A stretch of 64,000 nucleotides of DNA, taken from positions 124,001-188,000 of the forward strand of contig JAFRTE010000019.1 of NCBI GenBank assembly GCA_017427285.1, written 5' to 3'. The number at the start of each line of letters is the position of its first letter. Position 1 is the stretch's first letter. Of this stretch, positions 1 through 64,000 are shown piece by piece. A program made the translations under genes and the position numbers. The notes beneath the pieces are model-generated. The model saw only the letters and a list, made by a program, of their open reading frames with translations, was not told the DNA's origin and did no database searches. The stretch comes from Clostridia bacterium (GTDB lineage: Bacteria; Bacillota; Clostridia; Oscillospirales; UBA644).

Positions 1-61
1 CGCCCGTGAAAAATCACCTGACGGAATTTTTGATGCCCTGAAGAATTTATCCGCCAATTAA
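1..61 (+). CDS. C-terminal end of an unidentified protein (partial)
   Basis: Read from base 2, an open frame gives 19 residues ending in DALKNLSAN and a TAA stop at 59-61. The gene begins outside the window. The frame runs the same way as the next gene, whose Shine-Dalgarno lies only about 20 bases downstream, so the two may be co-transcribed. Too little sequence is present to name a family. Confidence 0.45.
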   Translation, partial: AREKSPDGIFDALKNLSAN

Positions 62-95
62 TTTTATCTTTTATCTTTTATTTAAGGAGTTTGTC

Positions 96-2078
96 ATGCG
101 CGACGTAAAAAATGCGAAAACTGATAAAAAAATATCAGAAAAAAAATTGGCTTCGGTATCAGCAGTTTCTACCGATTCCGATTCCGATGCTCGCATTTCT
201 CTGAAAACAAAAAAAGATATGAAAAAGCAGTATAAAAAGGCGGAAAAGATCAAGCACCATTATTTCCGGACTTTTTATTACTCTTTTGCCATCACATTTA
301 TAATCCTCGGTGCAATAGCCATCCTTTACTTCATGTATCAGCAGGATAAAAACGTTTTCGGCTTTGCGGACAGATACTATGATCAGGCAGTTGAACATCT
401 TGAAGCCGGAAACAGATCGCAAGCCGTTGAAGCGCTTAAAGAATGTCTCGAATTCGATCCGGGTCATACAGAAGCGCGGCTGCTGCTTGCTCAGGTATAT
501 GAAGAACTGTCCCGAAACGACGAAGCTGTTAACGTTTTGACGGAAGGTATTGAAATTTCGCCGAGAAACGAAACCTTTTATCAAAAAAAGATTCAGCTCC
601 TTACCAAATCCGATAAAATCTCCGATGCGATGGAGTTTATAAATTCCATTTCGTCCTCCTATATCATTGTTAAGCTTTCCGATACCCGACCCGCAACAGT
701 AGCTATGAGCCCGGACCCCGGAACTTACGATTCATCCGTTCAGGTCGAACTTGTCAGTACGGGCGGCGCAACCATCTACTATACTCTCGACGGTTCTTCT
801 CCCACGACAAAAAGCAGAGTTTACGATCCCGAACACCCCATAGTTATAGATAAGGGAACGGTAACAATAAGAGCGTTTGCAATGAACAAACAAAATATGA
901 TAAGCGACGAATACAGCGCAACTTACCGTATTTACAGCGCAAACTCGGCGTATATCTTTTTGGACGACAAAGTTGAGCAGATGGTCAGAACTTCCATCAA
1001 TAAACCGACCGGAACGATCTATTACAGAGACCTTCAGAATGTAAAGCGCCTTTCGAGCGAAGAAAAAGGCGACGTAAAATATACGGGAAACATTTCTACT
1101 CTTAACGACCTTATCGAAATGGTCAACTTAAATGAGGTTATTCTTGTCAACGAACCGTATATCGAAGATTTTTCACCGCTTTTGCAGCTTAAATCGATGA
1201 CTTCGCTGAATGTTTCCGGGTGCGGGATCGACGACGAAAAAGCAAAACAGATTTACGCAGTTTTGTGGCTTAATATCCTTAAAATGGACGACAATCAGCT
1301 CACCAATATAGACGGCGTAAGAAATATGTCAGTTCTCCGTGAGTTTTCCGCAGCGGGAAACGCTCTTAAAAATGTTTCCGTTATAGGAAATATGACGCTT
1401 TTAAGAAGTCTTAATCTCTCAAACAACCTTATAAGCGATATTTCGTCTTTTTCCAATCTCTCTTCGCTTAAAACACTTGATATTTCAAACAATCTTGTAA
1501 GCGATATATCGTCACTGTCTTATTTGACAATGCTTACCGACCTTAATATCAGCACAAATAACATAAAACAGCTAAACGCTATATCCCGTCTTCAGAATAT
1601 CGAGATTTTAACCGTAAGCAACAATCCGATACTTTATCTGTTACCGATCGAAGAATTTACGTCGCTGAAAACGCTGAAAATAGACGGTACGTCGGTCACA
1701 ACTCTCGGCGCTCTTTCCGATCTTGTAAATCTTGAATCCCTTGACTGTTCACGAACCGCAATAACCGATTTTTCCGCGCTTTCGAAAATGCGTCTTAAAA
1801 CTCTCGTTGCCGCTCAGGCAAATATATCCGATGTCAGCGTCATTTCACTTGCAAACTCTGTTAAAATGCTTGATCTGTCGCTCAATTCAATTTCGGATGT
1901 TTCTCCGCTGTCTACAATGACAAATCTTAATATTCTGAATATTTCCGGCAATCCCGTCTCCAATTTCAGCGTTTTACAGCTTTGTACCACCCTCGAAAGC
2001 ATAACTTGCGCCGGTGTTCCGATAACGTCGGCGGATGAAGCCGCTTTTGCGGGAACAGGGATAAGACTGATCAAATAA
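96..2078 (+). CDS. Membrane-anchored TPR / chitobiase-like / leucine-rich-repeat protein
   Basis: This 660-residue protein begins with a charged, Lys-rich cytoplasmic segment (1-58) and one membrane helix (about 61-81), with no cleavable signal peptide. TPR-like helices follow (about 88-180: repeated alanine and large-residue pattern, 'AVEALKECLEFDP'). Next comes a chitobiase/hexosaminidase C-terminal-like beta domain (about 205-280, 'IYYTLDGSSPT'). The rest (about 330-655) is a tandem of roughly 22-residue leucine-rich repeats of the internalin/SDS22 type ('LRSLNLSNNLISDISS'). I infer a single-pass membrane protein whose repeats act as an extracytoplasmic binding scaffold; no enzyme motif is visible. 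The start follows AAGGAG with good spacing. It lies 21 bases upstream of hflK and is probably in the same transcript. Domain calls are confident; the function is unknown. Confidence 0.85.
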   Translation: MRDVKNAKTDKKISEKKLASVSAVSTDSDSDARISLKTKKDMKKQYKKAEKIKHHYFRTFYYSFAITFIILGAIAILYFMYQQDKNVFGFADRYYDQAVEHLEAGNRSQAVEALKECLEFDPGHTEARLLLAQVYEELSRNDEAVNVLTEGIEISPRNETFYQKKIQLLTKSDKISDAMEFINSISSSYIIVKLSDTRPATVAMSPDPGTYDSSVQVELVSTGGATIYYTLDGSSPTTKSRVYDPEHPIVIDKGTVTIRAFAMNKQNMISDEYSATYRIYSANSAYIFLDDKVEQMVRTSINKPTGTIYYRDLQNVKRLSSEEKGDVKYTGNISTLNDLIEMVNLNEVILVNEPYIEDFSPLLQLKSMTSLNVSGCGIDDEKAKQIYAVLWLNILKMDDNQLTNIDGVRNMSVLREFSAAGNALKNVSVIGNMTLLRSLNLSNNLISDISSFSNLSSLKTLDISNNLVSDISSLSYLTMLTDLNISTNNIKQLNAISRLQNIEILTVSNNPILYLLPIEEFTSLKTLKIDGTSVTTLGALSDLVNLESLDCSRTAITDFSALSKMRLKTLVAAQANISDVSVISLANSVKMLDLSLNSISDVSPLSTMTNLNILNISGNPVSNFSVLQLCTTLESITCAGVPITSADEAAFAGTGIRLIK

Positions 2079-2099
2079 TCAAATCAGAAAGGAAATAAA

Positions 2100-3059
2100 A
2101 TGGACGAAGTAATTACAATCAAAGGAAAACCCAAGCTGAAATATATCTGGCCCGTGCTTATCATAGTGCTTTTGATCTTTATAATTTCAACAAGTATCTA
2201 TACCGTCGGTGAAACCGAAAGGGCGGTAGTCACCACTTTCGGCAGGGTAACGTCGGTAAACGGAGCAGGGCTTCATTTCAAGCTTCCGTATCCTGTTCAG
2301 GATCTTGAAAAAGTTGATATGACAACTCAAAAGCTTACAATCGGGTACGTTGAAAACGGCTCTGTTATAACAACAAAGCAGGATGAGTCAAAAATGATCA
2401 CGGGTGACTACAACGTGGTTTCCGTTGACTTTTTCATGGAATGGAAAGTTAGCGACCCGCAGAAGTATCTGTATAATTCGGAATCCCCCGTAAAAATACT
2501 TAAAAATATCGCTCAGGCAGCCGCAAGAGACGTTATGGGGTCAAAAACAGTTGACGACGTCTTAACAACTGGTAAAGTCGCAATTCAGACCGAAATAAAA
2601 GATATTATGGTATCACGCCTTGAGCAGTACGATATCGGCGTTCAGATAATAGAAGTAAAAATCCAGGATGCAGAACCTCCCACAGAAGCCGTAATCGGTG
2701 CGTTCAAAGCGGTTGAGACAGCAAAACAGGAAAAAGAAACAACTATAAATATTGCTAAAGCTTATGAAAACTCCGTTATTCCCGAAGCCAGAGCAAACGC
2801 GGATAAACTTCTGAAAGAAGCAGAAGCATACAGAGAGAAACGCGTAAACGAAGCTACCGGTGAGGCGGCAAAGTTCAGCGCAATGTATCAGGAATACATC
2901 CTTAATAAAGATGTCACACGAAGAAGAATGTATCTTGAAATGATAGAAGAAGTTCTGCCCGGTGTTGAAGTATATATCGACAGCGGCTCGGGTATGGAAA
3001 AGATAATGGTAGTCGGCGAAGAAAACGATGTTGCCGCTCTGACGGGAGGTGCAAACTGA
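2100..3059 (+). CDS. hflK: HflK-like SPFH/prohibitin-domain membrane protein
   Basis: This 319-residue protein has an N-terminal membrane helix (about 16-36), then an SPFH/band-7 domain opening with 'YTVGETERAVVTTFGRV', and an Ala/Glu-rich coiled coil (about 205-265). In other bacteria HflK pairs with HflC in a large membrane-embedded cage that controls access of substrates to the FtsH protease. Here the two genes overlap in TGATG (HflK stop 3057-3059, HflC start 3059), which fits translation coupling and equal stoichiometry. The start has a clear AAAGGAA Shine-Dalgarno. No ftsH gene is present in the window. Assignment as HflK rather than HflC rests on gene order and greater length. Confidence 0.9.
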   Translation: MDEVITIKGKPKLKYIWPVLIIVLLIFIISTSIYTVGETERAVVTTFGRVTSVNGAGLHFKLPYPVQDLEKVDMTTQKLTIGYVENGSVITTKQDESKMITGDYNVVSVDFFMEWKVSDPQKYLYNSESPVKILKNIAQAAARDVMGSKTVDDVLTTGKVAIQTEIKDIMVSRLEQYDIGVQIIEVKIQDAEPPTEAVIGAFKAVETAKQEKETTINIAKAYENSVIPEARANADKLLKEAEAYREKRVNEATGEAAKFSAMYQEYILNKDVTRRRMYLEMIEEVLPGVEVYIDSGSGMEKIMVVGEENDVAALTGGAN

Positions 3060-3946
3060 TGAACAGAAAAAAAATCATTTCATCTGCCATAATTACAGTT
3101 TGCGTGATTATTGCCCTAATACTTCTTTTCTCTTCTATGTATACCGTCAGAGAGGACGAATACGGGATCGTCAAAATGTTCGGTAAAATAACGACCGTCC
3201 GCAGCGAAGCGGGACTTTATCTGAAAGTTCCGTTCGTAGAGGAGGTATCCTCTCTTCCCAAAAACAAGCTTATGTATGACGTTCCGTCAAGCGAGCTTCT
3301 TACAAGCGATGCCAAGTCACTTGTTGTAGATAACTACGTAATATGGGTCATTGAAGACCCGACACTTTTTACACAGCGAGTAGGTACGGTAAACGAAATG
3401 GAAAAACGCCTTGACGCCACCATTTACAGCGTTGTTAAAAATACAATGGGCACAAAGCTCCAGACAGAAATTATTTCCGCAGGGGAGGGCAACAGAAACG
3501 AAGTAAACAAACAGATTACCGAACAGGTAAATTCTAACCTCAGCGCAGAATACGGCGTTTCCGTCCTTTCCGTTGAAATCAAAAAGCTTGACCTTCCGTC
3601 CGATAACGAAAGTGCTGTTTATGCTAGAATGATATCCGACCGCGAACAGATCGCCGCTGCATTGAAGGCCGAAGGCGAACTTGAAGCATCAAAAATCAGA
3701 AATGAAACAGATAAACAGGCAGCCATTATCGTAAGCGAAGCGAAGGCAGAGTCGGATAAAATAACTGGTGAGGCCGAAGCTGAATATATGCGGATTATGG
3801 CAGAGGCATACGATACTGCGGAAAAGCAGGAATTTTACGAATTTATGCGTTCGCTCGAAGCCGCTCGTATTTCAATGTCCGATGGTAAAAAAGTCTTGAT
3901 CCTTCCCGCCGAAAGCGTAATCGGCAAAATATTTATCGGTGAATAA
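3059..3946 (+). CDS. hflC: HflC-like SPFH/prohibitin-domain membrane protein
   Basis: This 295-residue partner of the preceding gene has an N-terminal membrane helix (about 6-27), then the SPFH signature 'YTVREDEYGIVKMFGKI' and the long Glu/Ala-rich helix (about 195-265) that forms the cage wall in known HflKC complexes. The segment 'RVGTVNEMEKRLDATIYSVVKNTMG' region matches HflC better than HflK. The protein should assemble with HflK in the cytoplasmic membrane and modulate membrane proteolysis. The one-base overlap with hflK shows they are expressed together. The next gene begins 29 bases later with its own GAGGTG ribosome site. Confidence 0.9.
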   Translation: MNRKKIISSAIITVCVIIALILLFSSMYTVREDEYGIVKMFGKITTVRSEAGLYLKVPFVEEVSSLPKNKLMYDVPSSELLTSDAKSLVVDNYVIWVIEDPTLFTQRVGTVNEMEKRLDATIYSVVKNTMGTKLQTEIISAGEGNRNEVNKQITEQVNSNLSAEYGVSVLSVEIKKLDLPSDNESAVYARMISDREQIAAALKAEGELEASKIRNETDKQAAIIVSEAKAESDKITGEAEAEYMRIMAEAYDTAEKQEFYEFMRSLEAARISMSDGKKVLILPAESVIGKIFIGE

Positions 3947-3975
3947 AATTATTTTTAATAAAATGAGGTGTTAAT

Positions 3976-4767
3976 ATGAATTCAAACAGATATGCCGCTC
4001 AGTTGTACTGTTTCAGCAGCGTAACTGCTCCGGACCTTTACGAAAAACTCGATGCTCTTGCAAAAGCGGGTTATGAAGGAATAGAGTTTTGCGGCGGCTT
4101 CGACAAATCCCCTGAGGAACTTAACGCGATTATGAAAAAAGCGGGACTTAAACTGATAAGCTGGCATATAGGCATCGAGCGTTTTATGCCCGATCAGTTT
4201 GATGCGACCGTCGCTTATTTAAAAGCTCTCGACTGTCACAGCGCAGTCGTTCCCGGTCTTCCCGGTCATATGACATCCGATGCTGATGCTTGGAAAAAAA
4301 CAGCTGAGCTTTTCAATCAGCTATCCTTTAAACTTAATGCTCACGGCATTAAACTCGGATATCACAATCATGCGGGCGAATTTGTAAAATATGAAGACGG
4401 CGCATGTCCTTTCTCCGTCTTTTTTGACAATACTGATTTTGATATCACATGTCAGGTCGATATCGGTCATGCTTTAAACGGAAGAGGAATGTCTCTTGAC
4501 GAGATATTCAGCCGTTATAAAGGCAGATTCAATACGGTTCATCTTAAACCTTACAGTTTGTCCCTCGGTAGCGAAGACCGCGGCAAAGGATATCAGACGT
4601 TCGTGGGTCAGGACGATATTCCTTGGAAAAACGTGCTTAAAACTCTGAAAGACGACGGAAGCACGCAATGGTATATTGTCGAGCTTGAGTATTCCGGAGA
4701 AAAAGGACCCATCAAAGTTCTTACAGACGCGATAAACTATCTTAAAGAATGTGAAAAAACCATCTGA
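3976..4767 (+). CDS. Sugar phosphate isomerase/epimerase (xylose isomerase-like TIM barrel)
   Basis: This 263-residue protein has the AP-endonuclease-2/xylose-isomerase-like TIM-barrel pattern: 'AGYEGIEFCG' after strand 1-2, 'GYHNHAGEF' with likely metal or substrate His residues, 'QVDIGHAL' with a metal Asp, 'VHLKPYS' with a His, and a late 'IVELEYSG' with a Glu. Such proteins isomerise or epimerise sugars, inositols or ketoses; the substrate cannot be read from sequence. The start is set by a GAGGTG Shine-Dalgarno. It is the last gene of the hflKC run and is followed directly by a strong terminator hairpin at 4784. Confidence 0.8.
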   Translation: MNSNRYAAQLYCFSSVTAPDLYEKLDALAKAGYEGIEFCGGFDKSPEELNAIMKKAGLKLISWHIGIERFMPDQFDATVAYLKALDCHSAVVPGLPGHMTSDADAWKKTAELFNQLSFKLNAHGIKLGYHNHAGEFVKYEDGACPFSVFFDNTDFDITCQVDIGHALNGRGMSLDEIFSRYKGRFNTVHLKPYSLSLGSEDRGKGYQTFVGQDDIPWKNVLKTLKDDGSTQWYIVELEYSGEKGPIKVLTDAINYLKECEKTI

Positions 4768-4783
4768 CAGTAAATAACATTCA

Positions 4784-4834
4784 GGCTGCAGCGTTTACGA
4801 TATATAAAATCGTTTTGCTGCAGCCCGTTTTTTT
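4784..4834 (+). terminator. Rho-independent terminator
   Basis: The arms GGCTGCAGC (4784-4792) and GCTGCAGCC (4817-4825) pair exactly. The inner arms ACGAT/ATCGT extend the hairpin, and a run of seven T follows at 4828-4834. It ends the plus-strand transcript carrying the sugar isomerase gene. Confidence 0.85.
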
Positions 4835-4849
4835 GTATGTTATATGGTT

Positions 4850-5548
4850 TTATTCGTTTTTCAATGCTTCGTACGCTTCCGCGATCGCCGCCTCATTATA
4901 CGGTTTAACAATAAATTTTCCGAAAATCGGGACAATACAACTTAAAATATACCAACCGGCAAAGGAAAGATTTAAAACGAATAATTCAAACTTATGTCCG
5001 TCTGTCATGCCCTTGCTTTTTTTCAATGCCTCTTTCCAGCCGATGTCGGGATTTTCTGCGGCAATATACGGAACAAAACGGAAAGTATACGAAAGATAAA
5101 TACCCGGAATAATCAGCAAATATCCGGCAAACAATATAATATTTCTTGCAAGCATTATCTTCAATACCTGCTCATAACGTCCTTCTCTGAATATGTTGAA
5201 CGCATAAGAAGCCTTAAAAGAATCTTTTCTCGCTTTGATAAAAAAGTTTGCTTTTGCCACGCTTAACGGTCCGACAAAAAACACAGCAAATACGGCAAGA
5301 AGCAAAACAGAAGCGGCAATAGAAATATAATAAAGAATATCTTCCGATATAACATTTTCGGAAAATCCGATTTTTTCGATATTTAAATCAGGATCAGAAG
5401 GTCTGTAAAATAAGATCGTTAAAATAAATGAGATCTCAGCTCCGAGACGTCCAGTAACGGTATGATACACAAAGCAAAACAGAATTGCCGAAGAATAATT
5501 CTTTTTCAATACGTTTTTTGCGTTAAGCTTTAATTCACTTCTGTTCAT
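4850..5548 (-). CDS. DUF975 family integral membrane protein
   Basis: The product is 232 residues long. It starts 'MNRSELKLNAKNVLKKNYS', the typical opening of DUF975 proteins, and has about five hydrophobic segments separated by a charged central loop. The frame stays open for 65 more codons upstream, but that part lies over two tRNA genes. The chosen ATG (5546-5548) has an AAAGGAA ribosome site directly before it. The gene follows the two tRNAs on the same strand, 58 bases after tRNA-Pro, with no obvious terminator between, so it may share their promoter. DUF975 proteins are membrane proteins of unknown function, common in Firmicutes. Confidence 0.8.
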   Translation of the reverse strand: MNRSELKLNAKNVLKKNYSSAILFCFVYHTVTGRLGAEISFILTILFYRPSDPDLNIEKIGFSENVISEDILYYISIAASVLLLAVFAVFFVGPLSVAKANFFIKARKDSFKASYAFNIFREGRYEQVLKIMLARNIILFAGYLLIIPGIYLSYTFRFVPYIAAENPDIGWKEALKKSKGMTDGHKFELFVLNLSFAGWYILSCIVPIFGKFIVKPYNEAAIAEAYEALKNE

Positions 5549-5606
5549 TTGAATTCCTTTATTATAAAAATAAGTCGGCCACCTACGGAAGTAGATGACC
5601 GACTTA

Positions 5607-5683
5607 TGGTCCGAGCGGCGGGAGTTGAACCCACGGCCTCTTGAACCCCATTCAAGCGCGCTACCAAACTGCGCTACGCCCGG
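5607..5683 (-). tRNA. tRNA-Pro (anticodon GGG)
   Basis: The reverse complement folds as a complete 77-nt cloverleaf. The acceptor pairs CCGGGCG with CGCTCGG, the D arm begins TAGCGCAG, and the anticodon stem CTTGA/TCAAG encloses loop ATGGGGT (anticodon GGG). A GTTCAAC T loop is present, discriminator A, and the 3' CCA is encoded (5607-5609). It lies 15 bases downstream of tRNA-Thr in the same transcript. Confidence 0.95.
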
Positions 5684-5698
5684 ACAGGGGGGATACAA

Positions 5699-5774
<76 letters not shown>

Positions 5775-5808
5775 ATCTTATAGTTGGTTTTTCATAGAAC
5801 GCTTAAAC

Positions 5809-5837
5809 ATTATACACTATTTTTTTTGATTTGTCAA
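5809..5837 (-). promoter_or_regulatory. Consensus sigma-A promoter for the tRNA-Thr/tRNA-Pro unit
   Basis: On the minus strand TTGACA (5832-5837) is followed by a 17-base spacer and TATAAT (5809-5814), both perfect consensus. Predicted initiation is near 5802, about 28 bases before the tRNA-Thr 5' end. The DUF975 gene may also be read from here. Confidence 0.85.
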
Positions 5838-5916
5838 CCCCTTTATTAAAATTTTTTTATTTATCAGTAATTATGTTAACTGATTTTAAAAAATTGTGAA
5901 TTTTAATTCGCATTAC

Positions 5917-5945
5917 TTGTATTATTACTTAAAATATGCTATAAT
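5917..5945 (+). promoter_or_regulatory. Promoter of the CofE-like gene
   Basis: TTGTAT (5917-5922), a 17-base spacer and TATAAT (5940-5945), with an extended TGc before the -10. Predicted leader is about 60 bases. The 237-base gap 5775-6011 holds this promoter and the opposite tRNA promoter; I see nothing else in it. Confidence 0.65.
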
Positions 5946-6011
5946 TTTTATTGTTAAGCGCATATGAATTCGTTTTATACATTTTTTTAATACTTAAAAG
6001 GAGAACTGAAT

Positions 6012-7202
6012 ATGGAAAGAAGAGTCGGAACAGTTTCTCGCGGAATTCGCGCGCCGATTATACGCGAAGGCGACGATCTTGTGTCAATCGTTGTCGAATC
6101 TGTTCTTATGGCAGCAAAAAGCGAAGGTTTTGAGTTGAGAGACCGTGATGTCGTAGCTGTTACCGAAGCAGTCGTAGCAAGAGCTCAGGGGAATTATGCT
6201 TCAATTGACGCTATCGCCGCAGATGTTTCGTCAAAACTCGGAGGTGAAGATATCGGTGTTATCTTCCCGATTCTCAGCCGTAACCGATTCGCAATTTGTC
6301 TTAAAGGAATTGCCAAAGGAGCAAAAAAAATATATTTAATGCTTAGCTATCCTTCCGATGAAGTCGGAAATCACCTTGTCGATGTCGATATGCTCGACGA
6401 AAAGAACGTCGATCCGTATTCAGATGTTCTTACTCTCGAAAAATACCGTGAATTATTCGGCGAAAACAAGCATCCCTTTACCGGAGTTGACTATGTAGAC
6501 TATTATTCAGACCTTATCAGAAGCTGCGGAGCGGAAGTAGAAGTTATTTTTGCGAACAATCCGAAGGTAATACTTAATTATACAAAAAAAGTCCTAGTCT
6601 GCGATATACACACTCGCAAGCGTACAAAACGTATCCTTAAAGCCGCGGGAGCAGAAAAAGTTCTCGGACTTGACGATATCCTTACGTCTTCTGTCAAAGG
6701 AAGCGGCTTCAACTCCGATTTCGGGCTTCTCGGCTCAAATAAGGCGACAGAAGATAAAGTTAAGCTTTTCCCGAAAGACTGCGATATCTTTGTTAATGCC
6801 GTTCAGCAAAAACTGATCAACGCTACGGGAAAGCACATCGAAGTTATGGTTTACGGCGACGGAGCTTTTAAAGACCCTGTCGGAAAAATTTGGGAGCTTG
6901 CAGATCCTGTCGTTTCTCCCGCTTACACTCCCGGCCTTGAAGGTACTCCCAATGAGATCAAGATCAAGTATATAGCAGATAATCAGTATGCCGATCTCAA
7001 GGGTGAAGAACTTAAAAAAGCCGTAAGCGAATATATAAAGCATAAAGATTCCAATCTGGTCGGCTCAATGGCGTCGCAGGGCACTACGCCCCGCCGTTTA
7101 ACCGATCTTATCGGCTCATTATGCGATCTCACGTCCGGAAGCGGAGATAAAGGAACGCCCATAATCCTTATTCAGGGATATTTTGACAACTATACAAACT
7201 GA
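6012..7202 (+). CDS. CofE-like protein (coenzyme F420-0:L-glutamate ligase family)
   Basis: This 396-residue protein carries the CofE-type N-terminal pattern 'RDRDVVAVTEAVVARAQG' and a later 'TSGSGDKGTPIILIQ' ending. In archaea and actinobacteria CofE adds glutamates to F420-0 in a GTP- and divalent-metal-dependent reaction. Proteins of this longer form also occur in Clostridia that are not known to make F420, so the true substrate here is uncertain; an amide-forming ligase role is the family-based inference. It is a single-gene unit: its own promoter lies upstream, an AAAAGGAG ribosome site sets the start, and a strong terminator follows 16 bases after the stop. Confidence 0.7.
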   Translation: MERRVGTVSRGIRAPIIREGDDLVSIVVESVLMAAKSEGFELRDRDVVAVTEAVVARAQGNYASIDAIAADVSSKLGGEDIGVIFPILSRNRFAICLKGIAKGAKKIYLMLSYPSDEVGNHLVDVDMLDEKNVDPYSDVLTLEKYRELFGENKHPFTGVDYVDYYSDLIRSCGAEVEVIFANNPKVILNYTKKVLVCDIHTRKRTKRILKAAGAEKVLGLDDILTSSVKGSGFNSDFGLLGSNKATEDKVKLFPKDCDIFVNAVQQKLINATGKHIEVMVYGDGAFKDPVGKIWELADPVVSPAYTPGLEGTPNEIKIKYIADNQYADLKGEELKKAVSEYIKHKDSNLVGSMASQGTTPRRLTDLIGSLCDLTSGSGDKGTPIILIQGYFDNYTN

Positions 7203-7218
7203 TTTATTCTTTATCTTT

Positions 7219-7249
7219 GGACGGAGCATTTGCTCCGTCCTGTTTTTTT
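7219..7249 (+). terminator. Rho-independent terminator
   Basis: A perfect GC-rich inverted repeat, GGACGGAGCA (7219-7228) and TGCTCCGTCC (7231-7240), is followed by eight T (7242-7249). It closes the CofE-like gene's transcript. Confidence 0.92.
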
Positions 7250-7280
7250 TGAACAATTTGAGGCATATTTCTTCAGGTAC

Positions 7281-7308
7281 TTGAAAAATCCATTTTTTTG
7301 TGTATAAT
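7281..7308 (+). promoter_or_regulatory. Promoter of the marR–ABC transporter operon
   Basis: TTGAAA (7281-7286), a 16-base spacer and a perfect TATAAT (7303-7308). Initiation is predicted near 7315, inside the palindrome at 7314-7325, so the regulator bound there would block its own operon. Confidence 0.8.
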
Positions 7309-7313
7309 GTTAG

Positions 7314-7325
7314 TTAGTTAACTAA
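7314..7325 (+). promoter_or_regulatory. Candidate MarR operator (TTAGTTAACTAA)
   Basis: This 12-base perfect palindrome sits just downstream of the -10 box and covers the predicted transcription start. Its size, AT-rich character and place before a marR gene fit a MarR-family autoregulatory site. Binding is inferred. Confidence 0.65.
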
Positions 7326-7349
7326 TAATTTTAGGGAAGGAGTATCTTC

Positions 7350-7823
7350 TTGAAGAAGTTTGAAAAAGATCCGCAAAATCATGAGTTCAGAGACGGTATG
7401 CCTCTTGGAATGATGCTTACAATGGTAGCGCACTGTCACGACAATGTTATAAGGGAAGAACTTGATGCAATAGGCGCCCAGAAGGCGTTCGGCGGTTTAT
7501 TGATGCAAATTGCGCATCATAACGGCATCAAGCAGTCCGATCTCGCAAAACGTATGAATTTCAGCGCGCCGACGGTAAGCGTTTCAGTCAAGAAGCTTGA
7601 AGAAAACGGTTTCGTTATCAGGGAGCCGGACAGCAACGATCAGCGCGGATTTCGGATTTATCTTACCGACAGGGGAAGCGAAATGACCGAAAAAATAAAA
7701 CAGACTTTTGTAAAATGTGAAAATGTTCTTGCAAAGGATTTTTCGCCCGAACAACTTGACACATTGCGGTCGCTTCTCAAAAAAATGTACACAAATATCT
7801 CGGAGGAGAAAACAAAAGAATGA
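7350..7823 (+). CDS. MarR-family transcriptional regulator
   Basis: This 157-residue protein has the MarR winged helix: 'IKQSDLAKRMNFSAPTVS' as the helix-turn-helix (about 55-72), a recognition helix 'SVKKLEENGFVIR', and the wing 'SNDQRGFRIYLTDRG'. The start is TTG at 7350, fixed by GGAAGGAG seven bases upstream; no ATG gives a full-length domain. It overlaps the first ABC gene in ATGA (7820-7823), so the regulator and exporter are translated as a unit. By family precedent it represses the operon through the upstream palindrome and is released by a transported or phenolic compound; the ligand is unknown. Confidence 0.92.
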   Translation: MKKFEKDPQNHEFRDGMPLGMMLTMVAHCHDNVIREELDAIGAQKAFGGLLMQIAHHNGIKQSDLAKRMNFSAPTVSVSVKKLEENGFVIREPDSNDQRGFRIYLTDRGSEMTEKIKQTFVKCENVLAKDFSPEQLDTLRSLLKKMYTNISEEKTKE

Positions 7824-9571
7824 AATTGTCAAAGTATATTAAGCCGTATATCTGGTTTATGATACTGTCGCCGCTTCTTATGCTGGTTGAAGTGTTTATG
7901 GATCTTCTGCAACCGACTCTTATGTCGGTCATCGTTGATGACGGTATACTTGCCACCAATGAATCGGGACTGATTACGCCGGATATGAACACAATTATTT
8001 TTACCGGTTTGAAAATGCTTGCCTGTGCGCTGATCGGTATGGTCGGAGGCGTCGGATGTACATATTTTTCATCAAAAGCGTCTCAGAATTTCGGCGCCGA
8101 TCTTCGCGCGGATGTTTTCAGAAAAATAGCGAGCTTTTCATTTGCGGAAACAGATAAATTTACAACGGGTTCTCTTGTTACCCGTACTACAAACGACGTT
8201 ACTCAGCTTCAGAATCTTGTAATGATGGCGTTGCGTATGTTTGTCAGAACTCCCATGCTCTGCTTCGGCGGAATAATTATGGCGCTCTCGATCAATTTGC
8301 GTTTCGGACTTATTTTACTTGTCACGCTTCCCATTATGATTCTGCTTATAGCTCTGATAATTAAAAACGCAAATCCGTTTTTTACAAAAGTTCAGGATAA
8401 AATCGATAAACTCAACGGTATCATGCAGGAAAATTTATCGGGTGTCAGAGTAGTCAAAGCGTATGTCCGTGAAGATTATGAAACCGAGAAATTTGAAGGC
8501 GCAAACTATGACCTTGCGAAAACAACGCTTACCGTTTCACGTCTGATGGCTGTCCTGTCTCCTGTTATGATGCTTATAATGAATGCTACTACAATAGCCG
8601 TTATTTATTTCGGCGCGTTGCAGGTCAATGACGGTATAATAGGCGTCGGCGAAGTAATGGCTGTCGTTACGTATATGGCGCAGATCCTTATGAGCATGAT
8701 GATGATGTCAATGATGTTTATGGCTATCTCACGAGGAAAAGCGTCGTATGACAGGATCAAAGCCGTTATGGAAACAGACCCTTCTGTCGTATCAGGAAAC
8801 AGCGATGCCGTAGTATCGAGCGGCACAATTGAATTTAAAGACGTTTCATTCAGATATCCGTTCGCCGTGGGGGATCCCGTAATAAAGCATGTTGATCTGA
8901 AAATCAACTCGGGCGAGACCGTAGCTTTCCTCGGCGCCACAGGCTCGGGAAAAAGCTCGCTCATCAATCTCATTCCTCATTTTTACGATACGACCGAAGG
9001 CGAAGTGCTTGTTGACGGGGTTAACGTTAAAGATTACAAGCTTGACAACCTCAGAGCCGGTATCGGTATGGTATTACAGGAAGCCGTGCTTTTCAGCGGA
9101 ACCATTATGGAAAACATAAAATGGGGCAATCACAATGCGTCCGACGACGAAGCGATCGAAGCCGCAAAAACCGCTCAGGCCGATGAATTTATAAGTTCGC
9201 TCCCCGACGGCTATTCGACCATGCTCGGACAGAGAGGTTTAACTCTTTCGGGCGGACAGAAACAGCGACTTTCAATTTCGAGAGCCGTGCTTAAAAAACC
9301 GAAAATTCTTATTCTTGACGACTCAACGTCAGCGCTTGATATGGGTACTGAAGCAAGACTTCAAAATGCTCTTAAAGCAAAAATGAAAGGCATGACTTCC
9401 CTTATTATAGCGCAGCGAATTTCATCCGTTATGTATGCAGATAAAATCGTCGTACTCGACAAAGGTGAAGTCTCCGCAGTCGGCACACACGACGAATTGA
9501 TGAAGTCAAGCGATATTTACAAAGATATTTACGAATCACAGGTAGGACAGGGGGGACTGGAAAATGTCTGA
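7820..9571 (+). CDS. ABC exporter half-transporter, degenerate-site subunit
   Basis: This 583-residue protein has a six-helix membrane domain (about 1-310) and an ATPase domain (about 335-575). Walker A is GATGSGKSS (about 372) and the signature is the intact LSGGQ (about 474). Walker B reads ILILDDSTSALD, with Asp where the catalytic Glu is expected, and the H-loop reads 'IIAQRIS' with Gln in place of His. These changes mark the non-catalytic subunit of heterodimeric exporters such as TM287/288, BmrCD and LmrCD. It overlaps marR by four bases and its partner by eight. It probably exports drugs, lipids or peptides; the substrate is unknown. Confidence 0.92.
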   Translation: MKLSKYIKPYIWFMILSPLLMLVEVFMDLLQPTLMSVIVDDGILATNESGLITPDMNTIIFTGLKMLACALIGMVGGVGCTYFSSKASQNFGADLRADVFRKIASFSFAETDKFTTGSLVTRTTNDVTQLQNLVMMALRMFVRTPMLCFGGIIMALSINLRFGLILLVTLPIMILLIALIIKNANPFFTKVQDKIDKLNGIMQENLSGVRVVKAYVREDYETEKFEGANYDLAKTTLTVSRLMAVLSPVMMLIMNATTIAVIYFGALQVNDGIIGVGEVMAVVTYMAQILMSMMMMSMMFMAISRGKASYDRIKAVMETDPSVVSGNSDAVVSSGTIEFKDVSFRYPFAVGDPVIKHVDLKINSGETVAFLGATGSGKSSLINLIPHFYDTTEGEVLVDGVNVKDYKLDNLRAGIGMVLQEAVLFSGTIMENIKWGNHNASDDEAIEAAKTAQADEFISSLPDGYSTMLGQRGLTLSGGQKQRLSISRAVLKKPKILILDDSTSALDMGTEARLQNALKAKMKGMTSLIIAQRISSVMYADKIVVLDKGEVSAVGTHDELMKSSDIYKDIYESQVGQGGLENV

Positions 9572-11420
9572 AAACAGAAACAACAATTCTTCAAGAGTCC
9601 CCGGCCGCGGACCCGGCGGCGGCCCCGGAATGAGAGGCCCGCTTCAGGTTGAGAAACCGAAGGACAGCAAAAATACCCTTAAAAGACTCTTCAAATATCT
9701 CGGAGCAAGCAAATACATGCTTATCGCTCTTGTTGTTCTTGTAATTCTTACCGCTCTTACGCAGCTTACAGCGCCGGTTTTTCAGAAAAATGCGATCGAC
9801 AGTATCGCTATAACAGATACAAATCCTACTGTTAATTTCAATTCACTCACTTTTTCGCTTTTCGGAATGGCAGGCATATATCTGATAGGTGTTGTATTCA
9901 ACTTTTTGCAGGGTTGGATAGGCGCAGGGCTTTCTCAGAAAACCGTTCGCATACTCAGAAGCGATATGTTTTCCAAGATGTCAAAGCTCCCCGTAAGATA
10001 TTTTGATACAAATACGCACGGCGAACTTATGAGCCGTCTTACAAACGATATAGATAACGTTTCGAATGCGCTTTCGCAAACGGTTACAGCGATTATTCAG
10101 AGCGTTATTACAATTATCGGCGCTTTTGCAATGATGCTTTATTACAGCCCCATAATGACGCTTGTTTCGTTGACCGTAATCCCGCTTGTACTGTTTGTAA
10201 CGCGCTCCATCGTTAAAAGAACGCGCGTTCTGTTTAAAAAACAGCAGGAAGCTCTGGGCAGATTAAACGGACACGTCGAAGAGATGATTACGGGACAGAA
10301 AACCGTCGAGGCATTTTCAAGATCTGGTATAGTTGTCGAAGAATTTGACGCTATCAATAAAGATTTACGCAAATACAGCGTTAAAGCTCAGATTTTCGGC
10401 GGTTCGATCGGCCCTGTAATGAATGTCATAGGTAATATCAGCTTTGTTCTTGTAGCTATTTCTGGCGGTATACTTGCAAGCATGGGAATGGTTACTGTCG
10501 GCGTTATTCAGGCATTCGTCCAGTATTCAAAACAGTTTACAAGACCCATAAACGAAGTCGCCAATCAGTACAGCACCATACAGTCGGCTCTGTCAAGCGC
10601 CGAACGTGTTTTTGACGTTATGGATCAGATCCCCGAAAGCGATGAATTTTCCGACAAGCCTTTTGATGTTAATTCCGTTAAAGGCGACGTTGTATTCAAT
10701 AACGTTAATTTCGGCTATACGCCCGAAAAACAGGTTTTGAAGGATTTTTCCATTAATGTTAAAGCAGGCCAGAAAATCGCGCTTGTAGGACCTACCGGAG
10801 CCGGAAAAACAACGGTTGTCAATCTTATCACGAGATTTTATGACATCGACTCCGGAGAAATACTTCTCGACGGCGAAAACATTTTTGAACTTCCGAAAAA
10901 GGGGCTCAGAAGCTGTATAGGAATAGTTTTGCAGGATACTGTCCTATTCACCGGCACAATTAAGGATAATATCCGATTCGGCAGACTTGACGCCACCGAC
11001 GAAGAGATTTACGCCGCCGCAAAAACGGCAAACGCCGACAGTTTTATCAGAAGACTGCCCGACGGCTACGATACTCAGCTTTCCGAACAGGGTTCCAATC
11101 TTTCTCAGGGCCAAAGACAGCTCCTTTCAATAGCAAGAGCGGTGCTTGCCGATCCTAAAATACTGATCCTTGACGAAGCTACTTCGTCTATAGATACCCG
11201 TACAGAAATGAATATTCAGAAAGCTATGATAAGACTGATGAAAGGCAAAACAAGCTTTATTATAGCGCACAGACTTTCAACGATCAGAGACGCAGACGAT
11301 ATCCTCGTTATTGACGGCGGAAGAATCGTTGAAAAAGGTGATCATCAGTCGCTTCTTGACCAGAAAGGACATTACTGGAAACTTTATCAGTCTCAGTTTA
11401 CAAGAAGCGATGCCGTATAA
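9564..11420 (+). CDS. ABC exporter half-transporter, catalytic-site subunit
   Basis: This 618-residue partner opens with a Gly/Pro/Arg-rich tail (about 10-30), then the six-helix export domain and an ATPase domain. Walker A is GPTGAGKTT (about 408). Walker B ends ILILDEATSSID with the catalytic Glu, and the H-loop His is present ('IIAHRLST'). Its signature is LSQGQ rather than LSGGQ. Combined with the preceding subunit, this gives one competent ATP site (this Walker B and H-loop with the partner's LSGGQ) and one degenerate site. The eight-base overlap with the upstream gene and a GGGGGG ribosome site support paired expression. Confidence 0.92.
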   Translation: MSENRNNNSSRVPGRGPGGGPGMRGPLQVEKPKDSKNTLKRLFKYLGASKYMLIALVVLVILTALTQLTAPVFQKNAIDSIAITDTNPTVNFNSLTFSLFGMAGIYLIGVVFNFLQGWIGAGLSQKTVRILRSDMFSKMSKLPVRYFDTNTHGELMSRLTNDIDNVSNALSQTVTAIIQSVITIIGAFAMMLYYSPIMTLVSLTVIPLVLFVTRSIVKRTRVLFKKQQEALGRLNGHVEEMITGQKTVEAFSRSGIVVEEFDAINKDLRKYSVKAQIFGGSIGPVMNVIGNISFVLVAISGGILASMGMVTVGVIQAFVQYSKQFTRPINEVANQYSTIQSALSSAERVFDVMDQIPESDEFSDKPFDVNSVKGDVVFNNVNFGYTPEKQVLKDFSINVKAGQKIALVGPTGAGKTTVVNLITRFYDIDSGEILLDGENIFELPKKGLRSCIGIVLQDTVLFTGTIKDNIRFGRLDATDEEIYAAAKTANADSFIRRLPDGYDTQLSEQGSNLSQGQRQLLSIARAVLADPKILILDEATSSIDTRTEMNIQKAMIRLMKGKTSFIIAHRLSTIRDADDILVIDGGRIVEKGDHQSLLDQKGHYWKLYQSQFTRSDAV

Positions 11421-11467
11421 TACAGTGATTTTTGCTATGACAAATCTGTGAATATTTCTTTTTGGGA

Positions 11468-11496
11468 TTGACAAATAACCACTGTTGTGATATTAT
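11468..11496 (+). promoter_or_regulatory. Promoter of the VanY-like gene
   Basis: TTGACA (11468-11473), a 17-base spacer and TATTAT (11491-11496), with an extended TGa just before the -10. The predicted leader is about 40 bases and contains the GAGGTG ribosome site of the next gene. Confidence 0.75.
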
Positions 11497-11541
11497 TATT
11501 TAAAGAAAAGCTGAATCATTTAAATACCGAGGTGAAGCGGA

Positions 11542-12450
11542 TTGAACGGAAAATCTCTAAGCGAACCGATGACGATCGGACTTATTGCGATTGTTTGCGT
11601 TGCGTTTGTGCTTTCTGTTTTCTGCTTTGCCTCGATGTTTGTTTTCAACAAAGAAAGCAGTCTGACAATAGACGGCGAATCCGGTACGGATAACCCAGAA
11701 AATGAAAATGAATATCCCGGAGCAGACCCTGAAACCGTTGCCAAGATCGAATCTCTGAAAAGCGAGATTGCGGTTTACGATAAAATATTGGCGTCTGACT
11801 ACATGCTGCTTGTAAACAAGGAGCATCCGCTTCCGGAGGGCTACAGCCCTTCAAGTCTGATCGACACCGAATCGAATCCCGCTTTAAAACTTGAAACCGT
11901 TGCCGCAATCAAAATCCAGGAATTTATAAATGCGGCAAAAGAGGCGGGGTATTCCTGCAAGGTCGTTACCGCATACAGATCAAACGCCGAACAGGAAGCT
12001 GTTTACAATTTTGCATATCAGAGCGAGATCAATGCCGGATATACATCCGAAGAAGCGGAAGCTAGGATAGGCCTTTCGGTCGCCAAACCGGGATACAGTG
12101 AGTTTGAAACTGGATATACGGTTTGTATCGCGGAAAACTCCTCTGTTACAAAAGAGGAAATGCTCGAATCAGATCTTTATAAGTATATATCCGAAAATAT
12201 TTATAAATACGGTTTCATCCTTCGCTATCCCGAGGGTAAGCAGGATATTACAGGATATGAATTTGATCCGTTCTGTTACCGTTATATAGGCGATGAAGGC
12301 GTTGCCGACGGTGTTCTTACTATGAGTCATGCGCAATATATTTACGAAAAAAACTTTTCTTTTGAAGAGTATATCGATTATCTGACGGCTAAACGCGCAT
12401 ATGCAGAACAAAATTTAAATGTATCTACTGCCGATACCGATCGGCATTGA
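11542..12450 (+). CDS. VanY/LdcB-like D-Ala-D-Ala carboxypeptidase fold, catalytically degenerate
   Basis: This 302-residue protein has an N-terminal membrane anchor (about 12-34), a spacer, then an M15B/VanY domain: 'LLVNKEHPLPEGY', 'VTAYRSNAEQEAVYN', 'GYSEFETGY' and 'YGFILRYPEGK'. Active VanY and LdcB enzymes read SExxTGxxxD with His after SE, and EPWH near the end. Here the first His is Phe188, the Asp is Cys195, the catalytic Glu is Asp242 and the last His is Cys245. All zinc ligands and the general base are gone while the surrounding fold is kept. I infer a peptidoglycan-binding or regulatory pseudoenzyme at the outer membrane face. The start is TTG with GAGGTG seven bases before it. Confidence 0.85.
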   Translation: MNGKSLSEPMTIGLIAIVCVAFVLSVFCFASMFVFNKESSLTIDGESGTDNPENENEYPGADPETVAKIESLKSEIAVYDKILASDYMLLVNKEHPLPEGYSPSSLIDTESNPALKLETVAAIKIQEFINAAKEAGYSCKVVTAYRSNAEQEAVYNFAYQSEINAGYTSEEAEARIGLSVAKPGYSEFETGYTVCIAENSSVTKEEMLESDLYKYISENIYKYGFILRYPEGKQDITGYEFDPFCYRYIGDEGVADGVLTMSHAQYIYEKNFSFEEYIDYLTAKRAYAEQNLNVSTADTDRH

Positions 12451-12494
12451 GATTATATTAGAAACAAAATTCTTTTTTTAAAAGAGGTGTTTTT

Positions 12495-13547
12495 ATGGCA
12501 ATTAAACTAGGTATCATAGGATACGGCGGAATGGCTCACTGGCACAGAGAAAGCGGACTTAAAAACGTTCCCGGATTTGAAGTAATCGGTGTTTATGACG
12601 TCGATCCCGCAAAAATCGAAGAGGCACGTTCGCAGGGAATGATAGGATACAGCAAGCTCGAAGATATGCTTGCAAATCCCGATATCAATCTTTGCCTTGT
12701 TGCTACACCCAATCAGGTACATAAGGAACTAACCATTGCGGCTCTTAATGCAGGCAAAAACGTTGTCTGCGAAAAACCGGTTACTCTTACGGTTAAAGAC
12801 CTCGATGAAATGATCGCTGCTTCCGAAAGAAACAATAAATTATTCACCGTTCATCAAAACAGACGTTGGGATGCCGACTATCTGGTAGCAAAACAGGTGT
12901 TTGACAGCGGCGTTTTAGGCAAGGTGTTCACCATTCAGTCAAGACTTCACGGTACCGGAGGCATTATGCACGGCTGGCGCGCGCTTCCCGAATGCGGAGG
13001 CGGTATGGTTTACGACTGGGGCGTTCATTTTATCGATCAGATATGCAATATGGTCCCAGGTAAAATTACCGATATCAGCGCAGATCTTCACAGCGTTAAG
13101 AATCTTCTTATAGACGACTACTTTATGACTCAGCTTAAGTTTGACAGCGGTGTTCAGGTAATGATAGAAATAGGCACATTCCTTCTCAAACCTACTCCGC
13201 GTTGGTATATGGCAGGCAATGCAGGAACAATGCAGCTCGACGATTTCAGCGGCGTTAAAGGCGGAATAACGAAGGTATCCAAGCTTGCAGAGCTTATTCC
13301 TCCCGTTATCGTCAATACTCCCGCAGGTCCGACAAGAACATTTGCTCCGCAGCCTCCCGAAACACTTGAGCAGCTTCCGCTTCCTTCTTTCTCAGGCGGT
13401 TGGTCAGATTTCTATAAAAATGTTGATGCCGCAATGGAAGGTAAAGAAGAGCTTATTGTTAAGCCGTGGCAGGTCAGACGTGTTCTCGGCGTTCTCGAAA
13501 AGATTTTCGAATCCGCAAAAACCGGTCATTCAGTTAAATACGAATAA
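12495..13547 (+). CDS. Gfo/Idh/MocA family NAD(P)-dependent oxidoreductase
   Basis: The 350-residue product opens with the Rossmann motif 'GIIGYGGMAHWH', contains the family lysine in 'VCEKPVTL' (about 98), and the C-terminal domain signature 'GGGMVYDWGVHFIDQ' with its likely catalytic His. The family oxidises or reduces sugar or inositol ring hydroxyls using NAD(P). The substrate cannot be assigned. A clear AAAGAGGTG ribosome site sets the ATG. A hairpin terminator begins 43 bases after the stop. It shows only family-level resemblance to the second such enzyme at 50505. Confidence 0.88.
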   Translation: MAIKLGIIGYGGMAHWHRESGLKNVPGFEVIGVYDVDPAKIEEARSQGMIGYSKLEDMLANPDINLCLVATPNQVHKELTIAALNAGKNVVCEKPVTLTVKDLDEMIAASERNNKLFTVHQNRRWDADYLVAKQVFDSGVLGKVFTIQSRLHGTGGIMHGWRALPECGGGMVYDWGVHFIDQICNMVPGKITDISADLHSVKNLLIDDYFMTQLKFDSGVQVMIEIGTFLLKPTPRWYMAGNAGTMQLDDFSGVKGGITKVSKLAELIPPVIVNTPAGPTRTFAPQPPETLEQLPLPSFSGGWSDFYKNVDAAMEGKEELIVKPWQVRRVLGVLEKIFESAKTGHSVKYE

Positions 13548-13590
13548 AATACCGCTTAAACACAGGTTTCCTTCAATATAGCAATTAAAG

Positions 13591-13633
13591 GGCGCTTGGG
13601 CAATGCTTCTTTTGCCCTTGCGCCGTTCTTTTT
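13591..13633 (+). terminator. Rho-independent terminator abutting the next start codon
   Basis: Arms GGCGCTTGGGCAA (13591-13603) and TTGCCCTTGCGCC (13612-13624) pair with a two-base internal mismatch, followed by GTTCTTTTT (13625-13633). It ends the oxidoreductase transcript but finishes only a few bases before the ATG at 13637. Confidence 0.75.
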
Positions 13634-13636
13634 ATT

Positions 13637-15541
13637 ATGAAAAAACTGTTTTTTGCCGTCTTTTTTATTTTTCTGATAATAGTGGTAAGCTCGTGTTCGA
13701 CAACCGAACAACGGGTAGACCGTCTTTACGCCAAAATGGAAGAGATCGAATCCCTCCTTGCAGATTCAGCTCTATCTTCTGACGAACAAAATTCACTTTT
13801 ATCATCGCTTGATAAAATAAAACTGGAAATATCGGATGCAATTACGGAGTTCGCTGTCGATATTTCACCTGACAGCATCGATTTGATCGCTATTCCGTAT
13901 AATTCAAGCGATTTAAACAAGCTCGGAGAGTGGTATTATTCAAATCTTGTTTATCCTTTATACTGTTATGAGAGCGATTACGCTCCATTATATGTCAGGG
14001 ACGGCGAGAACTTTACTTCGCAGGAAAAATTCAACATAATCAGTTATCACTTATATAATACTTATTCGTCACTTCTCGATCAAAAATATTCATACCTGAA
14101 TCTTGATGCGGATTCGGCGGATAAAATCTCGCTTTCCGTTTTCGGCGAAGAATTGGATAAAACGTCGATATCGGAGTATTCGGAAATAAGCAACAGCTAC
14201 AGGATTATGCCTCCTTTAAGTGAAAACCGTCTTTTAACTCCGATTTTTGATGGGATCAAAATACGGGATGTTACAAAAACAGAATTAACCGTCCATTATG
14301 CTGAGCAGACCAACACCCGCGTTATTTATTCGGAAATATTCGTTTTTGAAAAAACGGGTGATAATCTTTTTTATCTATACTCAAGAGTAAGAAAAAATCA
14401 GAGTATTTCTCTTACTGATTTATCGGGGTCCGAAGTATCACAGGAAAGCATTTATATCCCCGAGTTTGTAATCTCTCTTCCCGACCCCGACGGTTATTCC
14501 GATAATATCACGGTATCCTATTTCCTTCTTGATTATTACTGTTCAGCAATCGACAACTATTCCGGCAATATTATCGCTTACAAACCTCTTTCCGTTCGTT
14601 CTCTTCTCAATATGATTATTTTACTGCAGCCGCAGATCGACTTATTAATTGCAAATATTGCCGATGAATATCAGTATTTTGGCATTCCATCAGAGTTTTT
14701 TAACGAACAGGTCTCGCAGTATTTCGGAAACAGTTTTTCGTTAGACGAAAGCAAAGATGAATTTTACGATGAAAGTCTTGACCTCTATTTATATCAAATA
14801 TCAGAAATATCGAAAGTACAATATACAAAACAGGTGCTTTCTCTCGATATATTGGAAAACGGATATGTTCGCATGGAAACAGCGCTTTTTGCGCCAAACA
14901 GTTATTCTGAGTTAATAGCAAAAGAAGTGGTTGTTTTTAGCGATAATAAAGACGGAACATATTCTGTTTTCAGCAGACATTACAATATGCATACCGCGTC
15001 GGTCATCAATTCCGTTGTGGCGGATACCGTTCCGTTATTTCCCGAAATATATCCCGATACGTCGGTTTCAGATATTACAAAGGGCGTCTGGTTATATAAA
15101 AATTACGGTTCGCTTCTTGATTTTGAGTTCGATTCGGTCAGTCTTATTTCATCGGAACTTTTAGCCGATTTCGCAGTCGAACGTCTTTTTGAAACTCAGG
15201 AATTTCAAATGTTTGCAGATAACAGCTGCATCGCTTTCCCGAAAGCGCTCGTTAAAGAGGAAGTACGTCTTTATTTCGGCAATGCTGTATTTATACCTGA
15301 AATGGTCTCATATTATGATCTATCAACTGAAATGTTCTACGTCAATGTCTGGACGCCCGATAAAAACGATACCTCCGGTACCGTAATCAGCGCCGGAGGT
15401 TCATCGGGTAGTTTATTCAAAGTATATATCGAAAAATCATCAACACACAAAAATACAGTCAACGAGCAGTATATTCTTACTTTCAACGAACTGTCAAACG
15501 GCTCATTCAGATTTGTCTCAGCGGTTACCACCAAGCAATAA
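13637..15541 (+). CDS. Putative lipoprotein with three related internal modules
   Basis: This 634-residue protein has a lipoprotein signal peptide with lipobox VSSC (lipidated Cys20) and a Glu/Ser-rich helix (about 25-70). After that, three stretches share a pattern: 'ISLSVFG' with a Tyr-rich tail (about 164-190), 'VSQYFGNSF' (about 359-390) and 'VRLYFGNAV' (about 543-572). Each is followed by a strand-rich segment ending in an 'F..DG.YSV.SR'-like motif (for example about 240-252 and 434-448). The motif spacing is 194 and 184 residues. I recognise no known family. The protein is probably anchored on the outer membrane face. There is no visible Shine-Dalgarno, and a terminator hairpin ends 12 bases before the ATG. 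The last 24 bases overlap the convergent NUDIX gene. Confidence 0.8.
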   Translation: MKKLFFAVFFIFLIIVVSSCSTTEQRVDRLYAKMEEIESLLADSALSSDEQNSLLSSLDKIKLEISDAITEFAVDISPDSIDLIAIPYNSSDLNKLGEWYYSNLVYPLYCYESDYAPLYVRDGENFTSQEKFNIISYHLYNTYSSLLDQKYSYLNLDADSADKISLSVFGEELDKTSISEYSEISNSYRIMPPLSENRLLTPIFDGIKIRDVTKTELTVHYAEQTNTRVIYSEIFVFEKTGDNLFYLYSRVRKNQSISLTDLSGSEVSQESIYIPEFVISLPDPDGYSDNITVSYFLLDYYCSAIDNYSGNIIAYKPLSVRSLLNMIILLQPQIDLLIANIADEYQYFGIPSEFFNEQVSQYFGNSFSLDESKDEFYDESLDLYLYQISEISKVQYTKQVLSLDILENGYVRMETALFAPNSYSELIAKEVVVFSDNKDGTYSVFSRHYNMHTASVINSVVADTVPLFPEIYPDTSVSDITKGVWLYKNYGSLLDFEFDSVSLISSELLADFAVERLFETQEFQMFADNSCIAFPKALVKEEVRLYFGNAVFIPEMVSYYDLSTEMFYVNVWTPDKNDTSGTVISAGGSSGSLFKVYIEKSSTHKNTVNEQYILTFNELSNGSFRFVSAVTTKQ

Positions 15542-16060
15542 TATGGTTTTTAAAATTGCCGTTTGAGTTTTTGCGTCGGGAATTATCCCTTTCATTATCT
15601 GCGAAGCAAAATCATAAATATTTTTCTTGCAGACCTCAACGAATTCGTCTTCGTCGGGGTCTTGTTTTTCAAACGCAAGGTCTGTTGCAAGATACATATG
15701 GATTACTTCATCAATAATGGCAGGGGAGGTGTAAAGAGGACCGAGATATTCATATTTCCCTGCTACAATTCCTGTTTCCTCTCTGAGCTCCCGTGCTGCG
15801 CCTTCAAGCGGAGTCTCGCCGGCGTCAATCTTCCCTGCAGGAATTTCAGATATGACGGATGCAAACGGATATCGATACTGTCTTACAAGATATATATTGT
15901 TTTCGTCATCAAGAGCAACAACACAAACGGCGCCCTGATGTCTTATAACTTCTCTTACAGCGCTTTTTCCGTTCGGAAGCGAAATGTTGTCTTTATATAA
16001 ATGAACGATTATCCCGTCATATATTAGTTCGCTTGAGATTCGTTTTTCTTCCATATCCAT
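15518..16060 (-). CDS. NUDIX hydrolase, ADP-ribose pyrophosphatase type
   Basis: This 180-residue protein has a complete NUDIX box, G76-x5-E82-x7-REL-x-EE-x-GI98, and the upstream 'YRYPFASVISEIPAG' segment characteristic of ADP-ribose pyrophosphatases (NudF type). It should cleave ADP-ribose to AMP and ribose 5-phosphate, or a related nucleotide sugar such as ADP-glucose. The latter idea is inference from its place at the end of a glycogen gene run. It begins one base after the stop of the small OadG-like gene. Its 3' end overlaps the convergent lipoprotein gene by 24 bases. Confidence 0.88.
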   Translation of the reverse strand: MDMEEKRISSELIYDGIIVHLYKDNISLPNGKSAVREVIRHQGAVCVVALDDENNIYLVRQYRYPFASVISEIPAGKIDAGETPLEGAARELREETGIVAGKYEYLGPLYTSPAIIDEVIHMYLATDLAFEKQDPDEDEFVEVCKKNIYDFASQIMKGIIPDAKTQTAILKTILLLGGNR

Positions 16061-16061
16061 T

Positions 16062-16217
16062 TTAGTTTTTGTCCTTATTATCTTCTTTTTTTACGGGAAA
16101 TATCTTTCCGAGGATCCAGATTATAAGCATAATTATGCCTATAACCATAAAAATACCAAGCATTCCCCAGCCCATTGTCGGAAGTGAATTCAGCAATGCG
16201 TCAACGTCAAAAATCAT
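16062..16217 (-). CDS. OadG-related small membrane subunit (51 residues)
   Basis: This short gene reads MIFDVDALLN at its start, then one membrane helix (about 18-40, 'LGIFMVIGIIMLIIWILG') and a Lys/Asp-rich tail. It follows oadB by 18 bases, has an excellent AAGGAGG ribosome site (16228-16234), and ends one base before the NUDIX gene. Single-helix proteins of this kind accompany OadB as the gamma (OadG-like) subunit of sodium-pumping decarboxylases. At 51 residues it is shorter than classical OadG and lacks the long Pro/Ala-rich tail. The call rests on position, size and topology. Confidence 0.75.
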   Translation of the reverse strand: MIFDVDALLNSLPTMGWGMLGIFMVIGIIMLIIWILGKIFPVKKEDNKDKN

Positions 16218-16235
16218 AATTATTCTGCCTCCTTA

Positions 16236-17360
16236 TCATACCTGAACAAGCGTAAGAATAAGTCCGCCCGCAACGACAGAAGCTATCTGTCCCGCAACAT
16301 TTGCGGCCGCAGCGTGCATAAGAAGGAAGTTTTGCGGATCTTCTTCTAGTCCCATTTTATGCACTACTCTTGATGACATCGGAAATGCTGATATTCCGGC
16401 TGCGCCGACCATAGGATTGATTTTTTCTTTTAAGAATATGTTCAGGATTTTCGCAAATATTACTCCGCCCGCAGTATCAAAAATAAAGGCAATCAGCCCA
16501 AGACCCATTATCATCAACGTATTCCAGCTGAGAAAAGCTTCGGCCTGCATTTTTGTGGATACCGTCAGTCCGAGCAGAAGCGTAACAAGGTTTGCCAACT
16601 CGTGTTGAGCAGATTCCGAAAGGGAATTAAGCACTCCGCATTCCCTGATCAGATTGCCGAACATCAAAAATCCGACAAGCGCAACAGATTTCGGTGCAAA
16701 AATTCCGGCTACGACCGTTATAACTATCGGGAATATGATTTTTGTTGTTTTCGATACAGACTTCGGTCTGTACGGCATGCGGATAAGCCGTTCTTTTTTT
16801 GTTGTACATAATTTTATGACAGCAGGCTGAATAATCGGAACAAGCGCCATATATGAGTATGCGGCAATGATTATCGGACCAACATAGTTTGATTTAAAAA
16901 ACTGAGACACAAATATCGAGGTTGGACCGTCTGCGGCGCCGATTATCGCTATAGACGCGGCATCTTTAGGTTCAAAGCCCAAAAACGAAGCAAGACTTAA
17001 CGTGAAAAATATTCCGAACTGTGCGGCGGCGCCGAAAAGCATCATTTTCGGATTTGAAAGCAGCGGTCCGAAATCGATCATCGCGCCTATTCCGATAAAA
17101 AGTAAAAGCGGGAAAAGCTCGTTTGCTATTCCGGCATTAAAAAGTACGTCAATAGGTCCTTCTTCAGCGCCTTGTGTTACTGCCCCGGAAAACGGAAGAT
17201 TTACAAGTATTGCTCCGAATCCCATAGGCAAGAGCAGGGCAGGCTCCATATCTTTTTTTATCGCAAGATAAATCAGTACCCCGCCGATGATCCACATTAT
17301 TACCATTTTCCACTGTGTTGACCAATCAATTGAAAGCAGATTGGAAAAAAGCTGTTCCAA
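16236..17360 (-). CDS. oadB: Sodium-translocating decarboxylase beta subunit (OadB family)
   Basis: This 374-residue, highly hydrophobic protein has about nine to eleven membrane segments and the two hallmark motifs of OadB/MmdB/GcdB: 'GAADGPTSIF' (Asp144, equivalent to the conserved Asp in the Na+ path) and 'NPMVGAAGISAFPMSSRV' (315-332). The family decarboxylates carboxybiotin and pumps Na+ outward. It lies 40 bases after the GH13 gene with an AGGAGTG ribosome site and is followed by an OadG-like gene. No carboxyltransferase or biotin carrier gene is nearby, so the alpha subunit must be encoded elsewhere. Which decarboxylase it serves cannot be told. Confidence 0.92.
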   Translation of the reverse strand: MEQLFSNLLSIDWSTQWKMVIMWIIGGVLIYLAIKKDMEPALLLPMGFGAILVNLPFSGAVTQGAEEGPIDVLFNAGIANELFPLLLFIGIGAMIDFGPLLSNPKMMLFGAAAQFGIFFTLSLASFLGFEPKDAASIAIIGAADGPTSIFVSQFFKSNYVGPIIIAAYSYMALVPIIQPAVIKLCTTKKERLIRMPYRPKSVSKTTKIIFPIVITVVAGIFAPKSVALVGFLMFGNLIRECGVLNSLSESAQHELANLVTLLLGLTVSTKMQAEAFLSWNTLMIMGLGLIAFIFDTAGGVIFAKILNIFLKEKINPMVGAAGISAFPMSSRVVHKMGLEEDPQNFLLMHAAAANVAGQIASVVAGGLILTLVQV

Positions 17361-17400
17361 AACTATTTCACTCCTAATTAAACATTATTATATTTAAATT

Positions 17401-19161
17401 TTATTGAGTTACAATAATCAAAAAATCGTTTCCGTTAATAGTATCTCCCGGTGAATAATCTTTTTTTGAATAAAGATCGGTTCCTTTATCAAATACATCC
17501 GGAAGTATTTTCGGAGTATCTGTAATATTTACAGCGAATACGCATTTTTCATCTTCGTCGGTACGGGCAAAAATCAGAAACCCGTATTCCTCCCATAAAG
17601 GAAGGAATCGTCCTTCTTTTAAACAGTTTAATCCGTGCCTGATCCTGTTTATTTCAGAAAAAAACGCAATCATCTCTGTGTTTTCTTTTCCCCAAGGATA
17701 ACAAAGTCTGTTAAGAGGGTCTTTTCCTCCTTCCATTCCCGCTTCGTCACCGTAATAAACAGTCGGAAGGCCTGGCAGAAAAGCAAGAATGGCGTAAGCA
17801 ATACATACCAAACGTTCGGAGGACAAAAGTGTTTTGATACGCTCGGTATCGTGAGTACCGAGAAAGTTCATTAAAGTATTAAGTACAGGGGTAGGGTAGT
17901 CTTCACAAATCTCAAGAACGCTCTCAACAAAATCATAAGCTGATTTATTTCGAATAAAGTCTATCACGGTATTTCTGAAAACATAATTCATAACGCTGTC
18001 AAGCTGATTTCCGTGAAGATATTTCCGTCTTTTACCGTAACTAATTTTATCGGCGGCATTTTCCCACACCTCACCGATAATGAGAGCGTCTTTTTTCTCA
18101 TCTTTAACGGCGTCTCTGAATTTTTTAATAAATTCATCGGGAAGTTCGTCCGCAACGTCAAGCCGCCAACCCGAAGCGCCCAAACGAAGCCATTTGCGTG
18201 CTATACCGTTTTCTCCGGTTATATATTCGAGATAAGACGAGTCGGTTTCATTCGTATTAGGCAAAATTTTAACGTTCCACCAGCATTCGTAATCATCGGG
18301 CCAGATTCTGAAACGATACCATGATGAATAAACAGATTGTTGCGATTGATATGCCCCGATGTCAGGATAATTCCCGAACTTGTTGAAATATTTGCTGTCG
18401 GCTCCGGTATGACTGAATACGCCGTCAAGTATTATTTTAATACCATATTTGTCCGCGCTTTCGCAAAGAGATTTAAAATCATTGACAGTACCAAGCAGCG
18501 AATCTGTTTTATCATAATCGCCGGTATCATATCTGTGGTTTGAAGATGATTCAAAAATAGGGTTGAGATATATAATATCGATTCCGAGCGAATTCAGGTA
18601 CCCGAGCTTCGACTCGATACCCTTGAAATTTCCTCCGAAAAAATCCGAAGTGTCAAGCGTCCCGTCGGCATTTCTTACGTGATTGGGTATCTCTCCCCAC
18701 GGTTTTATGTTCGTATGTTTTGGCGTGTCAGGCGCTCCGCTTTTACAGAATCTGTCTGGAAAGATCTGATAAATGTTGCTGCCTTCATATGCTTTAATGC
18801 CTGTAAAGCTGTCTGTATATACAGTCAGTTTCCACGGCTCTGCGTCTGAAGAATCAAAAGGATTCGAGAAATTGTTTTTGCCTATTTTCAGCGCTTTTCC
18901 GTCTGTTTTAATGATTTCAAATCTGTAAAAGTAAAGGTCTTCACAGTCTATCTTTACTGTGCAGGAATACTCTTCATATATACCGTTAATGGCGTTAAAA
19001 TGCAGCGGAAACACATATTTTTTGTCGCCTTCAAAGACTATTGAAACGTTAAATGCGCATACTCTTCTTGAAACAAGAATCCTAAATGATATTTCCCGAT
19101 TTACTTCAACAGCGCCGAAAGGTCTTTTGAAATATGTGTCTCTTGAATTAAACTTTATCAT
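17401..19161 (-). CDS. GH13 alpha-amylase / neopullulanase-type glycoside hydrolase
   Basis: This 586-residue protein has an N-terminal beta domain (about 1-120) and a GH13 barrel with all four classical regions: 'ILDGVFSHTG' (I), 'GWRLDVADE' with nucleophile Asp335 (II), 'IIGEVWEN' with acid/base Glu364 (III), and 'LGTHDTER' with Asp438 (IV). The 'YQIFPDRF' segment and the N-domain suggest the neopullulanase/cyclomaltodextrinase group, which cleaves short alpha-glucans. There is no signal peptide, so it acts in the cytoplasm, probably trimming glycogen-derived dextrins. Its start overlaps the 3' end of glgP by 14 bases, showing translational coupling. Confidence 0.9.
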   Translation of the reverse strand: MIKFNSRDTYFKRPFGAVEVNREISFRILVSRRVCAFNVSIVFEGDKKYVFPLHFNAINGIYEEYSCTVKIDCEDLYFYRFEIIKTDGKALKIGKNNFSNPFDSSDAEPWKLTVYTDSFTGIKAYEGSNIYQIFPDRFCKSGAPDTPKHTNIKPWGEIPNHVRNADGTLDTSDFFGGNFKGIESKLGYLNSLGIDIIYLNPIFESSSNHRYDTGDYDKTDSLLGTVNDFKSLCESADKYGIKIILDGVFSHTGADSKYFNKFGNYPDIGAYQSQQSVYSSWYRFRIWPDDYECWWNVKILPNTNETDSSYLEYITGENGIARKWLRLGASGWRLDVADELPDEFIKKFRDAVKDEKKDALIIGEVWENAADKISYGKRRKYLHGNQLDSVMNYVFRNTVIDFIRNKSAYDFVESVLEICEDYPTPVLNTLMNFLGTHDTERIKTLLSSERLVCIAYAILAFLPGLPTVYYGDEAGMEGGKDPLNRLCYPWGKENTEMIAFFSEINRIRHGLNCLKEGRFLPLWEEYGFLIFARTDEDEKCVFAVNITDTPKILPDVFDKGTDLYSKKDYSPGDTINGNDFLIIVTQ

Positions 19162-21583
19162 ACTTTACAGGTGTTACATCCCATATTTTTTTCGCATAAT
19201 CCGCAATGCTTCTGTCTGATGAGAATTTTCCCGCCATAGCAATATTGATAAGCGACTTTCTGTTCCATAACAGCGTGTCTGCATAATCTGAATATACTTT
19301 TATATGTATTTTCTTATATGCGTCAAAATCCGCTACAACCATATATGGGTCCGCAAAGCCGTCCATCGTCAGATAATTAGCTATATCCGAGAAATTTATT
19401 CCGTTTATGCTGTTGTGCATCATACCAATTATCTCTGAAAGTATCGGATCTTTTAATATATATGATGCGGGATAGTATCCTTTCTTGTAAAGTTCGGATA
19501 CTTCGTCTGTTTTCAGGCCGAATATGTATATATTGTCATTTCCTACTTTTTCACATATTTCAACGTTTGCGCCGTCAAGTGTTCCCAGAGTAAGCGCACC
19601 GTTGATCATCATTTTCATATTTCCCGTTCCGCTCGCCTCCGTGCCCGCCTGTGAAATCTGTTCACTGATTTCTGACGCCGGCATAAGATATTCCGCCCAG
19701 GTTACGCTGTAATTTTCCAGAAATACTACTTTTATCATTTCCGAAGCGCGTTTATCCCTTTTTATCATTTCCGATATTGAATTGATAAGAAGGATGATCC
19801 TCTTTGCCATATAGTATGAAGAAGCTGCTTTTGCGGCGAAAACGAATGTTGTTTTCGGTATGATAAACGTCGGATCGTTTTTTATACGGACATAAAGATA
19901 AAGGATGTGAAGTGCATTCAACAACTGACGTTTATATTCGTGAAGTCTCTTTGCATGAACGTCAAAAACAGATTCGGGGTCTACCGTATTGTCTCCAAGT
20001 CTTGAAATAAACCTCTTTTTGTTGTCCAGTTTAATTGATGCAAGTGAATTTAAAACAGAGGAATCGTCTTTAAATTTCAAAAATCCTTCAAGCTCTTCCG
20101 AATGTTTTATAAATCTGTCTCCGATACATTCCTTAAGCAGATTTGTAAGTCCGGGGTTCGCCTGGCAAAGCCACCGTCTGAAATCGATACCGTTTGTAAC
20201 GTTCTCGAATTTTTCCGGCATCAGGTCATAATAATCCTTAAAAACCGTGTTTTTCAATATCTCCGAATGCAGCTGCGATACGCCGTTGACCTTCTTTGAC
20301 GCTATTACGGACAGATTTGCCATTCTGACTGTATCAAAAGCGAGCACGGAAACTCGGGATACTTTATTCCAGTTACCGTCTGTTTTTTCAAATACTTCAT
20401 GACAGAAACGCGTGTTTATCTCTTTCAGAATTGAATGCAGGCGTGGGAGGATAGACGCAAAAATCTGTTCATCCCATTTTTCAAGCGCTTCCGACATTAC
20501 CGTATGGTTGGTGTAACAAACAACATTTGTTGTGATATTCCACGCTTTATCCCAGCTGTATCCGTATTCGTCTATCAGTATTCTCATAAGTTCCGGGATC
20601 ACCAGAGAGGGATGAGTGTCGTTTATATGAAATACTGCTTTCTGCGGCAGAGAATCAAGCGTTCCGTAACGCTTCATATGACGTTTGATAACTGAGTGCA
20701 GCGATGCGGAAACAAGAAAATACTGCTGTTTTAACCTTAATGATTTTCCTTCGATATGCTCGTCCGGCGGATAAAGTATTTTGGAGATCATTTCTGCACG
20801 CGTAGCTTCTTCGCTCGCCTGAATGTAATCCCCCTGAGAAAACAGATGCATGTCTATATTAAGAGCGCTTTTTGCCCTCCACAGACGAAGTTTTGATACT
20901 CCCTGCGTGTCGTATCCGGGAATCATCATATCGTAGGGGATTGCGTGAACGACTGTTTCACCGATATGGTTAACTGTCATTCGTCCGTTTTCCCATATTT
21001 CCTCGATTCTTCCTCCAAAACGGACGTCTACCGCCTCGTCAAGCCTCGGGACAAGCCAGCATTCTCCGTTAGGAAGCCATACGTCGGGAAGCTCCATCTG
21101 CCATCCGTCTACAAGTTTTTGTTTGAACATCCCGTAATCATAGCAAATACTGAAGCCCGTAGCAAGATAATTCTGTGATGCCAGCGAAGCCATAAAGCAT
21201 GCGGCAAGTCTGCCCAGGCCTCCGTTTCCAAGACCCGGGTCAGGTTCGCATTCATATAAATCTTCCGGTGTAAGACGATATTTTGAAAGTGCCTGTCTGA
21301 AATTACTCTCCAGCTTACCGCAATAAACAGCATTTTTCAGTGCCCTTCCGAGCAAAAATTCGATGCAAAAATAATATACTTCTTTTTCGCCTAGTTTTCT
21401 TGCCCTGTTTTTAAACTGTTTGCGCCTTGCCGAATACATATCTCGCAATGCGGTAACAGATGCCTTGTAAATATGCTCTGCCGTCGCTTCGGTCCAGTCA
21501 ATTCCGAGTTTTGAAAGGTTTTCTTCAATTATTCTGTTAAGCTCCGCAGCTGAGTATTGCGGATTTTTCATTATATCGTCCAT
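19148..21583 (-). CDS. glgP: Glycogen/starch phosphorylase (maltodextrin-type)
   Basis: The 811-residue length matches bacterial glycogen phosphorylases. It carries the pyridoxal-phosphate site 'EASGTGNMKMMINGALT' (Schiff-base Lys657), 'DGANVEI', and the early 'DPGLGNGGLGRLAACF' substrate region. It splits alpha-1,4 glucan with phosphate to release glucose 1-phosphate, which GlgC can recycle. It sits 17 bases after glgA, with an AAAGGAA ribosome site, and shares 14 bases with the downstream GH13 gene. Its presence in the biosynthetic operon means synthesis and breakdown are transcribed together, so control is likely post-translational or by metabolites. Confidence 0.95.
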   Translation of the reverse strand: MDDIMKNPQYSAAELNRIIEENLSKLGIDWTEATAEHIYKASVTALRDMYSARRKQFKNRARKLGEKEVYYFCIEFLLGRALKNAVYCGKLESNFRQALSKYRLTPEDLYECEPDPGLGNGGLGRLAACFMASLASQNYLATGFSICYDYGMFKQKLVDGWQMELPDVWLPNGECWLVPRLDEAVDVRFGGRIEEIWENGRMTVNHIGETVVHAIPYDMMIPGYDTQGVSKLRLWRAKSALNIDMHLFSQGDYIQASEEATRAEMISKILYPPDEHIEGKSLRLKQQYFLVSASLHSVIKRHMKRYGTLDSLPQKAVFHINDTHPSLVIPELMRILIDEYGYSWDKAWNITTNVVCYTNHTVMSEALEKWDEQIFASILPRLHSILKEINTRFCHEVFEKTDGNWNKVSRVSVLAFDTVRMANLSVIASKKVNGVSQLHSEILKNTVFKDYYDLMPEKFENVTNGIDFRRWLCQANPGLTNLLKECIGDRFIKHSEELEGFLKFKDDSSVLNSLASIKLDNKKRFISRLGDNTVDPESVFDVHAKRLHEYKRQLLNALHILYLYVRIKNDPTFIIPKTTFVFAAKAASSYYMAKRIILLINSISEMIKRDKRASEMIKVVFLENYSVTWAEYLMPASEISEQISQAGTEASGTGNMKMMINGALTLGTLDGANVEICEKVGNDNIYIFGLKTDEVSELYKKGYYPASYILKDPILSEIIGMMHNSINGINFSDIANYLTMDGFADPYMVVADFDAYKKIHIKVYSDYADTLLWNRKSLINIAMAGKFSSDRSIADYAKKIWDVTPVKYDKV

Positions 21584-21600
21584 TTATCTGTTTCCTTTGA

Positions 21601-23004
21601 TTATTTCTTATAGAGTTCGTAGTATTTCTTTGCGGATGATTTCCATGTGAAATCTGAGTTCATAGCATTCTGGATAAGTTTGTTCCATTTTTCTTTGTCG
21701 TTATATGCAGCAAGCGCGCGGTTTATCGTATCAAGCATGTGATGAGCATTGTAATCGTTGAAAACGAATCCGTTCTCGCCGTCATGTATACTGTCTTTCA
21801 AACCGCCCGTTGCTCTTACGATCGGTAATGAACCGTATCTGCAGGCAACCATCTGAACAAGACCGCAGGGCTCGGTTTTAGAGGGCATCAGAATAATATC
21901 TGCGCCGGCATAGATGCGCGATGCAAGAGCTGTGTCATACATGATTTTTACTGACATTTTCTGAGGATACTGTGATGCTACAGTGCCGAAAAAGTCTTCA
22001 TAGTGAGCGTCGCCTTTCCCGAGAATAATAACCTGAACATTTTCTTCGAGCAGCTGCCTGATAATACACGCGACCAGATCGAAACCTTTATGTTCAACAA
22101 GGCGTGAAATAATTCCGATTACGGGTACTGAGTCATCTGCGGGCAATCCGAATTCCTTCTGTATTTCTGCCTTGTCAACGGTCTTTCCCTCGGGATTTTT
22201 TGCGGAATATTTTTTTGCAATATGTGCGTCTGTCCACGGGTTGTATCTTTCAACGTCTATTCCGTTCAGAATTCCAGAAATCTTATAGCTTCTTTCGTTT
22301 ATTATGCTTTCAAGTCCGTGAGCATAATACGGCATTTTTATCTCTTCCGCATAAGTGGGACTTACCGTGTTTACCGCGTCTGCAAGCTCTATAGCGCCTT
22401 TCATAAGATTGACGGCACCGTCATACTCAACGGTGCTTAAGTCCGAAGCGTCTATATCCAGCACGTCAGACATTATTTCTTTGCTGAAAACGCCCTGATA
22501 CTGAATATTATGAATTGTAAATACGGTTCTGATCGATGAATATTCGGCTCTTTTTTTATATTTCAGCGATGCGTAGATCGGGATGAGTGCGGTATGCCAG
22601 TCATGCGCATGAATAACGTCAGGAATAAAATCTATATGCGGAAGCATTTCAAATACTGATTTACAGAAAAATGCAAATCTTTCAGCGTCATCAAAATGAC
22701 CGTAAATGCCTTTTCTTTTGAAATAGTATTCGTTGTCTATCAGATAATAACGAATTCCGTCAAGCTCGACCATGTGAATACCGCAATATTGGTTTCTCCA
22801 TGACAGTTTTACGGTAATACTTTTAACAAAGCTGATTTTATCCCTGATTTCCTGAGGTATGTCGGAATATAGAGGCAAAACGACACGCACGTCATTATTC
22901 TGATTAAGCTTTTTCAGAGCCTTCGGCAGCGCGCTTATAACGTCGCCAAGACCGCCCGTAACAACAAAAGGAAAACATTCCGCGGCAGCAAAAAGTATTT
23001 TCAT
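21601..23004 (-). CDS. glgA: Glycogen synthase (ADP-glucose, GT5)
   Basis: This 467-residue protein is full length for bacterial GlgA and has the GT5 N-terminal 'TGGLGDVISALPKAL' and the C-terminal nucleotide-sugar site 'ISRLVEHKGFD' and 'SKTEPCGLVQ'. It extends alpha-1,4 glucan from ADP-glucose made by GlgC/GlgD. The strongly conserved Lys of KTGGL, Lys15 in E. coli and implicated in ADP-glucose binding, is Val15 here, with the first 19 residues aligning without a gap. Other catalytic residues look intact. A GGGAGGT ribosome site sets the start; the gap to glgD is 41 bases. Confidence 0.94.
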   Translation of the reverse strand: MKILFAAAECFPFVVTGGLGDVISALPKALKKLNQNNDVRVVLPLYSDIPQEIRDKISFVKSITVKLSWRNQYCGIHMVELDGIRYYLIDNEYYFKRKGIYGHFDDAERFAFFCKSVFEMLPHIDFIPDVIHAHDWHTALIPIYASLKYKKRAEYSSIRTVFTIHNIQYQGVFSKEIMSDVLDIDASDLSTVEYDGAVNLMKGAIELADAVNTVSPTYAEEIKMPYYAHGLESIINERSYKISGILNGIDVERYNPWTDAHIAKKYSAKNPEGKTVDKAEIQKEFGLPADDSVPVIGIISRLVEHKGFDLVACIIRQLLEENVQVIILGKGDAHYEDFFGTVASQYPQKMSVKIMYDTALASRIYAGADIILMPSKTEPCGLVQMVACRYGSLPIVRATGGLKDSIHDGENGFVFNDYNAHHMLDTINRALAAYNDKEKWNKLIQNAMNSDFTWKSSAKKYYELYKK

Positions 23005-23046
23005 TTTTTTACCTCCCTGATATAATAGTTGATCATTTCGAAAAAA

Positions 23047-24159
23047 TCAGACAACGCTGTCCTTTGCCAAAACAAAGGGGTAGGTGGGGTAACCCGCAAG
23101 TACTCTGCCGTTTTTAATAACGCACTGTTTATCTATGATCGCATAGCTGATATCGGCATTTTCGCTGACTACCGCGCCCTGCATTATTACACAGTTTTTG
23201 ACCTTTGCGCCCTTTCCGATATATACGCCGCGCGATATAACGCAGTTTTCAACGTCGCTGAGTATCAACGATCCGTTTGCTATAAGCGAATTTTTAACGG
23301 TAACGTCAGACGCGTACCGTGTAGGCGCTTCATCTCTTACTTTTGTATAAATCGGATTGTTGTTTTTGAAAAGCTCGTCTCTTATGTCTTTGTTCAGAAG
23401 GTTCATGTTCGCTTCGAAAAGAGATCTGTTCGAATCGATTTTTATCGCATAACCTTCAAATTTATAACCGTATATTTTAAGCGAATGAGCGCGTTTTGCT
23501 ATTATATCCTTTTCAAAACTGAGTTGACCTACGGCAACAGCTTCGTTTACGAGAGATACAAGAAGAGATCGTTTTATAATCCACATTCCGAGTGACACAT
23601 TTGCGTATCCGTCCGGGGCTATTCCTACATATGCAGTTACAACTCTGCCTGTTTTGTCTATATCGTAAATAGTGCTGTTGAGCGATTTGTCTTCAACGCA
23701 CTTATACTGATATATTACAGTTATATCCGAGTTGACCGACTCGTGATATTTTATTATCCTGCTGTAATCCATATTGCATACGGTATCGCAGTCCGCAAGC
23801 ACTACATACTCATCATTGATTTTTTCCAAAGTGGAAATAATACTTTTCAGCGCATCAAGACGTCCCGAATAAAGACCTGTTCCGTTTGAGAAACTGTACG
23901 GCGGAAAAACGGTAAGACCGCCGAATTTTCTTGATAAGTCCCATTCCTTGCCGGAACCGAGATGGCTGAGCAATGACTGATAATTATTCCTTGCTATTAC
24001 TCCAACCGAAGTTATGCCGGAATTTACCATATTTGACAGAACAAAATCTATTAATCTGTAACGTCCTCCGAACGGAACAGAGCCAAGCGTTCTTTTTTTC
24101 GTGATTTCCGGAAGATTGTGATCGTGTATTCCTGAAAAAATAATACCTACAGCTGACAT
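23047..24159 (-). CDS. glgD: GlgD, non-catalytic subunit of glucose-1-phosphate adenylyltransferase
   Basis: The product is about 370 residues, with a nucleotidyltransferase fold followed by a left-handed beta-helix. It resembles GlgC ('VPFGGRYRLIDFVLSNMVNSGI') but lacks the GGxGxRL nucleotide loop (here 'IIFSGIHDHNL'), as known Firmicute GlgD subunits do. In characterised Firmicutes GlgD raises GlgC activity in a heterotetramer. Two upstream in-frame ATGs exist, but AAAGGG (24169-24174) is properly spaced, nine bases, only from the ATG at 24157-24159, so I place the start there. It lies 16 bases after glgC. Confidence 0.92.
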   Translation of the reverse strand: MSAVGIIFSGIHDHNLPEITKKRTLGSVPFGGRYRLIDFVLSNMVNSGITSVGVIARNNYQSLLSHLGSGKEWDLSRKFGGLTVFPPYSFSNGTGLYSGRLDALKSIISTLEKINDEYVVLADCDTVCNMDYSRIIKYHESVNSDITVIYQYKCVEDKSLNSTIYDIDKTGRVVTAYVGIAPDGYANVSLGMWIIKRSLLVSLVNEAVAVGQLSFEKDIIAKRAHSLKIYGYKFEGYAIKIDSNRSLFEANMNLLNKDIRDELFKNNNPIYTKVRDEAPTRYASDVTVKNSLIANGSLILSDVENCVISRGVYIGKGAKVKNCVIMQGAVVSENADISYAIIDKQCVIKNGRVLAGYPTYPFVLAKDSVV

Positions 24160-24175
24160 ACTATTCATCCCTTTC

Positions 24176-25378
24176 TTATATAATGGGTTCATCCGAACGG
24201 TCTATCATTTCGCCGGGAGGAACGGTTTCATTATCCGCAACAACGGCGCCGCTGCCGATAACAGCAATCTTGCGCCCGTCCGGTCCTTCTTCTCCGCCTA
24301 TTATTGCGTTTTCACCGATTACCGTATGGTCTCCGACGATAGCATTGACGATTCTTGCGCCTTTTTTGATTACGGCGTCCTGCATAATAATCGAGTCTTT
24401 GATATATACATCTTTATCGACGAATACTTTATAGAAAACAACAGAATGGTCGATAGTGCCGTATATTTCACTGCCTTCTGACACGATAGTATCTTTGAGC
24501 GACGCTCCTTCTCCTATATACTGAGGGGGACAAACGGGATTTCTCGCGTATATTTTCCACTCGGGATTGTTTATGATATCGCTCGTTCCCTCGTTCAGTA
24601 AATCCATATTTGCTTCCCAGAGACTGTCTATCGTTCCAACGTCTTTCCAGTATCCGCAGAAAGGATATGCAAACATCTTTTCTCCGCTGTTAAGCATTGT
24701 AGGAATAATGTTTTTACCGAAGTCGTTTGACGAATCCGGGTTTGCGTCATCTTCGATCAGGTATTTCTTGAGCTTGTTCCATGAGAAAACATAAATACCC
24801 ATTGATGCTTCATCATTTTTCGGAACTTTCGGTTTTTCTTCAAAACTGACTATTCTTCCGTCCGGCGCTGTGTTCATAATTCCGAAACGCGACGCCTCTT
24901 CGATCGGGACTTTTATTACGGCAATAGTAGCATCTGCGCCTTTTTCTTCATGGTATTCTATCATTTTAGAATAATCCATCGAGTAAATATGGTCGCCGGA
25001 AAGGATCAGTACGTAGTCGGGAGAATACTGTTCTATGAATCTTATATTCTGGTAAATGGCGTTTGCGGTTCCTTTATACCATGCCATACCGCTGCTTTGC
25101 TGATACGGGGGAAGGATATACACTCCTCCGTAAAGTCTGTCAAGGTCCCACGGAAGACCGTTTCTGATATAACGGTTGAGCACTAACGGCTGATACTGCG
25201 TGAGCACGCCTACAACGTCTATGCCCGAATTAATACAGTTTGACATAGTAAAGTCGATTATCCTGTATTTTCCTCCAAACGGTACTGCAGGTTTTGCAAT
25301 GTTCTTTGTAAGAACGTGAAGACGGCTGCCTTGTCCGCCTGCAAGAAGCATTGCTATGCACCTGTTTTTCTTAATCAT
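24176..25378 (-). CDS. glgC: Glucose-1-phosphate adenylyltransferase, catalytic subunit
   Basis: The 400-residue product has the intact nucleotide loop '[10 protein letters not shown]', the '[15 protein letters not shown]' motif, the catalytic Asp in '[12 protein letters not shown]', the glucose-1-phosphate motif 'SFEEKPK', and a C-terminal left-handed beta-helix with hexapeptide repeats. It makes ADP-glucose from ATP and glucose 1-phosphate, the committed step of glycogen synthesis. The start is set by AAGGAGGA. It lies 35 bases after glgB and just before glgD, the usual order in Clostridia. Confidence 0.95.
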
Positions 25379-25413
25379 AAAAGGTTCCTCCTTGTTTCGA
25401 TATATATTTCAAA

Positions 25414-27264
25414 TTATTTTTCGGCTTTAAGACATATCATAGATAGAGGCGGCAGGGTGAGTGATATCTGTTGCGGAAATCCGTGCTGCGCAAACGGAAA
25501 TACGTCAGGCGAACCGTTCTGAATACCTCTGCCTCCGAATCTTGATTCGTCCGATGAAAAAATTTCTCTGTAAGTGCAGTTGAAAGGAACGCCGATTCTG
25601 TAATCATATCGGGTGACAGGTGCGAAATTCAATACAAAAACAAGCGTTTCTACGTCACACTCTCTGATAAAAACAATTATATTCTGATTAACGTCGTTTT
25701 TGGATATCCATTTAAAACAATTATTGCTGCAGTCGTTTTTCCAAAGGGCAGGATGTTCAAGATAAAAGTAGTTGAGCTCTTTAACGTATCCGAGTGCCTT
25801 TGCGTGCATTTCGTTTTCAAGCAGTTCCCAATTAAGAGCAGTATTGTGATTCCATTCGCTTGTCTGTCCGAATTCATTTCCCATAAACGACAGCTTTTTC
25901 CCGGGGTGGGATATCATATAGCCCATAAAAAGACGCAAGCCGGCAAATTTATCGTTTTCGATGCCGAACATTTTTTCAAACATACTTTTCCTGCCTTGAG
26001 AAACATCATCATGCGAGTAAGGAAGAATATGATTTTCAGAGAAAGCATATGAAACGGGAAATACTATTTTTTCATGAATGTTTTTTCTGAAAAAAGGATC
26101 GGTTTGAGCGTATTGCAGCGTGTCATGCGCCCAGCCCATATTCCATTTAAAGGTAAAACCGAGACCTCCGGCTGCTGACGGACGTGTTACCATCTGCCAC
26201 GCATTGCTCTCCTCCGCTATCGTGAACACGTCTGGATAATAATTCGATATTTCTTCGTTTAAAAGTCTCAAAAACGCGATGGCGTCCGTGTTTTCTCGTC
26301 CTCCGTATTCATTTTCGCGCCACTGTCCGGGTTCACGAGCGAAATCCAGAAAAAGCATCGATGAAACTGCGTCGACGCGTAATCCGTCAATATGGTATTT
26401 ATCTATCCAGAAAAGCGCGTTCGAAATTAGAAAACGCCTGACTTCTTTTTTACCGTAATCAAAAGTGCACGTATTCCAGGTTGATTGCTCGCGTATCGAT
26501 TCATCAGAATATTCGTAACACCAGTCTCCGTTAAAACGGTATAAACCGTGCTTATCTTTCGGGAAATGCGACGGCTGCCAGTCAAAAATAACTCCTATGC
26601 CGTGTCGGTGACAGTAGTCAACAAAAAATTTAAGACCGTCGGGAGAACCGTAACGCGAAGTCGGCGCGTAATAGCTGCAGATCTCATAGCCCCACGATCC
26701 GTAAAACGGGTGCTCCATTACCGGCATAAGTTCAATATGCGTATATCCGTTCTCCTTAACGTAAGGAACTATTTCTTCGGCTAATTTTCTGTAGCTTAAA
26801 AATGAACCGTCGTCATTTCTTTTCCATGATCCGGGATGACATTCGTAAATATTCAGAGCGGACTTTTTTATATCCCTTTGTTTTCTGGAATTAATCCACG
26901 GTTCATCTTCCCATATATAAGCGTCATTGTCATATATTTTTGAGGAATAGTTTTCGGCGTCGCCGGAGCAGAACGAATACGGATCGACTTTTTCGGTTTT
27001 TTCCGTATCGGAGATTATATAATACTTATAGGAAGAAAAAAAGTCGATATTCTTCTTTCTGAGTTCGAATTCTCCCGGATTTCCGTTAGGCGACATTTTA
27101 AATTCGGGATCATCCTTGACCCAGCCGTTGAAATCGCCATAAACAAATATCTCTTTTACATCCGGAGCCCATACGCGGAATATGCATTCATCGTTATCTA
27201 TATGCGCACCGTAATAATTATAAGCTCTGAATGTATTACCGTCCGTATTCCGATACGATTCCAT
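25414..27264 (-). CDS. glgB: 1,4-alpha-glucan branching enzyme
   Basis: The product is about 616 residues: a CBM48-type N-domain (about 15-115, 'FRVWAPDVKEIFVYGDFNGW') and a GH13 barrel with nucleophile Asp298 ('GLRVDAVSSM'), acid/base Glu351 ('TIAEESNAW') and the 'PYSHDD' stabiliser region. The last motif reads SHDDV where most branching enzymes have SHDEV. It forms alpha-1,6 branches in glycogen. The frame is open 15 codons further upstream, but GGGAG lies six bases before the ATG at 27262-27264, which also gives the usual N-terminus. It is the first gene of the glycogen run, behind the promoter at 27300-27328. Confidence 0.95.
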   Translation of the reverse strand: MESYRNTDGNTFRAYNYYGAHIDNDECIFRVWAPDVKEIFVYGDFNGWVKDDPEFKMSPNGNPGEFELRKKNIDFFSSYKYYIISDTEKTEKVDPYSFCSGDAENYSSKIYDNDAYIWEDEPWINSRKQRDIKKSALNIYECHPGSWKRNDDGSFLSYRKLAEEIVPYVKENGYTHIELMPVMEHPFYGSWGYEICSYYAPTSRYGSPDGLKFFVDYCHRHGIGVIFDWQPSHFPKDKHGLYRFNGDWCYEYSDESIREQSTWNTCTFDYGKKEVRRFLISNALFWIDKYHIDGLRVDAVSSMLFLDFAREPGQWRENEYGGRENTDAIAFLRLLNEEISNYYPDVFTIAEESNAWQMVTRPSAAGGLGFTFKWNMGWAHDTLQYAQTDPFFRKNIHEKIVFPVSYAFSENHILPYSHDDVSQGRKSMFEKMFGIENDKFAGLRLFMGYMISHPGKKLSFMGNEFGQTSEWNHNTALNWELLENEMHAKALGYVKELNYFYLEHPALWKNDCSNNCFKWISKNDVNQNIIVFIRECDVETLVFVLNFAPVTRYDYRIGVPFNCTYREIFSSDESRFGGRGIQNGSPDVFPFAQHGFPQQISLTLPPLSMICLKAEK

Positions 27265-27299
27265 AGCAAACTCCCATTTTAATAAAACTGATTTTTTAT

Positions 27300-27328
27300 A
27301 TTTTAACACATTATAAAGTATTTTTCAA
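27300..27328 (-). promoter_or_regulatory. Promoter of the glycogen operon
   Basis: On the minus strand TTGAAA (27323-27328), a 17-base spacer and TAAAAT (27300-27305), with an extended TGt before the -10. The leader to glgB is about 30 bases. It is divergent from the hydrolase promoter starting at 27379, with 50 bases between the two -35 boxes. Confidence 0.7.
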
Positions 27329-27378
27329 TCTTAATAAGTGAACATTTTTCTAAAAAAATAAAAATAATAATAAAAGTG

Positions 27379-27407
27379 TTGAAATTTATATTGAAATATG
27401 ATAAAAT
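27379..27407 (+). promoter_or_regulatory. Promoter of the alpha/beta hydrolase gene
   Basis: TTGAAA (27379-27384), a 17-base spacer and TAAAAT (27402-27407) with extended TGa. The leader of about 27 bases contains the AAGGGG ribosome site. Confidence 0.7.
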
Positions 27408-27440
27408 ATATTATATTAAGAATTGAAAGGGGAAATCGGA

Positions 27441-28343
27441 TTGGAAATTGTATTTTTAATTGTATTTATTATCGCCTTTATCGTATTTCTGCTTGTTATA
27501 GGTGAAAAAATCCTTGTAAATTCTATAGTCAAACCCAAAAAGACGACATCTTCGTTCTTTGATGATCAGATACAGTTTCCCGACGAAAAACGTTTTACGG
27601 TCAATACGTCATCCGAAATTCTGTTGTCCTTCTTATATATTCCCGCAGACAGCGATAAAAGTTTCCCTGATAAAATCGTCTTTCTTTTTCACGGATATAA
27701 CTCCTGCGGAGATTCCGTAAAAAAATATGCCGGTATTTTCCTCGATCACGGCTATTCGGTCATAATCCCCGACAACAGATTCTGCGGCAACAGCGGGGGA
27801 GACAGCCTCGGACTTGCCGAACTTGATGCAAATGATACTTTAGCAATTTTCAAATGGATCAAAGACTGTTTCCCGGGTGATATTCCGATCGGACTTTTCG
27901 GCGAATCCTTCGGCGCTGCGCAGGCGATTATTCTTGCATCATCAAAATATGCTGGCAATATTTCGTTCGTTATTGCGGACAGTTCATTTTCAGATCTGTA
28001 TACTCTTCTGAAAGAAAGAGTTCGCGCCGACTACAGAATAAAAGCATTTCCTCTTCTTACCGTCGCATCTTTGATTATAAAAAAGAAATACGGCATAGAT
28101 GTAAAAAAAGTCAGTCCGCTAAAAGCGCTTGAAAAATGCGGCAATATACCGATGTTTTTTATTCACGGCGAAAATGATACTTTCATACTCCCGCAAATGT
28201 CGATAGACTTATATAATTCAAAACATTCCGGTTATAAGAAGTTTTATCTCGCAGAAGGAGCTTATCACTGTTCGGCGTTTGATTCTGATCCGGAAGGATA
28301 CATTCAAAAAATAGAAGATTTTCTCAATAAAATAAACGATTAG
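27441..28343 (+). CDS. Membrane-anchored alpha/beta hydrolase
   Basis: The product is about 300 residues. A hydrophobic N-terminal helix (about 2-22) could be a membrane anchor, and an alpha/beta hydrolase domain follows. It has the oxyanion 'FLFHGYNSCG', nucleophile elbow G-E-S-F-G, an 'HGENDTF' acid segment and a final His in 'EGAYHCSAF'. The family includes cytoplasmic-face esterases and peptidases; substrate unknown. I chose the TTG at 27441 because AAAGGGG lies seven bases upstream. A second TTG six codons earlier would leave no room for that ribosome site. The next gene begins 11 bases after the stop. Confidence 0.82.
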   Translation: MEIVFLIVFIIAFIVFLLVIGEKILVNSIVKPKKTTSSFFDDQIQFPDEKRFTVNTSSEILLSFLYIPADSDKSFPDKIVFLFHGYNSCGDSVKKYAGIFLDHGYSVIIPDNRFCGNSGGDSLGLAELDANDTLAIFKWIKDCFPGDIPIGLFGESFGAAQAIILASSKYAGNISFVIADSSFSDLYTLLKERVRADYRIKAFPLLTVASLIIKKKYGIDVKKVSPLKALEKCGNIPMFFIHGENDTFILPQMSIDLYNSKHSGYKKFYLAEGAYHCSAFDSDPEGYIQKIEDFLNKIND

Positions 28344-28354
28344 CTGAGGCATTC

Positions 28355-29515
28355 ATGATATTTGATTTAATTGCTACAATGGCTTTCGGAATTGAATCCG
28401 TAACGGCAAGAGAGCTTGAAAACTTGGGCTTTACCGATCTCAAAGTTGAAAACGGAAGAATTACTTTTAAAGGCGATGAACGTGATATTGCGCGTTGCAA
28501 TATTTATCTGCGTACGGCAGACCGCATTCTTATAAAAGCGGCAGAATTCAAAGCCGTTACTTTTGAAGAGCTATTTCAGGGCGTCAAGGCGATTCCGTGG
28601 GGCGATTATCTTCCCGAGGACGCGGAAATGCATGTTATCGGTAGATCAGTCCGTTCGGGACTTTACAGCGTTCCTGATTGTCAGTCGATTACAAAAAAGG
28701 CGATAATCGAGAAAATGAAAGAGAAATACAAACGCTCCTTCTTTGATGAAACAGGCCCTAAATACAGGATTGAAGTAGCGATTTTGAAAGACATTGTTTC
28801 GATCACGGTCGATACGACCGGCGCGGGCCTTAATAAAAGGGGATACAGGAAGATCGTCGGAGAAGCTCCTTTAAAAGAAACCATGGCATGCGCTCTTATT
28901 TTGTTATCATACTGGAAACCCGGAAGAATTCTTGTCGATCCCATGTGTGGATCGGGAACAATACCGATTGAAGCTGCAATGATAGTAAAAAATATCGCTC
29001 CAGGGATAAAAAGGTCGTTCGTCAGTGAAGCATGGAGAGATTTTAACCCGAAAATCTGGGAAAACGTCCGTTCGGAAGCTAAAGCAGCAGAGCTTTCCTA
29101 TGTTCCCCAACCCGTATTCGGAAGCGATCTTGATCCGAAATCCGTAGAACTCGCCGTTCATCACGCAAATGAAGCGGGCGTTGGAGATGCCGTCTCTTTC
29201 AAACAGATGAATGTATTGGACTTTTATTCAAAAGACAAATACGGTTTTATTATCACGAACCCTCCGTACGGTGAAAGAATAGGCGAGATGAAAGCCGTCG
29301 AATCTCTTTACAGAGATTTGGGTAAAGTTTACAAACGGCTTGATACATGGTCTATGTATCTGATCACTTCGCATCCTTCGTTTGAAAAACTGTTCGGCAA
29401 AACCGCGGATAAGCGCAGAAAGTTTTACAATGGTCAGCTGCTTTGCCAGTATTACCAGTTTTACGGTCCGAAACCGCCGAAAAACATGTTTGAAAGCTCA
29501 AATATTGAGAGATAA
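28355..29515 (+). CDS. THUMP-domain class I RNA methyltransferase (RlmL/YpsC family)
   Basis: This 386-residue protein has an N-terminal ferredoxin-like and THUMP region (about 1-160) and a SAM-dependent methyltransferase domain with 'DPMCGSGTIPIEAA' (about 195) and the catalytic 'NPPYGER' (about 302). The family (RlmL in E. coli, YpsC in Bacillus) makes N2-methylguanosine in 23S rRNA, equivalent to m2G2445. It is cytoplasmic and acts on naked or assembling rRNA. It follows the hydrolase gene by 11 bases and probably shares its promoter. The exact target base is inferred from the family. Confidence 0.88.
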   Translation: MIFDLIATMAFGIESVTARELENLGFTDLKVENGRITFKGDERDIARCNIYLRTADRILIKAAEFKAVTFEELFQGVKAIPWGDYLPEDAEMHVIGRSVRSGLYSVPDCQSITKKAIIEKMKEKYKRSFFDETGPKYRIEVAILKDIVSITVDTTGAGLNKRGYRKIVGEAPLKETMACALILLSYWKPGRILVDPMCGSGTIPIEAAMIVKNIAPGIKRSFVSEAWRDFNPKIWENVRSEAKAAELSYVPQPVFGSDLDPKSVELAVHHANEAGVGDAVSFKQMNVLDFYSKDKYGFIITNPPYGERIGEMKAVESLYRDLGKVYKRLDTWSMYLITSHPSFEKLFGKTADKRRKFYNGQLLCQYYQFYGPKPPKNMFESSNIER

Positions 29516-29567
29516 ATACAAATCTTTGTCAATTCTCGCTCAATATTATAACATTTTACGGAATCAC

Positions 29568-29596
29568 TTGCAATTTTAATATAAAATTGTTATAAT
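29568..29596 (+). promoter_or_regulatory. Promoter of the BaiN-like/hutP-like/cmk gene run
   Basis: TTGCAA (29568-29573), a 17-base spacer and TATAAT (29591-29596), with extended TGt. It is the only good promoter in the 161 bases before the flavoprotein gene and may drive the genes through to 34653. Confidence 0.65.
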
Positions 29597-29676
29597 ATAG
29601 TAGATATAGTGTTGAATTATCATATTTTGTCAATTTTAAGCTGATTACAGCCTGTATCTTGATCGGACAATCTGAA

Positions 29677-30927
29677 ATGAATATAATAAAAACGGACTGC
29701 GTTGTCGTCGGCGGCGGAGCGTCGGGAATGATGGCCGCAGGATTCTTCGCGGAAAATGCAAAAAACAGAAAGATCATTTTGATCGAAAAGAACAATACGT
29801 TCGGAAAAAAGCTTCTTATCACGGGGAAAGGCAGATGCAATGTTACAAACAACTGTGATTTAAACACATTTATGAGTAACGTTGTTCGTAACGGCAGATT
29901 TCTTTATTCAGCCGTTTCGTTTTTTTCGCCTGCGGATACGATCGCATTTTTTGAATCGCTCGGTATTGCTTTAAAAACCGAAAGGGGCAACCGCGTTTTT
30001 CCGGTTTCAGATCATTCCTCTGATATTCTTAACGCCCTAAAAAATCATTGCAATAAGAAAAATATTTCTTTTTATCACGGTGAATTATCGGATATTCACA
30101 CAAAAAACGGTCGGATCACATCCTGCGTCCTAAAAGACGGTACCGAAATTGAATGTTCTTCCGTTATTCTTGCAACCGGGGGCAAATCTTACCCTCAGAC
30201 TGGTTCTTCCGGCGACGGTTACCGTATTTCCTCAAATTTAGGGCATACCGTAACTACGCTTAAACCTTCTCTCGTTCCCATAGATGTTGAAGAAGCTTCC
30301 GTTTGTGCCAAACTTGAAGGTCTTTCTTTGAAAAATACCGCACTAACTCTTTTTCGCAGCGAAAAGTCTGTTTATTCGGATTTCGGAGAGATGGTTTTTA
30401 CATCTTCAGGCCTGTCGGGACCTATCGTTCTTTCGTCAAGCGCTCATGCAGTAAAGGGCGACAGAATTGTTCTCGATTTAAAACCGGCTCTCGACGAAAA
30501 GACATTAGACACAAGAATTCTTTCCGACTTTGCAAAGTATTCAAACAAGAATTTTATCAATGCTCTTGACGATCTTTTACCCAAAAAGCTTATTCCGGTT
30601 ATAGTATCAGTTTCCGAAATCGATGCTCAGAAAAAAGTTAATTCAATTACCAAAACCGAAAGGGCGGTCCTTATAAACTGCTTAAAAAACTTTTCATTTA
30701 CCGTTAAAAGGCTAAGACCGATAGAAGAAGCTATAATCACATCAGGCGGCGTTTCAGTTAAAGAGATCGACCCGAAAACCATGCAGTCAAAAATTATCGA
30801 AGGCTTGTATTTCGCCGGGGAGCTGATCGACTGTGACGCATATACAGGCGGCTTCAATCTTCAGATCGCGTTTTCAACAGGAAGGCTTGCGGGAATTTCC
30901 GCAGCCAAAAAATACGAGGTATTGTAA
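29677..30927 (+). CDS. BaiN/HI0933-family FAD-dependent oxidoreductase
   Basis: The 416-residue product begins with an FAD-binding Rossmann motif 'VVVGGGASGMMAAGFFA', then the family signature 'ITGKGRCNVTN' and a late 'AGELIDCDAYTGGFNLQIA'. One member, BaiN of Clostridium scindens, was reported as a flavin reductase of bile-acid rings; most members are uncharacterised, so I do not assign a substrate. The ATG at 29677 gives the normal N-terminus; an in-frame TTG 18 bases upstream would add six residues that fit the family poorly. The stop overlaps the next start in TAATG. Confidence 0.88.
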   Translation: MNIIKTDCVVVGGGASGMMAAGFFAENAKNRKIILIEKNNTFGKKLLITGKGRCNVTNNCDLNTFMSNVVRNGRFLYSAVSFFSPADTIAFFESLGIALKTERGNRVFPVSDHSSDILNALKNHCNKKNISFYHGELSDIHTKNGRITSCVLKDGTEIECSSVILATGGKSYPQTGSSGDGYRISSNLGHTVTTLKPSLVPIDVEEASVCAKLEGLSLKNTALTLFRSEKSVYSDFGEMVFTSSGLSGPIVLSSSAHAVKGDRIVLDLKPALDEKTLDTRILSDFAKYSNKNFINALDDLLPKKLIPVIVSVSEIDAQKKVNSITKTERAVLINCLKNFSFTVKRLRPIEEAIITSGGVSVKEIDPKTMQSKIIEGLYFAGELIDCDAYTGGFNLQIAFSTGRLAGISAAKKYEVL

Positions 30928-31355
30928 TGCAGGAAAAAGGTAGCAGGGACGTTGCCCAAGCTGCTGTACGTATGTCGGCAACTTCAACAAGAGAAGAAGA
31001 GATGATCCTTAAATCGTCGCTTGGTCTGTCGGATATAAAAATCGGCGCAATTGATTTTGGCGGAGACTTCGTATCTTCTATAAATAAGATCATAGACCGA
31101 ACTGTTTTTCTGGCAAAGCGTGAAAAGATCATAGGCGAGTCTCATGAAGAAGAAGGTTCGGTTGCCGGCGCAGCTCACGAAGCCGTTATGCAGATAATGC
31201 AAAAGGCTATGGGTATGAATATCGGCGGAAAAATCGCAGTCGCAAGATGCGGAGAGCATGTTGCAGTAGCAGTCTTTTTCGGAATAGGGATGCTTCATCT
31301 TAACGAGGTAGCGATCGGTCTCGGCCACCGCGCCATTAAGGATTACACCGAATAA
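30927..31355 (+). CDS. HutP-like protein
   Basis: The 142-residue protein resembles HutP, the histidine- and Mg2+-dependent RNA-binding antiterminator of Bacillus. The C-terminal 'VAVAVFFGIGMLHLNEVAIGLGHRAI' region matches its core sheet. His73 ('GESH'), His84 ('AAHEAV') and His134 ('GLGHRA') can be matched to the HutP metal ligands if a short insertion is allowed. No histidine-use genes are near. The gene is wedged by a one-base overlap after the flavoprotein and 22 bases before cmk. I infer a metal- or ligand-binding regulator with an RNA target that is not evident. Confidence 0.75.
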   Translation: MQEKGSRDVAQAAVRMSATSTREEEMILKSSLGLSDIKIGAIDFGGDFVSSINKIIDRTVFLAKREKIIGESHEEEGSVAGAAHEAVMQIMQKAMGMNIGGKIAVARCGEHVAVAVFFGIGMLHLNEVAIGLGHRAIKDYTE

Positions 31356-31377
31356 TAATACTTGGGATATAATATCA

Positions 31378-32055
31378 ATGAAAACGATTAATATTGCCAT
31401 AGATGGACCTGCCGGCGCAGGAAAAAGCAGTCTTGCAAAAGCGCTTGCGTCAAAGTTGTCTTATACCTATATAGATACCGGCGCATTATACAGAGCTGTC
31501 GCATATAAAGCCCTCAGTCTCAGGATATCCGTTTGTAATAATGAAAAAATAATCGATATGCTTGAAAATACCGATATTTCTTTCAGACATATAAACGGCT
31601 TACAGCGCGTATATGTTGACGGAGAGGATGTCAGCGGAAAAATCAGAACGAACGAAATATCTTCAGCTGCTTCAACTGTTTCCGCCATCCCGGAAGTCAG
31701 ATCCTTCCTTCTGGGTCTTCAAAGAGATATCGCCTCAAAAGAAAACATCGTTATGGACGGCAGAGATATCGGTACGGTCGTTCTTCCGTCTGCGGATATC
31801 AAAATATTTCTCACTGCCTCTTCAAAAGACCGTGCATCAAGACGCTATGAGGAGCAGAAAGACACTTCGTCTTCTGTTTCTTACGAAGAAATTCTCGCTA
31901 CAATGATTCAGCGCGATAAAAACGATTCCGAACGTTCCGTTGCCCCTTTGAGACCTGCAGACGACGCCGTTATTCTGGATAACAGCGGTTTCGAACCTCA
32001 GCAAACAATTGATGCCGCATTAAGGATAATAGAGAATAAGATCAATGTTATATAA
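31378..32055 (+). CDS. cmk: Cytidylate kinase
   Basis: The 225-residue product has the P-loop 'IDGPAGAGKSSLAKAL', the nucleoside-monophosphate motif 'YIDTGALYRAVA', the 'DGRDIGTVVLP' segment and the 'QRDKNDSERSVAPLRPA' lid typical of bacterial CMP kinases. It phosphorylates CMP and dCMP with ATP. The 3' end overlaps plsC by 11 bases. The cmk–plsC–ispH/S1 series is a common arrangement in Clostridia. Confidence 0.96.
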   Translation: MKTINIAIDGPAGAGKSSLAKALASKLSYTYIDTGALYRAVAYKALSLRISVCNNEKIIDMLENTDISFRHINGLQRVYVDGEDVSGKIRTNEISSAASTVSAIPEVRSFLLGLQRDIASKENIVMDGRDIGTVVLPSADIKIFLTASSKDRASRRYEEQKDTSSSVSYEEILATMIQRDKNDSERSVAPLRPADDAVILDNSGFEPQQTIDAALRIIENKINVI

Positions 32056-32653
32056 AATTGCAAAAATTATTTTCACATTTTACTGCTATGTATTCAATCG
32101 CATTAAAATTTACGGACGCGAAAACGAACCTAAGGAAGGTCCTGTAATTCTTTATTGCAATCACCAGTCCATGTTCGACATTCTTCCGTTGAATGTCGCC
32201 TTAAAAAGACCCGTTAATTTTATGGCTAAAGCATCGCTTTTTAAAGTTCCCGTCGTACGCTTTTTTGTCAGAAAATACGGTGCTTTCCCGGTAGATAGGG
32301 AACATCCCGATATTTCAGCTATCAAGAATTCGCTTAAAACTTTAAAAAGCAAGCATATTTTAGGCATTTTCCCTGAAGGGACCCGTGTTAAAAACGGTTT
32401 GACAAAAGAGGGGATCTCGCCGGAGATCAAGTCCGGTTTTGTTATGATTGCGATGAAATCAAAAGCGACGATGCTCCCTGTTCGAATTGATTACAAAAGA
32501 CTTTTTTTTATTTTCAACAGTATAAAAGTATATATAGGCAAACCGTTTACGATAGAAGATGAATTCAAAGACGGAGTAAAGTCCGATGAGATGTCCAAAG
32601 CCGGTGAATTGCTTATGCAAAAGCTTTACGCGCTCGACAAAGACAGCTTATGA
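32045..32653 (+). CDS. plsC: 1-acyl-sn-glycerol-3-phosphate acyltransferase
   Basis: This 202-residue protein has the acyltransferase block I 'YCNHQSMFDILP' (NHx4D) and block III 'GIFPEGTRVKNG'. It acylates lysophosphatidate at position 2 to give phosphatidate at the membrane. The N-terminus has a short hydrophobic stretch but no strong membrane anchor. It overlaps cmk by 11 bases and ispH by four (ATGA), so the three are co-translated. Confidence 0.94.
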   Translation: MLYKIAKIIFTFYCYVFNRIKIYGRENEPKEGPVILYCNHQSMFDILPLNVALKRPVNFMAKASLFKVPVVRFFVRKYGAFPVDREHPDISAIKNSLKTLKSKHILGIFPEGTRVKNGLTKEGISPEIKSGFVMIAMKSKATMLPVRIDYKRLFFIFNSIKVYIGKPFTIEDEFKDGVKSDEMSKAGELLMQKLYALDKDSL

Positions 32654-34653
32654 AAATATTTAAAACAAAAACAAACGGCTTTTGCTTCGGTGTTAAAAGA
32701 GCAGTCGAGCAAACTTTTGAATTGCTGAAAAACAAAAATAATTCCGTTTATCTGCTCGGCGAACTGATACACAATGAAGAAATAACCGGCCGCATACTTT
32801 CTCTAGGCGCGAAAATCGTTGATAATACAAAAGATATTCCCGAAGGTTCCGTCGTTATTATCCGCGCTCACGGTATACCGGAATCAGTAGAGAAAGAGAT
32901 GGCTATCCGTAATATCAAAGTTTTCGATATGACATGTCCCAAGGTGAAGAATATACATAAAATCGCCTCGGAATCCGATGATCTTATTATCGTTGGGAAT
33001 GCAGACCATCCTGAAGTTCGCGGAATTGCGGGACATGCAAAGGGCTTATTCAGTATTGCAGGCAACCTTGACGATCTGCAACTGATAATAAGCTCGCATC
33101 CTATTAAAAACGTAAAGATTGATGTCGTTTTTCAGACTACATATAAAGTAGACGAATCACTCAAAATACAAGAATTCCTTTCTTCTTTTCCTGAAATTAC
33201 CGTTCATAATACAATATGCAACTCAACGGAAATCAGACAGAAGGAAGTAGAGGAATTATCAAAAAAGGTTGATCTTTTTGTAATTATAGGTTCCCCAAAA
33301 AGCTCAAACACAAGAAAGCTCTATGAAATCGCTTCAAATAACTGCGATGCGGTTTTTTACGAGCAGCTGAATTTGTTACCCAATGGCATTCATAAATATG
33401 AAAAAATAGGACTGTCTTCCGGTGCTTCCTGCCCTGAAAGTGCAGTCGAGGAGGTTTTTAACAACATGAACAACGAAAACGACAACAAAAACACGATGGT
33501 AGAAGAGGATGTTGATTTCCTTGAAGCCGTCGAAGCATCGATTAGAACTATTCGTAACGGACAGCGCGTTAAAGGTATTGTAACCGCTGTCAACGGTACG
33601 GAAGTTCAGGTCGATCTCGGTCTTAAATATGCCGGCTTTATTCCCGCCGCAGAATTTGAGAACGATGAAACCCCGCTTAAGATCGGCGATGAAATCGAAG
33701 CATTTGTTGTCAAGGTCAACGATGCGGACGGAACGGCTCTTCTGTCTAAGCGTAGCCTTGATATTGCTCAGGGAATGGATAAAATACTCAAGGCAAACGA
33801 AGAAGGCGCTGTAGTTAAAGGCAGAGTCATCGAGGCTGTTAAAGGCGGCCTTGTCGTTCTTGTAAACAAGATCAGAGTATTTGTCCCCGCATCCCAGGCT
33901 TCTCTGAAACGCGAGGAGAATTTTGACGCGCTTGTCGGCACCGATGTCAATCTGCGTATTATTGAAGTTGACAACGATAAATCGGGAAGACGCAAGAGAA
34001 TAATCGGCTCCATCAAGAGCGTGCTCAGAGAAGAAAAACAAAAAGCAAACGAAGCTCTTTGGCAGTCGCTCGTTGTAGGCAACGAATATGAAGGAACCGT
34101 AAAATCGGTTACCGATTTCGGCGTATTCGTTGATATCGGCGGCGCAGATGGTCTTGTACATGTTACCGACATGTCTTGGGACAGAATTTCAAAACCGTCC
34201 GATCTTCTTAAAGTCGGCGATATCGTAAAAGTTAAGGTAAAGAGCCTTAATCCTGAAACGAAAAAGATTTCGCTTACAATGAAGGACGAAAACGAAAATC
34301 CCTGGAAGATTCTCAGCGAAACATACAAGGTCGGTGATGTAATAGACGTTACCGTTCTTAAAATTATGCCTTACGGTGCATTTGTTTCGGTTATAAAGAA
34401 TATCGACGGACTTGTTCATATTTCCCAGATCGCTCCTCGCCGTATTGCCAAAGTTTCCGACGTACTTCAGGTTGGTCAGCAGGTTAAAGCTCAGATTACC
34501 GAAATCAATCTTGAAGCAAAACGCGTAAGTCTTTCAATTCGTGCCGTTGAAGAAGCAAATGCAGAAGCTCCCGCAGCAGAAGATATTATTTCCGAAGATG
34601 TTAGCGTAGTTTCTGATGAACCGGTTGCCAACGAATCCGCCGAAGCCGAATAA
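32650..34653 (+). CDS. ispH: IspH (HMBPP reductase) fused to four S1 domains
   Basis: This is a 667-residue fusion. Residues 1-275 are IspH, with iron-sulfur ligands Cys12, Cys96 and Cys190 and substrate-binding His41 and His74. It reduces HMBPP to IPP and DMAPP in the last step of the MEP pathway. After an acidic Asn-rich linker come four S1 RNA-binding domains (about 306-370, 386-458, 480-545 and 562-632); the third and fourth have the clearest 'DFGVFVDIGG..GLVHVTDMS' motif. A Glu/Ala-rich tail ends the protein. Such fusions are known in Clostridia and may supply ribosomal protein S1 function. There is no stop or frameshift between the halves. Confidence 0.95.
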   Translation: MKIFKTKTNGFCFGVKRAVEQTFELLKNKNNSVYLLGELIHNEEITGRILSLGAKIVDNTKDIPEGSVVIIRAHGIPESVEKEMAIRNIKVFDMTCPKVKNIHKIASESDDLIIVGNADHPEVRGIAGHAKGLFSIAGNLDDLQLIISSHPIKNVKIDVVFQTTYKVDESLKIQEFLSSFPEITVHNTICNSTEIRQKEVEELSKKVDLFVIIGSPKSSNTRKLYEIASNNCDAVFYEQLNLLPNGIHKYEKIGLSSGASCPESAVEEVFNNMNNENDNKNTMVEEDVDFLEAVEASIRTIRNGQRVKGIVTAVNGTEVQVDLGLKYAGFIPAAEFENDETPLKIGDEIEAFVVKVNDADGTALLSKRSLDIAQGMDKILKANEEGAVVKGRVIEAVKGGLVVLVNKIRVFVPASQASLKREENFDALVGTDVNLRIIEVDNDKSGRRKRIIGSIKSVLREEKQKANEALWQSLVVGNEYEGTVKSVTDFGVFVDIGGADGLVHVTDMSWDRISKPSDLLKVGDIVKVKVKSLNPETKKISLTMKDENENPWKILSETYKVGDVIDVTVLKIMPYGAFVSVIKNIDGLVHISQIAPRRIAKVSDVLQVGQQVKAQITEINLEAKRVSLSIRAVEEANAEAPAAEDIISEDVSVVSDEPVANESAEAE

Positions 34654-34672
34654 TTCATTTTTGATTGAATAT

Positions 34673-34707
34673 GAGTCAGATGGTCTTTTCGGACCGTCTG
34701 ACTCTTT
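34673..34707 (+). terminator. Hairpin terminator after ispH–S1
   Basis: A 13-base stem, GAGTCAGATGGTC (34673-34685) with GACCGTCTGACTC (34692-34704), contains one G-T pair, has loop TTTTCG, and is followed by only TTT. The stem is strong but the U-run is weak, so some read-through into hprK is possible. Confidence 0.7.
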
Positions 34708-34751
34708 GCGGAAATGTTTTATAATTTATCGTTAAACGGAGATATACGACT

Positions 34752-35699
34752 GTGACTGAAAAATACAAAGTTTCGCTTTCGGAAATAATGAAAGATACTT
34801 TTTCAACGGCTGTCTATTTGCCGGAAGGAGAAAAAAGCGACCCTTCAAATATATTTATTACAACCCCTCTTGTAAACCGTCCCGGGCTTCAGCTTGCGGG
34901 CTTTTATGAATATTTTGACGATAAAAGAATACAGATAATGGGGCGCGAAGAGATCTCTTATTTAAAGCTTTTCTCGTCCGAAGAACGCCTTAATAAGCTT
35001 GAAAAGCTTTTTTCAACAGGAATTCCCGTCGTTATAGTGTCCCATAATCACGAGGTACTTCCGGAATTGCTTGAAGTGGCGAAAAAACTCGAAATTCCGG
35101 TGTTGAAATGCGAGGATTCCTCGTCAAATCTGCTTCACAATCTGATTAGTTCCCTTAATGTATACCTCGCTCCGAGGATTACAACTCACGGCGTTCTTGT
35201 TGAAGTATACGGCGAAGGAATTCTGATGATAGGGGACAGCGGTGTAGGAAAAAGCGAAACGGCGATGGAGCTTCTTAAAAGAGGACACAGACTTGTTGCC
35301 GACGATGCCGTTGAAATCAAAAGGGTATCAAACAGAACGCTCGTCGGGACCGCTCCAGAAATGATTCGTCATCTTATCGAACTCAGAGGCATAGGAATAG
35401 TAGACGTCCGTCATATATTCGGTATGGGCGCAGTAAAAGAATCCGAGAAAATTGACCTTGTTATTCAGCTCGAACCCTGGAATCCCGCAAAGCAATATGA
35501 ACGTCTCGGTCTTGACGAAAACTTTTATGAAATACTCGGTCTGAAGTGTCCTACTGTTACGATCCCCATTAAACCGGGCCGAAATCTTGCAATTATTATT
35601 GAAGTTGCCGCAATGAACAACAGACAAAGACGTCTTGGCTACAATGCGGCTGCCGAATTAAACAAACGTCTAATGGAAAACATAAACAACGCAGAGTAG
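34752..35699 (+). CDS. hprK: HPr kinase/phosphorylase
   Basis: This 315-residue protein has Walker A 'GDSGVGKSE' (161-169), the preceding His146 ('[11 protein letters not shown]'), 'LVADDAVEI', and the family signature '[17 protein letters not shown]'. It phosphorylates Ser46 of HPr with ATP and reverses the reaction with phosphate, linking glycolytic flux to carbon catabolite control in Firmicutes. The start is GTG, nine bases after GGAGA. It heads the hprK–murB–whiA–dnaE run. A weak TATAAT at 34720-34725 may be its promoter. Confidence 0.95.
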
Positions 35700-35731
35700 T
35701 AAAATGGTTAATATCTATACGGTGAGAAAAT

Positions 35732-36619
35732 ATGACTGACGCAGTAGCATTTTGTGAAGCTAATTCGATTCCGTTTAAAACCGATTTAAGCGCAAAAACA
35801 TTTTCAACTTTTAAAATAGGCGGTATAGCACCGCTTGTCGTATATCCCACAGATACCGAACAGGTTTCGATTTTACTGAAATATTTCAACGCAAATAATC
35901 TCAGATACAAAACAGTCGGGAATTGTTCAAATGTTCTGTTTTCGGATAATATGTTGGACTGTATCCTTATTAAAACAGACCTGCTCTCTTTTTTGAATGT
36001 CGAAAATGAACATATCGTCAGTGGATCGGGCAATTTTCTTTCTAAATTAGCTTCCGCAGCGCTGAAAAACCACTTATCCGGAATGGAAAAACTGTTTGGT
36101 ATCCCCGGTTCTGTCGGTGGAGCGGTAATAATGAATGCAGGCGCTTTCGGGGCGGAAATGTCTCAGATCGTCGAACAAACCGAATATGTCGATGCAAAAG
36201 GCAATATTCATATTGTAAAAGGCGAAGAACACTGTTTCGGTTACAGAAAATCCTGTTTTACCGAATCTGACGTGGTTACTAAAACAACGCTCAAACTTAT
36301 ACCGGGAATATACCGTAATATCCGCGAAGAAATGAATGCTGTCAAGACAAAAAGGGTATCTACACAACCGCTTGATATGCCCAGCGCCGGCAGTGTTTTT
36401 AAAAGGCCAGATGGACATTTCGCGGGTAAGCTGATAGAAGACTGCGGACTTAAAGGTTTTTCTGTCGGCGGCGCACAGGTAAGCACAAAACACGCAGGAT
36501 TTATCGTAAATACCGGGAACGCAACAGCTGCGGACGTAAAAGAATTGATTAATCTGATTCAATCGGAAGTATTTGATAAATTCGGTTTAATGCTTGAAAC
36601 GGAGATTAGAATTATCTGA
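35732..36619 (+). CDS. murB: UDP-N-acetylenolpyruvoylglucosamine reductase
   Basis: This 295-residue protein has the FAD-binding 'GIPGSVGGAVIMNAGAFG', 'SAGSVFKRPDG' with the catalytic Ser, and a C-terminal Glu in 'LMLETEIRII'. It reduces UDP-GlcNAc-enolpyruvate to UDP-MurNAc in peptidoglycan precursor synthesis. It is of the type II length common in Firmicutes. Its stop overlaps the whiA start in TGATG. Confidence 0.95.
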   Translation: MTDAVAFCEANSIPFKTDLSAKTFSTFKIGGIAPLVVYPTDTEQVSILLKYFNANNLRYKTVGNCSNVLFSDNMLDCILIKTDLLSFLNVENEHIVSGSGNFLSKLASAALKNHLSGMEKLFGIPGSVGGAVIMNAGAFGAEMSQIVEQTEYVDAKGNIHIVKGEEHCFGYRKSCFTESDVVTKTTLKLIPGIYRNIREEMNAVKTKRVSTQPLDMPSAGSVFKRPDGHFAGKLIEDCGLKGFSVGGAQVSTKHAGFIVNTGNATAADVKELINLIQSEVFDKFGLMLETEIRII

Positions 36620-37506
36620 TGTCATATACTGTAGAAGTTAAAGAGTCATTATGCCGCAAAAATTCAAACATTTGTTGTAAAAAAGCGGAATTATACGGTT
36701 TTTTGCTTTTCTCAGGAGTTTTTTCACGCAGTAGAATAACATTCAGATCGGAAAACAGCTTTATAATCAAACGGTATGAAGATATATTCCGCCATTTACA
36801 GTTTTCAAATTACATAAAAAACGAAAAAAACAATAAAATCACAACATATAATGTTGAAATTGATGCTGAACATACCGATAAACTGATTTCAAAGATAGGG
36901 GATGTCAGCGTTAACTCTCCTTTGCGGATAGATTATTCTGCTTTTGAAAATGAATGCTGCCCCGGCGCTTTCCTCAGGGGTGTATTCCTCGGGGCGGGAT
37001 TTATTAGCGCTCCAAATAAATCATATCACCTTGAAATCCGTACAGGACATCAGATGCTTGCCGATGACCTCATTCGGTTTGGTGAAGAATACGGAATTCA
37101 TCTTAAAAGTGTCTTACGCAAAGGTGTTCGCGTATTGTATCTTAAAAGCTCGGACAGTATCCGCGACTTTCTTGCTTTTATCGGCGCTTCTTCGTCTGTA
37201 TTTGACTTTATAAATGCAGAATTCGAGAAAAACCTGAAAAACAACGTCAACAGAGCGGTTAACTGTGAAAATGCAAATATAGAAAAAAGCATCGCTGCTT
37301 CTCAGAAACAGATTAAAGCAATAAACAGGTTGAAGAAAAAGGGATATATAAACGTTCCTCAGGATCTTGTTTCTTTGGCGGAAACAAGACTTGCGTATCC
37401 GGATGACACTCTTGAAGAACTCGGCAAAAAAATGACTCCCTCGCTTTCTAAGTCCGGCGTTGCGCACAGAATGAAAAAATTGATTGAACTCACGAAAAAA
37501 AGGTAA
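36619..37506 (+). CDS. whiA: WhiA-family DNA-binding protein
   Basis: This 295-residue protein has the WhiA N-terminal 'MSYTVEVKESLCR', a LAGLIDADG-like core ('AFLRGVFLGAGFISAPNKSYHLEI') and a C-terminal helix-turn-helix ending 'PSLSKSGVAHRMKKLIEL'. In Gram-positive bacteria WhiA affects cell division and chromosome segregation, and in actinobacteria sporulation. Its usual neighbours rapZ and yvcK are absent here; murB precedes it directly. dnaE begins six bases later. Confidence 0.94.
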   Translation: MSYTVEVKESLCRKNSNICCKKAELYGFLLFSGVFSRSRITFRSENSFIIKRYEDIFRHLQFSNYIKNEKNNKITTYNVEIDAEHTDKLISKIGDVSVNSPLRIDYSAFENECCPGAFLRGVFLGAGFISAPNKSYHLEIRTGHQMLADDLIRFGEEYGIHLKSVLRKGVRVLYLKSSDSIRDFLAFIGASSSVFDFINAEFEKNLKNNVNRAVNCENANIEKSIAASQKQIKAINRLKKKGYINVPQDLVSLAETRLAYPDDTLEELGKKMTPSLSKSGVAHRMKKLIELTKKR

Positions 37507-37512
37507 AAATAA

Positions 37513-40500
37513 ATGGGATTTGTTCATCTTCACGTACATACGGAATACAGTCTTCTTGACGGCGCATGCAAAGTAAAAAAAATGCCCGGTCTCATAAAAG
37601 AGATGGGGCAGACCGCCGTTGCAATGACCGACCACGGAAATATGTATGGAACGATTTATTTCTATAAATATGCCAAAGCTGCAGGGATAAAACCGATTAT
37701 CGGTTGTGAGGTTTATACTGCGGCCCGTACTCGTTTCGACAAAACAAAAGAACTTGACGGCAATAACGGCCACCTTATTCTTCTTTGTAAAGATAACAAA
37801 GGATATAAAAACCTTATTGAAATGGTTTCTGTAGCAAACCTCGAAGGATTTTATTATAAACCCCGCGTTGATATTGAGCTTTTGGAGAAATACCACGAGG
37901 GACTCATTTGTCTGTCTGCCTGTCTTGCGGGCGATGTTCCTCAGCTTCTTTTAGCCGACAGATATGATGATGCAAAAGCCCTGGCATTGAAATACCTGTC
38001 GATATTCGGCGATGGGAATTACTATCTTGAGCTCCAGGATCACGGAATAGAAGAGCAGAAAAAAGTAATGGACGGTCTGCTGCGCATTTCACGCGAAACC
38101 GGCATTCCTCTTGTAGCGACAAACGACGCTCACTATCTTCAGAAAAAAGACGCTCATGCGCAGAAAGTTCTTATATACGTTCAGATTCAGAAAACTATCG
38201 ACGAAGAAAGCGGAATGGGCTTCTCTACCGATGAGTTTTACCTCAAGTCCGAAGACGAAATGCGCTCTCTTTTTGAATTTGTTCCTGAAGCGCTTGACAA
38301 TACAGTTAAAATCGCCGAACAGTGCAACGTTGTTTTCCCAGAAATAGACGACGCCAAAAACAGAGTATATTATCTGCCCGTATTTAAATGGACGGAGGGA
38401 CTTTCCCATTACGATTATCTCCGAAAGCTAACTTTTGAAGGTTTCGAACAACGATATACTCCCGAGCAAAGAACAAAAGAGCTTGTTGAGAGGGTAGAAT
38501 ACGAGCTTGACATTATCAACAGAATGGGCTTCGTTGACTATTTTCTCATAGTCTGGGATTTTATTAACTACGCAAAATCTCACGGGATCCCGATAGGACC
38601 CGGAAGAGGATCGGGAGCGGGCAGTATCGTTGCGTACTGCACAAGAATAACAAATATCGAACCGATCCGCTATAACCTGATTTTTGAAAGATTTTTAAAT
38701 CCCGAACGTATTTCGATGCCTGACTTTGACGTGGATATGTGTCCTGTCAGAAGAAACGAAGTATTCGAGTATGTCCAGCATAAATACGGAGAAAAAAACG
38801 TTGCGAATATCGTTACGTTTATTACTCTTAAAGCCAAAGCGGCCATAAAAGACGTAGCCCGCGTTCTCGGTTTTTCCGTCGGGGAGGCAAACAGATTGAC
38901 CAAAATGATCCCCGACAAAATGACGATCCGCGAAGCAGTCACAAAAGTTCCTGAGCTGAAAAGTCTGTATGAATCGGATGACAGAATACGGGATCTTCTT
39001 GACACCTCCGAAACTATCGAAAACTCGCCGAGAAATCCTTCTGTTCATGCTTGCGGAATAGTTATTGCCGAAAACCCGATATACACGTATGTTCCTGTCG
39101 CTGTTAACGACGGCGTTACTGTATCGCAGTTTGATATGAAGATAGTCGAAGAGGTCGGGCTTGTCAAAATGGACTTCCTCGGGCTTCGAAATCTTACAGT
39201 AATAGAAGATGCGTGCAAACTTGTCCGTAAAAAGGTCCCCGATTTTGATATTGAAAAAATCGATATCGATGATCCCGAAGTTTACGAATTGCTGTCGCGC
39301 GGTGAAACGGACGGTATATTCCAGCTTGAATCAGGCGGAATGAAGCAGACGCTTGTATCTTTAAAACCAAAGAGCATTGAAGATATTACCGCTATCATTT
39401 CTTTATACAGACCCGGCCCGATGGATAATATCCCTACATATATTTACAATAAATCACATCCCGAAAGTATTCAGTATAAACATCCTTTGCTTGAAAACAG
39501 CCTGAAGGTCACTTACGGTGTTATGGTTTATCAGGAACAGGTAATGCAGATAGTTCGTGAGCTGGCAGGTTATTCATACGGCAGGGCGGATATCGTTCGT
39601 AAAGCCATGGGTAAAAAACAGATGGAAGTAATGGCTCGCGAACGCGAATACTTCATTAACGGCAAAAAACGAGACGACGGCACTGTTGAGATCCCCGGAT
39701 GTGTTGCAAACGGCGTTCCTGCGAATGTTGCAAACGAAATATTCGACGATATGATCAAATTCGCGGAATATGCCTTCAATAAATCACACGCCGCCGCTTA
39801 TGCATACGTCACTTATTACACTGCTTTTTTAAAAACACATTATAAACGTGAATATATGGCTGCTTTGCTTACAAGCGTGCTTGGCAAAACTGACAAAATG
39901 GTCGGATATATCAACGAATGTACAAAACAGTCCATTGAAGTCATACCTCCCGATATCAATGAGTCAGAAGATATTTTTAGCGTTTCTAAAGATAAAATCC
40001 GTTTCGGTCTTTCAGGCGTTAAAAATGTCGGACAGGGAGCAATTTCAGATATTATCGATGAGCGCGCAAAGAACGGTCCATTTAAGAGTTTTTACGATTT
40101 TTGCAACAGGATGTTTGACGGATATTCAGTTGACTCAAAAACAGTTGAAAGTTTAATTCGCTGCGGAGCGTTTGACTGTTTCAACCAACCAAGGCGGCAG
40201 CTGGAAGTAAGTTTTCCCGAAATAAGAAAACTTGTTGCCGAAGACATTAAAGAACGTGAAGAGGGCCAGATGAACTTATTTGGCGGTCTTGAAGCAGAAG
40301 AAGCGCAGCCGTTTGTTTATCCCGATGTTCCCGAATATCCAAAACGTGAGAAACTGAAACTTGAAAAAGAAGTGACCGGTATTTATCTTACAGATCACCC
40401 AATGAAAGAATATGAGGAGGATTTCGCCCGTTCCGGAGCTGTTGAAATATCAAGTATATATTCAAACGTTAACTCATATCAGAATAACGATACAGTTTGC

Positions 40501-41055
40501 GTTTTCGGTATTTTAACAAAGGTAACGAGAAAGATGACAAGATCGGATAAGCAGATGATGATATGCGTTTTGCAGGATTTATCCGGTTCGATTGAAGTTC
40601 TTGTTTTCGGAAAATCTTACGATGAGTTTTCATCAAAACTGGTCGAGGATAAGATAGTTAAGATCGAAGGCAAGCTCAGTATCAAAGAGGATATGTCAAG
40701 ATCATCGTCAGATGAAGATGACGACAATTCTTCTCAATTAACAGCGTCGATTGTGTTGAACAGTCTCGAGGATGTTGACGAACGTAAAGCTTCTTCGTCG
40801 TTTACGCAACCCTATGTCCCCAGGGATGAATTTGCAGGTAAAACGCTGTATATCAATTTCAGAGAGAAGGACGGAGTCAATTTCAACAAGTGCGTCGATG
40901 CTCTAGTAGCAAGCAAAGGCAGTTCACCTGTCTTTTTCAGGTTTATTGATAAGAAAAAACAGGGCAGATTTTCCAGATGCGATGTCCAGATTTCCGCGCC
41001 TCTGATTACTACGCTTAAAGGTATACTCGGAAACGACGGAATTGAAGTAAGGTAA
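37513..41055 (+). CDS. dnaE: DNA polymerase III alpha subunit
   Basis: The 1180-residue length is typical for DnaE1. It has an N-terminal PHP domain ('FVHLHVHTEYSLLDGACK', 'MTDHGNMYG'), the polymerase core with catalytic 'MPDFDVDMCPVRR', fingers 'IISLYRPGPMDNIP', a helix-hairpin-helix region, and an OB fold near 1000-1070 ('GILTKVTRKM'). It is a replicative C-family polymerase. The acidic Ser/Asp-rich insert near 1055-1080 is unusual but keeps the frame. It ends the murB–whiA run; the next small gene follows 15 bases later. Confidence 0.97.
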   Translation: MGFVHLHVHTEYSLLDGACKVKKMPGLIKEMGQTAVAMTDHGNMYGTIYFYKYAKAAGIKPIIGCEVYTAARTRFDKTKELDGNNGHLILLCKDNKGYKNLIEMVSVANLEGFYYKPRVDIELLEKYHEGLICLSACLAGDVPQLLLADRYDDAKALALKYLSIFGDGNYYLELQDHGIEEQKKVMDGLLRISRETGIPLVATNDAHYLQKKDAHAQKVLIYVQIQKTIDEESGMGFSTDEFYLKSEDEMRSLFEFVPEALDNTVKIAEQCNVVFPEIDDAKNRVYYLPVFKWTEGLSHYDYLRKLTFEGFEQRYTPEQRTKELVERVEYELDIINRMGFVDYFLIVWDFINYAKSHGIPIGPGRGSGAGSIVAYCTRITNIEPIRYNLIFERFLNPERISMPDFDVDMCPVRRNEVFEYVQHKYGEKNVANIVTFITLKAKAAIKDVARVLGFSVGEANRLTKMIPDKMTIREAVTKVPELKSLYESDDRIRDLLDTSETIENSPRNPSVHACGIVIAENPIYTYVPVAVNDGVTVSQFDMKIVEEVGLVKMDFLGLRNLTVIEDACKLVRKKVPDFDIEKIDIDDPEVYELLSRGETDGIFQLESGGMKQTLVSLKPKSIEDITAIISLYRPGPMDNIPTYIYNKSHPESIQYKHPLLENSLKVTYGVMVYQEQVMQIVRELAGYSYGRADIVRKAMGKKQMEVMAREREYFINGKKRDDGTVEIPGCVANGVPANVANEIFDDMIKFAEYAFNKSHAAAYAYVTYYTAFLKTHYKREYMAALLTSVLGKTDKMVGYINECTKQSIEVIPPDINESEDIFSVSKDKIRFGLSGVKNVGQGAISDIIDERAKNGPFKSFYDFCNRMFDGYSVDSKTVESLIRCGAFDCFNQPRRQLEVSFPEIRKLVAEDIKEREEGQMNLFGGLEAEEAQPFVYPDVPEYPKREKLKLEKEVTGIYLTDHPMKEYEEDFARSGAVEISSIYSNVNSYQNNDTVCVFGILTKVTRKMTRSDKQMMICVLQDLSGSIEVLVFGKSYDEFSSKLVEDKIVKIEGKLSIKEDMSRSSSDEDDDNSSQLTASIVLNSLEDVDERKASSSFTQPYVPRDEFAGKTLYINFREKDGVNFNKCVDALVASKGSSPVFFRFIDKKKQGRFSRCDVQISAPLITTLKGILGNDGIEVR

Positions 41056-41070
41056 AAACGGAGCATAATT

Positions 41071-41391
41071 ATGATAACGATTTTAAACGAACAAAAAGGC
41101 GAAAACGAGCTTTTCGTTTTGTCAGACGGCAAAGATAAGCTTGCAGAATGTGAGTATTCTTTTGTTAAGGCCGAAATATTGGAAATTAACGCTTTCTGCG
41201 AAAACTCCGATGTTTTTTGCGAAAGTGTACTGCGTGCTGCTTTGAGCAGACTTGATTTTTCGGGAAAAACCGACGTAATATCAAAAAACCCGAATCTGTG
41301 CGAGTTTCTCACAAAAATCGGGTTTGAGTATAAAGACGGTGTCGGAATAATAAACACAACGGAATTTTTCAAAAAATCAAATTGCAAATAA
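41071..41391 (+). CDS. Small hypothetical protein, possibly GNAT-like
   Basis: This 106-residue protein follows dnaE by 15 bases behind a CGGAG ribosome site. Its middle ('ESVLRAALSRLDFSGKTDV') and end ('LCEFLTKIGFEYKDG') recall the last helices and strand of small GNAT-fold proteins, but no acetyl-CoA loop is visible. I do not assign a function. Its stop touches the stop of the convergent DUF1624 gene with no gap. Confidence 0.6.
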   Translation: MITILNEQKGENELFVLSDGKDKLAECEYSFVKAEILEINAFCENSDVFCESVLRAALSRLDFSGKTDVISKNPNLCEFLTKIGFEYKDGVGIINTTEFFKKSNCK

Positions 41392-42087
41392 TCATATTTG
41401 ACCCGCTATTTTTAAAATTATAAACAGTATTGCGATCACAATCGGCTGATGGGTCAGGTAAAGGATTAAAGAGTGCTGCCCTATAAAGGAAACAGGATTA
41501 TTTCCGAGCGAAAACGAAAAAATCGATTTTCTGTCAGAATAAAGCAGCTTACCCATTATTATTCCTATAAAAACAACCCCTAAATACGGGATAAGAGGGT
41601 AATAGTCGCTTGAATAGAATTTTGCATCGTGTATTCCGAAAGCAAAAAGCAGATTTCCCATATTTCTGATGTTTTTAAAAGGAATATACAATGCAAACAA
41701 TACGGCAGATACGGCGGCAATCAATATGTTCGGCATTTTTTTCACTAAATACGACAACATCATTGCAATTCCAAGCATATGCAGTATTCCGAAAACTATT
41801 ATGAGCCGTGTATCAAAAATCATATCTACCGCAAAAGTAACGGCAGTTAACAGCATTGCGGCTCCGAACACGAGCGCACCACGTTTCAGACAGTTTTTCG
41901 ACAGCGTTGTCGATATCCCGCAAAGCAACATAAAAATGATAGCGGAAAAATCTCCTATAAAGTCGAGTTGTATTGTATTAACACCGAAAATATAGTTCAG
42001 ATCGAATACTACATGATCATAAACCATACAAATAAAAGCAATTCCCCGCAAAAAATCTATTTCCCATATTCTGTTATTTTTTTTCAT
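41392..42087 (-). CDS. DUF1624 / HGSNAT-like integral membrane protein
   Basis: The 231-residue product has about seven hydrophobic helices and the family opening 'IWEIDFLRGIAFICMVYDH', with Arg and His residues seen in the heparan-alpha-glucosaminide N-acetyltransferase catalytic group. Members are thought to transfer acetyl groups across the membrane to sugars; the acceptor here is unknown. It is a single gene, divergent from the KDPG aldolase gene (69 bases apart) and convergent with the GNAT-like gene. Confidence 0.82.
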   Translation of the reverse strand: MKKNNRIWEIDFLRGIAFICMVYDHVVFDLNYIFGVNTIQLDFIGDFSAIIFMLLCGISTTLSKNCLKRGALVFGAAMLLTAVTFAVDMIFDTRLIIVFGILHMLGIAMMLSYLVKKMPNILIAAVSAVLFALYIPFKNIRNMGNLLFAFGIHDAKFYSSDYYPLIPYLGVVFIGIIMGKLLYSDRKSIFSFSLGNNPVSFIGQHSLILYLTHQPIVIAILFIILKIAGQI

Positions 42088-42156
42088 ACTAAAAACTCCG
42101 ACTTTTTTCTTATTTTAGCACATTTAAACGGATTTATCAATATTGAGGAGATATAA

Positions 42157-42798
42157 ATGAATAAAGTTTTTTTAAAAATTAAACAAACAGGGATAATTCC
42201 CGTAATCAAGCTTGAAAATCCCAATGATATTATTCCTCTGTCTGAAGCACTTCTCAAAGGAGGAATAAATGTTGCGGAAATCACTTTCAGAACAAGCGCT
42301 GCGGAAGACGCAATAAAAAAACTCAAATCAATTAATAATGAGATGATTATCGGCGCGGGAACTGTGCTTACTACCGATAATGCTGAAAGGGCGATCGCTG
42401 CAGGCGCTGAGTTTATCGTATCGCCTGGATTTAATCCGAAAATAGTAGATTACTGTATAAACCGCAATTTCCCGATTGCCCCGGGAATATCAATTCCGTC
42501 TGAAATAGAGCAAGCTCTTGAGAGAGGATTGGATGTTGTAAAGTTCTTCCCGGCGGAACAAAGCGGCGGACTTCCGAAGATAAAAGCGATGAGCGCGGCT
42601 TACGGCGATATCATGTTTATTCCAACCGGCGGAATTTCCGCAGATAATCTTTCTTCATATATTTCATTTAACAAAGTCCTTGCTTGCGGAGGAACTTTTA
42701 TGGTCAAAGATTCTTTGATTAAGGAAAAACAGTGGAATACAATTTCCGAGCTTTCCCGCAAGGCAGTTGAAATCGTCAACATATCAAGGAAACCGTAA
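42157..42798 (+). CDS. eda: KDPG/KHG aldolase
   Basis: The 213-residue class I aldolase has Schiff-base Lys129 in 'VVKFFPAEQSGG', Glu41 and Arg45 in 'VAEITFRT', and 'GAGTVLT' near 67-73. It cleaves 2-keto-3-deoxy-6-phosphogluconate to pyruvate and glyceraldehyde 3-phosphate, or 4-hydroxy-2-oxoglutarate to glyoxylate and pyruvate. No sugar-acid kinase or dehydratase lies beside it, so the route (hexuronate or Entner-Doudoroff type) is not shown. GAGGAG sets the start. Confidence 0.93.
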   Translation: MNKVFLKIKQTGIIPVIKLENPNDIIPLSEALLKGGINVAEITFRTSAAEDAIKKLKSINNEMIIGAGTVLTTDNAERAIAAGAEFIVSPGFNPKIVDYCINRNFPIAPGISIPSEIEQALERGLDVVKFFPAEQSGGLPKIKAMSAAYGDIMFIPTGGISADNLSSYISFNKVLACGGTFMVKDSLIKEKQWNTISELSRKAVEIVNISRKP

Positions 42799-42815
42799 TT
42801 GTTAGAATTATTTCA

Positions 42816-42844
42816 TTGACAATTTTGTCATTTGGGATTATAAT
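42816..42844 (+). promoter_or_regulatory. Perfect consensus promoter of pduL
   Basis: TTGACA (42816-42821), exactly 17 bases, and TATAAT (42839-42844). The leader is about 24 bases and includes CAGGAG. The -35 is covered by an inverted repeat. Confidence 0.88.
42817..42830 (+). promoter_or_regulatory. Inverted repeat over the pduL -35 box (candidate operator)
   Basis: TGACAA-TT-TTGTCA is an exact inverted repeat with a two-base centre lying on the -35 element. The position fits a repressor site. No matching regulator is identified in the window. Confidence 0.45.
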
Positions 42845-42874
42845 AATAAAAACTAATAATCAGGAGATATTAAA

Positions 42875-43444
42875 ATGAAAAAAATTTTAATTGAAATGTC
42901 AGCCAGACATATCCATGTAAATGCTGAACAGCTTGAAATTCTCTACGGAAAAGGACATGAGCTCACTCCGAAAAAAATGCTCTCTCAGCCCGGTCAGTTC
43001 CTTTCAGAAGAAAAAGTAACAGTTTGCGGACCTAAAGGCGAACTTAAAGTTTCCATACTCGGTCCCTGCAGAAAAGACACACAGCTCGAATTATCATTTA
43101 CGGATGCAAGAGCTCTCGGTCTTACCGTTCCCGTGCGTGAATCGGGAGATATAAAGGGAAGCGCATCGGTTACAGTTAAAGGCCCCGCGGGCGAGTACAC
43201 TGTTGATGAGGGCGCTATCGCCGCAATGAGACACGTCCATCTCGATCCTGCAACAGCAGAGGAATACGGTCTTAAAGATAAACAGATCGTAAGCGTAAAA
43301 TACGACAGCGGTAACAGAAAACTTATTTTCGGTGATGTTGTTGTCCGTGTAAGTCCCAACTATGCCCCTGCAATGCATATCGATACAGATGAAGCTAATG
43401 CGGCGGGTATTGCCGGAACCGCAGAAGGCGAAATTATCTGTTAA
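42875..43444 (+). CDS. pduL: Phosphate propanoyltransferase (PduL-type phosphotransacylase)
   Basis: The 189-residue protein has the PduL metal-binding pattern: 'SARHIHVNAEQ' near the N-terminus, 'MRHVHLDPATAEEYGL' in the middle and 'AMHIDTDEANAAG' at the end, whose His residues bind zinc. It interconverts acyl-CoA and acyl phosphate, replacing Pta in many anaerobes for acetate or propionate formation. No microcompartment shell genes and no N-terminal encapsulation peptide are present, so it is probably a free cytoplasmic enzyme. It has its own promoter and terminator. Confidence 0.93.
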   Translation: MKKILIEMSARHIHVNAEQLEILYGKGHELTPKKMLSQPGQFLSEEKVTVCGPKGELKVSILGPCRKDTQLELSFTDARALGLTVPVRESGDIKGSASVTVKGPAGEYTVDEGAIAAMRHVHLDPATAEEYGLKDKQIVSVKYDSGNRKLIFGDVVVRVSPNYAPAMHIDTDEANAAGIAGTAEGEIIC

Positions 43445-43470
43445 CTGCTTGCAATTCTATATTTGTATAA

Positions 43471-43502
43471 AAATATCCACCTGAAGGCAGGTGGATATTT
43501 TT
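43471..43502. terminator. Bidirectional terminator between pduL and the acyl-CoA synthetase fusion
   Basis: A perfect 13-base stem, AAATATCCACCTG (43471-43483) with CAGGTGGATATTT (43488-43500), has loop AAGG and T-runs on both sides. It can end transcripts from both convergent genes. Confidence 0.88.
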
Positions 43503-43503
43503 A

Positions 43504-46020
43504 CTATGCGGTCTCGATTTTGCTGTCTGCATGGAGACCGAGTTTTTCAACAGCATTTTCTCTCATTTTGTATTTAAGTATTTTACCGGCGGCATTCATT
43601 GGGAACTCCGTGATAAAATCAATATACTTGGGGCATTTATGCTTAGCAATATGTGTAATAATATAGTTTCGAAGCTCTTCTTCTGTAAGACTTTCGTCAC
43701 CTTTAATTACACAAGCCATTATCTCCTCACCGTATTGCTTATCGGGTACTCCTATAACCTGAACGTCTTTGACCTTAGGGTGAGTATATATAAAGTCCTC
43801 AATTTCCTTGGGATATATATTTTCACCGCCGCGAATAATCATATCTTTGATTCTGCCGGTAATTTTGTAATAACCGTTCGGAAGACGCCTTGCCAGATCA
43901 CCTGTGTGAAGCCAGCCCTTTTCGTCAATTGCAGCAGCGGTAGACTCAGGCATTTTATAATAACCCTTCATTATATTGTAGCCTTTTGCAACGAATTCAC
44001 CGTCAACATTATCAGGAAGGTCTTCGCCGGTTTCAGGATCTACGATTTTACATTCAACTCCGAACATTGCCGCTCCCACAGTATTTACGCGAAGATCGAG
44101 TGAATCTGTCGTTTTTGACATCGTACATCCGGGTGACGCTTCTGTCTGTCCGTATGTTATACATATGTCTTTCATGTTCATTTTATCTATAACTTCCTGC
44201 ATAACCTTGATAGGGCAGGGGCTGCCTGCCATGATCCCCGTCCGCATATGAGAAAAATCGGTTGTTGGGAAGTTTTCATGGTTAAGCATCGCTATAAACA
44301 TTGTGGGCACACCGTGAAATGCCGTTATTTTTTCTTTGTTTATGCATTCCAGTCCTTTTTTCGGTGAAAATGCGGTTATCGGACTCATTGTTGTTCCGTG
44401 TGTAACGGATGCTGTCATAGCAAGCACCATTCCGAAGCAATGGAACATCGGAACCTGGATCATCATCCTGTCGGCAGTTGACAGATCCATACAGTCGCCG
44501 ATTGCTTTTCCGTTATTAACGACATTATAGTGAGTGAGCATTACGCCTTTCGGAAATCCTGTTGTTCCTGATGTGTACTGCATATTGCAAACATCGTCCT
44601 TATTAATGTTTGCGGCTCTTCTGGTAACTGCAGAAAGCGGAGTTTTGGCTGACAGAGCAACTGCTTCTTCCCATGTATAGCATCCCTTTATTGCGCTTTG
44701 AACTGTAATAATATTTTTTAAATATGGCAGTCTGTCGCTTAAAAGATGACCTGGTTCACATGTTTCAAGCTCAGGGCATAACTCCTTTATAATTTCTATA
44801 TAATTCGAATCCTTAAACCCGTCTATCATAACAAGCGTATGGGTATCTGACTGCCTGAGAAGATATTCAGCTTCATGAATCTTATATGCTGTATTTACGG
44901 TTACCAAAACGGCTCCGATTTTAGTGGTAGCCCAAAACGTTATATACCATTGCGGAACATTTGTTGCCCATATAGCAACATGGTCTCCGCTGCGAACGCC
45001 CATTGTGATGAGAGCTCTTGCAAATTCGTCAACATCATCTCTGAACTGAGTGTAAGTTCGCGTATAATCAAGCTCAGTGTATCTGAAAGCGTACTGATCC
45101 GGGAAATTTTCGCAAACCTTATCAAGGACTTGCGGGAAGGTGTAATCAATCAGATGTTCTTTGGGCCAGATATACTTTCCTGTATGCGAAGTATTGTATT
45201 GCAGCTCCTCTTTTTCCTGAAGATACTTCTGCATATAATGCGCAAAATGAGGAAAAACAACGCCTGCGTCGCTTAGTTTTTTAGCCCACCTTTTAACCCA
45301 TTCAAGAGATATATATCCGTCGTATCCCGATTCGCTCAGCGAGTTCATTATTCTGTCGATAGGCAAATCTCCTTCGCCCATAAGACGGTATGATGCTTCA
45401 CCGTTTATCATAACAGAATCTTTAACGTGAACGAATTTTATAAGCGAACCGAGATTTTTTACAGTCTCCTCCGGCTCTTCTCCCGCATATCTGTAAGGGT
45501 GATGTACGTCCCATAACACAGCTACATGCTTGCTGTCAACGGATTCGATCAGTCTTTTCAGCCTCTTTGAGTCGGAATAAACACCGTTCGTTTCAACAAG
45601 AAGCGTTATATGTGTGCCTTCAGCCATAATGGCGGCTTTTTTCAGCACTTCACATATCTTTTCGTCATCTACTTCGCCTTTGGGCATCGGCTCTCTGTCG
45701 GCAAGGATACGAATATATGGTGTTTTTAGTTTAATTGCAAGCGAAATATACTGTGAAATTTCATTAAGATTTTCTTCGGTTTTATCAAAATATTTTAACC
45801 CGCAACCTGAAGATAGGCAGGGAATTTCAAGATTCAGTCTGTCAAGCGTTTTGATCGTTTCCGATATCTTATTAGCTGAAAAAGGCTGTGCGTTTACTGC
45901 AAAAATCTCGTCTCCGAGACCTCTGATCTCAATCCCGTCAAATCCGATATCTTTTGCCATCGAATAAATGTCGGACCAGCTGTATTCGGGACATGCAAGT
46001 GTTGAAAAGGATATTTTCAC
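43504..46020 (-). CDS. Fusion of a sugar isomerase-like TIM barrel and an acyl-CoA synthetase
   Basis: This is an 838-residue two-part protein. Residues 1-265 form a xylose-isomerase-like barrel with likely metal ligands Glu143 ('LLVETNG'), Asp171 ('VLWDVHHP'), His198 ('FVHVKD') and Glu240 ('ISLEWVK'). Residues about 285-838 form an AMP-binding acyl-CoA synthetase with P-loop 'YTSGTTGFPKG' (482-492), 'YGQTEAS', 'GWLHTGDLA' and the C-terminal 'AAGKILK' lysine. The second half alone resembles medium or long-chain fatty acid:CoA ligases. The frame runs through the linker without a stop. One gene product could couple sugar and acyl metabolism, but that is inference. Confidence 0.9.
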   Translation of the reverse strand: MKISFSTLACPEYSWSDIYSMAKDIGFDGIEIRGLGDEIFAVNAQPFSANKISETIKTLDRLNLEIPCLSSGCGLKYFDKTEENLNEISQYISLAIKLKTPYIRILADREPMPKGEVDDEKICEVLKKAAIMAEGTHITLLVETNGVYSDSKRLKRLIESVDSKHVAVLWDVHHPYRYAGEEPEETVKNLGSLIKFVHVKDSVMINGEASYRLMGEGDLPIDRIMNSLSESGYDGYISLEWVKRWAKKLSDAGVVFPHFAHYMQKYLQEKEELQYNTSHTGKYIWPKEHLIDYTFPQVLDKVCENFPDQYAFRYTELDYTRTYTQFRDDVDEFARALITMGVRSGDHVAIWATNVPQWYITFWATTKIGAVLVTVNTAYKIHEAEYLLRQSDTHTLVMIDGFKDSNYIEIIKELCPELETCEPGHLLSDRLPYLKNIITVQSAIKGCYTWEEAVALSAKTPLSAVTRRAANINKDDVCNMQYTSGTTGFPKGVMLTHYNVVNNGKAIGDCMDLSTADRMMIQVPMFHCFGMVLAMTASVTHGTTMSPITAFSPKKGLECINKEKITAFHGVPTMFIAMLNHENFPTTDFSHMRTGIMAGSPCPIKVMQEVIDKMNMKDICITYGQTEASPGCTMSKTTDSLDLRVNTVGAAMFGVECKIVDPETGEDLPDNVDGEFVAKGYNIMKGYYKMPESTAAAIDEKGWLHTGDLARRLPNGYYKITGRIKDMIIRGGENIYPKEIEDFIYTHPKVKDVQVIGVPDKQYGEEIMACVIKGDESLTEEELRNYIITHIAKHKCPKYIDFITEFPMNAAGKILKYKMRENAVEKLGLHADSKIETA

Positions 46021-46074
46021 TGTAATCCTCCGTATAACTAAATGATAATGTATTTATTTTCATTATTTCTGATA

Positions 46075-46103
46075 ATTTTATCAAAATTTATTCAGTTTGT
46101 CAA
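46075..46103 (-). promoter_or_regulatory. Promoter of the TIM-barrel/acyl-CoA synthetase fusion gene
   Basis: On the minus strand TTGACA (46098-46103), a 17-base spacer and TAAAAT (46075-46080) with extended TGa. The leader is about 48 bases and holds a GGAGGA ribosome site next to the start. Confidence 0.75.
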
Positions 46104-46124
46104 GCAGTAATTTGCAGATAATTA

Positions 46125-46153
46125 TTGACATTATTTCATTAATATGATAAAAT
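46125..46153 (+). promoter_or_regulatory. Promoter of the RluA-family gene, placed for leaderless transcription
   Basis: TTGACA (46125-46130), a 17-base spacer and TAAAAT (46148-46153) with extended TGa. The -10 ends six bases before the ATG at 46160, so initiation is expected at or very near the start codon. Confidence 0.75.
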
Positions 46154-46159
46154 TATAAT

Positions 46160-47023
46160 ATGAAAAGAACATTTACATTTTTGATCAATTCCGCCAGCAA
46201 CGGAAAAACAGTAAAATCGTTTCTGCAAAACGGAATCCAATTATCAAACTCGGAGATAAAAAGACTAAAATATTCGGAAGACGGTTTTTTGTTAAACGGC
46301 AACCGAGTTTTCGTCACCGCAATAATACATGATGGGGATACCCTTTCAATTAACCTGTCCGACAATAAAAAAGCCGCTATAAACCCGGTTAAGGGAGATC
46401 TCGAAATCCTTTTTGAGGATAATGATTTAATGGTAGTTGACAAACCTCCTTTTATGCCAGTCCACCCTTCGAAAGGACATGTTGACGACAGTCTTGCAAA
46501 TATAGTCATTTCTTACCTTGCCGATAATAACGATAATCCGGTTTTCAGATGCGTTACAAGACTTGACAGAAATACTTCGGGCGTTGTATTGCTTGCAAAA
46601 AATTCGTTTAGTCACGACAGACTGAGAAAACAGCTTATTGAGCATAAAATCATCAAAATATATCACGCAATCGTACACGGTGAAACTGACCGCGAAGGGA
46701 CTGTGTCTGCTCCGATTATACGCCCCGATACAGCCACAATAAAACGTGAGGTAAGTCCTGACGGAATTTATGCCGTTACCAATTATAAAACGATAAAAAC
46801 TGAGAATGATATTTCGTTTGTCGAGATTTATCCCGAAACGGGACGAACGCACCAGATAAGAGTACATATGGCATATATCGATCATCCGCTGTGCGGAGAT
46901 TTTTTATACGGAGACGAGAACGACGGATATAAGCGACATATGCTTCACGCATATGAAATTTCATTTACTCATCCTGTAACAGGGGAGGAATTAACTGTTC
47001 GTAGTAAACATGATATCTGGTAA
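46160..47023 (+). CDS. RluA-family 23S rRNA pseudouridine synthase
   Basis: This 287-residue protein has an S4-like N-terminal RNA-binding part (about 10-70) and a pseudouridine synthase domain with the catalytic Asp in 'RLDRNTSGVVLLAKN' (about 135), 'EIYPETGRTHQIRVHMAY' and 'PLCGDFLYG'. It isomerises uridines in large-subunit rRNA (RluD/RluC type). No Shine-Dalgarno precedes the ATG, and the promoter lies immediately upstream, so the mRNA is probably leaderless. No internal start would keep the S4 part. Confidence 0.9.
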   Translation: MKRTFTFLINSASNGKTVKSFLQNGIQLSNSEIKRLKYSEDGFLLNGNRVFVTAIIHDGDTLSINLSDNKKAAINPVKGDLEILFEDNDLMVVDKPPFMPVHPSKGHVDDSLANIVISYLADNNDNPVFRCVTRLDRNTSGVVLLAKNSFSHDRLRKQLIEHKIIKIYHAIVHGETDREGTVSAPIIRPDTATIKREVSPDGIYAVTNYKTIKTENDISFVEIYPETGRTHQIRVHMAYIDHPLCGDFLYGDENDGYKRHMLHAYEISFTHPVTGEELTVRSKHDIW

Positions 47024-47035
47024 TACTCCAAAATT

Positions 47036-47065
47036 TTAAGGACTGACAATTCTGTCAGTCCTTAA
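47036..47065. terminator. Hairpin between convergent rluA-like and ROK genes
   Basis: A perfect 13-base stem, TTAAGGACTGACA (47036-47048) with TGTCAGTCCTTAA (47053-47065), and loop ATTC. The arms end in AT pairs and give U-rich 3' sides on both strands, although true T-runs are short. Confidence 0.75.
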
Positions 47066-47079
47066 ATACAGTAAAACTA

Positions 47080-48027
47080 TTATGCCAAAAAGGCCGCGCC
47101 TATTATACCGGCATCGTTGCCGAGTTTTGCAACTGCGATCTTTTGCTCCGGCAATCTTGTACCGGCATATACATTCTTATTTATATAACTGCGCATTGGC
47201 TTAAGAAGATAGTCTCCTTCGTTGCAGATCCCGCCGCCGATAATAAGTATTTCAGGACGGAATATATTGATCATGTCTATAAGACCTTCCGCAATATATT
47301 CAATATATCTGTCTACAACCTGCTGTCCGGCTTTATCTCCTTTTCTTGCAGCCTCAAAAGCGGTACGTCCGCTAACATTGTCAATCGTTGTCAACTGGTT
47401 CATTAAAGAATCCGGATGTTCCTTCATAGCGCAAGCTGTCTGTCTGATAAGTGCTGTTGCGGATGCGTAAGCTTCCCAACATCCTTTCCTTCCGCATGTG
47501 CACTGTTCACCGTCTTTTACAAGCATTATATGTCCCAGTTCGGCGCCGGCAGAATGCTGACCTTCATATATTTTACCGTCAATTACGATTCCTCCGCCAA
47601 CACCTGTTCCAAGTGTGATCATTATTGCGTTTTTCAGCCCTTTTGCCGCACCGGAAATAACTTCTCCCAGAGCAGCGACATTTGCATCATTTCCGATATA
47701 AACGGGTTTGTCAATATATTTCCTTAAAATGCTAGCCATCGGAACATGTTCGCAGTATTTAAAATTATTTGCGTATACAATAACTCCGTTTGCGGTGTCT
47801 ATGCTGCCCGGAGCGCCGATTCCGATATGAGAAACGTTTTCAAGCGAAATTCCGTTTTCATCGAGCAATGAAAGAGTGCATCCAGCCATATCTTTAACTA
47901 TTTCCTCAAACGGACGCTGCGAACCTGTTTTTACTGATTTTTTAGCAAGGATGGCGCCTTCTTCTGTAACGATTCCAACGGCAATATTCGTACCGCCGAG
48001 GTCAATTCCTATTTTATAGCTTTTCAT
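47080..48027 (-). CDS. ROK-family glucokinase
   Basis: This 315-residue protein has the ATP-binding 'GIDLGGTNIAVGIV', sugar-binding 'GNDANVAALGE', 'GTGVGGGIVIDGKIY', and the ROK zinc motif 'CTCGRKGCWEAYAS'. It phosphorylates glucose (perhaps other hexoses) with ATP in the cytoplasm. It follows the glycosyltransferase gene by 25 bases and is probably co-transcribed with it. In this window it could feed glucose 6-phosphate toward glycogen or glycolipid synthesis. Confidence 0.92.
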   Translation of the reverse strand: MKSYKIGIDLGGTNIAVGIVTEEGAILAKKSVKTGSQRPFEEIVKDMAGCTLSLLDENGISLENVSHIGIGAPGSIDTANGVIVYANNFKYCEHVPMASILRKYIDKPVYIGNDANVAALGEVISGAAKGLKNAIMITLGTGVGGGIVIDGKIYEGQHSAGAELGHIMLVKDGEQCTCGRKGCWEAYASATALIRQTACAMKEHPDSLMNQLTTIDNVSGRTAFEAARKGDKAGQQVVDRYIEYIAEGLIDMINIFRPEILIIGGGICNEGDYLLKPMRSYINKNVYAGTRLPEQKIAVAKLGNDAGIIGAAFLA

Positions 48028-48052
48028 ATATTTGTTCCTTTCAAAAAAACAA

Positions 48053-50326
48053 TTATTTATTCTTTTCGTTTGGATTTCTTGAACTTCTTTTCAGGGTATG
48101 CTTCCTTATTGCCCTGTAATATGCTTTTATAATGTTTTCACCGAACGATTCAAGCGAGTATTCATTTGCTTTTTCCATCGCATTCTTCTTCATTTCGTTA
48201 CGTCCATCTGAAGACAGCGAACGGAATTTGTCAAAAGCATCCAAAAACGATCTTGAATCTGTGAAGAAAAAGCCCGTTTTGCTGTCTATAAGCACATCTT
48301 CCAGACATTCATCGTATTTTGCTATAACGGGAATGCCCGCAGCCATTGATTCAATATATGTCAATCCCTGAGTTTCGCTTGTTGAAGCGGTTACGAAAAC
48401 GTCGCCCAATGCAAAGTAATTTTGTATTTCATTTGGCTGCTGTTTGCCGAGGAAAATAATTTTTTTATCAAGATTTTTCTCTTTAACAAGCGCCTTCAGT
48501 TCGTCCTCGGCAGGCCCGTAACCAGTTATAATAAACATGCTGTCAGGATATTTGCTGAATACTGCGGGCATATTATCAATAACAAAATCAAGACTCTTTT
48601 CATTTGCAAGTCTGCCGACATAAATTATTCTGAACTTGTCTTTTGCTCCGAGCGATTCGATTATTTCATCAACCTTTTGCCGGTCAATGTTGGAAGGGTT
48701 CAGCCTTGCGGTATCAACTCCGGTCGGAACAATATGCATCTGCTTTTTAATCCCGTATGTCCGAAGCAATTCATATGTCTTTTTAGTCGGTACGATTATC
48801 TCGCAATCTTTGTCATAAAGATGTTTGGTATACACGCCGACCATTTTGCGTGATGATTTTTCAAAATGACCTTTTGTAATGTAATAGGTATAATCCTCCC
48901 ACATGGTATGACATGTATAACAGTAGGGGATACCGTAAAGCTTCGACGCAGAAATTGCTATCATTCTTATTGTAAACTCGGTATTGATATGAATTATATC
49001 AAGATTCATATTTTTGATATATTCCAATGCCTGAACGCTCATCGGCCTTGAAATACGGTATCCGTAAAGCTGTTTGATTTTAACTGCGGGAATTCGTAAA
49101 ATACCGTTTTCAAAATCAACGCCGCCGACAAGTTTTGTATCAAGGGTTGCCGTAATTACAAATACGGTGTGCCCCATCTTCTGAAGCTGTTTTCGAAGCG
49201 TTTCAACAGAAACCGCTACGCCGTTAACATCCGGAGGATATGTGTCCGAAAAAAGACCTATACGCAGTTTCTTTTCCATATAGTTCTCTTTACCGAACTT
49301 ACGGATTGCTGTTGTAATGACGTCTTCCTGAGTAGCTTCATATATTCTTTTAAGCTTTTGACCGATCTGAGGAATATCCCTTTCTTCCGCCGTTTTTCTG
49401 GCGGCGGTGGAAACATCGGGAAGCTCTCCGTTGATTTTTGCACGAATAAGACGCGCAAAATCCTCGTTTGTGCTGCCTTTGAAGCAATTTACTCCGTCTT
49501 TAAGCCAGCCGTTGAAGACAGGTATATCTCTAACGACGATTGTTCCCGAACATGCCAGGCTTTCAAGAACAACGATGCCTTCGGTCTCTTCATATGTCGG
49601 GAAAAAGAAAATATCTGCGGAAGAAAAAGCGCCTTCATAAACATCGCCCTGCATATATCCCGGGAAAAATACATTTGACGGATGATCGTTTGTAACAGCA
49701 TTTCGGATTTCAAGAGGAATTGAAAGCAACGGGGTTGAACCGAACCAAACAAACTTTACATCCGGCAGCATTTCAGCTACTTTGATAAAATCAAGAATCC
49801 CTTTTCTTTTTATCCAAAGTCCTGAAGCAATAACTACTTTGTCATCTTTTGAAAATCCGAAATGTTCCCTGAATGCGTTCGCTTTTACGGGGTCGTAACG
49901 GAATTTATTAACATTAACACCGTTTGAAACAACTTCAATCGGCGCGTTGATTCTGTACTTCTCCAGTAAAAGATCGCGGGCATACGGAGTAGGCGCAATT
50001 ATACAGTCCGCAGTTCTGTAAAGAAGCATCAGTCTTTCTTTTACAAATTTGGAAACCATATTTGAGAATACAAAAGAATTTCTGAAATCTTCTTCGGTTG
50101 AATGAGCATGATAAATAATTGCAGCGCCCTTTTTCTTCGCTTCTGCAATTATAGGTTCGCTGTTTATAAATACGGTATTTATGTGCAATATATCGTAATC
50201 GTCTTCCGGGTCAAGTGTATACTCAACGCCGGCAGCCTCAAGAGCTTTTATCTGATGAGACATCGCCATTCCTACGCCGGATTTCGATATTTTATCTATT
50301 CCCTCAAAATATAAAAGAACTTTCAA
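48053..50326 (-). CDS. Two-domain GT4 glycosyltransferase, LafB-like fused to LafA-like (putative glycolipid synthase)
   Basis: This 757-residue protein contains two complete GT4 enzymes. Residues 1-335 begin 'MKVLLYFEGIDKISKSGVG', the style of LafB (the second glycosyl transfer in lipoteichoic acid glycolipid anchors), with an EX7E pair Glu247/Glu255. Residues 352-757 begin 'LRIGLFSDTYPPDVNGVAVSV', like LafA/diacylglycerol glucosyltransferases, with 'EFTIRMIAI', 'GRLANEKSLD' and EX7E Glu651/Glu659. I infer successive transfer of two sugars to diacylglycerol at the membrane. The start is TTG, six bases after GAGGTG. The linker (about 335-351) has no stop. Confidence 0.85.
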   Translation of the reverse strand: MKVLLYFEGIDKISKSGVGMAMSHQIKALEAAGVEYTLDPEDDYDILHINTVFINSEPIIAEAKKKGAAIIYHAHSTEEDFRNSFVFSNMVSKFVKERLMLLYRTADCIIAPTPYARDLLLEKYRINAPIEVVSNGVNVNKFRYDPVKANAFREHFGFSKDDKVVIASGLWIKRKGILDFIKVAEMLPDVKFVWFGSTPLLSIPLEIRNAVTNDHPSNVFFPGYMQGDVYEGAFSSADIFFFPTYEETEGIVVLESLACSGTIVVRDIPVFNGWLKDGVNCFKGSTNEDFARLIRAKINGELPDVSTAARKTAEERDIPQIGQKLKRIYEATQEDVITTAIRKFGKENYMEKKLRIGLFSDTYPPDVNGVAVSVETLRKQLQKMGHTVFVITATLDTKLVGGVDFENGILRIPAVKIKQLYGYRISRPMSVQALEYIKNMNLDIIHINTEFTIRMIAISASKLYGIPYCYTCHTMWEDYTYYITKGHFEKSSRKMVGVYTKHLYDKDCEIIVPTKKTYELLRTYGIKKQMHIVPTGVDTARLNPSNIDRQKVDEIIESLGAKDKFRIIYVGRLANEKSLDFVIDNMPAVFSKYPDSMFIITGYGPAEDELKALVKEKNLDKKIIFLGKQQPNEIQNYFALGDVFVTASTSETQGLTYIESMAAGIPVIAKYDECLEDVLIDSKTGFFFTDSRSFLDAFDKFRSLSSDGRNEMKKNAMEKANEYSLESFGENIIKAYYRAIRKHTLKRSSRNPNEKNK

Positions 50327-50368
50327 TCGTTACACCTCACGGAATACATATTATTTTAAGTTAGTTTT

Positions 50369-50397
50369 ATTTTATCATATTTCACAATTAATGTCAA
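50369..50397 (-). promoter_or_regulatory. Promoter of the LafBA-like/ROK unit
   Basis: On the minus strand TTGACA (50392-50397), a 17-base spacer and TAAAAT (50369-50374) with extended TGa. The leader is about 35 bases and ends in the GAGGTG ribosome site. Confidence 0.75.
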
Positions 50398-50450
50398 GCG
50401 TTATGATAACAATCAGATATAAAAAAGTAATATTCGGTTCAATTTTCAGA

Positions 50451-50479
50451 TTGACAAAATGATAATTATTTGCTATAAT
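50451..50479 (+). promoter_or_regulatory. Strong consensus promoter of the oxidoreductase–pth–mfd unit
   Basis: TTGACA (50451-50456), a 17-base spacer and TATAAT (50474-50479), with an extended TGc. This combines both perfect hexamers with an extended -10. Confidence 0.88.
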
Positions 50480-50504
50480 ATAAAAAAACAAAAGGAGATC
50501 ACTT

Positions 50505-51590
50505 ATGGCAGATAAAATCAGAATCGGCATTATCGGATGCGGCGGGATCGCAAACGGTAAACACATGCCGTCCCTTGCAAAACTTAAAAATGTTGAAATG
50601 GTTGCTTTCTGTGATATTATTCCCGAACGTGCGGAAAAAGCAGCAAAAGATTACGGTACCGTTGACGCGACCGTCTATACAGACTATCGCAAACTTTTGG
50701 AAGATAAATCAATTGACGTAATACATGTATGTACGCCCAATAAATCTCATGCTCCTATTTCCATTGCTGCTCTTGAGGCGGGCAAGCATGTAATGTGCGA
50801 AAAACCGATGGCAAAAACAGCTGCCGATGCCCGCGCTATGCTTGAAGCTGCAAAGAAGTCCGGAAAGAAACTAACGATCGGATATCAGAACAGACAAAGA
50901 AAAGAAATGCTGCATCTCAAAAAACTCTGTGACGACGGCGTTCTCGGTGATATCTATTTTGCAAAAGCACACGCTATGCGCAGAAGAGCTGTTCCGACGT
51001 GGGGCGTCTTTATGAATGAAGAAGAGCAGGGCGGAGGTCCGCTTATCGATATAGGAACTCACGCTCTTGACCTTACTCTTTGGATGATGAATAACTACGA
51101 AGTAGAATCAGTAACCGGAAATTGCCACTATAAACTCGGCAAACGCCCCAACAGCGCAAATGCATGGGGACCCTGGGATCCGGATAAATATACTGTTGAA
51201 GATTCCGCATTCGGTTTCATCAAGATGAAAAACGGCGCAACAATAATTCTTGAATCGAGCTGGGCAATCAACCTTGTAGATTCCAGAGAAGCTTCATGCA
51301 CGCTTGCCGGTACGGAAGCCGGTGCCGATTTCTTTGACGGCATGCGTATTAACGGTGAAGAGTATTCCAAACTCTATATCAAGAAGATTGATATGTCCAC
51401 AAAAGGCGTTGATTATTTCGACGGTGTAAGCGACGACAATCCTTCTGTTCGTGAAATGGCTCAGTGGATTGACGCTGTTGTCAACGATACAAACCCGACC
51501 GTTCTTCCCGAACAGGCACTTGTTGTAAGCGAGATCCTCGAAGCGATATATACTTCTTACAGAACAGGAAAAACCGTTTATTTCAACTAA
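50505..51590 (+). CDS. Gfo/Idh/MocA family NAD(P)-dependent oxidoreductase
   Basis: This 361-residue protein has the Rossmann motif 'GIIGCGGIANGKHMPSL', the 'VMCEKPMAKT' lysine (about 97), and 'GGGPLIDIGTHALDLTLW' with the likely catalytic His. It acts on a sugar or cyclitol with NAD(P); the substrate cannot be read from sequence. It has a very strong promoter and AAAAGGAG, so it is probably highly expressed. The pth gene begins one base after the stop and depends on this transcript. Confidence 0.9.
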   Translation: MADKIRIGIIGCGGIANGKHMPSLAKLKNVEMVAFCDIIPERAEKAAKDYGTVDATVYTDYRKLLEDKSIDVIHVCTPNKSHAPISIAALEAGKHVMCEKPMAKTAADARAMLEAAKKSGKKLTIGYQNRQRKEMLHLKKLCDDGVLGDIYFAKAHAMRRRAVPTWGVFMNEEEQGGGPLIDIGTHALDLTLWMMNNYEVESVTGNCHYKLGKRPNSANAWGPWDPDKYTVEDSAFGFIKMKNGATIILESSWAINLVDSREASCTLAGTEAGADFFDGMRINGEEYSKLYIKKIDMSTKGVDYFDGVSDDNPSVREMAQWIDAVVNDTNPTVLPEQALVVSEILEAIYTSYRTGKTVYFN

Positions 51591-51591
51591 A

Positions 51592-52155
51592 ATGGATTAC
51601 ATTGTTGTCGGTCTCGGAAATCCGGGGAAACGCTATGCTTATACAAGACATAATGTAGGGTGGATAGCGTTGGACTATATTACTGATAAACTAGGTGTGA
51701 AAACAAATAAACTGAAGTTCAAGTCGCTTTGCGGTGAAGCAACCGTAAACGAAAAAAAAGTTCTTTTTCTCAAGCCGCAAACGTTTATGAATCTTTCGGG
51801 CGAAGCTGTTTTCGCGGCATCAAGTTTTTATAAAATACCACCTGAACGTATTTTGGTTATATGTGACGATATCGCTTTACCCTCAAACAAAATCAGAATC
51901 AGAAGACATGGGAGCGACGGAGGACACAGAGGACTGAGAAGTATTATTATGCTCCTCGGTTCCGACTCGTTTCCTCGTATTAAAATCGGCGTTTCCGACA
52001 GAAGTAATCCAGATATGGATTTAAAAGACTGGGTTACAGGCGAAATGACCGATGACGAACTGAACTGTCTTGATAAAAAACTCCCGGATATGTTAAAAGC
52101 AACCGAAGCTTTCATTTCAGATAATTTGGAAAAAGCGATGGCAGAGTTCAATTAA
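51592..52155 (+). CDS. pth: Peptidyl-tRNA hydrolase
   Basis: This 187-residue protein has the Pth opening 'VVGLGNPGKRYAYTRHNVGW' with catalytic His20, 'FLKPQTFMNLSGEAV' and 'CDDIALPSNKIRIRRHGSDGGHRG'. It cleaves the ester bond of peptidyl-tRNA released from stalled ribosomes. It begins one base after the upstream stop with no ribosome site of its own, suggesting coupling. pth next to mfd is a common Firmicute order. Confidence 0.96.
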   Translation: MDYIVVGLGNPGKRYAYTRHNVGWIALDYITDKLGVKTNKLKFKSLCGEATVNEKKVLFLKPQTFMNLSGEAVFAASSFYKIPPERILVICDDIALPSNKIRIRRHGSDGGHRGLRSIIMLLGSDSFPRIKIGVSDRSNPDMDLKDWVTGEMTDDELNCLDKKLPDMLKATEAFISDNLEKAMAEFN

Positions 52156-52164
52156 GGTGATGTT

Positions 52165-55100
52165 TTGAACAGTACCATTTCATTACTTAAGCAATTGGAA
52201 GGTTATCATGATCTGTATGATGCCGCGGCAGACAAGAAGTCTGTCGCGGTCTTCGGTGTTGATATACATAAAGCTTATTTTTCAGCATTGCTATGCGAAG
52301 AAACAAAAAGAAAAGCTTTCATTATTGTATCGGATGACGCAAGTGCCAGAATCGTAAGAGAAATTATGGAATCTGAAGCAGGAAAATCTCTTATTTTTCC
52401 CGCAAAAGAGTATAATTTCAGAAATGTTGAGAGCGTTTCCCGCTTTGATGAAAATAAACGCATAGAAACATTGTCATCAATCAGGAAAAAGGACTTTTCC
52501 TCTGTCGTTATTCCTGCAGAGGCGCTTTGTTCACTCGTTTTGCATCCGGACGATTTTAAAGAATTTGAACTTTTCAGCGGTGATATGATCAAGTTCGAAA
52601 CTATTCCCGAAAAACTTGTTCAAATGGGATATGAATCGTTTCCCACGGTTGAAGGTGCAGGTCAGTTTTCGGTAAGAGGAGGAATTATTGACGTTTTCCC
52701 TCCGAGTGAAGAGACTCCTTACAGAATCGAGTTTTTCGGTGACGAGATAGACAGTATTTCTGTTTTTGATATAAGCACCCAGAGACGAACCGAAATAAAA
52801 GACAGCGTATGTATTACTCCTGCGCAGGAATGCGCTGATTCAATTGTCGAAAGACTGAAAGAATTGCTTGAACCTATAAAAAACAATTCATACACTAAAA
52901 AGGATTATGATCTTCTGGAACAGGGTATAGTCCCCGCACATGACCGTTATTTTCCCGCAAAATTCAATAAAAAAGCGAATATTCTCAATTATCTCGGTGA
53001 AGACGACCTTCTTTTCGTTTTTGACTGGCAGACTGTTTACAGTAAAATTTCCGAGTTTTGCAAAAGAATAAATGAAGATATCAAATTGCTTGCAAACGAC
53101 GGATATGCCTTTTTGAAAGCCGATTATTATACTGATCTAAAGACAATTGTCGACAGAATGTCATCTCCGATTGTCTTTGAAACATTGCCTTGCACGATTC
53201 GGGATATTCCTGTTGACAAAATAATCGATTTGCGTATTTTTCCAACTTCTGTTACTTCATTTATGATGCTGAAAAACGAAGTTGAAGAATATATTAATGC
53301 CGAAAATAAGGTTTTTATCCTTGCAAACGACGTAAGACATTCTGATGAACTGAAAAAGGAATTCGGAATACAAAACAATCTTGTTATTATGCCCGGAGTA
53401 ATACCTTACGGATACTATGCTCCGGATATCAACACTGTTGTTTATTCCTATAAAAACATCCATAATAAAGATAACAAAAAAAATATCAAAAACCGTTATG
53501 AACGCGGTGAAAGGATCAACAGTTTTTCGGATATAAAACCGGGAGATTACGTTGTTCATACTAATTACGGTATAGGTATTTACGACGGCATTCATAAAGT
53601 TGAGTCCCAGGGAGTGATCCGTGATTATATAAAAGTCAGATATGCCGGTACAGACGTTCTTTATATACCGTGCGATCATCTTGACCAGATTTCGAAGTAT
53701 ATTGGCGGAGACACTGAATCCAGAATCAAACTTAACAAACTCGGTGGGACCGACTGGCAGCGAACAAAACAAAGAGTAAAAAAAGCCGTTCAGGATCTCG
53801 CAAAAAAACTGATCGCGTTATACGGACAACGTGCAAAAATACAGGGATACGGCTTTTCTCCCGATAATGAATGGCAGAGAGATTTTGAAGCATGCTTTGA
53901 GTTTGAAGAAACAGAAGATCAGCTGCGATGCGTTGACGAAATCAAAAAAGATATGGAGTCATCGCGTCCGATGGACCGTTTGCTTTGCGGAGACGTCGGT
54001 TTCGGGAAAACAGAAGTAGCTATGCGCGCCGTATTTAAATGCGTAATGGACGCAAAACAGGCGGTAATCCTTGCTCCCACAACAATTCTTGCATTTCAGC
54101 ACTATAACACTATAATACGCCGTTTTTACGGATATCCGATCAATATTGAGCTTCTGTCACGTTTTAGGACATCAAAACAACAGGAATCCATTATTTCCAA
54201 GCTAAAAAAAGGTCAGATTGATGTAATAATCGGTACGCACAGACTTGTCCAAAAAGACGTTTCATTTAAAAATTTAGGACTTGTTGTTATTGATGAAGAA
54301 CAGCGTTTCGGCGTTGCACATAAGGAATTTTTAAAAGAGATGTGTCCGAGCGCAGATTTCTTGTCTCTTTCGGCAACACCTATCCCGAGAACCTTGAATA
54401 TGTCTCTTTCGGGTATTCGTGATATTTCAATACTTAATGAAGCGCCCCATAACAGATTCCCCGTAACAACATATGTCGCCGAATTTGACCTCGGCATCAT
54501 AACAGATGCAATAAAAAGGGAGATATCAAGAGGCGGACAGTGCTTTTATCTTCATAACCGCATTGAAACCATTTATAAAACAGCTTCATTGATTGCCGAA
54601 AAGACAGGTGCGCGTGTTCAGGTCGCACACGGTAAAATGTCTAAAGAAGAGCTCTCAAGAATTTGGGAGGATCTGACCGACGGTGAAATCGATATACTTG
54701 TTTGCACAACTATTATTGAAACGGGAGTCGATGTACCAAACTGCAATACGCTGATTATCGAGGATGCCGATAAAATGGGTCTTGCTCAGCTGCACCAGAT
54801 TCGCGGACGAGTAGGACGTACCGACAGACGTGCATACGCATATTTCCTTTTCAGAAAAGGCAAGGCGCTGTCTTCTGATGCTTATAAGCGACTTATGACT
54901 ATCAGAGAGTTTAACGAATTCGGGTCGGGATTGAAAATCGCAATGCGAGATCTTGAGATACGCGGTGCAGGCAATGTATTAGGCGCCGAACAGTCAGGGC
55001 ATTTGTTGACTGTTGGTTTTGATATGTATATGAAACTTCTTGAAGAAGCCGTCGCTGAGGAAAAAGGTGAAAAACCAGAAAGAAGAGACTGTACAATTGA

Positions 55101-55500
55101 TATTAAAATCGATGCTTATATCCCGGACGATTATGTCATAAACGGCGATACGAGAATTGAATTATACAAGATGATATCGTGCATTGAAAACAACGAAGAC
55201 TATTCCGATGTATTGGACGAGCTTATAGACAGATTCGGAGAGCCGCCAAAGCAAGTACTTCAATTAATGAATATCGCACTTCTCCGGGCAAAATCTGCTG
55301 CAAAAGGCCTTGTCGAAGTTAAAGAAGCGTCCGGAAGACTTTTGTTTTTCTTTGCCGAGCAGCTTCCGCTTGAAAGAATACCCGAATTAACTTCTCAGTT
55401 TAAAGGAAGATTACTTTTCAGCGCGGGAACAAAACCGTATTTCACATTAAAATCAGATAACTATATGAAAGATATCGGTTTGTTTGTAGACAAGCTTTGA
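52165..55500 (+). CDS. mfd: Transcription-repair coupling factor
   Basis: The 1111-residue product has the UvrB-like N-domain ('VEGAGQFSVRGGIIDVFPPS'), an RNA polymerase-interaction (CarD-like) domain ('GDYVVHTNYGIGIYDGI', about 455-530), superfamily 2 helicase motifs ('CGDVGFGKTEVA' about 606, 'VIDEEQRFGV', 'SATPIPRTL') and the C-terminal TRCF domain. It pushes stalled RNA polymerase off DNA lesions and recruits UvrA. The start is TTG shortly after AAGGTGA; an in-frame ATG does not occur nearby. A secreted foldase gene follows, as in other Firmicutes. Confidence 0.97.
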   Translation: MNSTISLLKQLEGYHDLYDAAADKKSVAVFGVDIHKAYFSALLCEETKRKAFIIVSDDASARIVREIMESEAGKSLIFPAKEYNFRNVESVSRFDENKRIETLSSIRKKDFSSVVIPAEALCSLVLHPDDFKEFELFSGDMIKFETIPEKLVQMGYESFPTVEGAGQFSVRGGIIDVFPPSEETPYRIEFFGDEIDSISVFDISTQRRTEIKDSVCITPAQECADSIVERLKELLEPIKNNSYTKKDYDLLEQGIVPAHDRYFPAKFNKKANILNYLGEDDLLFVFDWQTVYSKISEFCKRINEDIKLLANDGYAFLKADYYTDLKTIVDRMSSPIVFETLPCTIRDIPVDKIIDLRIFPTSVTSFMMLKNEVEEYINAENKVFILANDVRHSDELKKEFGIQNNLVIMPGVIPYGYYAPDINTVVYSYKNIHNKDNKKNIKNRYERGERINSFSDIKPGDYVVHTNYGIGIYDGIHKVESQGVIRDYIKVRYAGTDVLYIPCDHLDQISKYIGGDTESRIKLNKLGGTDWQRTKQRVKKAVQDLAKKLIALYGQRAKIQGYGFSPDNEWQRDFEACFEFEETEDQLRCVDEIKKDMESSRPMDRLLCGDVGFGKTEVAMRAVFKCVMDAKQAVILAPTTILAFQHYNTIIRRFYGYPINIELLSRFRTSKQQESIISKLKKGQIDVIIGTHRLVQKDVSFKNLGLVVIDEEQRFGVAHKEFLKEMCPSADFLSLSATPIPRTLNMSLSGIRDISILNEAPHNRFPVTTYVAEFDLGIITDAIKREISRGGQCFYLHNRIETIYKTASLIAEKTGARVQVAHGKMSKEELSRIWEDLTDGEIDILVCTTIIETGVDVPNCNTLIIEDADKMGLAQLHQIRGRVGRTDRRAYAYFLFRKGKALSSDAYKRLMTIREFNEFGSGLKIAMRDLEIRGAGNVLGAEQSGHLLTVGFDMYMKLLEEAVAEEKGEKPERRDCTIDIKIDAYIPDDYVINGDTRIELYKMISCIENNEDYSDVLDELIDRFGEPPKQVLQLMNIALLRAKSAAKGLVEVKEASGRLLFFFAEQLPLERIPELTSQFKGRLLFSAGTKPYFTLKSDNYMKDIGLFVDKL

Positions 55501-55545
55501 TTGCGGCAGATATGAAAAATAATTATTATATTTTAAGTTTTTCTA

Positions 55546-55574
55546 TGGACTTATCAGATAATTTATGCTATAAT
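55546..55574 (+). promoter_or_regulatory. Promoter of the foldase-like lipoprotein gene
   Basis: TGGACT (55546-55551), a 17-base spacer and TATAAT (55569-55574) with extended TGc. The -35 match is moderate. The leader is about 40 bases with GGAGG near the start. Confidence 0.65.
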
Positions 55575-55621
55575 AAATAATCATATAGTTTTAAATGATA
55601 GAATAGTTCACGGAGGATTAA

Positions 55622-56764
55622 ATGAAAAGAATTAAATACACCTCTTTACCTGTTTGCCTTTTGATAATTATGATGTTGATATCATCATGCAGCAATGTTT
55701 CATATATTGCTACGATTGATAACGAGAAGATGCCAGTCGGTCCGTATGCATTTTATGCTCAGTATCTTCGTGATAATTATCAGGCGAATTTGTCATATTA
55801 CGGTGTTACAGATTTTACAGCTGCTTTAACGGAGCAAGCGCCTGCAGACGGAACAAAGCTTTACGCATATATTATTCAGGAAACAAAAAACAGCTATATT
55901 CAGCATATTCTTACCGAAAGAAAATTTGACGAATACGGTCTCTCTCTCTCCGAAGAACAAAAAGACGCACTTGATGAATCGTATCAGACTAACTGGGTCG
56001 ATAATGTAGGGATCGAAAAACTTACCGAAATCTGTAAAACCCTCGGTATGACTAGCGCTGAATTTAAAGAAGTCGTTTCCGTATCTTTTAAAAACTCCTG
56101 CCTTATGGACTATCTTTTCGGCAAGGGCGGACGTTATGAAATTACAGAAGATGAACTTCGAAATAACTATGCTAATGATTATGAAAGATTCAGATATATC
56201 GCTCTTTCAAAACTTGACTCGTCCGGGGCTACGCTTTCAACAGATGAGCTGATCGCCAAAAAGGCAATTATTGATGAAGCATATCAAAAAGCTCTTGACG
56301 GAGAAGATTTCGGCAGTCTTATCGCGCAGTATTCCGAAGATTATATACAGATTCCCGACGATGTTTCCGACGACGAGAAAAACTACTACGAACAGTCAAA
56401 CAAACAGGCATCCGAAGACGGACTTGTTATAGACAAAAACGGTATTTTCAACTATGAATACTACGTGTATTATAATTATGCAATAGATTCCAATATCGTA
56501 AACGCTGTCTTTTCAATGGATGTCGGTGACCTCAAAGTTGTTGAGCTTTCCAGTTCATTCTGGATAATTCAGAAATGCGATAAAAATGAAAAGGAAAGCT
56601 ATTTTGAATCAAAAAGATCGTTGATATACAACAATATTGCGTCTCCGATTATAGATGAACTTTATGACGAGTGGGAAAGTGAGCTTCTGATTACCTTCAA
56701 CGACGCCGCAGTCAATAAGTATGATCCGAGAAAACTTGAACCCTTGTTTATAACGTCTAAATGA
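55622..56764 (+). CDS. PrsA/SurA-like lipoprotein with a degenerate parvulin domain
   Basis: This 380-residue protein has a lipoprotein signal peptide with lipobox ISSC (Cys23), a SurA_N-like helical part (about 30-190) and a parvulin-like segment (about 195-340). The latter opens 'RFRYIALSKL', where active parvulins have a conserved His ('..HIL'), and the 'YSED' motif is followed by an insertion where the GG.L. turn should be. It probably acts as a chaperone rather than a prolyl isomerase on the outer membrane face. It follows mfd by 121 bases with its own promoter and a terminator after it. Confidence 0.82.
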   Translation: MKRIKYTSLPVCLLIIMMLISSCSNVSYIATIDNEKMPVGPYAFYAQYLRDNYQANLSYYGVTDFTAALTEQAPADGTKLYAYIIQETKNSYIQHILTERKFDEYGLSLSEEQKDALDESYQTNWVDNVGIEKLTEICKTLGMTSAEFKEVVSVSFKNSCLMDYLFGKGGRYEITEDELRNNYANDYERFRYIALSKLDSSGATLSTDELIAKKAIIDEAYQKALDGEDFGSLIAQYSEDYIQIPDDVSDDEKNYYEQSNKQASEDGLVIDKNGIFNYEYYVYYNYAIDSNIVNAVFSMDVGDLKVVELSSSFWIIQKCDKNEKESYFESKRSLIYNNIASPIIDELYDEWESELLITFNDAAVNKYDPRKLEPLFITSK

Positions 56765-56782
56765 CAGATATATTTATGAAAT

Positions 56783-56807
56783 AATCGACATAAAATGTCG
56801 ATTTTTT
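56783..56807 (+). terminator. Rho-independent terminator
   Basis: Arms AATCGACAT (56783-56791) and ATGTCGATT (56795-56803), loop AAA, then a T-run to 56807. It ends the foldase-like gene. Confidence 0.8.
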
Positions 56808-56899
56808 CTTTAATTAAAAATCTTAAATAAATAATTTCATGAAATTCTATTTTTGATTTGAAATAATCTTATTTTTTTTTGAAATAATATAACGATTTA

Positions 56900-56928
56900 T
56901 TGACAACCGTAGTCAAAATTGTTATAAT
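56900..56928 (+). promoter_or_regulatory. Consensus promoter of the pncB–adh–recJ–rel run
   Basis: TTGACA (56900-56905), a 17-base spacer and TATAAT (56923-56928) with extended TGt. Leader about 29 bases. All downstream genes abut or overlap, so it may serve through to the end of the window. Confidence 0.85.
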
Positions 56929-56963
56929 ATAATTCTAATTAAATATTCTATTAAGGTATTATT

Positions 56964-58412
56964 ATGAGTTTTTCAAAATATAATCCCGCACTTCTTTGTG
57001 ATTTTTATGAATTTACAATGGGTAACGGTTACTTCAAAACCGGGAAGAAAGATGATATCGCATGCTTTGATCTTTTTTTCAGAAAAGTACCCGATAACGG
57101 CGGATTTGCGATTGCTGCAGGTCTTGACAGTATAATCGATTTTATCGATAATTTCTCTTTTTCCGATGAAGACTTTAATTATTTAAAATCGAAAAATATG
57201 TTTTCGGATGATTTTCTTGATTATCTGAGGACATTCAAATTTTCCTGCGATGTTTATGCCGTTCCGGAAGGTACGCCGATATTCCCCAAAGAACCGCTTA
57301 TTACCGTTAAAGGACCTGCAGTTCAGGCACAGTTGCTTGAAACAATGCTGCTGCTTATGATCAATCATCAGTCGCTTATTGCAACAAAAGCGAACAGAAT
57401 CGTGCGCGCAGCGGAAGGAAGGTCCGTTTTTGAGTTCGGTTCAAGGCGTGCTCAGGGAGAAAATGCCGCCGTACTCGGCGCAAGAGCAGCATATATCGGC
57501 GGTTGTGCCGGCACTGCATGCGCTTGCTGCGAACCTCTATACGGCATTCCGGCTGTCGGCACGATGGCTCATTCCTGGGTTCAGATGTATTCTTCCGAGT
57601 ATGAAGCATTTGCAGCGTACGCTCAAATTTATCCTGATTCATGTACTCTTCTTATCGATACCTATAATGTTTTAAAATCCGGTATTCCAAACGCTATTAA
57701 AGTATCCCGAGAAATACTTGAACCTATGGGTAAACGTTTGAAAGGAGTAAGAATCGATTCGGGAGATATTGCTTATCTTACTAAAAAAACAAGAAGAATG
57801 CTTGATGACGCAGGTCTTCAGGATTGCAGGATATTCGTTTCAAATTCTCTTGATGAATATATTATAAGAGATATACTTATGCAGGGTGCCTGTGTAGACT
57901 TTTTCGGAGTAGGCGAGAGACTTATTACGTCTAAAAGCGAGCCTGTCTTCGGCGGAGTTTATAAACTAGTAGCTGCTGAGCATAACGGGATACTTGAACC
58001 GAAAATTAAAATTTCCGAAAACATTGAAAAAATAACTATCCCGGGATATAAAAAGGTATACAGGCTGTTTTCCAAACAGACAGGTAAAATGCTGGTCGAT
58101 CTTATTGCCCTTGCCGATGAGAAATTCGATTTTGACCGTCCAATCACTTTGTGTGATCCCGATCATACATGGAAACACAAAACCTTTACCGACTATACCG
58201 TTAAAGAAATACTTGAACCTATTTACATCGCCGGAAAACGTGTTTACGATTCACCGGATATCGATCAGATTAGAACATATTGTATGGGAGAAATATCCCG
58301 TGTCTGGGACGAAGTATTAAGATTTGAAAATCCTCAGAACTACTATGTCGATTTGTCTCAGAAACTTCTTGACATAAAACGTTCTCTCTTAGAGAAGGGA
58401 GCGAATTCTTAA
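56964..58412 (+). CDS. pncB: Nicotinate phosphoribosyltransferase
   Basis: This 482-residue protein has the N-terminal 'LLCDFYEFTMGNGYF', 'EFGSRRAQG', the 'GTMAHSWVQMY' segment with the His that is phosphorylated in the family, and 'KGVRIDSGDIAYL'. It makes nicotinate mononucleotide from nicotinate and PRPP for NAD salvage. Its TAA stop is followed at once by the ATG of the alcohol dehydrogenase gene (TAAATG), so the two are translationally linked. Confidence 0.95.
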   Translation: MSFSKYNPALLCDFYEFTMGNGYFKTGKKDDIACFDLFFRKVPDNGGFAIAAGLDSIIDFIDNFSFSDEDFNYLKSKNMFSDDFLDYLRTFKFSCDVYAVPEGTPIFPKEPLITVKGPAVQAQLLETMLLLMINHQSLIATKANRIVRAAEGRSVFEFGSRRAQGENAAVLGARAAYIGGCAGTACACCEPLYGIPAVGTMAHSWVQMYSSEYEAFAAYAQIYPDSCTLLIDTYNVLKSGIPNAIKVSREILEPMGKRLKGVRIDSGDIAYLTKKTRRMLDDAGLQDCRIFVSNSLDEYIIRDILMQGACVDFFGVGERLITSKSEPVFGGVYKLVAAEHNGILEPKIKISENIEKITIPGYKKVYRLFSKQTGKMLVDLIALADEKFDFDRPITLCDPDHTWKHKTFTDYTVKEILEPIYIAGKRVYDSPDIDQIRTYCMGEISRVWDEVLRFENPQNYYVDLSQKLLDIKRSLLEKGANS

Positions 58413-59519
58413 ATGATCTATTCATGTTATTCTCCAACTGAAATTATAGCAGGGGAAGGATGCGTACTTTCCTTCCGCAGGTTTTCATGGCTCGGCTCCC
58501 GTTGCGTTATTATCACCGGCAAAAATATGCACAAATATAATTCTGCGCTCTCAGATGTTCAGACAGCGCTTAATAATGAAAAAATAAAGTTTTGCACAGT
58601 TACAGAAGCTGAAAACAACCCTTCCGTAAAAAGCATTTTCTCTATTTCGTCCGATGTTAAGGCATTTAATGCTGACTTTATTATCGGAATAGGCGGCGGA
58701 TCCTCGATGGATACCGCAAAAGCCGTTTCAATCGCCGCTGCAAACGACGATCTTAATGAAGATAACTTTTTTTCCGTTGATTACAACGCGCCGTCTCTTC
58801 CTGTTGTTTTAATCGGAACAACCGCAGGCACCGGAAGTGAAGTTATGCCGTCAGCTGTTTTAACCGTTAAAGGTGATATCCCAATAAAAAAATCGATAAA
58901 AACCCGAAATTCATATGCTGAATTTGCTCTTTGTGATTATACATATACTTTATCGATGCCTGAAGCGATTGCCGTTTCCACAGCATTGGATACAATTTGT
59001 CATTCTATAGAAGCTGCTTATTCTAAAAAAGGCGGAGAATGGTCTAAGATTTACGGCCATGCCGCTTTAAAACATACGTTTCCCGCTTTATCTGCTTTTA
59101 TAAACGGAAATAGAGACAATTCATTGAGAGAACGCCTTTACTTTGGCTCTATTCTCGGCGGATATGCCATAAACAACGGAGGAACGAGCTTTCCGCATTC
59201 GATGGGCTATATGTTGACAACAATGCACAACATTCATCATGGGTTTGCATGCGCGGTTTTCATAAGCGAATTTGTGAGTCGCATTTCCGAGATATGCGAT
59301 GTATCAGACACAATGTCAGCATGCGGGGTAAATTCTGTTGATGAATTTATGAATATGATCGATAATATTCTGTCTGCTTATTTTGAAAAACCGCATATTG
59401 AACAGTCAGAATTAGCAAAATATGCTGAATTGGCAATGCAAATGAATGTCAACAACAATTATCTTAATCTTTCGTTTAATGACTGTTTAAATATATATAT
59501 CCATAATTGTGGGAGGTAA
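58413..59519 (+). CDS. Iron-containing alcohol dehydrogenase
   Basis: This 368-residue protein has the NAD-binding 'IGIGGGSSMDTAKAV', 'GTTAGTGSEV', and the metal ligands of the family: Asp and His in 'ALDTICHSIEA', His in 'FPHSMGYML' and His in 'HNIHHGFACAV'. It reduces an aldehyde or ketone with NAD(P)H, perhaps a fermentation end step. It directly abuts pncB, which supplies NAD precursors; the functional link is inferred. Its stop lies inside the recJ ribosome site. Confidence 0.92.
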   Translation: MIYSCYSPTEIIAGEGCVLSFRRFSWLGSRCVIITGKNMHKYNSALSDVQTALNNEKIKFCTVTEAENNPSVKSIFSISSDVKAFNADFIIGIGGGSSMDTAKAVSIAAANDDLNEDNFFSVDYNAPSLPVVLIGTTAGTGSEVMPSAVLTVKGDIPIKKSIKTRNSYAEFALCDYTYTLSMPEAIAVSTALDTICHSIEAAYSKKGGEWSKIYGHAALKHTFPALSAFINGNRDNSLRERLYFGSILGGYAINNGGTSFPHSMGYMLTTMHNIHHGFACAVFISEFVSRISEICDVSDTMSACGVNSVDEFMNMIDNILSAYFEKPHIEQSELAKYAELAMQMNVNNNYLNLSFNDCLNIYIHNCGR

Positions 59520-59526
59520 CTGGCTG

Positions 59527-61674
59527 ATGAATAAACGACCGGAAAGCCGGTGGGTGCTTAAAACTCAAAACGACGAAACAGTTGAATCTTTTGCCGATTA
59601 CCTTGATGATTACTATGCCGCTATATCCAAAAAACCAAGTAAATCTTCGGCAGAAGAAAAAAGAGAATACTTTATTTTAATGTCGCGTTTGTTTTATAAC
59701 AGAGGTTTCAGAGAAATAGCGCAGATAGACAGCTTTTTCAATACATCTTCCTCATCTTTTTACGACCCGTTCCTTCTCCCCGATATGGATAAAGCGGTAG
59801 ACAGAATAAACAAAGCAATAGCGGATAATGAAAAAATTACTGTTTACGGCGATTACGACGTTGACGGAATAACCTCTGTATCGGTATTATACAGATATTT
59901 ATCCGCCTGCGGCGCTAATGTCGATTACTATATCCCGGCAAGGACAGAGGAGGGGTATGGGCTTAACGAGAATGCTTTGCTTAAAATTTATGAAAGCGGT
60001 ACATCCCTTTTGATCACAGTCGATACCGGTACTACGGCTGTAAATGAAGTCGAATATGGCAAGAGCATAGGATTGGATATTGTTATTACAGACCACCATG
60101 AGTGCAAAGTAATAATGAATAACGACGGATCATATGAAGAGTTGATACCTGACGCCGTTGCTGTTGTGAATCCCAAAAGACCCTCGGGACAGTATCCTTT
60201 TTCCGAACTTGCAGGCGTAGGCGTCGTATTTAAGCTGTTATGTGCATTGACGGGAGATACCGAAAAGATTTTAAATCAATACGGCGATCTTGTCGCTATC
60301 GGTACTATAGCGGATATAATGCCGCTTATAAATGAAAACAGAACCATCGTCGTAATAGGCATGAAAAACATGAAAGCCCATATGCCTGTCGGATTGAAAG
60401 CGCTCTTGACCGCCTCAGGCAATGAAAAAGAGATAAGCTCATCTGTAGTAGCATATAACATCGCGCCCAGACTGAATGCCGCAGGAAGAATTGGAGACCC
60501 GAAGATTTCGATTAATCTGCTTCTTGAAAACGATTATGCGCAAGCCAATTCTCTAGCCTTCACTCTTTGCGAAGAAAACAGAAGACGTCAGCAGCTGGAG
60601 CTCAGCATCCTTAGCGATGTAGAAAAAATGATTTCCGAGTGTCAGTCGGACGATAAAATCCTTGTGTTTGCTTCTGACGATTGGCACCACGGCGTAATAG
60701 GGATTGTTGCCTCAAGAATTGTTGAAAAATACGGTAGACCATGTATCCTTCTTTGCGGTGACGGAGAAAACATGAAGGGGTCTGCAAGAAGCGTTAAGGG
60801 CGTTAATATTTTCGAATTGCTCCAAAACAATTCTTCTGTCCTTTTAAAATACGGCGGACATGAAATGGCGGCGGGCTTATCGTTAAGCAGGTCAAGATAT
60901 AATGAATTCAGAGATTCGATTATTGAATATGCCAACAAAAAAATTACCGATAAAATGCTGGTTCCCGTAATTGAAGCAGAGTGTGAGTTGCCTTTTGTCA
61001 AACTAACCCTTCAAACTTATGATGTGTTAAAACTTCTTGAACCATACGGCACCGGAAACCCCACGCCGCTCTTTATTGTTAAAAATCTTAAAGTGTGTGA
61101 TATTGAACCGATTGGTAACGGACATCATGTTAAAATGCGCGTTTCATCAACAGAAGCCTCTTCTGACCCTGTTACGATGCTTTTGTTTAACAAAAATTAT
61201 TCCGGTATTAACTGCGTAGCAGGTGATGAAATAGATGTCGTATGTTCTCTTTACGATAATATTTTTAACGGAAAACGTTCCCTTTCCGTTCACATAAAAA
61301 AATTCAGACTATCAAATACCATTGAAAGCAACGACAAAGTAAGTAAACTGTTTTACGATAATTTCAAGAAAAACAAAAAGGTTATAGACGATATTTCTTT
61401 AACAAGAGATCACGTTATTGCCGTATTCAGAAAGATCAGAAAACAGCCTTCTGAAATTGAAGAATATCAACCGTACGCGTTGTCCAGAGCCATATCTTAT
61501 GAATTTAATCCGGAAATTAACTATGCGCGAACTATGCTTTCACTTGATATTCTCCAGGAGCTTGGCTTATTGAAGTATTCCGGTAGCGAACTGATAAAAA
61601 TCAATTACAAACACACCTTTGAAAAGGTTGATCTTCAAAATTCTCAAACATGGAGTGACGTTCATAAACAATGA
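59527..61674 (+). CDS. recJ: Single-stranded-DNA-specific exonuclease RecJ
   Basis: The product is about 715 residues. It has the DHH motif I 'VYGDYDVDGITSVSVLY', motif III 'VITDHHEC', 'GVGVVFKLLCAL' and the DHHA1 motif 'YGGHEMAAGLSLS', then a RecJ OB region and a C-terminal extension of about 100 residues. It degrades single-stranded DNA 5' to 3' in recombination and mismatch repair. I place the start at ATG 59527, ten bases after GGGAGG. A GTG at 59509 would begin before that ribosome site. The stop overlaps rel in ATGA. Confidence 0.95.
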   Translation: MNKRPESRWVLKTQNDETVESFADYLDDYYAAISKKPSKSSAEEKREYFILMSRLFYNRGFREIAQIDSFFNTSSSSFYDPFLLPDMDKAVDRINKAIADNEKITVYGDYDVDGITSVSVLYRYLSACGANVDYYIPARTEEGYGLNENALLKIYESGTSLLITVDTGTTAVNEVEYGKSIGLDIVITDHHECKVIMNNDGSYEELIPDAVAVVNPKRPSGQYPFSELAGVGVVFKLLCALTGDTEKILNQYGDLVAIGTIADIMPLINENRTIVVIGMKNMKAHMPVGLKALLTASGNEKEISSSVVAYNIAPRLNAAGRIGDPKISINLLLENDYAQANSLAFTLCEENRRRQQLELSILSDVEKMISECQSDDKILVFASDDWHHGVIGIVASRIVEKYGRPCILLCGDGENMKGSARSVKGVNIFELLQNNSSVLLKYGGHEMAAGLSLSRSRYNEFRDSIIEYANKKITDKMLVPVIEAECELPFVKLTLQTYDVLKLLEPYGTGNPTPLFIVKNLKVCDIEPIGNGHHVKMRVSSTEASSDPVTMLLFNKNYSGINCVAGDEIDVVCSLYDNIFNGKRSLSVHIKKFRLSNTIESNDKVSKLFYDNFKKNKKVIDDISLTRDHVIAVFRKIRKQPSEIEEYQPYALSRAISYEFNPEINYARTMLSLDILQELGLLKYSGSELIKINYKHTFEKVDLQNSQTWSDVHKQ

Positions 61675-63845
61675 ATGATAACTTTCCTTTAATTCCGTCG
61701 GCAAAGGAATTATTCGATGCTCTTAAAAACAGTTCAAGAGATTACAACATCGAGAGGATCCGTCAGGCATACGAATTTGCGTATCTTGCCCATGAAAATC
61801 AAACAAGAAAATCCGGAGAACCGTACATAGTTCACCCCACGTCCGTTGCGATGATTCTGTTGGACTTTGACTGCGATACGGATACGATTATTGCTGCTCT
61901 TTTTCATGATATTATAGAAGATACAAAGTATACATATGACGATATAAAAAAGAATTTCGGCATAGAAGTGGCTGAACTTGTTGAGGGCGTTACAAAGCTT
62001 GAAAAAATCAAGTTTTCTTCCCAGGAGGAACAACAGCTTGAAACATTAAGAAAAATGCTGCTTGCCATGACAAAAGATATCCGAGTCATTCTAATTAAGC
62101 TCGCAGACAGACTCCATAATCTTCGTACTTTGGACTCACTGCCACTACAAAAGCAAAGGACAATAGCCCTTGAATCTATTGAGGTTTACGCTCCGCTTGC
62201 TCACCGGCTCGGAATTCAAAGCATTAAGTCTGAAATCGAAGATATTGCCATACGTTATCTTGACCCAATAGGCTATAATGAGATTATTGCAAACCTTGAA
62301 AAGCTTGATACTGATAAAAACTTTTTTTCAAGCATCAAGGATATGATCGAAAATAAGCTTAAAAATGAAAATATAAAAGCAACTGTTGACGGACGTGTTA
62401 AACATATATATTCAATATATCGAAAAATGTTTACACAAAACAAGGATTTCCATGAGATTTACGATTTATATGCTTTTCGCGTTATAGTTGAAAAAGTTAG
62501 CGACTGTTATAATGTCCTCGGGCATATTCACGATATGTTTCAGGCAATTCCGGGCAGACTGAAAGATTACATTGCCGTTCCTAAGCCAAACATGTATCAA
62601 TCGCTTCACACGACAGTAAGCTATAACGGACATTTCTTTGAGGTGCAGATACGAACCGAAGAAATGCACAGAATTGCCGAACTCGGCATTGCTGCACACT
62701 GGAAATATAAGAGCGGCGGCATATCTGACAGCTCGGCTGACGAAAAACTCGCATGGGTACGCAAACTGCTTGAAGTTCAGACCGACGTTTCCGAAGCGGA
62801 CGATTTTATGAAAACATTTAAAATCGATCTCTTCAGCGACCAGGTATTCGTTTCTACGCCAAAAGGCGATATAATCAAGCTCCCCGCAGAATCCAATATT
62901 ATCGATTTTGCATATTCTATTCACAGCGAAGTCGGCAATAAAATGACGGGCGGAAAGATAAACGGAAGAATGTCCGAGCTTTCTACGACGTTACACAACG
63001 GAGACGTTGTTGAAATAATTACTTCGCAGTCCTCGCCAGGCCCGTCAAGAGACTGGCTCAACCTCGCCCAGACAAATGAGGCCAAAGCAAAGATACGCCA
63101 GTGGTTTAAGCGTGAAAAACGTGATGAGAATATCCAGGAAGGTAAGGCAAGTCTTGAAAGAGAACTTCGAAGAATTAATATCTACACAGTAAATATTGAT
63201 AAAAGTACGTTTTTCCTTCCTATAATGACGAGATACGGTATGTCCGATATCGATGACTTTTATGCCGCGATCGGATACGGAGGAATATCTCTATCTAAAA
63301 TACTTCCTAAGCTTAAGGAAGACTATATCAAACTTCAAAAACAAAATGAAAAACCTAAATTAGTAGAGATAAACACAAAAAGGAAGGCAATTAACGGCGT
63401 AATCGTTGAAGATATTGATAATTGTCTTGTTCACCTTGCAGGATGTTGTTCACCGCTTCCGGGCGATGAGATAATTGGATATATCACCCGAGGAAACGGC
63501 GTTGCAATACACAAAACAGACTGCAACAATATGCAGAATGCGGACGGCAACCGTATTGTCCGTGTTCATTGGGACGGTACTCCGAGCGATTATTTCGCCA
63601 CCACTGTATGTGTTACCGCGCTGCAAAGAATTGATCTTATAGCGGATATCACCTTGGTCCTTGCTTCGATGAGAATAGTCATGCATTCTGTTAATACACA
63701 TGAGTTAGGGGACGGACGGATTGAAATATTTTTAAATATAGATGTCCTGGATCTTACTCATCTTGACGCTGTAATGAACAGGATCAACAAGATCAGAAAT
63801 GTTATCAATGTCGAGCGAGCACCGGAAAAGGGAAAGAAAAAATGA
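61671..63845 (+). CDS. rel: Bifunctional (p)ppGpp synthetase/hydrolase
   Basis: This 724-residue protein has an HD hydrolase domain (His55, His79-Asp80 in 'ALFHDIIEDT'), a synthetase domain ('DLYAFRVIV', 'GRLKDYIAVPKPNMYQSLHTT'), a TGS domain (about 385-445, 'VSTPKGDIIKLPA') and a C-terminal zinc-finger/ACT region. The RxKD form in 'RLKD' marks bifunctional Rel rather than synthetase-only RelA. It makes and degrades the stringent-response alarmone. It overlaps recJ by four bases and dtd by four. Confidence 0.96.
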   Translation: MNDNFPLIPSAKELFDALKNSSRDYNIERIRQAYEFAYLAHENQTRKSGEPYIVHPTSVAMILLDFDCDTDTIIAALFHDIIEDTKYTYDDIKKNFGIEVAELVEGVTKLEKIKFSSQEEQQLETLRKMLLAMTKDIRVILIKLADRLHNLRTLDSLPLQKQRTIALESIEVYAPLAHRLGIQSIKSEIEDIAIRYLDPIGYNEIIANLEKLDTDKNFFSSIKDMIENKLKNENIKATVDGRVKHIYSIYRKMFTQNKDFHEIYDLYAFRVIVEKVSDCYNVLGHIHDMFQAIPGRLKDYIAVPKPNMYQSLHTTVSYNGHFFEVQIRTEEMHRIAELGIAAHWKYKSGGISDSSADEKLAWVRKLLEVQTDVSEADDFMKTFKIDLFSDQVFVSTPKGDIIKLPAESNIIDFAYSIHSEVGNKMTGGKINGRMSELSTTLHNGDVVEIITSQSSPGPSRDWLNLAQTNEAKAKIRQWFKREKRDENIQEGKASLERELRRINIYTVNIDKSTFFLPIMTRYGMSDIDDFYAAIGYGGISLSKILPKLKEDYIKLQKQNEKPKLVEINTKRKAINGVIVEDIDNCLVHLAGCCSPLPGDEIIGYITRGNGVAIHKTDCNNMQNADGNRIVRVHWDGTPSDYFATTVCVTALQRIDLIADITLVLASMRIVMHSVNTHELGDGRIEIFLNIDVLDLTHLDAVMNRINKIRNVINVERAPEKGKKK

Positions 63846-64000
63846 GAGCGATAATTCAGCGCGTTAGTTCAGCTTCAATAAAAATAGACGATAACGGAAT
63901 TATATCGGAAGAGAAGATAGGGCAGGGGATTGTTCTCTTGCTTGGAATCTCTTCAACGGATACGGAAAGCAACTTAAAGCTTCTTGCAGAACGTTGCCGC
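63842..64000 (+). CDS. dtd: D-aminoacyl-tRNA deacylase (partial)
   Basis: The first 53 residues, 'MRAIIQRVSSASIKID' and 'GIVLLLGISSTD', match the N-terminus of Dtd, which hydrolyses D-amino acids from mischarged tRNA. The start overlaps the rel stop in ATGA; rel–dtd is a very common Firmicute pair. The gene runs off the end of the window without a stop. Confidence 0.93.
   Translation, partial: MRAIIQRVSSASIKIDDNGIISEEKIGQGIVLLLGISSTDTESNLKLLAERCR

Follow-up and report, generated by a model that had tools for sequence, protein, structure and literature searches.

The gene at 11542-12450 on the + strand of the window (the whole 64,000-nucleotide stretch that was analysed) encodes a 302-residue protein with the fold of M15B carboxypeptidases and a catalytic centre from which every zinc ligand and the catalytic Glu have been lost. 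Judged from its sequence, the product is probably a pseudo-carboxypeptidase anchored in the membrane, which would bind stem peptides ending in D-Ala and leave them uncut. By computation we find the fold, the missing catalytic residues, an orthologue in every one of the 20 family genomes, purifying selection, retention of the pocket letters and coexistence with canonical VanY; that the protein lacks activity, lies outside the cell and has such stems as its ligand, we infer. The gene call is backed by the ORF list, Pfam, structural relatives and alignment, and its TTG start by one relative with ATG at the same codon.

Fold and catalytic centre

Pfam VanY (PF02557) matches residues 116-251 with an E value of 1.3e-24 (87 bits against a cut-off of 25), and the relatives found in the PDB by sequence are YodJ/LdcB, VanYB, VanXY and DacB. 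Scores against the NCBIfam models fall below their cut-offs (vanXY, 82.6 bits versus 250; vanY_BG, 82 versus 400; LdcB, 60.9 versus 275). A Pfam scan to E 1 returned only VanY and two sub-threshold hits (DUF4120 and Nif11), and hence no M23 domain. A first full-length model, based on 8 close sequences, was poor (pLDDT 51.7). An AlphaFold2 model of the core, residues 79-302 (11776-12447, + strand), reached a pLDDT of 90.1 and a pTM of 0.86. One caveat here is that 8 of its 14 input sequences were added IMG/VR rows with intact catalytic sets, and hence the modelled pocket may lean towards those rows. With Foldseek used for ranks, the core model superimposes on VanXYc (4oak; Z 24.7, rmsd 1.8, 185 residues aligned), VanYB (5zhf; Z 24.6, rmsd 1.4, 177 aligned) and LdcB (4ox3; Z 23.1, rmsd 2.2, 187 aligned). 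The VanY/LdcB-like identity proposed in the earlier note is thus borne out by the Pfam match, the PDB relatives and the core model, with Z near 24 for VanXYc and VanYB. Two scans of viral sequences, which gave 7 and 4 loci, led nowhere.

Residues 9-34 (11566-11643, + strand) form a hydrophobic stretch that is helical in the low-confidence full-length model. This predicted membrane helix may serve as a signal anchor, or possibly as a signal peptide, and the VanY-fold domain would lie outside the membrane.

Alignment to canonical members places Phe188, Cys195, Asp242 and Cys245 at the positions of the zinc ligands His and Asp, the catalytic Glu and the third ligand, His, exactly the replacements that had been read from this sequence before. 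None of the four residues that define an active VanY/LdcB enzyme is therefore present. In the first metal motif (12097-12126, + strand), Ser186 is kept while Phe188 and Cys195 stand in for ligands; in the second (12265-12276, + strand), DPFC at 242-245 replaces EPWH, with the Glu, the Trp and the zinc His all gone. The fold markers AYRSNAEQ (144-151) and GFILRYP are intact in the alignment, as the earlier note had said.

All 20 GTDB family genomes examined, 10 of them from the same genus, carry one orthologue each at E<=1e-30. Every one of these orthologues has lost the catalytic Glu. All three zinc ligands are lost in 12, two are kept in one, and all three are kept in seven. The signature at positions 188, 195, 242 and 245 is F or Y, C or S, D, C in seven genus members and S or A, E, S, I or L in the other three; it is Y, E, N, V in g4, F, E, N, V in g5, Y, D, M, H in g6, H, D, S, H in g3, H, D, K, H in g2 and H, D, N, H in five members of g7. 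The prediction that orthologues would share the substitutions holds for the Glu in 20/20, but not for the particular letters F/C/D/C, which vary, nor for the zinc ligands in the seven relatives that keep all three. This gradation suggests that loss of the Glu came first, followed in some lines by loss of the zinc ligands.

In a first tree, the 21 degenerate rows group together with 94/97 support, in 92% of bootstraps; they stand for the 20 family genomes plus an additional record with the same sequence in this region. A canonical VanY is also present in each of the 20 genomes, and the genome of the window has two (L001 and L002), the canonical status of part of these being judged by the motifs SEH..D and E.WH.R. 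Elsewhere in the order, 76 of 80 further VanY loci, taken from among the matches listed, keep H/D/E/H. Since the family orthologues lack the Glu in 20/20 cases and these other loci are intact in 76/80, the degenerate site is more than chance. The four non-canonical loci are L199, L207, L214 and L232, of which L214 and L232 repeat genes of family f23, described below. L199 and L207, from family f26, are further degenerate VanY copies (YDAH and HDKH) that fall outside both clades considered here.

The stem-peptide pocket and possible roles

In the LdcB study (PMC4087270), Arg120, which is Arg or Lys in LdcB orthologues, forms a salt bridge with the product carboxylate; recognition of the terminal D-Ala is attributed to Gln125 and Ser151, and Tyr191 and Tyr201 pack against this D-Ala; Trp206 moves on ligand binding; and Glu204 touches the D-gamma-Gln of the stem. 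Spacing and alignment place the pocket equivalents in the window protein at Arg146 and Gln151 (11977-11994, + strand), Ser186, Tyr229 and Tyr239; all are present, and the Arg/Gln/Ser set at the stem-peptide end is thus complete. Across the family, Arg is kept in 18/20 (the other two have Lys), Gln in 20/20, Ser in 19/20 and Tyr229 in 18/20. The Tyr201 equivalent is Tyr in 14/20, in a column that is variable in canonical rows too, and the Trp206 equivalent is Trp in only 2/20.

Set beside LdcB/DacB and YodJ, which are L,D-carboxypeptidases, the window protein keeps the equivalents of Arg120, Gln125, Ser151 and Tyr191, whereas those of His153, Asp160, Glu204 and His207 are all replaced. VanYB and VanXYc (D,D-carboxypeptidase and dipeptidase of Peptidase M15B) have the same fold, and VanYB rows share the Arg, Gln and Ser letters; in contrast to them, the window protein lacks the zinc ligands and the catalytic Glu, has Phe for Trp and carries an insert after the RY-G motif.

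The mechanism that we favour would run as follows. One N-terminal helix would hold the protein in the membrane with its domain outside the cell. Cutting would be impossible in the absence of the zinc ligands and the catalytic Glu, and Arg146, Gln151, Ser186 and Tyr229 would hold the C-terminal end of the stem peptide. D-Ala-ended stems would thus be bound and left uncleaved, and the state of the wall would be reported; alternatively, the output could be that active carboxypeptidases and autolysins are placed or held back. Some observations temper this scheme. The pocket is not wholly preserved, since Trp is seldom found at the Trp206 position. Because Glu204 of LdcB is itself in contact with the stem, at its D-gamma-Gln, binding should weaken where the Glu is lost. 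In addition, the retained Arg, Gln and Ser could be structural rather than binding residues.

Taken together, dead catalysis, kept pocket letters, a kept gene and canonical paralogues in the same genome suggest that the protein either binds D-Ala-ended stems without cleaving them or regulates active enzymes as their partner, two roles that are compatible with each other. In its pure form, the second role would be that of a regulatory pseudoenzyme acting by protein-protein contact, with the dead cleft or the C-terminal region controlling an active VanY or autolysin and no peptide ligand involved. We regard this as possible but rather unlikely. Partners would be at hand in the canonical VanY copies of all 20 family genomes, and a precedent exists in the degenerate LytM protein DipM, which binds and stimulates autolysins through a groove (PMC10336132). 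Moreover, the C-terminal segment 262-280 (SHAQYIYEKN.SFEEYIDY) hardly varies among the eight closest sequences. However, such a role would not require that Gln, Ser and Arg be kept while the metal centre drifts.

Genomic context counts against this role and against the stem-binding scheme alike, as no gene neighbour common to all the family contexts read was found. The gene lies between an upstream ABC exporter gene pair and a downstream Gfo/Idh/MocA oxidoreductase gene, and seven of the 10 genus genomes have the exporter pair and the oxidoreductase on its flanks. In the stretches read, some of them short or ending early, we found none of the window's neighbours in the other three genus genomes or in 9 of the 10 other family genomes; the oxidoreductase is kept beside the orthologue in one further genus (L071). 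The exporter pair and oxidoreductase are ruled out as obligate partners by their absence from most of the other family stretches read. Otherwise the neighbours differ between family contexts, and the context points to no particular partner.

Three other features were seen in the window. The + strand gene at 13637-15541 encodes a predicted lipoprotein-like protein of 634 residues with no Pfam match; two relatives have a homologue at this position (48-50% identity), and none was found there in four others whose contexts span it. At 96-2078 (+ strand), one protein combines TPR repeats, a chitobiase C-terminal-like domain and leucine-rich repeats. Two adjacent tRNA genes at 5610-5774 (- strand) overlap the start of a listed DUF975 ORF (4850-5743), the true start of which probably lies further in.

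Compared with the stem-binding role, it is very improbable that the protein is still an enzyme, working through an alternative metal site (from Cys195, Asp242 and Cys245, for example) or by metal-free carboxypeptidase chemistry. Cys195 and Cys245 do occupy two ligand positions in the window protein, and a metal site built on them had been named in the earlier note as what would overturn its reading. But Cys is found at 195 in only 5/20 family members and at 245 in only 7/20, and in close relatives position 195 is Ser or Glu, while position 245 is Ile, Leu or Val. With the cysteines so poorly conserved, we consider a Cys-metal enzyme unlikely and reject a conserved metal site built on Cys; conservation thus gives no backing to the objection that the earlier note foresaw. 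The seven relatives with three zinc ligands and no Glu could be weakly active, because the E204A variant of LdcB keeps residual activity; the same source reports LdcB to be inactive with EDTA, which speaks against the enzymatic reading (PMC4087270).

Conservation of the gene and its upstream region

For the core, pairwise dN/dS among close relatives (NG86) was 0.014-0.084 in the 10 of 21 pairs for which it could be computed, dS being saturated in the other 11. These ratios are rough because nine of the ten have dS above 1; the single pair with low dS (0.377) gives 0.022.

To the family alignment we added a count over the 20 columns that are >=95% conserved in 144 intact-set rows, which were intact by selection and in some cases near-identical. 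The five columns of the catalytic centre (188, 195, 242, 245 and Trp244, a set picked with the alignment already in view) retain the conserved residue in 25 of 100 family cells, versus 255 of 300 for the other fifteen. Of the 15504 possible choices of five columns, 15 score as low as the catalytic centre, or 104 when nine family representatives are used. Among the other fifteen, Trp215 is kept in 0/20, with Tyr or Phe instead. L199, L207 and the duplicates L105, L111, L112, L114, L214 and L232 were dropped before these family and column counts. Catalytic loss is thus selective, with the centre gone and the remaining conserved columns mostly kept. These data agree with two arguments made before, that the substrate-end residues have been kept while the catalytic centre was lost, and that the gene is under purifying selection rather than in decay. 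The earlier interpretation is thus supported in part, with a stem-peptide sensor as a putative role.

The upstream region is conserved as well. A predicted sigma-70 promoter at 11468-11496 (+ strand), TTGACA-17-TATTAT with an extended TG before the –10 element, matches the consensus at 11 of 12 positions. Its –35 TTGACA is invariant in 7/7 aligned relatives and the –10 TATTA is found in 5/7. The earlier claim that the gene has its own strong promoter gains from this match and from the invariant –35, but the region as a whole holds 4 promoter-like sites versus a mean of 3.5 in shuffles, which is no excess. Downstream, GAGGTGA at 11529-11535 (+ strand) is a probable ribosome-binding site, within which GAGGTGAA is invariant in 7/7 relatives. 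Upstream of the promoter lies the element TGACAAAtcTGTGAAtaTTTC (11438-11458, + strand), in which TGACAAA and TGTGAA are invariant in 7/7 aligned relatives, and which is a possible operator or upstream promoter element. Its TGACAAANNTGTGAA has one exact match in its own genome, the 11438-11458 site itself; with this and four one-mismatch matches, versus two control matches, a regulon was not found in that genome.

That the gene is a pseudogene or a relict in decay is scarcely credible, for although the catalytic residues are gone, the frame is intact in its own genome, the –35 and ribosome-binding site are conserved in 7/7 relatives, and orthologues in 20/20 family genomes together with the low core dN/dS rule out sequencing error or decay.

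A second degenerate clade and known inactive peptidases

A class-wide profile search brought up a VanY copy in another family of the same order (L114, genome G093, family f23) with S, V, S, C at the four positions. Searching f23 with this sequence gave matches in 120 of 200 genomes at E<=1e-25, from which we read 30 loci (L124-L153), among the best 32 places by similarity to the pseudo copy; we therefore claim no prevalence. The zinc His at 188 is lost in 30/30 of these copies, Asp195 is kept in 5/30, Glu242 in 5/30 and His245 in 10/30. Over the five catalytic-centre columns, 20 of 150 cells hold the conserved residue, as against 387 of 450 over the other fifteen. These copies keep Gln in 29/30 and Arg in 1/30; loss of the Arg here shows that not every pseudo-VanY retains the pocket.

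A second tree comprised 16 of the 20 family members and a selection of canonical rows (18 chosen randomly), and several of its deep branches are weak. In it the f23 copies form a separate clade (support 100/100), and the window's group (99/83) is placed next to canonical rows from families f19 and f20 (92/84). A common origin of the two pseudo clades was rejected, as the tree has two changes and joins the clades in 4% of bootstraps. The topology favours two independent catalytic losses in the order. We read the contexts of 20 f23 copies (L234-L253). Within 6 kb of the gene, 15 of them have dnaG, 14 a dgt-like HD gene, 12 rpoD, 12 pyruvate kinase and 11 a yigZ-like UPF0029 gene; the f23 gene often lies near UPF0029-dgt-dnaG-rpoD, with pyruvate kinase on the other side.

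Dead peptidoglycan peptidases are already known as regulators in the M23/LytM family, in which EnvC, NlpD and SpoIIQ are further inactive proteins. That is a different peptidase family, to which the window protein has no match. In the inactive LytM protein DipM, as in our reading of the window protein, a dead peptidoglycan-peptidase fold is kept for regulation (PMC10336132). Closer in family is the Sonic hedgehog signalling domain, an animal M15 homologue in which binding takes place at the pseudo-active site, according to the available part of a review of inactive metallopeptidases (PMC11266112). Hedgehog keeps its zinc, whereas the window protein keeps no zinc ligand and 7/20 relatives keep all three. 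The fold match to hedgehog is weak (2ibg_G; Z 6.3, rmsd 3.6, 113 aligned) and may mean merely a common arrangement. Hedgehog of animals is the sole entry for family M15 in the same part of that review (PMC11266112), and among the matches listed in the open-access literature searched we found no description of a bacterial M15 pseudoenzyme. MEROPS lists non-peptidase homologues, and dead M15 sequences as such are therefore not new to databases.

We tentatively propose, at lower confidence than for the window protein itself, that dead M15B carboxypeptidases are recurrent in this order of gut Clostridia, and that at least two lineages may independently have converted a VanY paralogue into a membrane-anchored protein that reads stem ends without cleaving them, one of them family-wide and the other, in f23, often near dgt-dnaG-rpoD. 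The graded loss in the window's family, with the Glu gone from all members and the zinc ligands from a subset, alongside canonical paralogues, provides a natural series for the VanY fold without catalysis. If D-Ala-ended stems are indeed bound, the protein would act as a sensor of the wall in gut bacteria and might bear on their response to glycopeptides and beta-lactams.
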